DNA of 44,235 nucleotides from Armatimonadota bacterium (lineage in GTDB: Bacteria > Armatimonadota > UBA5829 > JAUSEB01). A program made the translations under genes and the position numbers. Below the pieces are notes generated by a model that was not told the origin of the DNA, did not search any database, and saw only the letters and a program-made list of their open reading frames with translations. The DNA is taken from NCBI GenBank assembly GCA_030649165.1, contig JAUSGG010000192.1:1-44235 (forward strand), given 5' to 3'. Positions 1 through 44,235 of the stretch are shown piece by piece (position 1 is the first letter of the stretch; every line of letters begins with the position of its first letter).

Positions 1-11
1 GAACAGTTACC

Positions 12-323
12 GTAACAGTTCAGGAATAGGGAGTAAGCGCCGCTGAATGTCATTTCGAGTGGAGCGCCAGCGGAGTCGAGAAATCTGCTTCTCTCGCACC
101 GTGCCTCCGGGAAAAGCAGATTCCTCGTTCCTCCTAATGAAGCGCCCCATTTCGGGATTTCCGGGTTGGGACCCGAAGTTGTCCGCTATAGCACGCGTAT
201 GGCGCCCAACCCTCAAATCCCGAAACAACGGGGTGGTTCCTTTCCGAAATAATCCCGATCCATCGGGATCACTTGCTCGGAATGACGTCGCCGGTAGGTA
301 ATCACCATTCCTGAACTCTTACC
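12..323. repeat. MITE-like element A with terminal inverted repeats
   Basis: The left end GTAACAGTTCAGGAATAGG and the right end ACCATTCCTGAACTCTTACC are inverted copies of each other. The same termini bound the elements at 23862-24018 and 38863-39018. AGTTACC occurs directly on both sides (5-11 and 324-330), a possible 7-bp target duplication. The interior differs from the other two copies. It contains an inverted AATCTGCTT (82-90 / 114-122) and the nested repeat at 149-272. There is no coding capacity, so mobility would need a transposase supplied in trans. Confidence 0.6.
149..272 (-). repeat. Dispersed hairpin repeat, copy 1 (inverted relative to 35303-35423)
   Basis: The reverse complement matches 35303-35423 along its length. 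Both copies carry a long stem whose arms read GTTTCGGGATTTGAGGGTTG and CAACCCGGAAATCCCGAAAC (or close variants), followed by a conserved TATTTCGGAAAGGAACCA block. The central 30 or so bases of the loop differ between copies. Conserved arms with a diverged loop suggest that the folded form, or the ends, is what is kept. Confidence 0.6.
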
Positions 324-553
324 AGTTACCCGCCGGCGTTCCAAGGGTGTCTGCCGTATAATATCTGTGGGCGCGTTATCTTCTACCAAAGAGCGGGCGA
401 CACAGATTTGGCCCGCCGCCCCGGTCTGCGCTTATGCGCCATTATGGGCATCTCCTTAAGAAACGCGCCCACCTCCATCCGCTCCTATCTGTATTTATCT
501 GTGGCCAAAAATCCCATCACGTCGGCGTTCATCGGCGGTTCCCAACTCTACGG

Positions 554-2293
554 TCACGCCGCTTTCGCCAGCGCCCCGCGTTTCCGCGGCCGTTTCTGCA
601 ACTCCTGCAGCGAGAGCGCGTTGAGCACATCCTTCTTCTCAATCCAACCCCGCCGGGCGGTGGCGACGCCGTAGCGCATGAACGCGAACTGGCCGGTGGT
701 GTGCGAGTCGGAGTCGATAGCGACCGTGACTCCGAGTCGTTTGGCAAGGCGCGCGTCGGAATCCCTGAGGTCGAGCCGGTCTGGCTGCGAGTTGATCTCC
801 AGAGCGACGCCGGTCCGCGCGGCGACTTTCATCACCGCCTCCAGGTCAACATCGTAGGGCTCGCGTTTGCCGATCAGCCGCCCGGTCGGATGGCCGATCA
901 CGTCCACGTGCGGGTTTTCGGCGGCGGCTATCATCCGCTGCGTCAGCTTCTCCCTGCTTTGCGCGAACCCGCTGTGGATCGAGGCGGTTACGAGGTCGAA
1001 CCGGCTGACAACTTCATCGTCGTAGTCGAGCGTCCCGTCGCTCCGGATGTTGACCTCGATGCCCGTGAGGATGCGAAAGCCCGATGTCTTCGCGTTCAGC
1101 AGCCGGATTCTCCGGCGCTGCTCTTCGATCCGCTCGACCGTCAGTCCTTTGATGAAGCCCATCGAGACGGAGTGGTCGGAGATGACCAGATACTCGTAAC
1201 CCCGCTCGCGCGCCGCCTGGGCCATATCCTCCAGCGAATCGCTTCCGTCCGACCATTTCGTGTGCGCGTGCAAATCGCCTTTGATGTCCTCAAGCTCGAC
1301 CAGCTTCGGCAGCCGGCCCGAAGCCGCTGCCTCGATCTCCCCCGCCCTCTCTCTCAGCTCCGGCGGTATCCACTCCAGCCCGATCGCGCGGTAGACGCCT
1401 TCCTCGTCCTCGCCCGCGACGCGCTCTTTCGTCTTAACACGGAAGACGCCGTATTCGTTCACCTTCAGCCCCTGGTGTTCGGCAAGCGCCCGGACCTGTA
1501 TATTGTGGTCCTTCGAGCCGGTGAAATACTGCAAAGCCGCGCCGTAAGACTCCGGGGGGACGACGCGCAGGTCCATCTGGAGATCGGAGTGCGTCAGGAT
1601 GCTCGCCTTGGTCGGGCCTCTGGCGAGGACCAGCCTGACGACCGGAAGGGCCGCAAATGCGTCGATGGCGGCGTCGGGCTCGTTCGATGAGGCCAGTATG
1701 TCGATATCGCCGATCGTCTCCTTCATCCGCCGGATGCTGCCGCACACCTCTACCTTGAGGATTTGCTCGTGCGAGCGCAGGAGTCCAACAACTTCCTCCG
1801 CGGCGGGAAGGGCCGTGCCGAGAAGGAGCCTCGATGACGCCTGCCTGACACGGTGGATTCCCAGCAGCACGTTCTCCTCGGTCTTCTCATGGACACCGGG
1901 CAGGTTGCACAGCCTGTGGGATTTCGCGGCATCTTCGAGCTGATCCAGGGTGCTTATGCCGAGTTCCCGGAAGAAAAGTTGGGCCTTCTTCGCGCCGACG
2001 CCCGGTATTCCCATGATTTCCGCCATGCCGGGCGCGACCGACTTGGCCAGCTCATCGAAATAGCTCGACTTGCCGGTCTGGAGGTATTCCTGTACCTTCT
2101 CGGCGATGCTCTCGCCGACGCCGTGAATCTCCTTCAGCCGGTCCTCCCGGGCGGCGGCGGCGATGTCTTCGGGAAGGCTCTCAATTCGTCGCGCCGCCTC
2201 GTGGTACGCGCGGATTTTGAACTGATTCTCGTTCTTGAGCTCCAAAAGATCGGCGATATTGTTCAACAAATGGGCCACTTGCTCGTTTTTCAT
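554..2293 (-). CDS. polX: DNA polymerase/3'-5' exonuclease PolX
   Basis: Family X DNA polymerase fused to a PHP phosphoesterase, a gap-filling and base-excision repair enzyme, 579 aa, as long as bacterial PolX normally is. The N-terminal region (about 1-150) has helix-hairpin-helix motifs, including IPGVGAKKAQ and LPGVHEKTEENV. The palm starts near residue 185 with GSIRRMKETIGDIDIL, holding two metal-binding aspartates; the third is in the following QMDLRVV. From about residue 338 a PHP domain shows DLHAHTKWSDG, SDHS, GIEVN, IGHPTG and IDSDSH, all metal ligands of active PHP nucleases. The ATG at 2293 starts the conserved helical N-terminus; the frame extends 85 codons further upstream but that stretch is repeat-derived. 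It appears to be monocistronic. Confidence 0.93.
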   Translation of the reverse strand: MKNEQVAHLLNNIADLLELKNENQFKIRAYHEAARRIESLPEDIAAAAREDRLKEIHGVGESIAEKVQEYLQTGKSSYFDELAKSVAPGMAEIMGIPGVGAKKAQLFFRELGISTLDQLEDAAKSHRLCNLPGVHEKTEENVLLGIHRVRQASSRLLLGTALPAAEEVVGLLRSHEQILKVEVCGSIRRMKETIGDIDILASSNEPDAAIDAFAALPVVRLVLARGPTKASILTHSDLQMDLRVVPPESYGAALQYFTGSKDHNIQVRALAEHQGLKVNEYGVFRVKTKERVAGEDEEGVYRAIGLEWIPPELRERAGEIEAAASGRLPKLVELEDIKGDLHAHTKWSDGSDSLEDMAQAARERGYEYLVISDHSVSMGFIKGLTVERIEEQRRRIRLLNAKTSGFRILTGIEVNIRSDGTLDYDDEVVSRFDLVTASIHSGFAQSREKLTQRMIAAAENPHVDVIGHPTGRLIGKREPYDVDLEAVMKVAARTGVALEINSQPDRLDLRDSDARLAKRLGVTVAIDSDSHTTGQFAFMRYGVATARRGWIEKKDVLNALSLQELQKRPRKRGALAKAA

Positions 2294-2306
2294 GGCAACC
2301 CTATGC

Positions 2307-2327
2307 GGGCGAACACAAGGTTCGCCC
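2307..2327. repeat. GGGCGAAC hairpin repeat
   Basis: Perfect 8-bp stem (2307-2314 with 2320-2327) and a 5-base loop, followed by CTAC. It sits 14 bases upstream of the polX start codon, so it would lie in the polX leader. Confidence 0.5.
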
Positions 2328-2485
2328 CTACGGTGCTTACATTTGTGTGATACCCAGGGCGGCGGACGATAACGCCGAAGTTGGTTGAACGAGGAAAGGG
2401 AGAAAGATGGGAAAGGAGGAAATGATTGAGCGCGGGTTGCAGGCCGGGTGCGCGTCAAGATTGTGGTATTGGTGGCGATCATATA

Positions 2486-2592
2486 TGGAGTGCGGCGGCT
2501 CGACGCCGCCTTTGGTGAGTTGGAACTCCGTATAGTGAAGTGAAACAAGCGCCGATAGGCTCGTCAAAGCGGCGTCGAGCCGCCGCACTCCA
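2486..2592. repeat. 107-bp inverted-repeat element
   Basis: The left arm begins TGGAGTGCGGCGGCTCGACG (2486-2515). The right arm (2564-2592) is its near-perfect reverse complement, ending CGAGCCGCCGCACTCCA. Each arm also contains a smaller palindrome around GGCGTCGAGCCGCC. The loop of about 48 bases has no coding potential. This is compatible with a REP-like or MITE-like element. Confidence 0.6.
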
Positions 2593-2701
2593 AAGCAGGT
2601 CCACGCAAGAAGGTTAAGTTGAGTCTTACCATAATCGTGACGTGCACCCTTGCAGGCCGGCGATCAATGCCATACAATAACCCTAAGTGAGACATCTCTG
2701 G

Positions 2702-3265
2702 CTACGTTCCGAACCCCTCAAGCGCCGGATGGCGCAACTGCTCCGTTATCATCCCCCACGCCCGTTCGCAATCCTCGTTCGACACGAGCGGTTGGAAGCC
2801 GAAGTCCAGGTATATCTTTATCGCCGCGAGACGTGTTGAAAGTGTCTTCAGGTAAGCCCTTTCGTGTGATTCCACCAATCGCGCCATGACCGCTCCGACG
2901 AGGGACCGGCCCAGCCCGCGCCCGTGGTATTCGGGCCGGATGCCTACCCAATGGACTCTGCCGTAATCCTGTCCCAGGAAGTCGGTATCATACCAGGCGG
3001 TTGCGGTTCCAATGGCATAGCCGGTGTCGGTCTCCATGAAGAACCCGCGCGACTCTATGCCCTCGATATCAACGCCGAAGTCGGAGTCGAACCGTTCCAA
3101 CGCCAGGTCGAGGTTGCCGTCGAACTCGTCGGCCGCTACCTCGATCTCCGCCCACAATCGCTCTTCGCCGCGCTTGAAATAGCGAATGCGGAAACCGGCG
3201 GGAAGGTCGTAGGACGGCAGATTCTCCAGGTTGCCGCGGACCATAGTGACCGAGATTTGCTCCAT
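2702..3265 (-). CDS. GNAT family N-acetyltransferase
   Basis: 187 aa. The C-terminal half carries the acetyl-CoA-binding signature of the GNAT fold, VGIRPEYHGRGLGRSLV (about residues 108-125), followed by a helix and the usual late strand (YLDFGFQPL). The N-terminal half (about 1-95) does not resemble a second GNAT domain clearly enough to name. The acceptor substrate cannot be read from the sequence. The ATG at 3265 is preceded by a weak TGAGGT. It stands alone, downstream of polX on the same strand but separated by 408 bases with repeats, so co-transcription with polX is unlikely. Confidence 0.85.
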   Translation of the reverse strand: MEQISVTMVRGNLENLPSYDLPAGFRIRYFKRGEERLWAEIEVAADEFDGNLDLALERFDSDFGVDIEGIESRGFFMETDTGYAIGTATAWYDTDFLGQDYGRVHWVGIRPEYHGRGLGRSLVGAVMARLVESHERAYLKTLSTRLAAIKIYLDFGFQPLVSNEDCERAWGMITEQLRHPALEGFGT

Positions 3266-3473
3266 ATCGCGACCTCAGGGTGTTTATTAGCCCGCAGGTG
3301 GCGCTTATCCTGCACGGGGGTTCGGGGGAGAACGCAGATTAACACGGATGGGGGAGAGGAGCTTGATGATCATTCTTTTCACTCCACTTCCTTGGGGAGC
3401 CGCGGTCGCCGAACCCGATTTACCCCACCCCTTCCCTCCCCCGATTTAGAGGTTGGAAGTTAGAGGTCGGGCT

Positions 3474-3512
3474 CAACCCTCACCCCAGCCATCTCCCTTC
3501 CAGGGAGAGGGA
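3474..3512. repeat. CT-rich palindrome copy
   Basis: Member of the CCCTCACCCC...CTCTCCCTnnnAGGGAGAGG family. The stem here is TCTCCCT (3492-3498) with AGGGAGA (3502-3508). Confidence 0.55.
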
Positions 3513-3573
3513 GTTTACGCTCGATTCCCTCCCTCCGATCTCTCCACTCCCCCCACTCCTTACAAAAAAACTG

Positions 3574-3602
3574 TTGACACTCGCTTGCTAATGGGGTATA
3601 GT
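3574..3602 (+). promoter_or_regulatory. Near-consensus housekeeping sigma promoter
   Basis: TTGACA at 3574-3579, a 17-base spacer, then TATAGT at 3597-3602: a perfect -35 and one mismatch in the -10. The expected start is near 3609. The first gene is almost 500 bases downstream, and a T-run after GC-rich stems lies at about 3827-3833, so the immediate product looks like an RNA. Confidence 0.8.
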
Positions 3603-3608
3603 ATCTGT

Positions 3609-3835
3609 GAGGCCGATGGCGGCCCGCTTAAAGACACCAGGTCTCGCGCGTTTCGGCGAAGTCTCGCGCGAGATGGACGAAGGAGAGTCCACCCAGGCAA
3701 TGTGCGCCCGCGGTGGATTTGTTTTTTTCAGCGGACAACGCGGCAGCGGTCCGCGCGTAACTCTAAGAGATTCAGAGCATTTTCGACGAAGGCGTCTTCT
3801 CCGCGGCAACAGGAGCGGGGAAGGGGCCTTTTTGT
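3609..3835 (+). ncRNA. Candidate structured RNA of about 225 nt
   Basis: The segment starts at the expected start site of a near-consensus promoter and ends in GGGGCC plus five T. The ends can pair (AGGCC near 3610 with GGCCT near 3827; CCCGC near 3624 with GCGGG near 3816). Inside are strong hairpins: TCTCGCGCG with CGCGCGAGA, TGGAC with GTCCA, CCACC with GGTGG, and GCGGAC with GTCCGC. This rod-like layout would suit a 6S-like RNA, but I recognise no conserved sequence of 6S, SRP, tmRNA or RNase P RNA. It could instead be a terminator-controlled leader of the mvhD/metF/glt/hdr block. Short reading frames here lack ribosome-binding sites. Confidence 0.5.
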
Positions 3836-4104
3836 ATTTGGGATTTGACAGGCGTTTTCCGCGGGGGGTTCAGGGAAGAACTTGAACGCGGATAAATACA
3901 GATAAACACGGATAGAGCGATTGTGGGGAGCGATGGAGAGCCGCGGTCGAGTGCGGCAGGGGGTCAGGAGCAGGCTGTCTCAGAAGGCCAACGGAAGCCT
4001 CATTGTATCACCCTCACCCCATTCGCTTCGCTCAGGGCAGGCTCTAACCCTCTGCCCTCAAGGGGGAGGGGATAACTGGGCGCTTGATCCGAACGGGGGA
4101 CTTG
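3836..4104. other. Repeat-rich gap before the large redox operon
   Basis: It holds an array of the GATAAACACGGAT type (3883-3914) and a CT-rich palindrome copy (4011-4073) that ends about 20 bases before the ribosome-binding site of the first gene. I see no convincing promoter directly in front of the operon. Confidence 0.5.
4011..4073. repeat. CT-rich palindrome copy with CATTCGCTTCGCTCAGGGC block
   Basis: Contains the same interior block as elements B and C (CCATTCGCTTCGCTCAGGGC, then AGGCTCTAACCCTCT) but without their terminal inverted repeats. Confidence 0.55.
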
Positions 4105-4107
4105 ATG

Positions 4108-4527
4108 ATGAGCAGTAGAAACGGCAAGTCGGGCGTGTATGTGTATTTCTGCGGAAACGGCGAGCACGGGAGAGAGCTGCCCTCGGCGCTGGCTGAGTTC
4201 GAGACCAAATCCGGCGCCCATATCGAGGCTGTGCCGTGCACGGGACGAATCGACCCGCGCTACGTGCTGAAGGCGTTCGAGTCCGGAGCGGAGGCGGTCT
4301 GCGTGCTGGCCTGCCCCACCGGTCACTGCAAGACGCTTCAGGGAAACCTTCGCGCCGCGCGCCGGATCGAGCTTGCGCGCGAAATGCTCGCTGAGGCTGG
4401 GCTTAAGCCCGACGCCGCGCAGATTTTCCTGCCGGCGAGTCCCGAAGAGGACACATTGAACGCGGCGGTGGAAACCGTCGCCCGGTTTATTAGACACGCG
4501 CAGCAGGAGGAGGCCCTGGTTTCATGA
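4108..4527 (+). CDS. MvhD-like hydrogenase iron-sulfur subunit, degenerate N-terminus
   Basis: About 139 aa of the MvhD/FlpD family, small [2Fe-2S] proteins that pass electrons to HdrA. Family motifs are visible as PCTGRIDPRYVLKAFESGA and ACPTGHCKTLQGN. However, the N-terminal cluster motif, CCHYC in the second copy of this window (17188-17613), is reduced to FCGNGEHG with one cysteine, so cluster binding may be altered. GGGGGA lies 7 bases before ATG 4108; ATG 4105 is an in-frame alternative. Its stop overlaps the metF-like start by four bases (ATGA), so the two are translationally coupled. First gene of the ten-gene block. Confidence 0.8.
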   Translation: MSSRNGKSGVYVYFCGNGEHGRELPSALAEFETKSGAHIEAVPCTGRIDPRYVLKAFESGAEAVCVLACPTGHCKTLQGNLRAARRIELAREMLAEAGLKPDAAQIFLPASPEEDTLNAAVETVARFIRHAQQEEALVS

Positions 4528-5426
4528 GCTCTGAAGGTCTGGCAAAGGCCATTGCCGATAACCGGTTTGTAGTGATGGCGGAGTTCATCCCGCCTCGAAG
4601 CGCCGACGCCGCGGGGGTGAGGGCGGCGGCCGAAGCGCTCAAGGGATCGGTCGACGCTATCTGCGCGGCGGAAAGCCCGGACGGCGCGCGGATGTGCAGC
4701 CTTTCCGCTTGCGGCCATCTGGCGGCCGCCGGCGCGGAGCCGGTCCTGAGCCTGCTGACCCGTGACTGTAACCGCATTGCCCTGCAGGCGGCGATACTGG
4801 GCGCTCGGTCTATGGGCGCGCCAAACATGATGCTCATGTCCGGCAGGCACCAGGCGCTGACCTCTTCCCGGACCGCGCGGGGGGTATTCGATCTCGACCC
4901 AATCCAGCTTATTCGAGTCGCCGACGCTCTGCGCAAGCAGGGCAGGCTTGCCGACGGTCAGACCATCGATTCGCCGATCGATTTCACCCTCGGGACCGAC
5001 ACGAACCCCTTCGCCGATCCGACCGAGCTGCAGGTTATCGCGCTGGACAAGGCCGTATCCGCCGGGGCGGATTTCGTGATCACGCAGCCGGTGTTCAACA
5101 TCGACCGTTTCAACGTGTGGATGACGTACGTCCGCCAGCGTGGGATACACGAGCGGACGTGTATTATCGCGTCGGTGATGCCCATCACATCGTCACAGGA
5201 CGCCGTACATCTCGCCGAAAAGTACAGCCACCTGGATATTCCGGACGCCGTCGTCGAGCGTTTGGAGACGGCCCAGGACCCGATGTCGGCGGGCGTTCAT
5301 CTTGCCGTGGAGACCATCGAGCGAGTGCACAACGTTGAAGGCGTGCGCGGGGTTCACATTATGTCGGGCGAGAACTACGAGCTTGCCGCGAGTGTGCTTT
5401 CATCGAGTGGGCTTACGAGGAGCTAG
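4524..5426 (+). CDS. metF: Methylenetetrahydrofolate reductase, MetF-like
   Basis: 300 aa, about the length of bacterial MetF, a flavin TIM barrel that reduces 5,10-methylene-THF to 5-methyl-THF. The catalytic-Glu motif is present near the N-terminus (AEFIPP, Glu20, where E. coli MetF has FEFFPP). The next landmark, LLTRDCNR (about 77-84), is also clear. The loop where most MetF proteins read GD (E. coli Asp120) reads LMSGRH here (about 105-110), so that aspartate seems absent. It overlaps the upstream mvhD-like gene by four bases. The C-terminal MetV partner is encoded at the far end of the block (17685-18371), so the pair matches the MetFV type used with HdrABC-MvhD in acetogens. Exact substrate is inferred. 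Confidence 0.82.
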   Translation: MSSEGLAKAIADNRFVVMAEFIPPRSADAAGVRAAAEALKGSVDAICAAESPDGARMCSLSACGHLAAAGAEPVLSLLTRDCNRIALQAAILGARSMGAPNMMLMSGRHQALTSSRTARGVFDLDPIQLIRVADALRKQGRLADGQTIDSPIDFTLGTDTNPFADPTELQVIALDKAVSAGADFVITQPVFNIDRFNVWMTYVRQRGIHERTCIIASVMPITSSQDAVHLAEKYSHLDIPDAVVERLETAQDPMSAGVHLAVETIERVHNVEGVRGVHIMSGENYELAASVLSSSGLTRS

Positions 5427-5429
5427 GCC

Positions 5430-6812
5430 ATGCCCGCTAAGTATCACATACATACACGGCCGGCGCCTCCGAGGTTCAAGCCGGTGGGCAAATACGCGAT
5501 CATCGACTGGCGCGAGGACTGTTCGGCCTGCCACAATTGCGTCAAGCGCGAGTGCGCGTACAGTGTCTATAACGACGAGCGCGACCGGCTGCTCCAGTCG
5601 GTGGACTACGTCGATTACCTGTACGAGTGCAAGGGGTGCCTTTGCTGCGTGCAGAGCTGCACGAAGGGCCTGCTGAGCTGGCAGGTGAACCCGCAATACC
5701 TTGCGCTGGGTGACGAAGTCTGGACCGCGGACATCATCTCAAGCACGTGGTATCAGTCGGAAACCGGCGCGATCCCCGTTTCCGGCGCGGGTTACCCTGG
5801 TCCCTTCAGAGGCCCCGGCTTCGATTCGATCCTGACCGACATGTCGGAGATTGTCCGTCCGACCCGCGACGGCATCCACGGCAGGGAGTACATCAGCACG
5901 CAGGTCGATATTGGCCGCAAGCCGATGAGGCTTTCCTTCAATCCCGATGGCTCGCTCGCGACCGATGTCTCGCCTGTCATCGAAATCCCGCTGCCGATCA
6001 TCTTCAACCTGATGCCCTGGCACGAGCTGAGCCTGAACGTCAGCCGGTCGATCATGGACGCCGCGAACGAGTTGGCCACGTACGCGATAAGTGACGAGCC
6101 GGAGCTGCTCGGCCATTCGGCGGCGGTCCCGCACCTGACGGACAGGCAGCCGGCGCCCGCCGGGCGGACTCTGATCGAGTTTGTCGATACGCCGGACGTG
6201 GCCGAACGGATTGCCAGGGCGAAGACGGCGGAGCCAAATCTCCTGGCGATAGTCAAACTGCCGTTGGGATCGGCCTCGATCCAGCGCGCGCTCCAACTGG
6301 CCCGGCAGGGGATAGACGCGCTGCACTGTTACGCGGACTGGCGCGGGATCGTCCAGGACGGCGGCGAGCGCAAGCACATAACCGAGGCCGTCCGCGAGCT
6401 TCACCTTGCCTTTGTCGGCGAGGGAATCAGAGACGAGATCACACTGATCGCAAGCGGCGGGATCTCGATGGCCGAGCACGTGGTCAAGACGATATTGTGC
6501 GGCGCCGACCTGGTCGCCGTGGATGTGCCGCTCATGATCGCACTGGAGTGCAGGGTGTGCATGAACTGCACAGAGGGTCTGAAATGCCCGGTCAAGTTTG
6601 AAGAGATCGACACCGATTATGCCGTGCAGAGGATAGTCAACCTGATGGGCGCGTGGCACAGCCAGCTTTTGGAGATGATGGGCGCGATGGGGATTCGCGA
6701 GGCGCGCCGGCTACGGGGCGAGGTCGGCCGGGCCATGTTCTTCGACGACCTGGAGCGGGAGTGCTTCGGTCCGATCTTCGGGCAAAGAAAGGCGTCGGCG
6801 GAGGTAAGGTGA
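5430..6812 (+). CDS. Glutamate synthase FMN-domain paralogue with ferredoxin head
   Basis: 460 aa. The N-terminus has two cysteine clusters, CSACHNCVKREC (about 31-42) and CKGCLCCVQSC (about 67-77), typical of [4Fe-4S] sites. The body resembles the FMN barrel of archaeal-type glutamate synthase: VRPTRDGIHGREYISTQVDI (about 143-162), LIASGGIS and, at the C-terminus, CRVCMNCTEGLKC (about 374-386), matching the [3Fe-4S] loop. It is shorter than the next gene and lacks the GGGMSFGS and DGSYGGTG motifs seen there, so it looks like a reduced paralogue, perhaps structural or electron-relaying. It starts 3 bases after metF and overlaps the next start by one base (TGATG). Whether it binds FMN is uncertain. 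Confidence 0.75.
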   Translation: MPAKYHIHTRPAPPRFKPVGKYAIIDWREDCSACHNCVKRECAYSVYNDERDRLLQSVDYVDYLYECKGCLCCVQSCTKGLLSWQVNPQYLALGDEVWTADIISSTWYQSETGAIPVSGAGYPGPFRGPGFDSILTDMSEIVRPTRDGIHGREYISTQVDIGRKPMRLSFNPDGSLATDVSPVIEIPLPIIFNLMPWHELSLNVSRSIMDAANELATYAISDEPELLGHSAAVPHLTDRQPAPAGRTLIEFVDTPDVAERIARAKTAEPNLLAIVKLPLGSASIQRALQLARQGIDALHCYADWRGIVQDGGERKHITEAVRELHLAFVGEGIRDEITLIASGGISMAEHVVKTILCGADLVAVDVPLMIALECRVCMNCTEGLKCPVKFEEIDTDYAVQRIVNLMGAWHSQLLEMMGAMGIREARRLRGEVGRAMFFDDLERECFGPIFGQRKASAEVR

Positions 6813-8344
6813 TGGCGACCACGGTTGACAGAAACGGAATCCCCGCCACTGCGATGGCCGGTCTCGGACTGGAGCCGCCCATCCGCGAAGTCAGGCCCGC
6901 GCCGGACCGGTTCAGGAACTCGCTCGGCAAGTACAGGGTGTGGCGGAGCGACGCGTGCGTGAAGTGCGGCAAATGCGAGGAGATTTGTCCGCGAGGGGTT
7001 CACGTCCGACCCGATGGCTATCCGGACTTCCTCACCGGCCTGGACTGGCGCTGCACCGCCGAAAAGTGCAAGGCGGCGGGCACGTATTGCGTCGACCATT
7101 GCCCGCAAAAGGCGCTGAAGATCGAGCTTTCGCCGATGTACAAGTCGCTGGGAGACTTTCGCTGGACGGCGGACTTGATCCTGAGCGCCTGGCACATGGC
7201 AGCCACGGGCGAGATCCCGGACGGAGAACTGGAGTATGAGATCGGCAACTCCGGCGGTGGTTTCGACAGGATGCGGTTCAAGTTTCCCGAGAACGGGCCG
7301 CGGACCGATCCGGCTGAGATTTCAACAGCATTACCGCTTAATCGCAGAGGCGACAACCGGCCTGAGATAACGATAGATGTCCCCGTTTACGGCGGAGGTA
7401 TGTCGTTCGGCTCGGTCAGCCCGCACACGATGCTGGCCAAGGCGCGGGCGGCGACGGCATGGAATACGTTTAGCTGCACGGGCGAGGGCGGATATCCCGA
7501 GCGACTTTTCGCTTACCGGGACCACGTGATCACGCAGGTCGCCACGGGCCTTTTCGGCGTGCGCGAGGAGACCATCAAGATGGCTCCGATAGTCGAGTTC
7601 AAGTACGCGCAGGGCGCCAAGCCGGGCCTCGGCGGCCATCTGTTGGGCGATAAGAACACGCCGGCGGTGGCCGCGATGCGCGAAGCGGTGGCGGGGACGT
7701 CGCTCTTTTCGCCGTTTCCGTTCCACAGCGTTTACTCGATCGAGGACCACAAGAAGCACGTGGACTGGGTGAAGCACATAAACCCGCGCGCGCTGGTGTC
7801 GGCGAAGGTTTCGACTCCTGTTGACGTCGACATGGTCGCCGTCGGCTCATACTTCGCGGGCGCGCATATCGTGCACATCGACGGAAGCTATGGCGGCACG
7901 GGGGCGGCGCCTGAGATCGCGAAGAAGAACATCGCGATGCCGATCGAATACGCTATCCCGAAGGTCGCCAAGTTCCTCCAGGACGAGGGCATCCGGGACA
8001 AGGTGACGCTTATAGCCAGCGGCGGGATACGGACCGCGTGCGATATGGCCAAAGCGATTGCGCTCGGCGCGGACGGGGTGGTTATCGGAACGCCGGAGAT
8101 GGTCGCGTTGGGCTGCATCCGATGCGGCAGATGCGAGAGCGGCCGCGGCTGCGCGCGGGGCATCGCCACCACGGACCCGGAACTGATCATGAAGATGACC
8201 ATCGAGTGGGGCACACAGCGGCTGATCAACATGCACGCGGCGTGGCGCGCGCAGTTGGTGAGCATTCTGAGCAGGTTCGGCATGCGCGACGTGAAAGAGC
8301 TTCGCGGGCGAACGGATTTGCTGACGCATTTGGATTACGAGTGA
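6812..8344 (+). CDS. gltB: Glutamate synthase FMN subunit, archaeal type, with N-terminal ferredoxin domain
   Basis: 510 aa. This is the synthase barrel that adds ammonia to 2-oxoglutarate and reduces the imine via FMN. An N-terminal ferredoxin module (CVKCGKCEEICPRG near 49, CVDHCPQKAL near 91) is followed by the barrel: YGGGMSFGSVS (about 193), GAKPGLGGHL (about 268), DGSYGGTGAAPE (about 355), ASGGIRT (about 402) and the [3Fe-4S] loop GCIRCGRCESGRGC (about 434-447). All the usual landmarks look intact. The ATG at 6812 overlaps the previous TGA and has GGAGG 7 bases upstream; a longer upstream frame is only overlap with the previous gene. The glutaminase and GXGXG domains are supplied by the next gene. 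Confidence 0.88.
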   Translation: MATTVDRNGIPATAMAGLGLEPPIREVRPAPDRFRNSLGKYRVWRSDACVKCGKCEEICPRGVHVRPDGYPDFLTGLDWRCTAEKCKAAGTYCVDHCPQKALKIELSPMYKSLGDFRWTADLILSAWHMAATGEIPDGELEYEIGNSGGGFDRMRFKFPENGPRTDPAEISTALPLNRRGDNRPEITIDVPVYGGGMSFGSVSPHTMLAKARAATAWNTFSCTGEGGYPERLFAYRDHVITQVATGLFGVREETIKMAPIVEFKYAQGAKPGLGGHLLGDKNTPAVAAMREAVAGTSLFSPFPFHSVYSIEDHKKHVDWVKHINPRALVSAKVSTPVDVDMVAVGSYFAGAHIVHIDGSYGGTGAAPEIAKKNIAMPIEYAIPKVAKFLQDEGIRDKVTLIASGGIRTACDMAKAIALGADGVVIGTPEMVALGCIRCGRCESGRGCARGIATTDPELIMKMTIEWGTQRLINMHAAWRAQLVSILSRFGMRDVKELRGRTDLLTHLDYE

Positions 8345-8419
8345 TTTAACCACAGATGGACACGGATGGGGATTGGAAATGGGCCAGGACTGTTCACTGA
8401 TCACTGACGACTGATTACT
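8345..8419. repeat. Short tandem-type repeats in an operon gap
   Basis: The 75-base gap inside the block consists of a CACAGATGGACACGGATGG piece followed by GTTCACTGATCACTGACGACT-type units. Both kinds recur elsewhere in the window (44029-44063, 22881-22926). No clear ribosome-binding site is left for the next gene. Confidence 0.5.
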
Positions 8420-11062
8420 ATGAGAGACTTTGCACAGAGAATAACCGACAGCAGACGTTGGATGACCGAGGGCTGGTCCAGCGCTCCTCCGCGGCACACG
8501 GATGCGGAGGGCGGATGCGGCGTGACCGGGTTCGCGTGCAGCATTCCGGTCAGCGGGCGGCACATTTATGAGCCCTCGGCGCAGATGCACAACCGCGGAA
8601 ACGGCAAGGGTGGCGGCATCGCCGCCGTCGGGCTGGAACCGGGCCGGTTGGGTGTCTCGCGCGAAATCCTGAACGATGACTATATGGTTCACATCGCCCT
8701 GCTTCAGCCTGAGGCGCGCAACCAGGTCGAGGCGGATTTCATAATGCCGATGTTCGAAGTTCATCATGCCGAGGCGCTCGACCACATTGACGACTACCGC
8801 GACGTGGAGGGCCTCGAAGTTCGCCCGCCGGATGTGCAGCGTTACTTCGTGCGGGTCAAGCCGGAAGTCCTGCGCAAGTTCGCCGAGGAGCGCAATCTTA
8901 CGGGCCTGCCGGAGCGCGACATCGAGGACGAGTTCATATACCAAAATACCTTCCAGCTCAACTCGAAGTACTATGCGTCGCTGGGCGAAAAGCAAGCGTT
9001 CGTTTTGTCTCACGGACGAGACCAAATGATCCTGAAGGTCGTGGGTTACGCGGAGCATATCGTCACCTATTACAATCTTGAGGACTTCAAAGGCCACGTG
9101 TGGATCGCGCACCAGCGTTATCCGACGAGGGGCCGCGTGTGGCATCCCGGCGGCGCGCATCCGTTCTGCGGACTGAACGAAGCGCTCGTGCACAATGGCG
9201 ACTTCGCGAACTACTATTCGGTCAGCGAATACCTTGCGCAGAGGAATATCAAGCCCCTGTTCCTGACGGACACGGAGGTTTCTATCCTGGTGTTCGACCT
9301 CTGGAACCGGGTTTATCGATACCCGCTGGAATACATCATCGAAGGGCTTGCGCCGACCACCGAGCGGGATTTCGACATGCTTCCGAAGGAGAAGCAGGAG
9401 ATCTACCGCCGGATTCAGCGCAGCCACATACACGGCTCGCCGGACGGTCCGTGGTTCTTCATCATCGCGCGCAACGATGTGGCGAACGACTCGTTCCAGC
9501 TTCTGGGCATAACCGACACCGCGATGCTCCGGCCGCAGGTCTTCGCGCTACAGGACGGCGAGGTGCAAATCGGGCTGATCTGCTCGGAGAAACAGGCGAT
9601 TGACGCCACCCTGCACAGCCTGGCAAAGGAAGACAGCCGTTTCTGCCCGATCGCCGACGATTACTGGAACGCGCGCGGCGGCAGCTACACCGACGGCGGC
9701 GCGTTCGCGTTCAACGTAAAGCGCAACGGCGACGGCAGCAGGCATTTGACGTGCCAGGACAAGTTTGGCAGACCGCGCGAGGTCAGGCCGGGGAGGAGAG
9801 TCGGGGGAGTCGGAAGTGGCGAGCGGGAAACTCAGAACTCAGAACTCAGAACTCAGGGCTTCTCGGACGGGCCGGCGTTGTTTGAGGCGCTGAAGGCCGC
9901 GGCCCCGGGAGAGGGATTTGTCGAGCTTCAAGGGCTTTGCTCCGAAGTCGCGGCTCGGGCGTCGGACAGGTCTGACAAGTCTGACAGGTCGGACAGGATA
10001 GACGTCGCCATTGAGGCCCTCACGCTCATGATCGACCGCAGATACCCCGTGGGCGACAACAAGCGCTCAAGCGTCCTGCAGGTCGTGAACGATTGCCTGA
10101 CCGGCATCCTTGAATCGATTCCAACGATCACGGGAGAGCCGGCGTCACGCTATGCCAGGATCGACTGGGAAACCAGAAGCGCGCTGAGGCCGCCGGGAGG
10201 GCCGGAGGAAGTCCTTGTAGTGAACGCGCGCGGTTTCCCGCCCGAGGACGACGACTGCGACGCCCGGCTCGTGGTTCGGGCAAATGAGCTTGGCTGGAAG
10301 AGGTTCATCTGCTACGGCTACGTCGGCCAAAGGTTCCTCGGATGCGGGCTGGGGCCGGATTCAGACAACGTGGTGATAGACGCTTATGGCAGCTCCGGCG
10401 ACTATTTGGCCTCCGGGTTGGACGGCGCCACGGTGATCGTGCACGGAAACGCGCAGGACCAGGTGGCGCAGATACTCAAACGCGGGAAACTGGTTGTGCA
10501 CGGAGACGTCGGCCAGACGTTTATGTACGGCGCGAAGGGTGGCAGCGTGTTCATCAAAGGCAACGCGGCGGGGCGCCCGTTGATCAACGCCGTCGGCAGG
10601 CCGAGGGCCGTGATCAACGGCACGTGCCTCGACTTCCTGGCCGAATCCTTTATGGCCGGCGATCCGTTGAACGGCGGCGGGTTCGTTGTCCTGAACGGTG
10701 TCCGCACCGACGACGACGGAAATATGACCGATCTGGATACGTCTTACCCCGGATCGAACCTGTTCTCGCTGGCGTCGGGCGGAGCGATCTACGTGCGGGA
10801 CCCGCACCAACAGCTCGAGGACGAACAGCTCAACGGCGGGGCGTTCCTCGAGCTTTCGGACGCGGACTGGCAGATTATACTGCCGTATCTTCAGGAGAAC
10901 GAGAGGCTGTTCGACATTCCCATTTCACGCCTGCTGACGGTCGATGGAGTGGTCCGCGAGCCGCGCCGGGTTTACCGGAAAGTGGCCCCGGCCAAGCTGA
11001 AGGCGGCGATCGTGGCGGACGACGACGGCAATTTAGCGCTATGTGAGGAATCGAATGAGTAA
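8420..11062 (+). CDS. Glutamate synthase: glutaminase domain fused to GXGXG domain
   Basis: 880 aa. The N-terminal class II amidotransferase begins at GGCGVTGFA (Cys near 34). In this Ntn-hydrolase family cysteine becomes the first residue after propeptide removal; here the leader would be about 33 aa. The domain runs to about residue 450 (QMHNRGNGKGGG, HQRYPTRG, HNGDFANYY). From about 595 to 800 is the GXGXG beta-helix that in glutamate synthases follows the FMN domain (GRPLINAVGRPRAVINGT, LNGGGFVVLNG). The linker contains four 7-bp AACTCAG units (9829-9856) and 9-bp units (9961-10005) translated as SDR/SDK repeats, clearly repeat-derived. The ATG at 8420 has no visible ribosome-binding site; ATG 8462 is an alternative. 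It overlaps hdrC by 8 bases. Confidence 0.85.
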   Translation: MRDFAQRITDSRRWMTEGWSSAPPRHTDAEGGCGVTGFACSIPVSGRHIYEPSAQMHNRGNGKGGGIAAVGLEPGRLGVSREILNDDYMVHIALLQPEARNQVEADFIMPMFEVHHAEALDHIDDYRDVEGLEVRPPDVQRYFVRVKPEVLRKFAEERNLTGLPERDIEDEFIYQNTFQLNSKYYASLGEKQAFVLSHGRDQMILKVVGYAEHIVTYYNLEDFKGHVWIAHQRYPTRGRVWHPGGAHPFCGLNEALVHNGDFANYYSVSEYLAQRNIKPLFLTDTEVSILVFDLWNRVYRYPLEYIIEGLAPTTERDFDMLPKEKQEIYRRIQRSHIHGSPDGPWFFIIARNDVANDSFQLLGITDTAMLRPQVFALQDGEVQIGLICSEKQAIDATLHSLAKEDSRFCPIADDYWNARGGSYTDGGAFAFNVKRNGDGSRHLTCQDKFGRPREVRPGRRVGGVGSGERETQNSELRTQGFSDGPALFEALKAAAPGEGFVELQGLCSEVAARASDRSDKSDRSDRIDVAIEALTLMIDRRYPVGDNKRSSVLQVVNDCLTGILESIPTITGEPASRYARIDWETRSALRPPGGPEEVLVVNARGFPPEDDDCDARLVVRANELGWKRFICYGYVGQRFLGCGLGPDSDNVVIDAYGSSGDYLASGLDGATVIVHGNAQDQVAQILKRGKLVVHGDVGQTFMYGAKGGSVFIKGNAAGRPLINAVGRPRAVINGTCLDFLAESFMAGDPLNGGGFVVLNGVRTDDDGNMTDLDTSYPGSNLFSLASGGAIYVRDPHQQLEDEQLNGGAFLELSDADWQIILPYLQENERLFDIPISRLLTVDGVVREPRRVYRKVAPAKLKAAIVADDDGNLALCEESNE
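9829..9856. repeat. In-frame 7-bp tandem repeat (AACTCAG x4)
   Basis: Four exact units of AACTCAG inside the glutamate synthase gene, in the linker between the amidotransferase and GXGXG domains. The array is in frame, so the protein continues. Confidence 0.85.
9961..10005. repeat. In-frame 9-bp tandem repeat (GTCGGACAG type)
   Basis: Units GTCGGACAG, GTCTGACAA, GTCTGACAG, GTCGGACAG and GATAGACGT, translated as SDR/SDK repeats. The reverse complement of the unit makes up the intergenic array at 17622-17669. Confidence 0.85.
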
Positions 11063-11615
11063 GGCAACGCTTCATAGTATTGATAGCGCGTTTCTGTTGG
11101 AAATGGACCCGGATGGCAGGCTGAACCTGGCGTCGTGCCTGCAATGCGGCAGATGCTCCTCGGGCTGCACGATGCGGCTGGAGACGGACATACTTCCTCA
11201 TCAGCTCAACCGCATGGTTGCGCTTGGCCTGACCGAGCAAATGCTGAGCAGCAAAGCGATTTGGGCCTGTGTCTCCTGTCACACCTGCGTGTCGCGCTGC
11301 CCGATGAAAGTGGACACGCCGACGCTCATAGACAGGCTGCGCCAAAAAGCCAAGGCCGCACCGAAAGAGATGGACCGGGTGCGCATCTTCAACGAGGCTT
11401 TCCTGGCGTCGGTCCGCCGGTTCGGGCGCGTGTGGGAGTTCGGCCTGATGGCGGCCTACAAGACCCGCGCGCGGGATTTCTTCAGCGATTTGGGCAAGCT
11501 GCCCGCCATGCTGCGGAAGGGCAAGCTGTCGCTCCTTCCCCCGCCGAAGGGCGCGCGCAAAGCGGTTGCGACGATCTTCAACAGAACGATCGGGAAACGG
11601 AGGGCGGCAAAATGA
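11055..11615 (+). CDS. hdrC: Heterodisulfide reductase-like subunit C
   Basis: 186 aa ferredoxin-type subunit that carries electrons between HdrA and HdrB. Two [4Fe-4S] motifs are visible: CLQCGRCSSGC (about 28-38) and CVSCHTCVSRCPMKV (about 73-87). The C-terminal third is basic and helical (RDFFSDLGKLPAMLRKGK), as in other HdrC proteins. The ATG at 11055 is chosen because GAGGA precedes it and the protein then begins MSKATLHS; an in-frame ATG 12 bases upstream is less likely. It overlaps the upstream glutamate synthase gene by 8 bases and hdrB by 4, so it is translated as part of the same operon. Confidence 0.9.
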   Translation: MSKATLHSIDSAFLLEMDPDGRLNLASCLQCGRCSSGCTMRLETDILPHQLNRMVALGLTEQMLSSKAIWACVSCHTCVSRCPMKVDTPTLIDRLRQKAKAAPKEMDRVRIFNEAFLASVRRFGRVWEFGLMAAYKTRARDFFSDLGKLPAMLRKGKLSLLPPPKGARKAVATIFNRTIGKRRAAK

Positions 11616-12469
11616 AATACGCTTTCTTCCCGGGATGCTCCCTTGAATCGACGGCCAGGGATTTTCAGATGTCCACGCTTGCCGTGGCGCAGGCGCTGGG
11701 GATCGAGTTGCAGGAGATTCCGGATTGGAGCTGCTGCGGTTCCTCACCGGCGCACTCGACCGACGCGCTTCTGGCGGCGTCTCTCCCGGCGCGCAACCTG
11801 GCCGCGGCAAGAAGGCTTGAGAAAGATGTGGTGGTCTGCTGCGCGGCGTGCTACAGCCGGCTCGCGGCGGCGAATAAGGCGCTGGCGGACGATGAAAATC
11901 TGAGGATCGAGGTGTCCAAGGTCATCGGCGAGATGTACGGCGGAACCGTGCGAGTGAGGCATTTTCTGCAGGTCCTGCGCGAAGATTTGGGAATCGCCGA
12001 AATCCGCAAACTGGTCACGCGAAGCCTCGGTGGTCTCAGAGTCGCCTGCTACTATGGGTGTCTGTTGACGAGGCCGAGAGAGCTCAGCATTGTCAGCGAC
12101 CCGGAAGACCCACAGTTGATGGAAGAGCTTTTGGCCGCCGCGGGCGCGACGCCCGTGGAATGGCCTTTCAAGACCGAATGCTGCGGAGCGAGTTTCTCCA
12201 TAACGAGAACGGACACCGTGAAACGGCTGAGCGGCGAGATACTGAAAATGGCGAAGGAGAGCGGGGCCGACTGCGTCGTAGTCGCCTGCCCGCTCTGCCA
12301 GAACAACCTGGACTTGCGCCAGGCTGACATAGCGGCGGCGATCGGCAAGGAAATCGGCCTGCCCGTTTTCTACTTTACACAGCTATTGGGCCGGGCGCTG
12401 GGGCTTTCGGACGAAGCGCTGGGGATCGGGAAACTGATGACAAGTCCGGAGAAAGTGTTGGCACGTTAA
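11612..12469 (+). CDS. hdrB: Heterodisulfide reductase-like subunit B
   Basis: 285 aa. HdrB holds the two non-cubane [4Fe-4S] clusters that reduce a disulfide in methanogens; in bacterial complexes the substrate is often unknown. Two CCG-domain repeats are present: SCCGSSPAHS (about 41) with CCAACYSR (about 76), and YYGCLLTRP (about 147) with ECCGASF (about 190) and ACPLCQNNLDLRQ (about 226). Both cysteine sets look complete, so an active disulfide or thiol site is plausible. The start overlaps the hdrC stop by four bases (ATGA). Downstream, a 103-base gap with palindromic repeats separates it from hdrA. Confidence 0.9.
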   Translation: MKYAFFPGCSLESTARDFQMSTLAVAQALGIELQEIPDWSCCGSSPAHSTDALLAASLPARNLAAARRLEKDVVVCCAACYSRLAAANKALADDENLRIEVSKVIGEMYGGTVRVRHFLQVLREDLGIAEIRKLVTRSLGGLRVACYYGCLLTRPRELSIVSDPEDPQLMEELLAAAGATPVEWPFKTECCGASFSITRTDTVKRLSGEILKMAKESGADCVVVACPLCQNNLDLRQADIAAAIGKEIGLPVFYFTQLLGRALGLSDEALGIGKLMTSPEKVLAR

Positions 12470-12479
12470 GAGTTGGGAG

Positions 12480-12549
12480 ACCTCACCCCAGCCCTCTCCT
12501 GGAAGGAGAGGGAGTTCCCCCTCCTCTTAGGAGGGGGTTAGGGGGCGGT
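12480..12549. repeat. Double CT-rich palindrome between hdrB and hdrA
   Basis: Two adjacent perfect stems: CCCTCTCCT (12492-12500) with AGGAGAGGG (12504-12512), and CCCCCTCCT (12517-12525) with AGGAGGGGG (12529-12537). No T-run follows, so it is not a standard terminator. It is almost the same as 42779-42845. Confidence 0.7.
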
Positions 12550-12572
12550 TCGGACTGGTCGAAAGTCGGGAT

Positions 12573-15500
12573 ATGATGCAAAGCAATGAACAGAAAAATC
12601 TTATAGGCGCGGTGATGGTGTGTGGCGGCGGGATTGCCGGGATACAGTCGTCGCTCGACCTTGCCAACTCGGGCTATAAGGTCTACATGGTCGAGAAGTC
12701 CCCCTCCATCGGCGGCAAGATGGCGCAGTTGGACAAGACTTTCCCGACGGGCGACTGCGCCACGTGCGTCATCTCGCCCAAGCTCGTAGAAGCCGTCAGA
12801 AACTTGAACATCGAGATTCTGACGCAATCCGAGATAGAGGAGATGGACGGCGAGCCGGGCAACTTCCGGGTGAAGATCAGGCAGAAAGCCCGTTACGTAG
12901 ACATCGCTAAGTGCAACTCCTGCGGTGACTGCCAGAAGGTCTGCCCGGTGCGAGTGCCCGACGGGTTCAACCGCGGGCTGAGCGTCACCACGGCTATTCG
13001 CAAGGTGTACCCGCAGGCGGCCCCCAACGCTTTCCTGATAGAAAAGGGAGACGGGAAGTCCCCCTGCAAGACGGCCTGCCCCGCGGGTGTCAACGCGCAT
13101 GGTTATGTGGCTCTGATCGCGAAAGGGAAGTTCGCGGAGGCGCTGGCTCTTGAGAGGCAGAGGAACCCGTTCCCGGCTATTTGCGGCCGCATCTGCAATC
13201 ATCCCTGCGAGGACGGGTGCCTGAGAAAAGGCATAGACGGCGCTATAGCCATTTGCGGTCTCAAGCGGTTTCTCTCCGACTATGAATTGGAGCACGGAAT
13301 GGCCCCGCCTCCGGAGGTCAAGGAGAAGAGACCGGAGAAGGTAGCCGTCATCGGCGCCGGTCCGGCCGGACTCACCGCCGCCTACGACCTGGCCCTGATG
13401 GGCTACGGGGTGACGGTCTTCGAGGCGTCGAGCACGGCGGGCGGCATGCTCTCCGCGGCCATACCCGAGTACCGCCTGCCCAGGGAGGCCATCCAAGCTG
13501 ACGTTGAATACATCCGGCGCTCTGGGGTCGAGATCGTCACGAACACCCGCCTGGGCGAGGACATAAGTCTTGACGACCTGCGGGAGAAGGGTTTCGGCGC
13601 GGCGCTGCTGGCCGTGGGCGCGTCCCGGGGACGGATGCTGAATATCCCCGGCGCCGATCTGACCGGCGTGGTCAACGGCCTGGACTTCCTGCGCGACGTG
13701 AGCCTGGGCAAAGAGACGAATGTGGCGGGACGCGTCGTCGTGATCGGCGGCGGAAGCGTCGCAATGGATGTCGCAAGAACCGCCGTTCGCCTGGGAGCGC
13801 GGAGCGTGCGCGTCGCCTGCATCGAATCGCGGGAGGAGATGCCGGCGCATAAGGAAGAGGTGGCTGCCACGGAGGCCGAAATCCTTGCCGCCGAGGCCGG
13901 GCCGGCTTCCGCCGCCAAGGATTCGCCGATGCTCTGCCGCCGCTCGCCTGCCCGCGTTACCGGCGAGAACGGCCGGGTGACCGGGATCGAGTTTATCCGG
14001 GTCAAGCACATGAAATTCGACGAGGAGGGGCGACTCTCGCTCGAAACCGAGCCCGGAACCGAAATGATAGTCCCGGCCGACACCGTGATCATGGCAATCG
14101 GCCAGGCCACGGACGCCGCGCTGCTCGAAGGAATGGGCCTGCGGCTCACCGGCCGCGGCGCCGCTGATGCCGATCCCGTCACTATGGAGACCAACCTGCC
14201 GGGAGTGTTCGCCGCGGGCGACCTGGTATCCGGCCCGTCGCTCGCCGTGATGGCCATCGGCGCCGGACACGAGGCCGCCACGTCCATCGACCGTTACCTG
14301 CGCGGCGAAGATTTGCGCGAGGGCCGCAAGCAGGTGGAGGTCAAGACGATAGAGACGCCTCGCAAGGTCACCGATCCTCAACCGAGGATACCGATGCCGG
14401 AGGTCGCGGTCGCCGAGCGCATCCGCGGTTTCGCCGAGGTCGAGTTGGGCTACACCGAAGAGATGGCGGTCCGGGAGGCGGAGCGGTGCCTGCACTGCGA
14501 GATCTGCTCGGAGTGTCAGGAATGCGTCAAGGCCTGCGGGGCAAAAGCAATCGACCACGACGAGCAGGACCACGAGCGCGAGATCGAGGTGGGCGCGATC
14601 ATACTCGCGCCCGGCTACGAAGAGTTCGACGCCCGTCTGCGGGGTGAGTTCGGCTTCGGGCGATACAAGAACGTCGTGACCAACGTTCAGTTCGAGCGGA
14701 TGCTTTCGGCGAGCGGGCCTTTCGGCGGACACCTCCAGCGACTCAGCGACGGCCGCGAGCCTAAGCGCATCGCGTTTATCCAGTGCGTCGGGTCGCGTGA
14801 CGCTATGAACGGACGAGCGTATTGCTCGTCGGTCTGCTGCATGGCCGCGATCAAGGAGGCGGTGGTCGCCAGGAGCCACGTGCCGGAGCTGGAGACCACG
14901 ATTTTCTACACCGACATCCGCGCGTTCGGCAAGGATTTCGACCGTTACTACGAGCGGGCAAAGGCCGACGGCGTGCGGTTCGTTCGGAGTACGCCGAGCC
15001 GGATCGTCGAGGTTCCCGGCTCTAAGGACCTGCGGATTTCGCACATTAGAGACGGTCAGCCGGTTGACGAAGAGTTCGATCTGGTCGTCCTTTCCACCGG
15101 AATCCGTCCGAGCGATGAAGCTCTGCGGACCGCGGCCGCTGTCGGAGTCGAGCTGAATGAGTGCGGTTTCTGCAAATCGGACGAAGCCGCGACTGTGGCG
15201 ACTTCGCGACAGGGCGTTTACGTGGCGGGGGCCTTCCAGGAGCCAAAGGACATCCCTGAGACGGTCGCCCAGGCCAGCGCGGCGGCGGCTATGGCGATGG
15301 AACTGCTCTCCCCGGCGCGGGGGACCATGGTCACTGAGAAGATTTATCCGCCCGAGCACGATTTCACCGACGCGATCCCGAGAATCGGCGTCTTCGTCTG
15401 CCATTGCGGAATCAACATCTCGTCGGTCGTGGACGTCGAGCGCGTGGTCGAGGCCGCGGGGGGAATGCCGTTCGTGGCGCACGCGGAGAGCAATATTTAT

Positions 15501-17021
15501 ACCTGCGCCGATAACACGCAGCAGCGGATCAAGGATCTCATCGAGGAGCATAACCTGAACCGGCTTGTGGTCGCGTCGTGCACGCCGCGGACCCACGAGC
15601 CGCTTTTCCGCGAAACGGCCCGCGAGTGCGGCCTGAACCCGTTTCTGGTCGATATGGCGAACATCCGGGACCAGTGCTCGTGGGTCCACTCGAACGATCA
15701 CGAGGCCGCGACCGAGAAGTCGATCGACCTGGTGCGGATGGCGGTGGCGAGGACGGCGCGACTCGGTTCGCTTATCACCGAGGATCTGCCTGTGATCCAG
15801 TCCGGGCTGGTACTCGGCGGCGGGCCGAGCGGAATGACGGCCGCGCTTTCCCTGGCCAACCAGGGCTACAGGACACATCTTGTCGAAAAGTCGGACAAGC
15901 TTGGCGGCCGGCTCGCGGGGGCCACGCGCGATGATTTGTCGGCCAAGATCGCGGAGCATCCGTTGATTACCGTGTACCTGTCGTCGCAGCTCGTGACGCT
16001 GCAAGGGCACGTCGGCAACTTCCTGGGCGAAGTGAAGACGCCGGATGGTATCAAGTCCGTCGCACATGGCGCGCTGCTGATCGCCACGGGTGGGATCGAG
16101 CGCAAGCCGGAGGATTACCTGTACGGCAAGGACTCCCGCGTGATGACGCAGCGCGAGCTTGAGGACAAGCTGGCGGCGGGATCGCTCAATCTGCCCGAAA
16201 GGGCGGTAGTCGGAATGATCCAGTGCGTGGGATCGCGAAACGAGGAGCGGCCTTACTGCAGCCGGTCGTGCTGCACGGAGGCGGTCAGAAACGCAATCCG
16301 CGTAAAGGAGATGCGGCCCGACGCTAACGTGGTGGTGCTTTATCGCGATATGCGCACCTACGGCGCGAACGAGCTTTACTACCAGAAGGCGCGCGAAATG
16401 GGCGTGATTTTCATCAGGTACGAGCCCGACGCGCCGCCCGAGGTGACCGGCGGAGAGAAACCGGTTCTCAGGTTCGTTGAGCCGGAACTGGGGCTTCCGG
16501 TGCAGTTGAGCCTCGACCTGCTGGCGCTCTCGACAGGCACATCGCCCGCCCTGGACAACAAGGAGGTTTCCGACCTGGCCAAGATCCCGCTGAATAACGA
16601 CGGGTTCTTCCTTGAGGCGCACGTAAAGCTGCGGCCCGTGGACTTCGCCTCGGAGGGGATATTCCTGTGCGGAAGCGCGCATTCGCCGAAGACGACCGCG
16701 GAGAACATGCAGCAGGGCCGCGCCGCCGCGGGTCGCGCCGCGACGATACTGAGCAAGAAGAGTATGACGGTCGGCGGCATGGTGAGCCAGGTGGACGTGC
16801 GCAAATGCGTATCGTGCCTGACGTGCGTTCGACTCTGCCCATTCGGCGCGCCGGAAGTCAGCCCGAACAACGGCAAGAACCGCGTGGAGATACAGGTGGC
16901 CAAGTGCATGGGCTGTGGAAGCTGCGCGTCCGAATGCCCGGCGAAGGCGATTCAACTCTCGCATTTCATGGACGCGCAGGTAGCCGCCGCGATCGAAGCG
17001 TTGCTGGAGGTAACGGTGTAA
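12573..17021 (+). CDS. hdrA: HdrA-GltD-HdrA fusion flavoprotein
   Basis: 1482 aa, more than twice a standard HdrA. Domains in order: HdrA-type FAD site (CGGGIAGIQSSLDLANSG, about 15-32) with GDCATC and a ferredoxin motif CNSCGDCQKVCPV (about 115-127); then a complete GltD/NfnB-like insert, with its cysteine head (CKTACPAGVNAHGY near 165, CGRICNHPCEDGC near 204), FAD motif VIGAGPAGLTAAYDL (about 259) and NAD(P)H motif VVVIGGGSVAMDVA (about 389) up to about 570. The first HdrA part then resumes (CEICSECQECVKACGAKAI near 640, IQCVGSRD near 735). A second HdrA unit follows: CHCGIN (about 943), SCTPRTHEPLFRE (about 1002), FAD motif VLGGGPSGMTAA (about 1081) and two C-terminal [4Fe-4S] motifs (about 1412 and 1445). 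It predicts three flavins and many clusters. This is the only GltD module in the block. Confidence 0.88.
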   Translation: MMQSNEQKNLIGAVMVCGGGIAGIQSSLDLANSGYKVYMVEKSPSIGGKMAQLDKTFPTGDCATCVISPKLVEAVRNLNIEILTQSEIEEMDGEPGNFRVKIRQKARYVDIAKCNSCGDCQKVCPVRVPDGFNRGLSVTTAIRKVYPQAAPNAFLIEKGDGKSPCKTACPAGVNAHGYVALIAKGKFAEALALERQRNPFPAICGRICNHPCEDGCLRKGIDGAIAICGLKRFLSDYELEHGMAPPPEVKEKRPEKVAVIGAGPAGLTAAYDLALMGYGVTVFEASSTAGGMLSAAIPEYRLPREAIQADVEYIRRSGVEIVTNTRLGEDISLDDLREKGFGAALLAVGASRGRMLNIPGADLTGVVNGLDFLRDVSLGKETNVAGRVVVIGGGSVAMDVARTAVRLGARSVRVACIESREEMPAHKEEVAATEAEILAAEAGPASAAKDSPMLCRRSPARVTGENGRVTGIEFIRVKHMKFDEEGRLSLETEPGTEMIVPADTVIMAIGQATDAALLEGMGLRLTGRGAADADPVTMETNLPGVFAAGDLVSGPSLAVMAIGAGHEAATSIDRYLRGEDLREGRKQVEVKTIETPRKVTDPQPRIPMPEVAVAERIRGFAEVELGYTEEMAVREAERCLHCEICSECQECVKACGAKAIDHDEQDHEREIEVGAIILAPGYEEFDARLRGEFGFGRYKNVVTNVQFERMLSASGPFGGHLQRLSDGREPKRIAFIQCVGSRDAMNGRAYCSSVCCMAAIKEAVVARSHVPELETTIFYTDIRAFGKDFDRYYERAKADGVRFVRSTPSRIVEVPGSKDLRISHIRDGQPVDEEFDLVVLSTGIRPSDEALRTAAAVGVELNECGFCKSDEAATVATSRQGVYVAGAFQEPKDIPETVAQASAAAAMAMELLSPARGTMVTEKIYPPEHDFTDAIPRIGVFVCHCGINISSVVDVERVVEAAGGMPFVAHAESNIYTCADNTQQRIKDLIEEHNLNRLVVASCTPRTHEPLFRETARECGLNPFLVDMANIRDQCSWVHSNDHEAATEKSIDLVRMAVARTARLGSLITEDLPVIQSGLVLGGGPSGMTAALSLANQGYRTHLVEKSDKLGGRLAGATRDDLSAKIAEHPLITVYLSSQLVTLQGHVGNFLGEVKTPDGIKSVAHGALLIATGGIERKPEDYLYGKDSRVMTQRELEDKLAAGSLNLPERAVVGMIQCVGSRNEERPYCSRSCCTEAVRNAIRVKEMRPDANVVVLYRDMRTYGANELYYQKAREMGVIFIRYEPDAPPEVTGGEKPVLRFVEPELGLPVQLSLDLLALSTGTSPALDNKEVSDLAKIPLNNDGFFLEAHVKLRPVDFASEGIFLCGSAHSPKTTAENMQQGRAAAGRAATILSKKSMTVGGMVSQVDVRKCVSCLTCVRLCPFGAPEVSPNNGKNRVEIQVAKCMGCGSCASECPAKAIQLSHFMDAQVAAAIEALLEVTV

Positions 17022-17103
17022 GAGTGATTCGTGGTTAGTGGTTCGTGATTAGTGGCAGAGGCGCTGTCTTCCCCACTAACCACTAACCACTAACCACTCC
17101 ATC
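17022..17103. repeat. ACTAACC hairpin element, copy 1
   Basis: Imperfect 7-bp units (ACTAACC) form the right arm, and their complement GGTTAGTG forms the left arm, with a loop around CAGAGGCGCTGTC. It directly follows the hdrA stop codon. A near-identical copy follows the DivIC-like gene at 20800-20881. It can fold into a stem of about 25 bp but has no T-run. Confidence 0.75.
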
Positions 17104-17127
17104 GGAGATGGATATGTCATGGCTCTA

Positions 17128-17154
17128 TCCCTCCAGGTATTCTACCTGGAGGGA
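17128..17154. repeat. CCCTCCAGGTA palindrome carrying a Shine-Dalgarno sequence, copy 1
   Basis: Perfect 12-bp stem TCCCTCCAGGTA / TACCTGGAGGGA with a TTC loop, 34 bases before the mvhD start. It sits inside a longer in-frame stretch starting at ATG 17119 that I regard as leader, not protein. The family recurs before pta and before the small secreted gene at 39467. Confidence 0.75.
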
Positions 17155-17187
17155 GAAGACTCTGTGGTTAAAGAAAGGCTGTTAGAC

Positions 17188-17613
17188 ATGGCATTTGAGC
17201 CTAAAATACTCGCTCTCTGCTGTCATTACTGCGCTTATGCCGCCGCGGATTTGGCGGGGTCGATGCGCGCTCAATACCCACCGAACGTGCGGGTGCTCAG
17301 GCTGCCGTGCACCGGGAAGCTGGACACGGGCTACATCCTGCGCGCGTTCGAGAGGGGCATCGACGGTATCATCGTGGCCGGATGCCTCGAAGGCGGCTGC
17401 CACTTCCAGGAGGGCAACCTGCGGGCGAGGAAGCGCGTCACGCTCGTGCGCGAGCTCATGGCGGAAGCCGGCCTGGAGCAGGAGAGGCTGGAGATGTTCA
17501 ACCTGTCGTCCGCGCAGGGGCAGACGTTCGCGGACATCGTCGAGATGATGACCGGCCGGATTAAGGAGTTGGGCCCGAGTCCGTTAAGGGAAAAGGTAGC
17601 GGTTGGTGGTTAG
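17188..17613 (+). CDS. mvhD: MvhD hydrogenase iron-sulfur (delta) subunit
   Basis: 141 aa, the normal size of MvhD, which passes electrons between HdrA and a partner enzyme. The N-terminal motif ILALCCHYCAYAAADLAG is complete, as are PCTGKLDTGYILRAFERG and GCLEGGCHFQEGN. It is therefore the canonical copy, unlike the gene at 4108. The ATG at 17188 fits the conserved family start and has AAGAAAGG 7 bases upstream; an ATG at 17119 would add 23 residues translated from the palindromic repeat and is rejected. It lies between hdrA and metV, as expected for an HdrABC-MvhD-MetFV complex. Confidence 0.9.
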   Translation: MAFEPKILALCCHYCAYAAADLAGSMRAQYPPNVRVLRLPCTGKLDTGYILRAFERGIDGIIVAGCLEGGCHFQEGNLRARKRVTLVRELMAEAGLEQERLEMFNLSSAQGQTFADIVEMMTGRIKELGPSPLREKVAVGG

Positions 17614-17621
17614 TGGTTGGC

Positions 17622-17669
17622 CCTGTCCGACCCGTCCGACTCATCCGACTCTTTCGACTCCTCCGACTC
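17622..17669. repeat. 9-bp tandem array (CTCCTCCGA type)
   Basis: Five diverged units: CCTGTCCGA, CCCGTCCGA, CTCATCCGA, CTCTTTCGA, CTCCTCCGA. It ends a few bases before the metV ribosome-binding site. The unit is the reverse complement of the array inside the glutamate synthase gene. Confidence 0.8.
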
Positions 17670-17684
17670 GATAGGAGAAAAATA

Positions 17685-18371
17685 ATGATCGTTGCGCATC
17701 GGAAGAACATACAGGATTTGAAGGCCATTTTGGCCCCGCATAAGAAGATACTAGTGCTTGGCTGCGGCGGGTGCGTCACCGTCTGCCTGGCGGGCGGCGA
17801 GCGAGAGGTCGGGATGATCAGCTCCGCCCTCCGCATCGCCTACCGCGTTGACGGCGATGAGCACGAGATACACGAAACCACCATCGAGCGCCAGTGCGAG
17901 AACCAGTTCATCGAGGAAATCCTGCCGAAGGTGCAGGAAGTCGATGCCGTGCTCTCGCTCGCCTGTGGCGCCGGGGTGCAGTCAATCGCCGAGCGATACC
18001 CCAACAAACCGGTCTACCCGGGCGTTGACACCAAGTTCATCGGCATCCTTCAGGAGCAGGGTATCTGGACTGAGAAGTGCGCCGCGTGCGGGCAGTGTAT
18101 CGTCGGCTTCTACGGCGCCGTATGCCCCCTCACCCGCTGCTCGAAAGCCCAGGTTGACGGCCCCTGCGGCGGCGCGCGCAACGGCAAATGCGAAGTCTCC
18201 CCCGAAATCGACTGCGGCTGGCAGCTAATCTACGACCGACTGAAAGCAATCGGCCAGCTCGACCGGCTTCTCGATCCGGCCCCGCTGACTGATTGGTCCA
18301 AGAGCCACGAAGGCGGCTGCAGGAAAGTTGTGCGGGAGGATCAGAGGGTGAAGACGCCGACAAGTGGTTAG
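17685..18371 (+). CDS. metV: MetV-like methylenetetrahydrofolate reductase C-terminal protein
   Basis: 228 aa of the MTHFR C-terminal family (MetV), a zinc and iron-sulfur protein that pairs with MetF in the acetogen-type reductase. Cysteine motifs: GCGGCVTVCLAGG (about 27-39), CAACGQC (about 132-138) and CPLTRCSK followed by GPCGGARNGKCEV (about 159-171), the hallmark of the family. The ATG at 17685 follows AGGAGA by 6 bases; upstream codons of the same frame come from the 9-bp repeat array and are not protein. Last gene of the redox block, followed by a strong terminator at 18399. MetF is 13 kb upstream, separated by the glutamate synthase and Hdr genes. Confidence 0.88.
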   Translation: MIVAHRKNIQDLKAILAPHKKILVLGCGGCVTVCLAGGEREVGMISSALRIAYRVDGDEHEIHETTIERQCENQFIEEILPKVQEVDAVLSLACGAGVQSIAERYPNKPVYPGVDTKFIGILQEQGIWTEKCAACGQCIVGFYGAVCPLTRCSKAQVDGPCGGARNGKCEVSPEIDCGWQLIYDRLKAIGQLDRLLDPAPLTDWSKSHEGGCRKVVREDQRVKTPTSG

Positions 18372-18398
18372 CGGTTTGTGACCGGTATGAGATTGCAG

Positions 18399-18440
18399 CG
18401 GGGAGGCTTCCTTAAGCGGAATGCCTCCCCGATTTGTTTA
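18399..18440 (+). terminator. Intrinsic terminator of the redox block
   Basis: Perfect 9-bp stem CGGGGAGGC (18399-18407) / GCCTCCCCG (18423-18431), 15-base loop, then the T-rich tail ATTTGTTTA. It lies 28 bases after metV. Confidence 0.85.
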
Positions 18441-18452
18441 GCTGCTCTTTGA

Positions 18453-18481
18453 TTGTGCATCACGAGCGACGGCGCTACAAT
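18453..18481 (+). promoter_or_regulatory. Possible promoter of the deoxyribosyltransferase-like gene
   Basis: TTGTGC (18453-18458), 17-base spacer, TACAAT (18476-18481). It is placed between the terminator and the next gene, whose start is 30 bases downstream. The -35 is weak. Confidence 0.45.
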
Positions 18482-18510
18482 GTCCCCGGAACATAACGGA
18501 GGTGGGCAGC

Positions 18511-19500
18511 ATGGAATGTCATATATGCCACAACACTGAGGCGAATGAGGAGATCGATCACCATGGCAAGGGCACGCGCCGCGTGTACTGCGACACATGC
18601 GGAACTTACTTGATGACGCGTCGGGTGTTTCAATTCCTAAGTAATTACCTGCCGGAAGATATGAGAAAGGTCGCCCGGTGGCTTTACAATACACGGGACG
18701 AAGGCGAGCGATTTCTAAGCAACGAGCCCTTGTCACTTGAGGATGCGTGGAAAGGCAAAGCTCTAGATCTAAAGAACGCGGGCAATCTTTATATGGACGA
18801 TGGGGCGGCACTGGAGAAGTATGAAAGTGCAATTAGCAGGATAGCGGCGGCAACGCGAAAGTTCGGCCAACGCTTTACACTTCGAGATGACCGATGGCTT
18901 GTGCCGACGATAGACGACCAAGAGGCCGACAGCGTCGTGCAACTGTTGGTCAGCGAAGGCTATCTCGCTGGCGCGAAAGGTTCAGCGATCAAGGACCCCT
19001 TCACTTTCTTTCTGATGCCCAAAGGCCTCACCTACGTGGAGAACCTCTCGCGAAAAGCGAGGATACGGGGCAACCGGGTCTTTGTCGCAGCCTGTTTCCA
19101 TGATGATCTGAAGCCCGTCGTCAAAACCATTCGCGACGTCGTGTCAGGACTCGGGTACAATCCCAAGGTTGTCACTGACCCCCATACCAATCTCATCGAC
19201 CTGGAGATTTATGAGCGCATACGAGAGAGTAGGTTCATTGTTGCAGATCTCACGTGCAATAGGCAATCCGTCTACTACGAGGTCGGATTTGCCCACGGTT
19301 TGGGCATCGATGTGGTTCTGGCATGTCAGCATGACCATTTCGAGGATAAGTCAGACGATTCCAAGTGGGTGCACTTCGACCTGAACCACCGTAGCGTTCT
19401 AGTGTGGAAAGACTATGACGAGCTCGCCAAGATGCTTCGACAGCACATCTGGCAAGTGTTCGGACGCGTGGGTGATTCTGCTAGCCCGCCAACGATTTGA
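18511..19500 (+). CDS. Zinc-ribbon protein with nucleoside 2-deoxyribosyltransferase/TIR-like domain
   Basis: 329 aa. A zinc ribbon is suggested by Cys3-x2-Cys6 and Cys27-x2-Cys30 (CHIC, CDTC). The middle (about 35-185) is not recognised. The C-terminal domain (about 190-320) begins RVFVAACFHDDLKPV and has FIVADLTCNRQSVYYEVGFA, which matches the pattern ADLT-x-N-x-YYE-x-G-x-AH of NDT-like nucleotide- or NAD-binding domains; the Glu in YYEVG is the likely catalytic residue. Such domains occur in phage-defence effectors, so a defence role is possible but not shown. GGAGGTG 6 bases before ATG 18511 fixes the start. Codon use is less GC-biased than in its neighbours, and the gene abuts the GxxExxY repeat cassette, both suggesting transfer. 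Confidence 0.65.
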   Translation: MECHICHNTEANEEIDHHGKGTRRVYCDTCGTYLMTRRVFQFLSNYLPEDMRKVARWLYNTRDEGERFLSNEPLSLEDAWKGKALDLKNAGNLYMDDGAALEKYESAISRIAAATRKFGQRFTLRDDRWLVPTIDDQEADSVVQLLVSEGYLAGAKGSAIKDPFTFFLMPKGLTYVENLSRKARIRGNRVFVAACFHDDLKPVVKTIRDVVSGLGYNPKVVTDPHTNLIDLEIYERIRESRFIVADLTCNRQSVYYEVGFAHGLGIDVVLACQHDHFEDKSDDSKWVHFDLNHRSVLVWKDYDELAKMLRQHIWQVFGRVGDSASPPTI

Positions 19501-19637
19501 ACCACAGATTAGGATGATTCCTCTGATTTCGCCGATGGCGGTTGGCAGTCGCTCTTACCCACCCCCGACAGGTCCTTCAGATTCGTTTCACGGACCACCA
19601 TTTGTGAAATCCCGCTAATCTGAGAAATCTGTGGTTC
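19499..19637. repeat. GAACCACAGATT element, left copy flanking the GxxExxY gene
   Basis: 139 bp beginning GAACCACAGATTAGGATGAT and ending GAAATCTGTGGTTC, so the ends are inverted repeats. The left end overlaps the TGA of the upstream gene and the right end overlaps the stop codon of the GxxExxY gene. It matches 20045-20166 at both ends and in blocks between. Confidence 0.75.
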
Positions 19638-20022
19638 AATCCTCCCCTCCGCGGCCAACCACCCTCTCCACCTCCAGAGATTTGCCGCCGAAGTTCACTA
19701 GCAAGCCAACGCGGCAGCCTGACGCTTTGACATAGGACAGCGTCTGCACAAAGTGCACCGGTTCCAGCTTGTCGCGTGCCTTGAGCTCGACGAGACAGTC
19801 CGAGACAACAAAATCAACTCGCTTCTTGCCGGCCTCCATGTTCCTGTAGTGTACGGTTATCCAAGCTTCGCGCGCGAAGTCCAGCCCCGCCGCCTGCAAC
19901 TCCAGGGCAAGCGCGCGCTGATAGATGACTTCCTCGAACCCAGGACCAAGACCGCGGTGCACCGCCTGGCAGCAACCGATTATCTTGTAGGTGAGAGGGT
20001 CGTCTTGTTTGCTGAAGGTCAT
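19636..20022 (-). CDS. GxxExxY protein (PD-(D/E)XK-like)
   Basis: 128 aa. The family signature is clear: GPGFEEVIYQRAL contains G-x2-E-x2-Y (about 26-34), followed by VDFVVSDCLVELKA (about 69-82), the D...E-x-K core of the PD-(D/E)XK nuclease fold. These proteins are widespread, often multicopy, and without an agreed function. GAGGAG 9 bases before ATG 20022 supports the start. The gene points opposite to its neighbours and is enclosed by two copies of one repeat with terminal inverted repeats, its stop codon being formed partly by the repeat end. That arrangement looks like a movable cassette. Confidence 0.85.
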   Translation of the reverse strand: MTFSKQDDPLTYKIIGCCQAVHRGLGPGFEEVIYQRALALELQAAGLDFAREAWITVHYRNMEAGKKRVDFVVSDCLVELKARDKLEPVHFVQTLSYVKASGCRVGLLVNFGGKSLEVERVVGRGGED

Positions 20023-20044
20023 CGTCGCGTTCTCCTCAGTTCTT

Positions 20045-20166
20045 GAACCACAGATTAGGATGATTCCCCGGATTCCGCAGATGGTGGTTAGCCGTCACTC
20101 TTACTGCTTCCCCAATAGGTTCTTCAAATTCGTCTCGCCAACCGCCATCTGTGAAATCTGTGGTTC
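20045..20166. repeat. GAACCACAGATT element, right copy flanking the GxxExxY gene
   Basis: 122 bp, same ends and orientation as 19499-19637 (GAACCACAGATTAGGATGAT ... GAAATCTGTGGTTC). It starts 23 bases upstream of the GxxExxY start codon. Confidence 0.75.
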
Positions 20167-20214
20167 AGCCGGTCTCCGCACCGATTATAGCCCGTCCGCT
20201 TACACAGCACAATC

Positions 20215-20257
20215 GGCGTTCATCCGTGCTAATCCGCGTTCATCTGCGTTCTCCCTT
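20215..20257. repeat. ATCCGTGCTAATCCGCGTTC tandem-type repeat
   Basis: Imperfect units of about 11 bases around GTTCATCCGTGCTAATCCG. The complement appears at 3330-3355, 3883-3914 and 44029-44063. Confidence 0.55.
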
Positions 20258-20287
20258 AACCACCCCGCGACTCCTCAAAAAAACCTC

Positions 20288-20316
20288 TGGACAAATCCGC
20301 TTGCTTGCCTTAAACT
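20288..20316 (+). promoter_or_regulatory. Promoter of the DivIC-like gene
   Basis: TGGACA (20288-20293), 17-base spacer, TAAACT (20311-20316). The start codon is 56 bases downstream of the -10. Confidence 0.6.
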
Positions 20317-20371
20317 CTGGTATGAAGGATCGCGCCCTGACCTGTCTTCATACGTACGGGAGGCCGGTGAG

Positions 20372-20809
20372 ATGAACGATTGGATGCCGTGTGCAAAGCT
20401 CGATCGACGATCGCCCGCAGCAAAAACGAGGCGGCCTAGAAGAATAGGGCGGGCCTTCGGGCGTCTGCTCGGTCTGGCCCTGCTGATGCTGATTGCCGTG
20501 CTCGTGCTGCGCAAGGTGGCGCGTCCATTTGTCTTCTGTTACCGCGAAGCCCACAGCGTCAACGAACTCAGCCGCGAATTCAAGGAACTGCAGCGGGAAA
20601 ACAGCGAACTCATCCAAAAGAAGATCTACGTGGCCAGCAGGGAGGGCGCGCAGATAGAAGCGCGCAAGCTGGGATGGGTGATGCCGGGGGAGCGGAGCAT
20701 CGTGCTGGAAGACCGGTCCGGCGACTCGGAATCCTCGTCCAAAAAGAAACACGGCGCGTTCCACTGGATAAAGAGCAAGCTGGGGAAACAAGGACATGAG
20801 AGTGGTTAG
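20372..20809 (+). CDS. Septum formation initiator (DivIC/FtsB-like) membrane protein
   Basis: 145 aa. After a basic N-terminus (RRPRRIGRAFGRLL) one transmembrane helix is seen (about 33-50, GLALLMLIAVLVLRK). A coiled coil follows, with NELSREFKELQRENSELIQK (about 65-84), ending in ARKLGWVMPGERSIVL, the typical closing motif of DivIC/FtsB (AR-x-LG-x-x-x-PGE). A lysine- and serine-rich tail completes it. These proteins scaffold the division septum with FtsL/FtsQ. GGGAGG lies 10 bases before ATG 20372; codons upstream in the same frame are repeat DNA. The stop codon lies within the ACTAACC hairpin repeat, so the last residues may be repeat-derived. Confidence 0.75.
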   Translation: MNDWMPCAKLDRRSPAAKTRRPRRIGRAFGRLLGLALLMLIAVLVLRKVARPFVFCYREAHSVNELSREFKELQRENSELIQKKIYVASREGAQIEARKLGWVMPGERSIVLEDRSGDSESSSKKKHGAFHWIKSKLGKQGHESG

Positions 20810-20881
20810 TGGTTCGTGATTCGTGATTAGTGGCAGAGCGCAGTCCCCACTAACCACTAATCACTAACCACGAACCACTCC
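20800..20881. repeat. ACTAACC hairpin element, copy 2
   Basis: Same arms as 17022-17103 (GTGGTTAGTGGTTCGTGAT ... ACTAACCACGAACCACT) with a shorter loop. It overlaps the stop of the DivIC-like gene and ends just before the stop of the convergent glycosidase gene, so it could act as a two-way transcription barrier. Confidence 0.75.
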
Positions 20882-20882
20882 A

Positions 20883-22604
20883 TCACCTTTCACTGTTCAC
20901 CCTCTCCAGCGCCCTTGTCAAGTCCCTCCGCACGAACGGCTTGCCGTCCTTGAGGCTCAGCTCGAAGAACTCGATGTAGTTTCCGTTCACTTCCCAGGCG
21001 AATCCGCTGAGCAGCCAGAGATCGGGCGTGACCTGCAGGACCTCGTACGCCATCACATTCTGTGGCATCGGGTCCGGGTCGAGCTTCGTAAACGGCCCGA
21101 GCGGCGAATCGCCCACGTAGATTCCCCTGCCTCCGGCATTTACCGATAAATAGTACTTCTCTCCCATCTTCCATAGGAACGGCGACTCGGGTATGTGCGG
21201 TCCGGTCTTCAGAATCGGACCGGCGTCGCGCCAGTGAACCAAATCTTCCGACGTGGCGGCGGCAACCGCCCCGACGGAAGGGGCGTCCTTCGTCATCGCA
21301 ACGTTACAGGCGATCCACCGTTTGTTCGGCTCGTCACGAAAGACCATTGGGTCGCGGTAGTCCGTCCAGCTTCCCTCGACCGACCGGGCCCACTCCGTCC
21401 CGTCCGCTGAAAAGAGTGGGTTTTCCGGCCTGCGCGTCCAGGCAAAGAGGTCGTGGCTTGTCGCGGCGCAGAACCGCTGGACGACGCCTTTCTGCGTGCC
21501 CGTGTAGAACATCCAGTATCGATCGCCGGACTTGAGGACGTACGGCGCCCAGACGCCCCTGTCGTCGTATCCCGACGCCGGGCAGTGCAGGATGTCCGGA
21601 TGCTGGGTCCAACTGACCAGATCGGGACTTGTCGCGTGGAAGAACTGCTTTTCGTTCTGCAGCGGCTCCTCGCCCCAATCCTGGTTCTGGTCCGCCCTGC
21701 CGACAAGGCCGAACGCGTGAAACAGGCCGCCGGCATGAATAACGGTGTAGTCTTTGACGTACTGCCACGGCAGGGTCAGAACACGCCTCTTGCTCGGGTC
21801 GATGACCTCAAATGCCAGACTTCCCCGAACCGGCCTGGACGGGGCCTTATCGTTGCGCAGCTCGACTTGCAGAGTGTACGCGCCGGCGGGCAAGCTCTCT
21901 ATCGGCTCGGCTGCCATGACGATCGAGTAATGCCTGTTATAGGCGGGAATCCCCAGAGTTACACCCTGGCGGACTTTCGCCCCTTTGCCGTCGGAAACGG
22001 AGTACGTGAACATCGGCCGCGGCAGATCCCCAGTCCAGCCTTTGGCATAGTATATCTGGAAGCCAATCGGCTGTTTCGGATAATGGAGCTTGCGGTCGAG
22101 ATGGACCGTGGCAACGTAATCCACGCCGGCTGTGTCAAGAGGGACGAGCTTGACGTACTCGATCTCGATCTCCGAGTCCGGCTGGTTCGTCGGGTCGATG
22201 CGAAACCGGTCCATCGGCGTCCCCCACTCTTTCAACTGCAGGAACGGCGAAATCGTGTAGACGCGCCACTCGCCGTCAGCGATGGGAGTGAACGCCAGAG
22301 TGCGCGCGATATCGGGTCCTTCGCCCCTCCCCCACCACCTCACCTCGCCGTACGACGGCGGGCCTTTGATCTTCATCTTTATCTCGAACTGGAGCCCCTC
22401 CGTAGGCAGATTTCCCAAGGCTTCGGACTGTAGGAACGGGTCCACGCCGGTAGACCGCCAGACGCGATCGGACAATTTGTCGAGTTGGTTGATGAACTCC
22501 CATTTCATATCGAGCGTGACCTCATTAGTCGTGGAGTATGCGGAGGAGGCTAGAATGAGACTTACGAGCAGCGCAGGCAAAAGCAGTATACGATGCGAAA
22601 GCAA
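20883..22604 (-). CDS. Secreted five-bladed beta-propeller glycoside hydrolase (GH32/43-like)
   Basis: 573 aa. A signal peptide is evident at the N-terminus (ILLLPALLVSLILASSAYS, cleavage near residue 24). Residues about 25-270 form beta-rich accessory domains. The catalytic propeller spans about 275-570, with repeated sugar-hydrolase motifs: HAFGLVGRADQNQDWGEE, SYDDRGVWAPYV-type blades, DYRDPMVFRDE (the RDP box of clan GH-J/GH43) and ESPFLWKMGEKYYL, whose Glu is the likely acid. The polysaccharide substrate cannot be named. The start is a TTG at 22604, chosen because GGAG lies 7 bases before it and the signal peptide follows directly. Convergent with the DivIC-like gene. Confidence 0.8.
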   Translation of the reverse strand: MLSHRILLLPALLVSLILASSAYSTTNEVTLDMKWEFINQLDKLSDRVWRSTGVDPFLQSEALGNLPTEGLQFEIKMKIKGPPSYGEVRWWGRGEGPDIARTLAFTPIADGEWRVYTISPFLQLKEWGTPMDRFRIDPTNQPDSEIEIEYVKLVPLDTAGVDYVATVHLDRKLHYPKQPIGFQIYYAKGWTGDLPRPMFTYSVSDGKGAKVRQGVTLGIPAYNRHYSIVMAAEPIESLPAGAYTLQVELRNDKAPSRPVRGSLAFEVIDPSKRRVLTLPWQYVKDYTVIHAGGLFHAFGLVGRADQNQDWGEEPLQNEKQFFHATSPDLVSWTQHPDILHCPASGYDDRGVWAPYVLKSGDRYWMFYTGTQKGVVQRFCAATSHDLFAWTRRPENPLFSADGTEWARSVEGSWTDYRDPMVFRDEPNKRWIACNVAMTKDAPSVGAVAAATSEDLVHWRDAGPILKTGPHIPESPFLWKMGEKYYLSVNAGGRGIYVGDSPLGPFTKLDPDPMPQNVMAYEVLQVTPDLWLLSGFAWEVNGNYIEFFELSLKDGKPFVRRDLTRALERVNSER

Positions 22605-22696
22605 AATGTGACTCCAATGCCGGATTTACCGATTAGTTCGAGAATACGAGGCCGGTTACCTCTTGGAGTAGTGAGTCAAGCTTCCGGCGCTCGACG

Positions 22697-22843
22697 GCAG
22701 GAGCATCGCTTGTGGAAGGCTCACCCTGTTTGAACCCCACCACAACCCTCCCCTGAAAGGAGAGGGGGCAAATCTCCCCTCCCCGTGGGAGGGGGTTAGG
22801 GGGAGGTCCATCTGTGGCTAATGACTACAAACGATGCTCCTGC
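22697..22843. repeat. 147-bp element with 17-bp terminal inverted repeats
   Basis: GCAGGAGCATCGCTTGT (22697-22713) and ACAAACGATGCTCCTGC (22827-22843) are inverted with one mismatch. Between them lies a CT-rich palindrome pair (about 22737-22808). It occupies most of the 322-base gap between the glycosidase and the pilin. No gene is seen. Confidence 0.65.
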
Positions 22844-22880
22844 GCTCGTCGGCGTCGCAGACCGACGGTCACTGCCGTCC

Positions 22881-22926
22881 CTTCACTGTTCACCGTTCAC
22901 TGGTCATGGTCACTGGTCACTGTTTC
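22881..22926. repeat. GTTCACTGGTCACT tandem-type repeat
   Basis: Imperfect units TTCACTG / GGTCACTG repeated up to the pilin stop codon. Related pieces occur at 8391-8419 and 27500-27528. Confidence 0.6.
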
Positions 22927-23673
22927 CTACAGATACGGTTTGGCGTCCGGGTACACGACCGGCCACTGCTTGCGGTTTGACCCGCCATAGTACACGGCCT
23001 TGTAGTCTCCGGACTTGAAGTAAGAGGCGTGGAGATCACAGAACAGGATATTAGAACCGCCGTGGCGGATTTGCGGATAGCTGGTGTTCTCGGTGTCGGC
23101 CCACTTCACTCTAGACATCCCGCTGGGTATGTTTTGCGGGGGAGGCAGGCCGGCGTCCGGCGTAAACCCTCCATCGTTCCAGTCGTGGACCAGCTTGTTT
23201 ATCCTGCCGTCGGCCAGCAGGAGAGTGAACTTGGGCTTTGCGATCGCGCTTTCGGTGCTGCTGAAGCCTTGTTCCGCGCGGTAGATATACTCGTTATAGG
23301 AATAGGCCATCCGCATCGGTGGGTCTCCAGCCTTTTGCGGACGCATCGCTCCGGGACAGTTGTATATGTTCCTGCTCTTGGCATAAGGAATCGTCATTCT
23401 GACCCAACGGCAGAACAGCCATTCGTCCGCGATATCCGGAAACACCTTTGCGGGAAAAGCTCCGTTGTTCTCGTCCTGGTACATCTTGATCGCCATTCCT
23501 ATCTGACGAAGATTGCCGAGACACGCAGCCCTTTTCGCCGCTTCCTTGGCCTTGGCGAAAATGGGAAAAAGGATGGCGGCAAGGATGGCGATGATAGCAA
23601 CAACCACAAGAAGCTCGATAAGCGTGAACCCGGCGCGAGGGATATCTCTTCCCGATGGCGTATGGTGTCTCAT
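22927..23673 (-). CDS. Type II secretion/type IV pilin-like protein (DUF1559 type)
   Basis: 248 aa. The prepilin peptidase site and hydrophobic helix are textbook: [20 protein letters not shown] (about 14-33), followed by [20 protein letters not shown] and a C-terminal H-x-DG-like end ([17 protein letters not shown]). Such genes are abundant in Planctomycetota and Armatimonadota, where they are thought to be surface pseudopilins. The ATG at 23673 is chosen because GGAG sits 9 bases upstream and the leader peptide then has normal length. A longer frame (to 23898) runs through the promoter and is rejected. No other pilus genes are next to it. Confidence 0.88.
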
Positions 23674-23769
23674 CTCAACGCTCCAATAGCGAGATCGCGG
23701 ACCCCGCTTCCTCTCGATGCCGTTCCGCCGGCGCCGCGGAACAACGCCTGACGACTTAGCGTCAACTAC

Positions 23770-23798
23770 ATTGTGCGGTGTTTGGCGGGGATTGTCAA
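23770..23798 (-). promoter_or_regulatory. Promoter of the pilin gene
   Basis: Read on the minus strand: TTGACA (23798-23793), 17-base spacer, CACAAT (23775-23770). It predicts a leader of about 90 bases. Confidence 0.65.
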
Positions 23799-23861
23799 GG
23801 AATTTGGTTCTCAGTTGGCGGCTCGGCGTCTGACATGTCGTACCTCTGACGACAAACTTTG

Positions 23862-24018
23862 GTAAGAGTTCAGAAATGGAGAGAACTTTCACCCTCACCC
23901 CATTCGCTTCGCTCAGGGCAGGCTCTAACCCTCTCCCTCAAGGGAGAGAGGATTACCCTCGTGTTTTCCCAAAGGGTAAGCAGCGAGGAGAGTCGTACCG
24001 ACCATTCCTGAACTGTTT
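23862..24018. repeat. MITE-like element B with terminal inverted repeats
   Basis: The ends GGTAAGAGTTCAGAAATGG and CCATTCCTGAACTGTTT are inverted. The interior aligns end to end with the reverse complement of element C (38863-39018), including the CCATTCGCTTCGCTCAGGGC block and the CT-rich palindrome. No open reading frame. Confidence 0.75.
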
Positions 24019-24024
24019 GCAGAC

Positions 24025-24054
24025 TTTACAAGACCGATCCCGATAGCTTATACT
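24025..24054 (+). promoter_or_regulatory. Promoter in front of a very short terminated transcript
   Basis: TTTACA (24025-24030), 18-base spacer, TATACT (24049-24054). The expected start falls right at the terminator hairpin that begins at 24061. Confidence 0.5.
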
Positions 24055-24059
24055 TAGCT

Positions 24060-24085
24060 AGGACGGCGGAACCGCCGTCCTTTTT
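24060..24085 (+). terminator. Strong intrinsic terminator upstream of recG
   Basis: GGACGGCG-GAAC-CGCCGTCC followed by five T (24061-24085). No gene on this strand ends nearby, so it must act on a short RNA started just upstream or on read-through. Confidence 0.75.
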
Positions 24086-24119
24086 CGCGTTACCGGACCG
24101 TCCGGAATCGGTCGTCGGC

Positions 24120-24148
24120 TTGACAGCTACGAGGTCGGTAACTATAAT
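24120..24148 (+). promoter_or_regulatory. Perfect consensus promoter of recG
   Basis: TTGACA (24120-24125), exactly 17 bases, TATAAT (24143-24148). The transcript would begin near 24155, leaving a leader of only about 18 bases. Confidence 0.85.
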
Positions 24149-24172
24149 TTTGCAGGGTGGCAAGCTAGCCAG

Positions 24173-26302
24173 GTGGCACAGCGGCAGACCGCGCCCGTGA
24201 GATTCGAGGCATCAGGCGCGAAATCTACCTATAAGAGTCTGGATTCGCCGGCCCAGTACGTAAAGGGAGTCGGTGAACGGCTTGCCAACGTACTTACCAA
24301 ACTCGACATATACAACGTCAGGGATTTGCTGTTCCATTTCCCGCGGCGCTACGAGGACCGGACCCAGTTCCGGCGCATAGCTCAACTGCGGGAGGGAGAG
24401 TGGGCGACTATCTCCGGCAAGATTGTCGCCGTGGACAACGTCCCGACGAGAAGCAGGGTTAAGATCACCAAGGTGGCCATCGACGACGGAAGTGGGGTGG
24501 CCAATCTTGTGTACTTTAACCAGCCGTACTTGAGAGAACGCTTCCGCAAGCTGTACGGCAAGCAGATTGTCGCCTACGGCCAGGCGCAGGGCGCGCGTTG
24601 GGGAATCGAGCTGACCAGCGTGGAATGGGAGGAGTTGCGGGAAGAGGGAGACCCGCTCTCATTCGGACGTATCGTGCCTATCTATCCGCTGACGGAAGGA
24701 GTAGGCCAGGGTTCGCTGCGTAAGGCCATCAATAACGCGCTGGAGACTTACGCGCCGCTGGCGCAGGACGCGCTGCCCAAAGAAGTGGCCCGGAAACACC
24801 GGCTGATGGATCTCCTGCCCGCTCTGCGGAACGTCCATTTCCCGGAGAGCGAGGAGGCGAAGCGCGAAGCCGAGCGGCGGATGATATTCGAGGAGCTTTT
24901 CATGCTCCAGGTGGCGCTGGGCCTGCGCAAACGCGATCAGGACCAGCCGGGGTGCGGCATACGATTTGCGGTCCCTCCCGAATACCGGGAGGAGCTGAGG
25001 GCCGCGCTGCCGTTTACATTGACAAAAGCACAGGAAAGAGTAATACGCGAGATCGAGGCCGATATGTCCAGCCCGTCGTGTATGAACCGGCTGCTCCAGG
25101 GAGACGTCGGTTCGGGCAAGACGGCGGTCGCTCTGGCCGCGATTCTGATGGCGGTGAAGAACGGCTATCAGGCCGCGCTGATGGCCCCGACCGAAATCCT
25201 GGCGGAGCAGCATTATCTGACCCTGGAGGACGCGGCCAACAAGCTCGGGATAAAGCACGATCTGCTGATCGGAAGTCTGCGCGCAAAGGCGAAGCGCGAG
25301 GTGTACGAGCGCGTGGCGTCCGGCGAAACACAGCTTCTGATCGGAACACACGCCCTGATACAGGAAGGCGTTGATTTCCGCAATCTGGGACTTGCGATAA
25401 TCGACGAACAGCACAGGTTCGGCGTGCTTCAGCGGGCCGCGCTCATCCAGAAGGGGCTGAACCCTGACATTCTGGTGATGACGGCAACGCCGATACCGAG
25501 AACTCTGACACTGACCGTGTACGGTGACCTGGAGATATCGGTGATCGATGAGCTTCCGGAAGGCAGGAAGCCGATTAAGACGCACTGGAAGAGCTCCACC
25601 GAGCGCCTGAGGGTCTATGAGGCGGCGAGGAAGCTGATCCAAGAGGGACGCCAGGTCTACGTTGTGTGTCCTCTCATCGAGGAGTCGGAAAAGCTGCAGG
25701 CCCGCGCGGCCACGGAGCTTGCGGAGCATTTGCGGAATGAGGTCTTTCCCGACCTCCGCCTGGGTCTTCTGCACGGGCAGATGAAGACGCAGGAGAAGGA
25801 CGACATGATGGCGCGGTTTCGCGCCGGTGAGATCGACGTGCTGGTCTCCACCACCGTGATCGAGGTGGGCGTAGATGTGCCGAATGCGACCGTAATGATA
25901 ATCGAGGACGCCGACCGTTTCGGCCTGGCTCAGCTTCACCAACTCCGCGGAAGAGTCGGAAGAGGCGGGCATCAGTCTTATTGTATACTCGTGGGCGATG
26001 CGGCGACCGACGAAGCAAGGCAGCGCCTGCGAACGCTCACCGAGACCGGTGACGGCTTCATCATTGCGGAAGAGGACCTCAAGCTGCGGGGGCCCGGCGA
26101 GTTCTACGGGACCAGGCAGAGCGGAATGCCGGAGTTGAAGATAGCGAACATATTCAGAGACGTGCCCATTCTGGAATTGGCCAGGAAAGAGGCATTTGAG
26201 CTGATCGAGAAGGACCCGTCGCTGGCCGGCCCGGAGCACGGGCCGCTTCGCGAGGAATTGCAGCGGAAGCTCCGGGGGCTGCAACTGGCGACTGTGAGTT
26301 AG
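24173..26302 (+). CDS. recG: ATP-dependent DNA helicase RecG
   Basis: 709 aa, typical for RecG, which remodels stalled forks and Holliday junctions. The N-terminal wedge/OB domain (about 20-240) includes VKGVGERLANVL and DLLFHFPRRYEDR. The superfamily 2 helicase core shows Walker A GDVGSGKTAVA (about 310), TEILAEQHY, DEQHRFGVLQR (box II, about 410) and MTATPIPRTL, then motif VI near QLRGRVGRGG (about 596), with the C-terminal TFSK-like wedge contact region. The start is a GTG at 24173; the only Shine-Dalgarno-like run is AGGGTGG, 13 bases away. First gene of a run with coaD and a coiled-coil gene, spaced by 4 bases and then a 4-base overlap. Confidence 0.95.
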   Translation: MAQRQTAPVRFEASGAKSTYKSLDSPAQYVKGVGERLANVLTKLDIYNVRDLLFHFPRRYEDRTQFRRIAQLREGEWATISGKIVAVDNVPTRSRVKITKVAIDDGSGVANLVYFNQPYLRERFRKLYGKQIVAYGQAQGARWGIELTSVEWEELREEGDPLSFGRIVPIYPLTEGVGQGSLRKAINNALETYAPLAQDALPKEVARKHRLMDLLPALRNVHFPESEEAKREAERRMIFEELFMLQVALGLRKRDQDQPGCGIRFAVPPEYREELRAALPFTLTKAQERVIREIEADMSSPSCMNRLLQGDVGSGKTAVALAAILMAVKNGYQAALMAPTEILAEQHYLTLEDAANKLGIKHDLLIGSLRAKAKREVYERVASGETQLLIGTHALIQEGVDFRNLGLAIIDEQHRFGVLQRAALIQKGLNPDILVMTATPIPRTLTLTVYGDLEISVIDELPEGRKPIKTHWKSSTERLRVYEAARKLIQEGRQVYVVCPLIEESEKLQARAATELAEHLRNEVFPDLRLGLLHGQMKTQEKDDMMARFRAGEIDVLVSTTVIEVGVDVPNATVMIIEDADRFGLAQLHQLRGRVGRGGHQSYCILVGDAATDEARQRLRTLTETGDGFIIAEEDLKLRGPGEFYGTRQSGMPELKIANIFRDVPILELARKEAFELIEKDPSLAGPEHGPLREELQRKLRGLQLATVS

Positions 26303-26306
26303 GCTG

Positions 26307-26804
26307 ATGATAGCTGTGTATCCGGGAAGCTTTGACCCAATGACCAACGGCCATCTCGATTTAATCGAGCGGGCCGCGTCGGTCTTCGATGAGGTCATCG
26401 TGGCGATAGCTCCCAACGTGGGCAAAGAGCCTTTGTTCACGGTCGAAGAGCGCAGGGAAATGCTGTCGGAGGTCTGCCGGGGGTTGAGGAACGTTTCGGT
26501 GGACTCGTTCGACGGCCTCCTTGTGTCGTACGTTCAGAAGAAGAACGCGCGCGTCATAGTAAAGGGCCTGCGGGCGGTATCGGATTTCCAATACGAGTTC
26601 GAAATGGCCCTGACGAATAGGAGACTGGCGCCCTCGGTCGAAACGGTTTTCCTGATGACGAGCGCTGATTACTCCTATCTGAGTTCAAGTCTGGTCAAGG
26701 AGATAGCGGCGCTGGGAGGCTCGGTCCAGGGACTGGCGCCCGAGTCGGTGGAGGAGAAGCTGAAGCAAAGATTGCAGGAAGCAGTTCGGAGGGACACACC
26801 ATGA
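26307..26804 (+). CDS. coaD: Pantetheine-phosphate adenylyltransferase
   Basis: 165 aa, normal length for CoaD, which makes dephospho-CoA from 4'-phosphopantetheine and ATP. The nucleotidyltransferase motif GSFDPMTNGHLDLI (about 7-20) contains the T/HxGH-type catalytic site (TNGH). KGLRAVSDFQYEFEMAL (about 88-104) is the substrate-binding helix, and SSSLVKE stands for the usual ISSTxVRE. It starts 4 bases after recG and overlaps the next gene by 4 bases (ATGA). The recG-coaD order is common in bacteria. All catalytic residues I can place are present. Confidence 0.95.
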   Translation: MIAVYPGSFDPMTNGHLDLIERAASVFDEVIVAIAPNVGKEPLFTVEERREMLSEVCRGLRNVSVDSFDGLLVSYVQKKNARVIVKGLRAVSDFQYEFEMALTNRRLAPSVETVFLMTSADYSYLSSSLVKEIAALGGSVQGLAPESVEEKLKQRLQEAVRRDTP

Positions 26805-27412
26805 ACGCCATGAACCAGGAGCATTCCCCTGTTCGGCGTCGCAGTTTCATCGGCGACAGGACTTCTGAAGCTGACGTTTTGAAAATGCTTGACAAGCTGG
26901 AGGAACTCGTCGAGGGGGCCTTACACTTGTTCAACAAGGCCTGGTTCGTAGACCTCGAAGAGTTCTTCGTGCTGACGAACCGGATCAGGGCTTCCCTGCC
27001 GGAAGAGGTCAAACGAGCCAGCCGGGTCGCCATCGACAGCGACAGAATAGTCGGCTCCGCCCGGGAAGAGGCGGCGCAGTTAACCGACCAGGCCCGCGAT
27101 GAGGCCACTCGGTTTATAGAGGCCGCCAGGGAAGATGCCGCGAGACTCGTCGATTCGAGCGAGATCAACCGGCTTGCGACGGCCCAGGCGAAGGAGATAG
27201 TCGCCGCCGCCGAACAGACCGCCCGCGACGTCCGATCCGGGGCGGATGAATACGCGAAAGAGGTCCTGACGAGCCTGGAGAATTTCGCGGCCAAGATAAT
27301 AGGGACCATACAAAGAGGAAGAGAAAAGCTGGAGCAGCGCGAGGCCCCGGCCCAGACCGAGGAATACCTCGGTCCCGAAGTGAGCAGGCACGATAGAGGG
27401 GTAAGGAGGTAG
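26801..27412 (+). CDS. Coiled-coil protein, DivIVA/F0-b-like
   Basis: 203 aa, rich in Ala, Glu, Arg. After a disordered start, residues about 20-70 carry the recognisable core MLDKLEELVEGALHLFNK and LEEFFVLTNRIRASLPEE. The rest is a long helix with regular EEA/AREEA repeats that recall DivIVA or ATP-synthase b stalks. Genes of this type sit next to coaD in several phyla, where they are annotated as cell-division initiation or ATPase-like proteins; their role is unclear. There is no membrane segment. The start overlaps the coaD stop by 4 bases. Directly after its stop begins a TTAGGG-type repeat array. Confidence 0.7.
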   Translation: MNAMNQEHSPVRRRSFIGDRTSEADVLKMLDKLEELVEGALHLFNKAWFVDLEEFFVLTNRIRASLPEEVKRASRVAIDSDRIVGSAREEAAQLTDQARDEATRFIEAAREDAARLVDSSEINRLATAQAKEIVAAAEQTARDVRSGADEYAKEVLTSLENFAAKIIGTIQRGREKLEQREAPAQTEEYLGPEVSRHDRGVRR

Positions 27413-27413
27413 C

Positions 27414-27499
27414 GTTCTAAGGGTCTTAGGGTTCTAAGGGTTTTAGGGTCTAAGGATCTTAGGGTTTTAGGGTTTTAAGGGCGTAGGGCTTTAGGGTCC
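27414..27499. repeat. Telomere-like (C)TTAGGGT tandem array
   Basis: Irregular units such as TCTTAGGGT, TCTAAGGGT, TTTTAGGGT, about ten in 86 bases. Shorter relatives lie at 39779-39812 and, complemented, near 37605-37630. It starts one base after the stop codon of the coiled-coil gene. Confidence 0.75.
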
Positions 27500-27545
27500 C
27501 CACACTGGTCACTGTTCACCGGTGACTGAAGCTAAAGGTTTCTAT

Positions 27546-27570
27546 CCCTCCAGGTATCCTACCTGGAGGG
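27546..27570. repeat. CCCTCCAGGTA palindrome carrying a Shine-Dalgarno sequence, copy 2
   Basis: CCCTCCAGGTA / TACCTGGAGGG, perfect 11-bp stem with a TCC loop. Its GGAGGGG end is 8 bases before ATG 27579 of the pta frame. Confidence 0.75.
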
Positions 27571-27611
27571 GCCAAAGGATGTCAGATGTTGGAGGGGCCA
27601 AAGGTAGCTCG

Positions 27612-28607
27612 ATGTCAGATGTAATGGAAGGCATTTTCGCCAAGGCCGGAGCGGCGCGGAAGACGATAACACTGCCGGAGGGCGAAGATTGCCGTGTGGT
27701 CGCCGCGGCCGACGAAATCGCAAAAAAAGGACTTGCCAGGGTCATATTGCTTGGCAGACGGGACAAGATACACCAGGCCGCTAAAGAGTGCGGCGTCAAC
27801 ATAGATGATCTGACTATCGTGGATCCCGCGACGTCTCCGGAGAGGGACCGCCATATCCAGGCGTTCTACGAACTGCGGAAGCACAAGGGAATTACGCCGG
27901 ACAAGGCCGCCGAGACGGTGAGCGATCCGATGTACTTCGGAGTCATGATGGTGCGCGCCGGCGAGGCCGATGGCCAGGTGTCCGGCGCGGCGCACTCGAC
28001 GGCGGACACCGTCAGACCGGCGCTGCAGGTCCTCAAGACGGCCCACGGCACGTCGATAGTCTCCAGTTTCTTCGTGATGATCGTTCCGAACTGCGAGTAC
28101 GGAGAGAACGGGCTCTTCATATACAGCGATTCGGGACTGGTGATCGACCCATCGGCGGAGCAAATGGCCGAGATAGCTATTACCTCCGCAAAGACTATGC
28201 GGACGCTGTTCGACATCGAGCCGAGGGTGGCGATGCTGTCCTTTTCGACCAAAGGCAGCGCGGAGCACTCGATGGTGGATAAGGTCGCGCGGGCGACGCA
28301 GATCGCCAAATCGCGCGCGCCGGACCTCTTGATCGACGGTGAACTGCAGGCCGACGCGGCCCTGGTGCCGTGGATCGCGCAAAAGAAGGCTCCCGGGAGC
28401 GCCGTCGCGGGCCGAGCGAACGTGCTGATCTTCCCGGACCTCCAGGCGGGGAATATCGCTTATAAGCTGACGGAGCGCCTTGCGAAAGCCGAGGCGTACG
28501 GCCCTGTGCTGCAGGGCCTGGGCAGACCGGTCAACGATCTTTCCCGCGGGTGCGACTCGAACGATATCGTAAACGTAGTGGCCATAACGGCCGTGCAAGC
28601 TGTGTAA
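27612..28607 (+). CDS. pta: Phosphate acetyltransferase
   Basis: 331 aa, typical of short-form Pta, converting acetyl-CoA and phosphate to acetyl phosphate. Clear family blocks: TLPEGEDCRVVAAADEIA (about 18-35), GVMMVRAGEADGQVSGAAHS (about 113-132), VIDPSAEQMAEIAI, FSTKGSAEH (about 214) and ANVLIFPDLQAGNIAYKL near the C-terminus. ATG 27612 gives the normal N-terminus (MSDVMEGIF). A second in-frame ATG at 27579 starts with the same MSDV because GGAGGGGCCAAAGG-ATGTCAGATGT is duplicated with a spacer; either could be used. Followed by ackA after 2 bases, so acetate formation and ATP synthesis are coupled. Confidence 0.93.
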   Translation: MSDVMEGIFAKAGAARKTITLPEGEDCRVVAAADEIAKKGLARVILLGRRDKIHQAAKECGVNIDDLTIVDPATSPERDRHIQAFYELRKHKGITPDKAAETVSDPMYFGVMMVRAGEADGQVSGAAHSTADTVRPALQVLKTAHGTSIVSSFFVMIVPNCEYGENGLFIYSDSGLVIDPSAEQMAEIAITSAKTMRTLFDIEPRVAMLSFSTKGSAEHSMVDKVARATQIAKSRAPDLLIDGELQADAALVPWIAQKKAPGSAVAGRANVLIFPDLQAGNIAYKLTERLAKAEAYGPVLQGLGRPVNDLSRGCDSNDIVNVVAITAVQAV

Positions 28608-28609
28608 CA

Positions 28610-29848
28610 ATGAAAATTCTCGTCTTAAACAGCGGAAGCTCATCGCTTAAATATCAGCTTATCGATCTCGACAACAACCAAGTGGCCGCGAAAGGAATTG
28701 CCGAAAGGATCGGCGTTCGGACCGCCGAAGGCGCGTCTCTGACGTTCCAGACCAACGAAAGGCCGGCCCGGACGATCTCCGCGGACATGCCGGACCACGA
28801 AGAGGCGATGCGCCTGGTCTTCCAGGCGCTCACCGACCCGGAGGACGGCGCAATACGGAGCATTTGCGAAATATCGGCTGTCGGCCACAGGGTGGTCCAC
28901 GGAGGCGAGAGATTCGTTGAGCCGACTCTGGTGACGGAGGAGACTCTGAACGAGATCGACGCCATGAGCGAGCTTGCGCCGCTTCACAATCCTCCGAACC
29001 TCGCCGGGATTCGCGCCTGCCGGCGCGTTATGCCGGATGTCCCCCAGGTTGCCGTGTTCGACACCGCGTTCTTCGCTCCAATCCCGAAACGCGCGTACAT
29101 CTACGCCCTGCCCTACGAATTGTACGAAGACTTCGGTGTGCGCAGGTATGGATTCCACGGCGCTTCGCATCAGTACGTTTCGAGTCGCGCTCGTCAGTTG
29201 TTGCGCGAAGGCGGCAGAGATGTGTCCGGGATCCGCATCGTCTCCTGCCATTTGGGCAACGGATGCAGCGCGAGCGCCGTTGTAGGCGATAGGCCGATCG
29301 ACACAAGCCTCGGCATGACTCCGGCTGAGGGATTGGTTATGGGCACGCGCAGCGGGGACATGGACCCGGCCATAATCCCGTTCCTGATGAGAAGGACCGG
29401 TATGACGCCGGATGACATAGACGACCTGATAAACAAGAAGAGCGGGCTGCTCGGAATATCGGGAACCAGCAGCGACATGCGCGACATCCAGAGCAGGGCT
29501 GAGGCCGGCGACGAAAGGGCCGCGCTCGCTTTCGAGATATTCTGCTACAGGGTCCGCAAATACATCGGCGCGTACGCCGCGGCGATGGGCGGTCTGGACG
29601 TCGTAGTGTTCACCGGAGGGATCGGAGAGAACAGCCCGGATGTCAGGGCGGCTATCTGCCACGGCCTCGAATTCGCCGGAGTCGTGATAGACCGCTCGAA
29701 GAACGATGGCTTCAGGGGCGAGGGCGACGTCAGCGCCGAAGGCGCGCGCGTCAGGGTTATGGTCATACCGACCGACGAAGAGATGATGATCGCGCGGGAA
29801 ACCGCCGAGGTGGTCACGCGACTACTGGAGCCGGCGGCCCATAACTGA
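28610..29848 (+). CDS. ackA: Acetate kinase
   Basis: 412 aa, about standard length. Interconverts acetyl phosphate and acetate, yielding ATP. Diagnostic motifs: MKILVLNSGSSSLKY (1-15), VGHRVVHGGERF (about 88-99), DTAFF (about 150), YGFHGASHQYVS (about 179), GNGCSASAV (about 214), DTSLGMTPAEGLVMGTRSGD (about 229-248) and FTGGIGENSPDVR (about 334). It begins 2 bases after the pta stop; a longer frame upstream is only overlap with pta. Together with pta it gives the last two steps of acetate fermentation or acetogenesis. Confidence 0.96.
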   Translation: MKILVLNSGSSSLKYQLIDLDNNQVAAKGIAERIGVRTAEGASLTFQTNERPARTISADMPDHEEAMRLVFQALTDPEDGAIRSICEISAVGHRVVHGGERFVEPTLVTEETLNEIDAMSELAPLHNPPNLAGIRACRRVMPDVPQVAVFDTAFFAPIPKRAYIYALPYELYEDFGVRRYGFHGASHQYVSSRARQLLREGGRDVSGIRIVSCHLGNGCSASAVVGDRPIDTSLGMTPAEGLVMGTRSGDMDPAIIPFLMRRTGMTPDDIDDLINKKSGLLGISGTSSDMRDIQSRAEAGDERAALAFEIFCYRVRKYIGAYAAAMGGLDVVVFTGGIGENSPDVRAAICHGLEFAGVVIDRSKNDGFRGEGDVSAEGARVRVMVIPTDEEMMIARETAEVVTRLLEPAAHN

Positions 29849-29852
29849 TATC

Positions 29853-30395
29853 ATGAAACTCGATTTATCAGAGATAGCGCGAATCCTGGGAAAACGCTAT
29901 CATTATGACGTAGATGAAACGCCGATCCGGGACGAAACGATTGTTTGCACGGAGCCGATGCGCGGCGAGATCGACTTTTCGAATACCGGCAGCCTGATAG
30001 TCGCCAGGGGACAGTTCTCGACAACCGTGCAGTTGGAATGCGGCCGGTGCCTCGAGACGTTTACGTTGCCCGTGTTGTCGCATATCGATGAGCAGTTCGA
30101 CATACACGCCCCGGCCGGTTTGGCCGAGCCGGAGCCGGCCGCGGAAACCGAAGAAGAAGAGGAACCGGAATCGCTCTTCGTCGAGAACATGCTCGATCTG
30201 ACCGAACTGATACGACAGAATATCATACTGGCGACGCCGATAAGGCCGTTGTGCGATGAGGCTTGCAAAGGGATATGCCCGTCCTGCGGTCAGAACCTGA
30301 ACGAGGCGCAATGCGGATGTGAGACGAAACCGGAATCGCCGCTCTCCAAACTCAGTGAGAAGTGGAAGCAGCGGCAGAGTGATGGTGAGGAATAA
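29853..30395 (+). CDS. yceD: DUF177/YceD family protein
   Basis: 180 aa. YceD proteins are encoded next to the L32 gene and are linked to 23S rRNA or ribosome maturation in bacteria and plastids. Visible: N-terminal beta region, VQLECGRCLETFTLPV (about 64-79) with the family CxRC motif, an acidic patch (EPEPAAETEEEEEPES), and a C-terminal CDEACKGICPSCGQNLNEAQ (about 131-150), a probable zinc site typical of DUF177. It starts 4 bases after ackA. The normal partner rpmF follows, but after 328 bases of repeats rather than directly. Confidence 0.88.
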   Translation: MKLDLSEIARILGKRYHYDVDETPIRDETIVCTEPMRGEIDFSNTGSLIVARGQFSTTVQLECGRCLETFTLPVLSHIDEQFDIHAPAGLAEPEPAAETEEEEEPESLFVENMLDLTELIRQNIILATPIRPLCDEACKGICPSCGQNLNEAQCGCETKPESPLSKLSEKWKQRQSDGEE

Positions 30396-30408
30396 TTGCA
30401 ACTCCTTC

Positions 30409-30507
30409 TCGATCGCACGCGATATGCCATCGCGTGCGAAACGGAATCACGGGATTTGGAATCCCCGGATTCTGTTTCGGGCGTCATTGCAAATAACGCC
30501 CGATCGA
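30409..30507. repeat. Three-hairpin structured element between yceD and rpmF
   Basis: Outer pairing TCGATCG (30409-30415) / CGATCGA (30501-30507) encloses three hairpins: TCGCACGCGA / TCGCGTGCGA (30413-30439), a nested one around AACGGAATC...GATTCTGTT with inner GGGATT / AATCCC, and GGGCGT / ACGCCC (30479-30501). The outer stem and the first hairpin share three bases. No reading frame. Confidence 0.6.
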
Positions 30508-30524
30508 CACGGGAACGGGGAACG

Positions 30525-30570
30525 CAACCCCCTCTCCCTGGAAGGGAGAGGGATGGGGTGAGGGTTGAAG
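30525..30570. repeat. CT-rich palindrome copy
   Basis: Stem CCCTCTCCCT / AGGGAGAGGG, 10 bp perfect, GGA loop (30530-30552), followed by the inverted outer block ATGGGGTGAGGGTTGA. Confidence 0.7.
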
Positions 30571-30610
30571 GTATCCGATTAGAGCCGACACGTGATTCTT
30601 CGACGGTTCG

Positions 30611-30660
30611 GTCCACCCTCACCCTAACCCTCTCCCTCATAGGGAGAGGGGATTACGTTC
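30611..30660. repeat. CT-rich palindrome copy
   Basis: Stem CCCTCTCCCT / AGGGAGAGGG (30628-30650) with CAT loop, in the opposite orientation to the copy at 30525, so the two could pair with each other. Confidence 0.7.
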
Positions 30661-30723
30661 TCCTTTATAGGGGCAGGAGATGCTACGAGTCGAGATAACA
30701 TACCGTAACACAAGGAGAAATAG

Positions 30724-30918
30724 ATGCCATTACCGAAACGAAGACACTCCAGGGCAAGGCAGGCAAAACGCCGGGCCAACTGGAAGCTGGTCGCGCCCAA
30801 CGTGATATCGTGCCCGCGCTGCCACGAGCCGCGCCTGCCGCATCACGTCTGCCCGAGCTGCGGGTTCTATAACAACCGGCTGGTCATAGAGAAGAAAGAG
30901 AAAGCCCCAAAGAAATAG
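30724..30918 (+). CDS. rpmF: 50S ribosomal protein L32
   Basis: 64 aa. Basic N-terminus PLPKRRHSRARQAKRRANWK and a C4 zinc motif, CPRCHEPRLPHHVCPSCG (about 37-54), as in zinc-containing L32. AAGGAG lies 7 bases before the ATG. Precedes plsX by 39 bases, the usual rpmF-plsX-fab order. Confidence 0.95.
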   Translation: MPLPKRRHSRARQAKRRANWKLVAPNVISCPRCHEPRLPHHVCPSCGFYNNRLVIEKKEKAPKK

Positions 30919-30957
30919 ATATCCAACGCGCGTAGGCAACAGAAGGACCTGAGCCGT

Positions 30958-31947
30958 ATGAGAATAGCAGTTGACGCTATGGGAGGGGACCACGCGCCCG
31001 GCGAAATCGTCAAGGGCGCGGTCGCGGCCGCTGCTATGTACGGAGTCCATATCTCCCTCGTGGGCGATCAGGATGCTATCCGCAAGGTATTGCCTCGGTC
31101 AGCAGCCTCAAACGACCTCATCGATATCCGGCACACGAGCGAAGTCATCGAGATGTGCGAGCCCGCGGCGGCGTTCCGGACCAAGAAGGACGCCTCTATG
31201 GTCGTCTGCGCCGAGATGGTGCGCGAGGGCGAAGCCCAGGCCATGATCAGCGCGGGGAACACCGCTGCCACCATGGCCGTGGCCACGTTCAAGCTTGGCC
31301 GGATCGAAGGTATCGAGCGCCCCGCTATCGCCATAGAGCTTCCCGCCCGCCGGAGCCGGACGATTCTGATAGACGCCGGGGCTAACGCCGACTGCGACGT
31401 GGCTAATCTGGTCCAATTCGCTCTTATGGGAAGCATATACGCCGAAAAAGTCATGTCGGTTGCGGATCCGAAGGTTGCGCTTCTCAGCATCGGCGAAGAA
31501 GAATGCAAGGGCAATGAGCTGACCAAATCCGCTCACGCCGCGCTGCGTCAGGCGGACCTGAACTTCATCGGCAACGTGGAGGGCCGCCATTTGTTCTCGG
31601 GAGAGGCAAACGTCATCGTCTGCGATGGATTCACGGGCAATGTCGCTTTGAAATCCGCGGAAGCGATCGGCGACGAGGTGAAGTTCCTTCTCAAGAGGCG
31701 GCCTTTGCTTAAGCTGTTACTCTCGCCCGTGCTTCTTCCGCTCAAGAAGCGCATTGATTACTCGGAGCACGGCGGCGCGCCGCTGCTCGGCGTGAACGGG
31801 ATTTGCGTCATAGGCCACGGACGCTCCAATGCCAGGGCCGTTTCAAGCGCCGTCAGGGCCGCGGTCGGGGCCGTGGAGCATAATGTCATCTCATCCATCA
31901 GCGCTTCTCTTTGTAAGGACACGGCGCAATCGATCAAGGTGGTTTGA
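30958..31947 (+). CDS. plsX: Phosphate acyltransferase PlsX
   Basis: 329 aa, family length. Makes acyl-phosphate from acyl-ACP for phospholipid synthesis at the membrane surface. Motifs: MRIAVDAMGGDHAPGEIVKG (1-20), DASMVVCAEMV, ISAGNTAATMA (about 97), DAGANADCD (about 140) and FTGNVALKSAEA (about 223). ATG 30958 has only weak ribosome-binding sequence (AGGACC). Its TGA overlaps the fabH start (TGATG), so fabH translation is probably coupled. Confidence 0.95.
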   Translation: MRIAVDAMGGDHAPGEIVKGAVAAAAMYGVHISLVGDQDAIRKVLPRSAASNDLIDIRHTSEVIEMCEPAAAFRTKKDASMVVCAEMVREGEAQAMISAGNTAATMAVATFKLGRIEGIERPAIAIELPARRSRTILIDAGANADCDVANLVQFALMGSIYAEKVMSVADPKVALLSIGEEECKGNELTKSAHAALRQADLNFIGNVEGRHLFSGEANVIVCDGFTGNVALKSAEAIGDEVKFLLKRRPLLKLLLSPVLLPLKKRIDYSEHGGAPLLGVNGICVIGHGRSNARAVSSAVRAAVGAVEHNVISSISASLCKDTAQSIKVV

Positions 31948-32945
31948 TGCCGAATAATACCAGACAAGCAGGAATCGTCGGCATAGGCTCCGCCGTGCCG
32001 GACAAAATATTGACGAACGCCGACCTCGAAAAGTTGGTGGATACCACCGACGAGTGGATCAAAACGAGGAGCGGGATCTGCGAAAGACGCATCGGAACGG
32101 ACCAAACCGCCGCGTCCGATCTCGCCACCGAGGCCGCCAGGGCGGCCCTGGCGAGCGCGGGAATGGGCGCTGAGGCGCTCGATCTTATCATAGTCGCTAC
32201 CGTCACCGGAGACTCGCCTATCCCCTCCACCGCCAGTCTCGTCCAGCACAGAATCGGTTCCCCTCGAACACCGGCTTTTGACCTTTCCGCCGGCTGCTCG
32301 GGGTTTGTGTACGCGCTGTCCGTCGCCCGCGGCCTCGTTGCGTCCGGCCTGCACACGAACATTCTGGTCGTCGGTGTGGACATGTTGTCCAGGGTGACCA
32401 ACTGGCAGGACCGGACAACCTGCGTGCTGTTCGGAGACGGAGCGGGCGCGGCTATTGTCTCCCCCGTCGGCGAGGGAGAGGGTATTCTCTCCTTCTGTCT
32501 TGGCTCCGACGGCTCCAGAGGCGACCTGCTGCGCATAAGAGCGGGAGGGTCGAGATTGCCGGCAAGCGCGCAGACCGTCCAGGACGGCCTTCATTCCATA
32601 GAAATGAGCGGACGAGAAGTCTTCAAGTTCGCCGTGCGCATCATGGGCGACGCCGCCGTCGAGGCCCTGGAAAAATGCGGTCTGACCCCAGCCGACGTTG
32701 ACCTTTTCATCCCTCACCAGGCCAACATCCGGATCATAGAGGCCGCGGCCAGGCGTCTCGAACTCCCGGATGAGAAAGTTTTCATCAACGTCCAGAAATA
32801 CGGCAACACGTCCGCCGGATCGATTCCGCTCGCGATGGACGAGGCCTACCGTTCGGGCCTGGTCAAGAAAGGCGATCTTGTTGTCCTGGTGGGCTTCGGC
32901 GCGGGGCTTACGTGGGCCGCGGCGGCGCTCAGGTGGGCAATGTAG
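31947..32945 (+). CDS. fabH: 3-oxoacyl-ACP synthase III
   Basis: 332 aa. Starts fatty acid chains by condensing an acyl-CoA with malonyl-ACP. Catalytic triad visible: Cys in FDLSAGCSGFVYAL (about 110-123), His in FIPHQANIRI (about 253-262) and Asn in YGNTSAGSIP (about 284-293). N-terminal GIGSAVPDKILTN and WIKTRSGICERRI are also typical. The ATG at 31947 shares a base with the plsX stop; a TTG one codon earlier is possible but needless. It is followed by fabD after 4 bases. Confidence 0.96.
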   Translation: MPNNTRQAGIVGIGSAVPDKILTNADLEKLVDTTDEWIKTRSGICERRIGTDQTAASDLATEAARAALASAGMGAEALDLIIVATVTGDSPIPSTASLVQHRIGSPRTPAFDLSAGCSGFVYALSVARGLVASGLHTNILVVGVDMLSRVTNWQDRTTCVLFGDGAGAAIVSPVGEGEGILSFCLGSDGSRGDLLRIRAGGSRLPASAQTVQDGLHSIEMSGREVFKFAVRIMGDAAVEALEKCGLTPADVDLFIPHQANIRIIEAAARRLELPDEKVFINVQKYGNTSAGSIPLAMDEAYRSGLVKKGDLVVLVGFGAGLTWAAAALRWAM

Positions 32946-32949
32946 AACT

Positions 32950-33900
32950 ATGAGGGAAGCGTCCAAACTTGCTTACGTATTCTCCCCCCAGGGATCCCAG
33001 ACGCCCGGAATGGGCAAAGACCTGCACGACAACGTCGGCGTCTGCAAACAGACCTTCGAGAGCGCGAATGACGCTCTTGGGTTCGATCTGACGTCGATCT
33101 GTTTTAACGGTCCCGACGAGGATTTGCGCAATACTGAGATCGCCCAGCCCGCCCTGCTTACCGTGAGCACAGCCGCTTTGCGCGCTTTACAGTCCGAGGG
33201 ATTCGCCCCGTCCGTCGTGGCCGGCCACAGCGTCGGCGAATACGCGGCTCTCGTGGCCGCGGGAGCGCTTGCCTTCGAGGATGCTGTTCGACTCGTTCGC
33301 CGGAGAGGGCAGCTCATGAGCGAGGCCGGGGCCGAAAGCGACGGCGCGATGGCCGCCATCATCGGCCTGACCGGCGACGATGTAAAGAAGATTGTCGCCG
33401 ATGCGGCGGGGAACGACGTTCTGGACGTCGCCAATTATAATTCTCCCGAGCAGACGGTGATCTCCGGCGAAAGAGCGGCCGTCGAGCGCGCGCGCGAGTT
33501 GGCGAAAGAACGGGGCGCGAAACGAGCGCTTCCTCTGAACGTCAGCGGAGCGTTCCATTCCAGACTGATGGCGCCCGCCGCCGCGAAAATGGAGACGGAA
33601 CTGGCCAAAGTCCAAATCCACGCGCCCGAGATACCGATCGTGGCGAACGCCACGGCGGAGTACGTGACCTCGCCGGACGAGATTCGCCGGGCGCTGGTCG
33701 AGCAACTGGCGGGCAGTGTTCGGTGGGTCGAGTCGGTGAAGAAGATGGTCTCCGCGGGCTGTGGCGTTTTCGTCGAGGCGGGAGTCGGCCAGGCGCTGGC
33801 CGGCATGGTCCGCCGTATCGACGGCGAGGTGGAAGCCTTCGCGGTATCCGATTGCGCATCGTTGAAATCCTTCGTGGAGTCGGTAGGGCAAAAGGTTTAG
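32950..33900 (+). CDS. fabD: Malonyl-CoA:ACP transacylase
   Basis: 316 aa. Transfers malonyl from CoA to acyl carrier protein. Visible: FSPQGSQTPGMGKDL (about 12-26, the oxyanion QGSQ loop), the nucleophile elbow GHSVGEYAALVAAGAL (about 94-109) and the active-site His in SGAFHSRLM (about 199-207). AMAAIIGL matches the conserved substrate segment. The ATG at 32950 is preferred; the frame continues upstream within fabH. A TTTCGTGN array occupies the gap to fabG. Confidence 0.95.
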   Translation: MREASKLAYVFSPQGSQTPGMGKDLHDNVGVCKQTFESANDALGFDLTSICFNGPDEDLRNTEIAQPALLTVSTAALRALQSEGFAPSVVAGHSVGEYAALVAAGALAFEDAVRLVRRRGQLMSEAGAESDGAMAAIIGLTGDDVKKIVADAAGNDVLDVANYNSPEQTVISGERAAVERARELAKERGAKRALPLNVSGAFHSRLMAPAAAKMETELAKVQIHAPEIPIVANATAEYVTSPDEIRRALVEQLAGSVRWVESVKKMVSAGCGVFVEAGVGQALAGMVRRIDGEVEAFAVSDCASLKSFVESVGQKV

Positions 33901-33909
33901 CTGTCAGAG

Positions 33910-33941
33910 TTTCGTGTTTTCGTACTTTCGTGCTTTCGTGA
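33910..33941. repeat. 8-bp tandem array (TTTCGTGN x4)
   Basis: Units TTTCGTGT, TTTCGTAC, TTTCGTGC, TTTCGTGA between fabD and fabG. Confidence 0.8.
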
Positions 33942-33971
33942 TTGATCTCTGAGGGTTGGAAGGAGACGAGC

Positions 33972-34721
33972 TTGGAGCTGAAGGGTAAAGTCGCGCTTGT
34001 GACCGGCGCCGGAAGGGGCGGAAAAGGCATAGGCAGGGCCATCTGCGCCGCGCTCGCCGGCCAGGGCGCGAACATAGCGATTGCCGACTTCGTCGAAGAG
34101 GCCGCCGAGGCAGTGGCGGAGGAGTGCCGGCAGATCGGCGTCGAGGCCGTAAGTCTCAAGGTAGACGTGGCCGACACCGCCGATACCGAGCGTATCGTTC
34201 AGTTAGTAGTTGACAAATTCGGCAGAATTGACATACTGGTCAATAACGCCGGGATTACCCGAGACCAAATCCTGCTTCGCATGTCCGAAGCGGAGTGGGA
34301 CGCGGTGATCGACACGAACCTGAAGGGCACGTTCAATTGCACCAGGGCCGTTGCCAAGCACATGCTGAGGGCCCGGTCCGGAAGGATCGTGAACATGGCC
34401 TCGGTCATGGGACTGATAGGCAATCCGGGGCAGGCGAACTACTCGTCGTCCAAAGCGGGAGTCATCGGATTTACGAAGGCAATCGCGAAGGAACTCGGAT
34501 CGAGGGGAATCACGGTGAACGCGATCGCTCCGGGGTTCATAGAAACGGCTATGACGGAGGAGTTATCGCAGCAGGTGAGGGATACTATCTCGACGCAGAT
34601 CCCTCTTGCCAGATTGGGGGCGCCGGAAGACGTGGCTAACGCTGCCGTGTTTCTGTGCTCCGAAGCGTCGAGCTATATCACTGGACAAGTGATCAACGTT
34701 GACGGCGGAATGGTAATGTAA
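33972..34721 (+). CDS. fabG: 3-oxoacyl-ACP reductase
   Basis: 249 aa short-chain dehydrogenase reducing 3-oxoacyl-ACP with NADPH. Motifs: nucleotide loop VTGAGRGGKGIGRAI (about 8-22), LVNNAGITRDQILLRM (about 90-105), Ser in NMASVMG, YSSSKAGVIGFTK (about 156-168) and NAIAPGFIETAM. The glycine loop has two extra residues (GK) compared with the usual TGASRGIG. The start is a TTG at 33972, chosen because GGAAGGAG ends 6 bases before it and the protein then begins MELKGKVALVTG. acpP follows after 12 bases. Confidence 0.93.
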   Translation: MELKGKVALVTGAGRGGKGIGRAICAALAGQGANIAIADFVEEAAEAVAEECRQIGVEAVSLKVDVADTADTERIVQLVVDKFGRIDILVNNAGITRDQILLRMSEAEWDAVIDTNLKGTFNCTRAVAKHMLRARSGRIVNMASVMGLIGNPGQANYSSSKAGVIGFTKAIAKELGSRGITVNAIAPGFIETAMTEELSQQVRDTISTQIPLARLGAPEDVANAAVFLCSEASSYITGQVINVDGGMVM

Positions 34722-34733
34722 GGAGGTGGGCAG

Positions 34734-34973
34734 GTGTCAACAACGTACGAGCGCGTGCGCAAAGTCGTAGTGGATCGGCTTAAAACGAGCGAGGATGAAG
34801 TGGCCATAGAGGCTTCGTTCATAGAGGACCTCGGGGCCGATTCGCTGGACGTTGTAGACCTCGTCATGGGACTGGAGGAAGAGTTCGACATAGAGATCCC
34901 GGACGAGGACGCGGAGAAGATCCAGACGGTCGGACAGGCTGTTGAATATATCGACCAAAAGACCGGCAGCTAG
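34734..34973 (+). CDS. acpP: Acyl carrier protein
   Basis: 79 aa, acidic four-helix carrier. The phosphopantetheine site is Ser37 in [22 protein letters not shown] start at 34734, fixed by AGGAGGTG 5-12 bases upstream. Lies between fabG and fabF as usual, although 571 bases of repeats separate it from fabF. Confidence 0.96.
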
Positions 34974-35021
34974 AATCGAACCAGGCAGTCAATAATGTCA
35001 TACGCTGCGCCGGCGCCCCAT

Positions 35022-35060
35022 CAAATCCCCCCTCCTTTCAGGAGGGGGTTAGTGGGAGGT
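35022..35060. repeat. CT-rich palindrome copy
   Basis: CCCCCTCCT / AGGAGGGGG stem with TTC loop, followed by TTAGTGGGAGGT. Confidence 0.65.
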
Positions 35061-35120
35061 TTGCGCGCGGCCCTTTCTTCACAGTGAGAGAGGGCAGGCG
35101 CGGCCCGGCACATAGGTAAA

Positions 35121-35187
35121 TCCCCTCTCCCTATGAGGGAGAGGGTTAGAGCCTGCCCTGAGCGAACCGAATGGGGTGAGGGTGGAA
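35121..35187. repeat. CT-rich palindrome copy with GCCCTGAGCG block
   Basis: CCCCTCTCCCT / AGGGAGAGGG stem and then AGAGCCTGCCCTGAGCGAAC, the inverse orientation of 4011-4073. Interior half of elements B and C. Confidence 0.65.
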
Positions 35188-35228
35188 GTCCTGGCATGGA
35201 ATCAAGGTTGGGCTTATAGCGATAAGTT

Positions 35229-35268
35229 CAACCCTCACCCCGTCCCTCTCCCTTCCAGGGAGAGGGAG
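35229..35268. repeat. CT-rich palindrome copy
   Basis: ACCCTCACCCC followed by CCCTCTCCCT / AGGGAGAGGG. Confidence 0.65.
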
Positions 35269-35302
35269 ACGTCCGGCGCAGCACAACATTCTGAGCAACC
35301 AA

Positions 35303-35423
35303 CCCCGATGCATCGGGGGTATTTCGGAAAGGAACCATCCCGGTGTTTCGGGATTTGAGGGTTGGGCTTCACACTCATGCGGTTACGGCACAACCTTGCA
35401 TCCCAACCCGGAAATCCCGAAAC
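35303..35423 (+). repeat. Dispersed hairpin repeat, copy 2
   Basis: Matches the reverse complement of 149-272: CCCCGATGCATCGGGGG hairpin, TATTTCGGAAAGGAACCA, then arms GTTTCGGGATTTGAGGGTTG and CAACCCGGAAATCCCGAAAC around a variable loop. Confidence 0.65.
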
Positions 35424-35544
35424 CGGGAGCTGCCTTGGGAGCGAGACAAGAAGGATGCGCGGCTTTGTCAGCGAACGCGCCGGAGGCGTTAACCGCTCCG
35501 GGCGTTCGTAGTTTTTGGGCGAAGTCCGCCGAATGTGAGACAGC

Positions 35545-36789
35545 ATGCAAGAAAAAAGGGTTGTAGTCACGGGGCTTGGTCCCGTCACCCCGATTGGAAT
35601 AGGAATCGGGGATTACTGGGACTCGCTCGCGAACGGGCGGTCCGGAGTTGGACCGATCACGCTATTTGACGCGTCAAGGCACACGACGCGGATTGCGGCG
35701 GAGATCGCGGACTTCGACCCGGCGGATTACATGGAGCCGGGTGAAGCGCGCCGCATGGACCGCTTCGTGCAACTGGCCGTGGCCGCGGCGAAGATAGCGG
35801 TCGCCGACGCCGGACTGGACATAGACGATGGTAACCGCGATCGCGTCGGCGTGCTCGTAGGGTCCGGCATTGGAGGGTCCGGCACCTGGGAGACCCAGCA
35901 TAGGATTTTGCTGGAAAAAGGTCCCGGGCGCGTCAGCCCGTTCTTTGTGCCGATGCTCATAGCAGACATGGGCTCCGGGCAAATCTCGATTCTGTTGGGC
36001 GCGCGCGGCCCGAACCTCGCCGTTGTAACAGCTTGCGCGACGGGCACTCACGCCATCGGCGACGCGTACAACATTATCCGGCGCGGTGAGGCGGACGCCA
36101 TGCTCGCGGGCGGCGCGGAGGCCGCGATCGGCCCCCTCGCTACCGCGGGATTCTGCTCGGCGAAAGCCATGTCCACCCGCAACGACGATCCTCAACGGGC
36201 CAGCCGTCCCTTCGACGCTCAGCGCGACGGCTTCGTGATGGGAGAGGGAGCGGGCGTCGTCGTACTCGAAGAGTTGGAGTTCGCCAAAGCGAGAGGCGCC
36301 CGGATCTACGGCGAGATAATCGGCTACGGCATGTCCGGCGACGCTTACCACATCACGGCGCCGGCCCCCGACGGCGAAGGCGCGGTAAGGTGCATACATG
36401 CGGCCATTCGCAGCGCGGGTATTAACGCGGAGGATGTTGACTACATCAACGCGCACGGCACCGCGACGGACCTGGGCGATAAATACGAGACCGCCGCCAT
36501 CAAGAGCGTTTTCGGCGAGCGGGCGTATTCCATCCCCGTAAGCTCGACCAAATCGATGATGGGCCATCTGCTGGGCGCGGCGGGAGCGGTGGAGGCTATC
36601 GCCTGCATCCTTGCAATACAACACAGCGCGCTTCCCCCGACCATAAACTACGAATTTCCCGACCCCGATTGCGACCTCGATTACGTGCCGAATGAGGCGC
36701 GTGAAGCGGATATTGAGGTGGCTCTTTCCAATTCCTTCGGCTTCGGCGGACACAACGCCAGCATACTAATGCGCAAATTCCGGGGTTGA
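35545..36789 (+). CDS. fabF: 3-oxoacyl-ACP synthase II
   Basis: 414 aa condensing enzyme that elongates acyl-ACP with malonyl-ACP. Active site: Cys in [15 protein letters not shown] (about 159-173), His in [13 protein letters not shown] (about 299-311) and His in [15 protein letters not shown] (about 336-350). N-terminal [13 protein letters not shown] and C-terminal [11 protein letters not shown] are standard. The ribosome-binding site is weak (GTGAGA). rnc follows after 18 bases. Confidence 0.96.
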
Positions 36790-36807
36790 GCTTGTGGAGC
36801 CGGCAAA

Positions 36808-37587
36808 ATGGACTTTGACCGCAGAAAACTGAAGAGCGTTTCCCGCAAACTGCACATCGACATCGACGACTACGAGATGCTGCAGCAGGCTTTGACCCAT
36901 AGGTCCTGCCTTGGCGAGGCCGAAGGGATTATGAGCAACGAGAGGCTGGAATTCCTCGGAGACGCGGTGCTCGGCCTCGTTGTCTGCGAGTATCTCTTCA
37001 CGCAGTATGCCGACAGAGCGGAAGGCGAATTGGCCAAAGCGAAAGCCGTTGCGGTCAGCGAGCCCATATTGGCCGAGGCAGCCAAAGCCCTCGGGCTCGA
37101 CCAGATGGTGTTGATGAGTTCCGGCGAGGAGATGTCCGGCGGACGCAAAAGGTTCTCCATCCTCTCCGACGCTTTCGAGGCGATTGTCGCGGTGATATAT
37201 CTGGACGCCGGCCTCGAAGCCGCTCGCCAGTTCGTCCTTCGCGCCCTCGAATCGATCCTTCAGGACATCGATCGCAAGGAACATATCCGCGACTATAAGT
37301 CCCTGCTGCAGGAGATGACCCAGAGCACGCACAAGAAGGCGCCCAGGTACATCGTTATTTCGGAACAGGGCGCTGACCACGACAAGACGTTTACGGTCGA
37401 AGCCCGCCTTGACGGCAAGCTCCTCGGACGGGGGGCCGGGAAGAGTAAGAAGCAGGCTGAACAGGCGGCTGCCCTCGAAGCGCTGGAATTGCCGCGGAAA
37501 CAAAGACATCTCGCTGCAACAGAAGAGGAACCTACTCCCGAACCGAAGCCACAGCCCACGCGTTCCCGCCGCAAGTCCGCGTCCTGA
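36808..37587 (+). CDS. rnc: Ribonuclease III
   Basis: 259 aa double-stranded RNA endonuclease for rRNA and mRNA processing. The catalytic signature NERLEFLGDAVLGLVV (about 47-62) and the second metal site at DAFEAIVAVIYLD (about 121-133) are intact. The dsRNA-binding domain (about 168-235) ends GKSKKQAEQAAALEAL. A short proline-, glutamate- and arginine-rich tail follows. Start supported by GGAG 9 bases upstream. The fab-rnc order is common. Confidence 0.95.
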   Translation: MDFDRRKLKSVSRKLHIDIDDYEMLQQALTHRSCLGEAEGIMSNERLEFLGDAVLGLVVCEYLFTQYADRAEGELAKAKAVAVSEPILAEAAKALGLDQMVLMSSGEEMSGGRKRFSILSDAFEAIVAVIYLDAGLEAARQFVLRALESILQDIDRKEHIRDYKSLLQEMTQSTHKKAPRYIVISEQGADHDKTFTVEARLDGKLLGRGAGKSKKQAEQAAALEALELPRKQRHLAATEEEPTPEPKPQPTRSRRKSAS

Positions 37588-37616
37588 TACCCTGAAATCC
37601 TGGAAACCTTGGAACC

Positions 37617-38078
37617 CTATAACCCTAAACTCTGCTGGCCGGCGTTCTCAGCCTCCGGCTCCGGTTCCTCGACGCAAGGCAGCCGCTCGGCCGCCCGGCT
37701 CGCCAGCCTGTCCGCCGCCGCGTTCTGTTCCCGCGGCACGTGAGACACGGATACGCGGCGGAATTTCGCCATCAGGGCTTTCGCGGCCTCGTTCAACCTG
37801 CGCAAATGCGGGGCCTTTATCTTGTAGCGTCCGTCCAGTTGGAATGCCAGAAGTTGGCTGTCCGTCATCACTTGCGCGGACCGCGCTCCCAGAGCCAGGG
37901 CTTCCTCGAGACCTCTCAGAAGCGCGGTGTATTCGGCAACGTTGTTCGTGGTATTGCCAATATACTCGCTGATCTCCCTCAGCACGTGTCCGCTGCCGTC
38001 GGACAGCACGACCCCGATGCCCGCGGCCCCGGGGTTGCCCTTGGAGGCTCCGTCTATGTGCAGGATCAGCTTTTCCAT
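37617..38078 (-). CDS. rnhA: Ribonuclease HI family protein
   Basis: 153 aa. Cleaves RNA in RNA/DNA hybrids. DEDD residues: Asp in LHIDGASKGNPGAAGIG (about 5-21), Glu in AEYTALLRGLEEAL (about 46-59), Asp in VMTDSQLLAFQLDG (about 68-81) and Asp in REQNAAADRLASRA (about 120-133). It is the short bacterial/archaeal type without an N-terminal hybrid-binding domain. The start is immediately after the stop of the CT398-like gene, a pairing also found in other phyla. Confidence 0.93.
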   Translation of the reverse strand: MEKLILHIDGASKGNPGAAGIGVVLSDGSGHVLREISEYIGNTTNNVAEYTALLRGLEEALALGARSAQVMTDSQLLAFQLDGRYKIKAPHLRRLNEAAKALMAKFRRVSVSHVPREQNAAADRLASRAAERLPCVEEPEPEAENAGQQSLGL

Positions 38079-38786
38079 TTACTCCGGCGCCAGGAGCATC
38101 CGTCCGCAGCTTTCGCACGTCGGCGGCTCCTGCGATTCCTTCAGCATTCTGACCGCGAAGGGCGTCAAACTCACATGACACACACCGCAGCGGCCATCGC
38201 CCACTTGACTGACGGCAATTCCGCCGGCGCGGGAGCGGATGCCCTCGTAGCGCCTCAATAGGTCCTCATCCACAGTATCCGCGGCGGCAGTTCGGTCGGC
38301 GGTCGCCTTAGCTATCTCCTCCGACAACTCCTTCGACCGATTGTCGTACGTTTCCATCTTACCGGACAGTTCCGCCTGCAATCGCTCCAGCCTGGACCGC
38401 GACTCAGACACCAACCCCTGCTGCTCCTGCGCCGCGTCCATCAACTCCAGAACGCGCGTCTCGAGCTTGTCCTGGTTGCGCTTGAGCATGCCTATCTCTT
38501 TTTCCATGCCCTCAAGCTCTTTCGGGTTGGTAACCTCTCCGGCGTACAATCTGCGCTCGTAGCCCTGCTTTTTGTTTTCGACCGTCTTGAGGTTAAGCTC
38601 ACAGTCCTTCAGCTCCGCTTCCAAGCCCCTGAGCTTGTCCTCCAACTGTTTGTAATCCATCTCTGCTTGCTCGACCTGCGCTTTTGTTGACGAGCCGTTG
38701 TCCAGTCCCGCCATTGCGCGTTTCGCGGCCAAAATCCGCGAGTCGATCTCCTGCACCGAATAGAGGTTCTTCAGAGCTTCGTTCAT
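38079..38786 (-). CDS. Coiled-coil C4 zinc-ribbon protein, CT398-like
   Basis: 235 aa. Long antiparallel coiled coil (about 5-180, e.g. KQLEDKLRGLEAELKDCELN) and a C-terminal zinc ribbon GRCGVCHVSLTP ... PPTCESCGRML (about 198-232). KQGYERRLYAGEVTNPKELE is the most conserved part of this family, which in Chlamydia binds sigma54 and flagellar parts and elsewhere is of unknown function. A good promoter lies upstream (38827-38855). It is co-transcribed with rnhA, whose start directly follows. Confidence 0.87.
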   Translation of the reverse strand: MNEALKNLYSVQEIDSRILAAKRAMAGLDNGSSTKAQVEQAEMDYKQLEDKLRGLEAELKDCELNLKTVENKKQGYERRLYAGEVTNPKELEGMEKEIGMLKRNQDKLETRVLELMDAAQEQQGLVSESRSRLERLQAELSGKMETYDNRSKELSEEIAKATADRTAAADTVDEDLLRRYEGIRSRAGGIAVSQVGDGRCGVCHVSLTPFAVRMLKESQEPPTCESCGRMLLAPE

Positions 38787-38826
38787 TATGGAATGTCCAA
38801 TCTAAGGCGACTTGAATCGCCAGGCA

Positions 38827-38855
38827 ATTTTAGCGCCTGGTATGGGGGCTGTCAA
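38827..38855 (-). promoter_or_regulatory. Promoter of the CT398-like/rnhA pair
   Basis: On the minus strand TTGACA (38855-38850), 17-base spacer, TAAAAT (38832-38827). One mismatch to consensus. Element C begins 8 bases beyond the -35. Confidence 0.8.
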
Positions 38856-38862
38856 ACGAAAC

Positions 38863-39018
38863 TAAGAGTTCAGGCTTGGCGAGTAAGTATCTCTTCGCTG
38901 CTCACTTTGGGGAGACGACGAGCGTAATCCCCTCTCCCTTGAGGGAGAGGGTTAGAGCCTGCCCTGAGCGCAGCGAATGGGGTGAGGGTGAAAGTTCTCA
39001 CCATTCCTGAACTGTTAC
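38863..39018. repeat. MITE-like element C with terminal inverted repeats and CGAAAC duplication
   Basis: The ends TAAGAGTTCAGG and CCTGAACTGTTAC are inverted. CGAAAC flanks both sides (38857-38862 and 39019-39024), a good candidate 6-bp target duplication. The interior, reversed, aligns with element B throughout. It lies directly upstream of the CT398-like promoter. Confidence 0.75.
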
Positions 39019-39060
39019 CGAAACGGTTGTTGGTTGTTAGTTAACGGCTGACCGCAGGGG

Positions 39061-39100
39061 GTAATCCCCTCCCCATTCAGGGGAGGGTTAGGGTGGGGTC
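39061..39100. repeat. CT-rich palindrome copy
   Basis: CCCCTCCCC ... GGGGAGGG with an ATTCA loop, then TTAGGGTGGGG. Confidence 0.6.
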
Positions 39101-39104
39101 GCGT

Positions 39105-39170
39105 CCTATCCGTCCTATTCGTCTTATCGGTCCTATCCGTCCGCCCCCTCCGACTCCTTCGACTCCCCGT
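39105..39170. repeat. 9-bp tandem array (CCTATCCGT / CCGACTCCT)
   Basis: Seven units: CCTATCCGT, CCTATTCGT, CTTATCGGT, CCTATCCGT, CCGCCCCCT, CCGACTCCT, TCGACTCCC. Same unit family as 17622-17669. Confidence 0.75.
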
Positions 39171-39317
39171 ACGCAGATCGAGCCGGCTTAACCCGGACAG
39201 GTTCAATACCGGCTCGCTCCGCTAAGGGATGTGGTATAGTTGTGCTTTTCTGTTACCCCGCAAACGGAAGGGCTAAACATGCAGGTTTATGAGGTTGATA
39301 AAGTTTGTGAGGTTTTA

Positions 39318-39410
39318 TTCTATCCGTCCGGGCGCCCTACCTGGAGGGAACACCATCAGGCTGGGTTTCTATCCCTCCAGGCACCCTACCTGGAGGGAAC
39401 ACCATCAGAC
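39318..39410. repeat. CCCTCCAGG palindrome carrying Shine-Dalgarno sequence, tandem copies 3 and 4
   Basis: Two units of about 49 bases, each TTCTATCC..., then CCTACCTGGAGGGAACACCA. The left arm of the first is degraded (CCGTCCGGG), the second is intact (CCCTCCAGG). Confidence 0.75.
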
Positions 39411-39466
39411 CGTGGGTATAGTAGTAATGACTTGAGGCTTTTATCTCTCCGAAGGAGGGGTCAAAC

Positions 39467-39781
39467 ATGAATCGCCGATTGTTGGTCGCGGCAGCGCTTG
39501 TCATTCTGGCGTTTAGCGCCGCTCAGGCGTGTTACGCGCAAGGACCTGTCTACTATGGCCACATGCCGCTTGGCGGCGCATATCCGTTCTACCCTGTGTA
39601 TCAGGGACCCTACGTGCAGTACTACGTCGGCGGAATCTACATTTTCGAACCGTTCGCTCCGCCGGGACACGTATTCTCCCAGCCGTTTCTCGGGCTTCCA
39701 CTCGTGTTCCCGCCATCGGTGATAAACAACAGCGGCCCGCCGCCGATCTACGGCGTGCTGTTGAGGCCGGGACGGTTCTAG
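39467..39781 (+). CDS. Small secreted Tyr/Pro/Gly-rich protein, unknown function
   Basis: 104 aa, not recognised. A signal peptide is clear: basic MNRR then LLVAAALVILAFSAAQA, with cleavage likely near residues 22-25 (ACYA). The mature part of about 80 aa is rich in Tyr, Pro, Gly and Phe (YGHMPLGGAYPFYPVYQG, FEPFAPPGHVFSQP) with no cysteine and few charges, suggesting a surface or matrix polypeptide. GAAGGAGGGG lies 6 bases before the ATG, an excellent ribosome-binding site. It is preceded by two tandem palindromic repeats and followed by a TTAGGGTT-type repeat. Confidence 0.65.
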   Translation: MNRRLLVAAALVILAFSAAQACYAQGPVYYGHMPLGGAYPFYPVYQGPYVQYYVGGIYIFEPFAPPGHVFSQPFLGLPLVFPPSVINNSGPPPIYGVLLRPGRF

Positions 39782-39855
39782 GGTTCCAGGGTTCTAAGGT
39801 TATAGGGTTTGAAGGCCATACGGGTGTACGCGGGTCTGACTCCTCCGACTCCTCA
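39779..39855. repeat. TTAGGG-type and 9-bp repeats before pheA
   Basis: CTAGGGTTCCAGGGTTCTAAG-like units (39779-39812) followed by TCTGACTCC TCCGACTCC units (39835-39855). Confidence 0.6.
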
Positions 39856-39923
39856 CAGAAGGAAAAACTACCCCATCCGTACAACTCTCCCATAATGCTC
39901 CGTTGTGTTAGACTATTACCGAT

Positions 39924-40988
39924 ATGGAAATCAGCGAGATTCGGCAAAAAATAGACGAAACCGATCGCCGGATTGTGGAACTGCTCAACGAGCGCGCGGA
40001 ACTGGCCATCGAGATAGGCAAGAAAAAGGCGAAGAAGTCATCGAACGTCTTCGTTCCCGAACGGGAGCAGCAGGTCTTCAGCCGCGTGACCAAATCGAAC
40101 CACGGACCGCTGCCTTCCTCGGCGATCACGGCGATTTTCAGAGAGATAATCTCCGCCTCCCGCGCGCTCGAGAAGCCGATTTCCATATCCTACCTCGGTC
40201 CGCCCGGCAGCAACACACATATTGCCGTGACGCAGCGCTTCGGCTCGTCGATTGCGCTCAGCCCGGCGGAAAGTATAACCGACGTGTTCCACGAGGTCGA
40301 ACAGAAGAAGGCCGACTTCGGTGTGGTGCCTATCGAGAACTCTACCGAGGGGATCGTAACTCACACGCTGGACATGTTCCTTCAGTCCGAGCTGTTCATC
40401 TGTTCGGAGATTTTCGTGCAGATATCCCACAACCTGCTCTCGGCGGGAAGGGACATCTCCAGGGTGAAGCGCGTGTACTCAATGCCGCAGGCCACCGCTC
40501 AGTGCCGGGGGTGGCTTCGCGCGAACCTGCCGGGAGTGGAGATCGTAGAGGTTTCCACAACGGCCCGCGCCGCCATCATCTGCAAAGATGATCCCGACAG
40601 CGCCGCGGTCGCGACCAAACTGGCGGCGCACGAGTACGGCCTCAATATCCTGAAGGAGAACATCGAAGACAGCCCCTACAACCGCACGCGCTTCCTGGTG
40701 ATCGGCTACACGGAGCCCCCTCCGACCGGCAAAGATAAGACGTCCATCGTCTTCTCCGTGCCGCACAAGTCCGGCGCGCTTTACCGCTCGTTGCAGATTT
40801 TCGAACAGGAGAACATCAACCTGACGCTCATCGAGTCGCGGCCGACCAAGCAAATGCCGTGGGAGTATGTGTTCTTTATCGATTTCCAGGGGCACGAGGC
40901 CGACCCCCATGTACGCCTGGCGCTGAAGACCCTGACCGAGGAATCGCTCTTCGTTCGGATACTGGGCTCGTACCCCGAGGCGGAATAA
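39924..40988 (+). CDS. pheA: Bifunctional chorismate mutase/prephenate dehydratase
   Basis: 354 aa. Makes prephenate from chorismate and then phenylpyruvate for phenylalanine. Chorismate mutase helices at about 1-85 (IRQKIDETDRRIVELLNERA). Prephenate dehydratase at about 90-270 with YLGPPGSNTHIA, VPIENSTEGIV (about 131-141) and NRTRFLVIG (about 253-261, with the catalytic Thr). A C-terminal ACT domain (about 275-354) holds GALYRSLQIF and ESRPTK, the phenylalanine-binding GAL and ESRP motifs, so feedback inhibition is expected. The ATG at 39924 has no visible ribosome-binding site and may be leaderless. No other aromatic pathway gene is adjacent. Confidence 0.94.
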   Translation: MEISEIRQKIDETDRRIVELLNERAELAIEIGKKKAKKSSNVFVPEREQQVFSRVTKSNHGPLPSSAITAIFREIISASRALEKPISISYLGPPGSNTHIAVTQRFGSSIALSPAESITDVFHEVEQKKADFGVVPIENSTEGIVTHTLDMFLQSELFICSEIFVQISHNLLSAGRDISRVKRVYSMPQATAQCRGWLRANLPGVEIVEVSTTARAAIICKDDPDSAAVATKLAAHEYGLNILKENIEDSPYNRTRFLVIGYTEPPPTGKDKTSIVFSVPHKSGALYRSLQIFEQENINLTLIESRPTKQMPWEYVFFIDFQGHEADPHVRLALKTLTEESLFVRILGSYPEAE

Positions 40989-40994
40989 GAGTTG

Positions 40995-41030
40995 CTCCCT
41001 CCCCTTTAGGGGAGGGCTGGGGTGGGATCA
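40995..41030. repeat. CT-rich palindrome copy
   Basis: CTCCCTCCCC / GGGGAGGG with TTTA loop just after pheA, then GCTGGGGTGGGATCA. Confidence 0.55.
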
Positions 41031-41185
41031 TGCCAGGTTCTATCCTGCGGGAACGACCTTGAGCAACCAAGTCATCGAACATCATCGAAGTCAGTTCCCG
41101 CAATGCGCCCGGCGCCGCTTTCGTCCCTTTGGTCCACGCGAGGGGCTATGGACGACTCATACCTCATAACTCATAACTCCTCCCC

Positions 41186-42313
41186 CTACCCCTGCCCAAA
41201 CATATACAGCCGCCCGTCGCCGCAGTAAATCAGCGCCCTGCCGCCGATCGCCGCCGGCGTAAATCCCCGTATCGACGCCGGCAGTTTGAGCGTCGAAAGC
41301 GCTCTGCCATCTCCGTCGTACAGATAGAGTGTACCCTGGGAGGACACGAGTATCCTTCCGGTCCGAAAGACGGCAATCAACTCCGGTTGGAGAAAGACAC
41401 CGCCCTTTTCCCGGTTCCACACGCCGCGCCCGGCCCTGTCGTACAGGACCAGGTACCTCTCGGACATTCGCCCTTTCCCGTGGATTACCTGCCGGCTGTA
41501 GCTGATTGCGACAACATCGCCCGCGGGAGACAGCGCGGTCCGGACATCGGCGAGTTTCAGCCTCTTCTGCCACAGCTTCGAGCCGTCGAACCTCCACAGT
41601 GTGAGAGTTTCCATGGGCCGGGGACGGTTTGGTCGCCCGCGCGCCAGAATGTAGCGGCCGTTCCTGCTTACCTCAGCGGAATACTGAAGATCGACATATC
41701 CTTTTGCGAACCATTTCCGTCGCCCGTTCAGGTCGAAGACTCCGACACCGGCCTTCTGCCAGGTCCCTGCGACAAGCCGCTTCCCGTCCGGAGCAAACGC
41801 GACGGAAAACGGTATGCCCGGCAGCGTCCGGCGGCGATATCTGAGCCGGCGATCCAACGAGAAGATATAAACCCGCCGCGTGCCGGCGCCTACTACGGCG
41901 GCGGCGCCGTCGTCAGAGACGGCGGCCGACCAGACGCACCCGGCGACCGTCTGGCTCCATCGCACTTTGCCGTCCGCGAACAAAATGTTGATTCGGCGCG
42001 CAAGGGGGTTGAGGGGCGTGTAGGTCAGCAGGACCGAGCCGTTCGCCGCCAGAGATACGGCGGTGGCCCCCGCCGCTGTCTTGCGCCAAAGCGGCCTCCC
42101 GGCCGCGTCGTAGTAGGTCAGATCGCCGGCTTTGTCGATCACAGCGGCAAACCGGCCGTCCGGCGTAACGGCGATGTGGCGGGGCGATTTTACGGGCGTG
42201 TTCCAGATCGCGCGCAGGCGCGGCCCCTCACCCTGCGCCCGGGCGGACAAAGGGATGGCGCAGATGAGGAGAGCCACTATGCCCGCGGAGATACTTTTGC
42301 GAAATCCGTTCAA
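41186..42313 (-). CDS. Secreted PQQ/WD-like beta-propeller protein
   Basis: 375 aa. A signal peptide at the N-terminus (ISAGIVALLICAIPLSARAQG, cleavage after ARA near residue 26) is followed by 6-7 beta-propeller blades of the pattern V-S-x-DG/NGR...D-x-x-G-x-x-LW (e.g. YYDAAGRPLWRK, VFDLNGRRKWFAKG, LWRFDGSKLWQKRL, LYDRAGRGVWNREKG, LYDGDGRALSTLKL). No catalytic residues can be assigned; such propellers bind partners or, in PQQ enzymes, a cofactor. It starts 17 bases after the DUF4870 gene on the same strand, so they probably form an operon. The ribosome-binding site is weak. Confidence 0.75.
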   Translation of the reverse strand: MNGFRKSISAGIVALLICAIPLSARAQGEGPRLRAIWNTPVKSPRHIAVTPDGRFAAVIDKAGDLTYYDAAGRPLWRKTAAGATAVSLAANGSVLLTYTPLNPLARRINILFADGKVRWSQTVAGCVWSAAVSDDGAAAVVGAGTRRVYIFSLDRRLRYRRRTLPGIPFSVAFAPDGKRLVAGTWQKAGVGVFDLNGRRKWFAKGYVDLQYSAEVSRNGRYILARGRPNRPRPMETLTLWRFDGSKLWQKRLKLADVRTALSPAGDVVAISYSRQVIHGKGRMSERYLVLYDRAGRGVWNREKGGVFLQPELIAVFRTGRILVSSQGTLYLYDGDGRALSTLKLPASIRGFTPAAIGGRALIYCGDGRLYMFGQG

Positions 42314-42330
42314 ACCGTGCCTTGGGTCCT

Positions 42331-42681
42331 CTATTTAACGAATCGGATCGCCAACGGGTACCCGTAATGTTCTCCATCGTTGGCTCGAATGGTCGCGATG
42401 ATGATAACGATGATGTCGAAAAGCATCAAAGCCGGTGTTGTCACAAAGCCTATCAAAGCGAACGCGAGCAGACCGCTGATCATCAGATAGATGTCTATGC
42501 TTATCTGAAAGTTCAGCGACTCCTTCGCGTGTCGTTTAACATAGTCCGACGTCTCACCTTTGATCAGGTATATAACCAGCGGTCCGACGATGTTTCCCAC
42601 AAATGGAAAAACGAAGAAGGCCAAGCCCGAGAGGTGAGACACTAGAGCCCACGTCCGGGAATCTCTGTCCATGCTTTCCAT
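42331..42681 (-). CDS. DUF4870 small membrane protein
   Basis: 116 aa of the DUF4870 (Tic20-like fold) family. Three hydrophobic helices are apparent: HLSGLAFFVFPFVGNIVGPL (about 16-35), the central SIDIYLMISGLLAFALIGF (about 60-78) and ALMLFDIIVIIIATIRA (about 83-99). The motif HAKESLNFQIS (about 51-61) is typical. Function unknown. ATG 42681 is chosen because AGGAGG ends 7 bases upstream; a longer frame to 42786 lacks any ribosome-binding site. Upstream of the propeller gene in a likely operon. Confidence 0.85.
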   Translation of the reverse strand: MESMDRDSRTWALVSHLSGLAFFVFPFVGNIVGPLVIYLIKGETSDYVKRHAKESLNFQISIDIYLMISGLLAFALIGFVTTPALMLFDIIVIIIATIRANDGEHYGYPLAIRFVK

Positions 42682-42739
42682 CGCGGTTCCTCCTGTTGCG
42701 CAGCCTGGTTCGGTTGCGCAGCTTCGCCGAATTGCCGGG

Positions 42740-42767
42740 ACTCTAGCAGTGACCGTACAAAGTCCAA
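42740..42767 (-). promoter_or_regulatory. Possible promoter of the DUF4870/propeller pair
   Basis: On the minus strand TTGGAC (42767-42762), 16-base spacer, TAGAGT (42745-42740). Moderate match. Confidence 0.4.
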
Positions 42768-42778
42768 TCACCAAGCCA

Positions 42779-42845
42779 GACCTCACCCCAACCCTCTCCT
42801 AAAAGGAGAGGGAGTTCCCCCTCCTCCTAGGAGGGGGTTGGAGGT
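42779..42845. repeat. Double CT-rich palindrome copy
   Basis: Same two-stem layout as 12480-12549: CCCTCTCCT / AGGAGAGGG, then CCCCCTCCT / AGGAGGGGG. It differs from that copy at only a few positions. Confidence 0.7.
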
Positions 42846-42878
42846 CAAGGGCGCTGCCTCGACTTTATCCGACCTCTG

Positions 42879-43892
42879 CTAGCGGCCAAGCAGTTCCTTG
42901 AATTTCCGCGCCCGATGCCGCTTTTCCTCTATTTCCCGCGGTGTCATCGCCCTGTTCTTCCGTTGATCGAACCTGGATGCGGCAAGAATGCTGTCCACCA
43001 GATACGCCCTCGACAGGCCCGCCAAATGCCCCTGCTGCTCCTGAAAATCGCGCCAGCCCATGTGTCCCTTGACATACAGGATAGACGCGAGGAGTTCCAC
43101 CAGTTGGTCGAGGCTCAGGGTCGTTAAGTCCTCCCGCGCGAAGATATGGTCTTCGAGATAACTGTATTCGACCTTGTAAGGCGGATCGTCGCCAAATGCC
43201 TCGGCGAGGAACGTAGCGGCGCGCCAGTTGAGAATGGTCGATCGGCTGTTGGCCGTGTAATACAATTTCACCTCCGGATCGTAAACCTCAACCAGGCTGC
43301 CGTCATCCAGAAACACGAGATACTTCGAGGTAACGCTGTGGGTCCGCGGCTCGCCGTCGCGCTGTCGGATTTCCAGCCCGCCGATATCCGGGGCGACGAC
43401 CTCTATTATCTTGCCGTAATAGTTGTGATACCGCTCCAGTTCCTGGCGCAAATCGCCGCGCACCCTTATGTAATCTCCGACTCCCAACGGCAGCTCGCGG
43501 CCTTCTCTGCGGGCGGTCTCTTCCTGAATCTCCCGCCTGACGAGGTCCCGGACAGTCGTTCTGAGGAAGTCCGCCAGCGCCGAATCCGAAGCCATGTGGT
43601 CCAGCATCCCCGCCAGCCGCTCGCCTCGCTCCTCCTTTGCCTGGGACTCCCGACTGGATTTGCGCCTGCCGGGCACTCCGTAAAGGATGTCTTCCTCATT
43701 GACCTGCAGCCGATCGCGGGTCCGCTGCCGTTCCACGGTATAGACCCACCGCTCCGGTTCTTGCGCAAGCTGCGCCGCGACTACGGCGCCGGACGCTTTC
43801 CCGGCCCATCGGCCCGTCGCCCCCGGTCTTCTCGCTTCCTCCGGCAGTCGGAATACGACCATCCGCCCAACGCTGTACTTGTGATCGTCCAA
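42879..43892 (-). CDS. Hypothetical protein, unknown function
   Basis: 337 aa, soluble, no signal peptide or membrane helix; not recognised. Residues about 1-75 look like a small beta domain (VGRMVVFRLPEE, WVYTVERQRTRD). About 75-140 is charged and helical (RESQAKEERGERLAGMLDHM, DLVRREIQEETARREGREL). About 140-225 looks like OB/beta-barrel folds (YIRVRGDLRQ, YGKIIEVVAPDIGGLEI, YLVFLDDGSLVEVYDPEVK). The C-terminal 100 residues are helical and end in a basic tail (ATPREIEEKRHRARKFKEL-like). The start is a TTG at 43892 supported by GGGAG 9 bases upstream and a TATAAT at 43918-43913. It is not in an operon. Confidence 0.6.
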   Translation of the reverse strand: MDDHKYSVGRMVVFRLPEEARRPGATGRWAGKASGAVVAAQLAQEPERWVYTVERQRTRDRLQVNEEDILYGVPGRRKSSRESQAKEERGERLAGMLDHMASDSALADFLRTTVRDLVRREIQEETARREGRELPLGVGDYIRVRGDLRQELERYHNYYGKIIEVVAPDIGGLEIRQRDGEPRTHSVTSKYLVFLDDGSLVEVYDPEVKLYYTANSRSTILNWRAATFLAEAFGDDPPYKVEYSYLEDHIFAREDLTTLSLDQLVELLASILYVKGHMGWRDFQEQQGHLAGLSRAYLVDSILAASRFDQRKNRAMTPREIEEKRHRARKFKELLGR

Positions 43893-43912
43893 AATAGCGC
43901 ACTCCCAGTGTT

Positions 43913-43940
43913 ATTATACCGTGGAAAGAGTCGAGGGCAA
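43913..43940 (-). promoter_or_regulatory. Promoter of the 337-aa hypothetical gene
   Basis: Perfect TATAAT (43918-43913) on the minus strand, with a weak TTGCCC (43940-43935) 16 bases away. Confidence 0.5.
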
Positions 43941-43958
43941 CCTGGGGGTCCGCTCCGG

Positions 43959-44024
43959 CCACGAACCACTAACCACTAATCACGAACCACTCCTCTTCAG
44001 GGGAGGGTTGGGGTGGGGTTCGGG
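43959..44024. repeat. Half ACTAACC element plus CT-rich palindrome
   Basis: ACGAACCACTAACCACTAAT (from about 43960) matches only the right arm of the ACTAACC hairpin elements. It is directly followed by a TCTTCAGGGGAGGGTTGGGG remnant of the CT-rich family. Confidence 0.6.
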
Positions 44025-44028
44025 CAAA

Positions 44029-44063
44029 ACCACAGATAGACACAGATGAACGCAGATGGGGAG
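44029..44063. repeat. CACAGATGAACGCAGATGG tandem-type repeat
   Basis: Units ACCACAGATAG, ACACAGATGA, ACGCAGATGG. Related pieces at 3330-3355, 3883-3914, 8346-8375 and 20215-20257. Confidence 0.6.
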
Positions 44064-44235
44064 GGGTCGAGTCCGGTCTCTAACTTCTAACCTCTGAGGC
44101 TCTTGCAAAATAGGTGATGTATGAGGATTTTAGGCGCCGACCGTCGAATTCCTTTTTGGCAACAAAATGACTTGACGGAGGCGCCTGTGGAGAGAATATC
44201 ATATCTGCTTGGAAGTGTCCAGCGTTCTTTGTTTC
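44064..44235. other. Right window end, no gene visible
   Basis: After a TAACTTCTAACCTCT piece, the last 140 bases change character (lower GC, CTTGCAAAATAGGTGATG). AGGCGCC occurs twice, and TTGACG (44172) with TATCAT (44197) at 19-base spacing is a weak promoter pointing out of the window. It may be the edge of an insertion sequence or the leader of the next gene; neither can be shown. Confidence 0.4.

Follow-up and report, generated by a model that had tools for sequence, protein, structure and literature searches.

In-frame copies of dispersed simple repeats in the interdomain linker of a glutamate synthase-like protein

Heptanucleotide short tandem repeats of heterocystous cyanobacteria were reportedly found in RNase P RNA by Vioque in 1997. 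Heptanucleotide repeats of cyanobacteria are present in the P6b stem of the tRNA-Leu intron (PMC3488679). The TAACTGA heptamer direct repeats of the Beggiatoaceae, cyanobacteria and Bacteroidetes are mainly intergenic and patchy by taxon, and their copies within open reading frames (ORFs) occur in the stop-free orientation only, the majority of them at protein ends or in hypothetical proteins (MacGregor 2015, PMC4679880). The GGGAATC and GGGGA(C/T)T heptamers of Xanthomonas and Nostoc are, in the portion of the account drawn on here, genome-wide, mainly intergenic, G-rich and quadruplex-forming (PMC4692102). Longer units, the Rickettsia palindromic elements (105–146 bp), are dispersed both between genes and in frame in genes for conserved proteins, where they are tolerated (Ogata et al. 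2000, reviewed in PMC2229807).

Here we analyse two short tandem arrays inside a gene of an Armatimonadota bacterium. The window, meaning the whole 44,235-nucleotide stretch of DNA that was analysed, carries the following features at and next to this gene:

8420..11062, + strand: host gene for a fused glutaminase and GXGXG protein of 880 residues, with an open frame, family matches and ~80 full-length homologues
6653..8344, + strand: partner ORF with a glutamate synthase FMN domain (Glu_synthase, 4.6e-92) and 4Fe-4S motifs (Fer4)
9829..9856, + strand: AACTCAG x4 array, 100% matches, encoding part of the cycle NSELRTQ in a predicted disordered segment (residues ~471–479)
9961..10005, + strand: 9-bp GTCNGACNN array, four clear units and one degenerate, translated SDRSDKSDRSDRID, ~+7 residues relative to the nearest relatives

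The GATase_6 match (residues 224–292) is slightly under the curated cut-off and the GXGXG match (residues 635–802) is above it; none of the NCBIfam models reaches cut-off against the 880-residue protein. Split (archaeal-type) glutamate synthases combine a glutaminase–GXGXG protein with a separate gene for the FMN-domain partner, an arrangement that is also found in the window ORFs. Judged by its domains and neighbour, the 880-residue protein can be read as the glutaminase and GXGXG half of a split glutamate-synthase-like system (GltS-like). The real start of the partner ORF is probably downstream of the listed GTG. Translations of the ORFs directly 3′ of the GltS-like gene (11043–12469) contain cysteine motifs like those of HdrC and HdrB of heterodisulfide reductase. 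No RNA elements or tRNAs were found in the window.

As originally predicted, four exact AACTCAG units lie within the coding sequence, and both arrays fall between the glutaminase and GXGXG domains. The count of about five 9-bp units was also borne out: the GTCGGACAG array has 4.1 copies with 85% matches at 9961–9997, followed by a degenerate fifth unit (GATAGAC). Only one strand of the AACTCAG heptamer is free of stops, and it gives the N-S-E-L-R-T-Q cycle in all three frames; the 9-bp unit keeps the frame through its length. When sets of 85 linkers were dinucleotide-shuffled, an average of 0.1 sequences per set (at most 1) carried an array of at least three copies, showing that the linker arrays exceed chance.

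The 9-bp unit had been described as the complement of two intergenic arrays at 17622–17669 and 39105–39170. Both do lie between called or listed genes, but the description is loose, since the shared core, GTCNGAC, is self-complementary except at its centre:

17625..17670, + strand: intergenic member of the 9-bp family, GTCCGACTC, which shares the GTCNGAC core and ends 16 bp before an ATG
39102..39170, + strand: intergenic array, mainly CGTCCTATC at 39102–39142; the tail (TCCGACTCCTTCGACTCC, TCCGACTCC-type) alone is of the 9-bp type

The window genome (5.48 Mb, 99% complete, a draft of 266 contigs) contains 17 exact AACTCAG dimers and 163 matches to the 9-bp pattern TCNGACNNNTCNGACNNNTCNGAC, with no match to the reversed-pattern control in either case; the 163 matches correspond to fewer arrays, because in many the near-palindromic core is matched on both strands. 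A third heptamer, CCACTAA, gives 14 dimer matches genome-wide. Among 60 relatives both linker families are patchy, the 9-bp pattern being frequent only in genomes G000 and G020 (less so in G054) and AACTCAG only in G000 and G011. G020 has 70 matches to the 9-bp GTCNGACNN pattern (for example C12:69268-69301), in which positions outside the GTC-N-GAC core vary freely, which might point to constraint on this near-palindromic motif. The genome is a draft and miscounting of short repeats does occur, but an assembly or binning artefact in the repeat units is scarcely credible given that the reading frame is intact and that the same pattern is present in independent assemblies. Arrays of 28–45 bp are, moreover, shorter than ordinary sequencing reads.

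Placement of the arrays was surveyed in a sample comprising 57 fetched stretches plus the window, using crude gene calling from codon usage (coding density 0.81). Most of the sampled arrays are wholly intergenic (54/67), with 8/67 inside genes and 5/67 overlapping gene ends; random placement would put ~54 inside genes (P about 3e-34). Among the sampled arrays, and with these crude gene calls, repeat arrays are therefore strongly depleted inside genes. Several arrays scored as inside are doubtful, namely L116, L145 (predicted start), L149 (C-terminal tail) and L163 (low-complexity short ORF), and we do not count them as linker cases. CCACTAA contains stops in both orientations and has no copy wholly inside a called gene among the sampled arrays. 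Some CCACTAA copies overlap gene 3′ ends (L121, L122 and L126), and the array may provide the stop codon there. The GltS-like spacer of the window species thus holds in-frame members of two families whose other copies are mostly intergenic.

Two further in-frame cases were identified in this genome. AACTCAG units encode TQNSELRTQNS in the linker that precedes the SRP54-type GTPase domain of a protein that, from this domain and its N-terminal sequence, we take to be FlhF-like, and the 9-bp family is present in RpoN (sigma-54) as SSSDSSDSSDSFDSSDS, in the spacer that joins the activator-interacting domain to the core-binding domain. None of the nearest FlhF and RpoN orthologues compared has AACTCAG or 9-bp units. 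Relative to G003, the FlhF array replaces sequence at almost constant length; at the position of the RpoN array, relatives already encode Ser-Asp (TCCGAT, TCGGAC).

These observations allow comparison with the described systems. In having a short unit in tandem at many sites above chance, mostly between genes, the window families resemble the TAACTGA-like and other short tandemly repeated (STRR) families, but the units differ (AACTCAG, GTCNGACNN), so that they work alike with no membership by sequence; and whereas most TAACTGA copies within ORFs lie at protein ends or in hypothetical proteins, those of the window genome lie in interdomain linkers of conserved proteins. The Rickettsia palindromic elements share with them the in-frame copies in conserved protein genes (here GltS-like, FlhF-like and RpoN). 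Those elements are, however, 105–146 bp with a long stem-loop, whereas the arrays here are tandem arrays of 28 bp and ~45 bp with 7- and 9-bp units, and in-gene copies are here the minority. The cyanobacterial heptanucleotide repeats similarly occupy a length-tolerant part of a conserved gene, but in RNA genes, with other units and in another phylum. The Xanthomonas and Nostoc heptamers are likewise genome-wide and mainly intergenic, but they are G-rich and quadruplex-forming, and protein linkers are not described in the portion of that account drawn on here. The window arrays appear to work like these known systems while being, by sequence, members of none.

The original prediction offered two readings of the linker, the second being that it is a former intergenic gap between two once-separate genes. 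About 80 homologues show the same fusion, in records titled Armatimonadota, Deltaproteobacteria, Planctomycetota, Chloroflexi, Aminicenantes, ANME archaea and others. The stretch matching window residues 445–545 spans 93–106 residues in most homologues, ~50 in the Aminicenantes and 119 at the longest. In the closest relative the linker is an ordinary one with no repeats: from PG-(R/K)-R-V to ALFEA it has 25 residues where the window protein has 24, and the two sequences are unrelated. Seven residues are gained through the 9-bp array, which overlies a conserved Ser/Thr-Asp position; there the codon alignment shows TCC GAC in the sister genus. Repeat-free homologues therefore share one of two properties with the window linker, length being kept at the 7-bp array and sequence not. 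Separate ORFs for the glutaminase and GXGXG domains do exist, as a former gap would lead one to expect, but only as distant paralogues (~30–43% identical) and not among the ~80 fused homologues. Because homologues from bacterial phyla to the ANME archaea are already fused with a comparable linker, and the nearest relatives have no repeats there, we reject the former-gap reading as highly improbable. These alignments indicate instead that the spacer joining the glutaminase lobe to the helical/GXGXG part is old and under weak constraint.

We then considered the same linker across lineages. In 85 homologous genes, Tandem Repeats Finder detected arrays of at least three copies only in the linker or at its edge, with none elsewhere in the gene. 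The units differ by lineage: AACTCAG and the 9-mer in the window, GACTGCA in G020, CAGACAC at L058, GAGAAAA in a Methanophagales sequence (L084), AGGATTCA at L110, and GCAGAGA at the linker edge in G014. Different short repeats thus appear, from these sequences, to have been acquired independently in the GltS-like linker of related bacteria. The presence of different repeats in the same spacer of relatives marks it as a site where repeats can land and be tolerated, rather than the remnant of a gap between genes.

The GCAGAGA unit of genus g3 is itself dispersed (with up to 3 mismatches allowed, 6–30 matches per genome and none for the controls). It occurs in the GltS linker in G014 and G017 and in the FlhF linker in G002, G004 and G017, with further sites in UvrC, a radical SAM protein, a helicase, a CoA-activase-like protein and a loop of AroA, where it makes the protein about 5 residues longer than E. 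coli 1eps (manual count on the alignment). GCAGAGA copies lie in frame inside AroA and UvrC of this genus (L196 1577-1597 and L191 1588-1615). The 7-bp periodicity is present in G002 (L007, P = 0.004), G014 and G017; an eroded array proposed in the GltS linker of G004 (L008) was rejected because its 7-bp periodicity is not significant (P = 0.32).

The GltS and FlhF linkers therefore hold different dispersed heptamers in two lineages, AACTCAG in the window genome and GCAGAGA in genus g3. A rough hypergeometric estimate for this shared use is 2e-5 to 6e-5, on the assumption that all genes are equally available; they are not, so the figure mostly says that permissive linkers are few. We suggest tentatively, and would not be surprised to be wrong, that certain linkers such as those of GltS and FlhF are repeated targets for which lineage-specific dispersed heptamers form a renewable source of linker sequence, replacing the old linker at near-constant length.

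The linker repeats could alternatively be local microsatellites, generated by slippage in an unconstrained spacer and unconnected to the intergenic families. Units do differ between lineages, and the sister genus already has a TCNGAC at the site of the 9-bp array. In the G020 genome, GACTGCA was not found as a dispersed family, either exactly or with 3 mismatches, and is in tandem only at the GltS-like linker. Because the linker unit is all but unique to that site in G020, not every case can be attributed to import from a dispersed family, and local slippage contributes as well. As a general account, however, local origin is unlikely: both linker units of the window genome are genome-wide dispersed units, AACTCAG recurs in FlhF, and the dispersed GCAGAGA of genus g3 is in both the GltS and FlhF linkers.

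An AlphaFold2 model of the protein (34 aligned sequences, mean pLDDT 81, pTM 0.85) places residues 464–479, comprising the AACTCAG array and its upstream flank, below pLDDT 50, suggesting that the AACTCAG segment is probably disordered; the low values may partly reflect poor alignment of a replaced segment. In the model the 9-bp array forms a loop (516–519) and the first turns of a helix (520–539), with pLDDT about 79–86, where it extends a helical connector and may be structurally integrated. An adaptive linker, in which repeat length or helical/charged character tunes the glutaminase–GXGXG spacing, would fit the roughly conserved length (93–106 residues in most homologues) and its retention at the 7-bp array. 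This reading is nevertheless very unlikely, as the sequence is unconserved, the units differ by lineage, the Aminicenantes manage with ~50 residues and the AACTCAG array is placed by the model in a low-confidence loop.

The probable explanation is that dispersed simple repeats are tolerated where protein sequence is unconstrained. This agrees with the first of the two original readings, that intergenic-type repeats are tolerated as a linker, which is upheld by the genome-wide dispersal of the units, the low-confidence loop in the model and the presence of other repeats at this site in relatives. Arrays would arise at, or be copied to, many sites by replication slippage or by template switching, the latter perhaps at short matches such as the TCCGAC pre-existing at the 9-bp position in the sister genus. 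Within genes, selection would purge them wherever the protein sequence is constrained; at unconstrained sites only arrays in the stop-free orientation that keep the frame would survive, with the repeat presumably acting in the protein as passive filler.

What is new in these observations is that the same linkers are hit again: a limited literature search on interdomain linkers combined with intergenic repeats found nothing relevant and no description of it. It points to a route by which intergenic simple repeats may enter conserved protein genes, rarely, at linkers, in the stop-free orientation and at the same linkers in different lineages. The GltS-like proteins, FlhF and RpoN provide a natural set of linker replacements, and repeat-containing linkers should not be taken as gene-fusion scars.

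The window contains additional repeat arrays. CCACTAA heptamer arrays are present at 17073–17098, 20847–20879 and 43959–43991, and arrays of another type, TTAGGG-like with 8-bp units (AGGGTTTT / GGTTCTAG), at 27416–27498 and 39774–39809.
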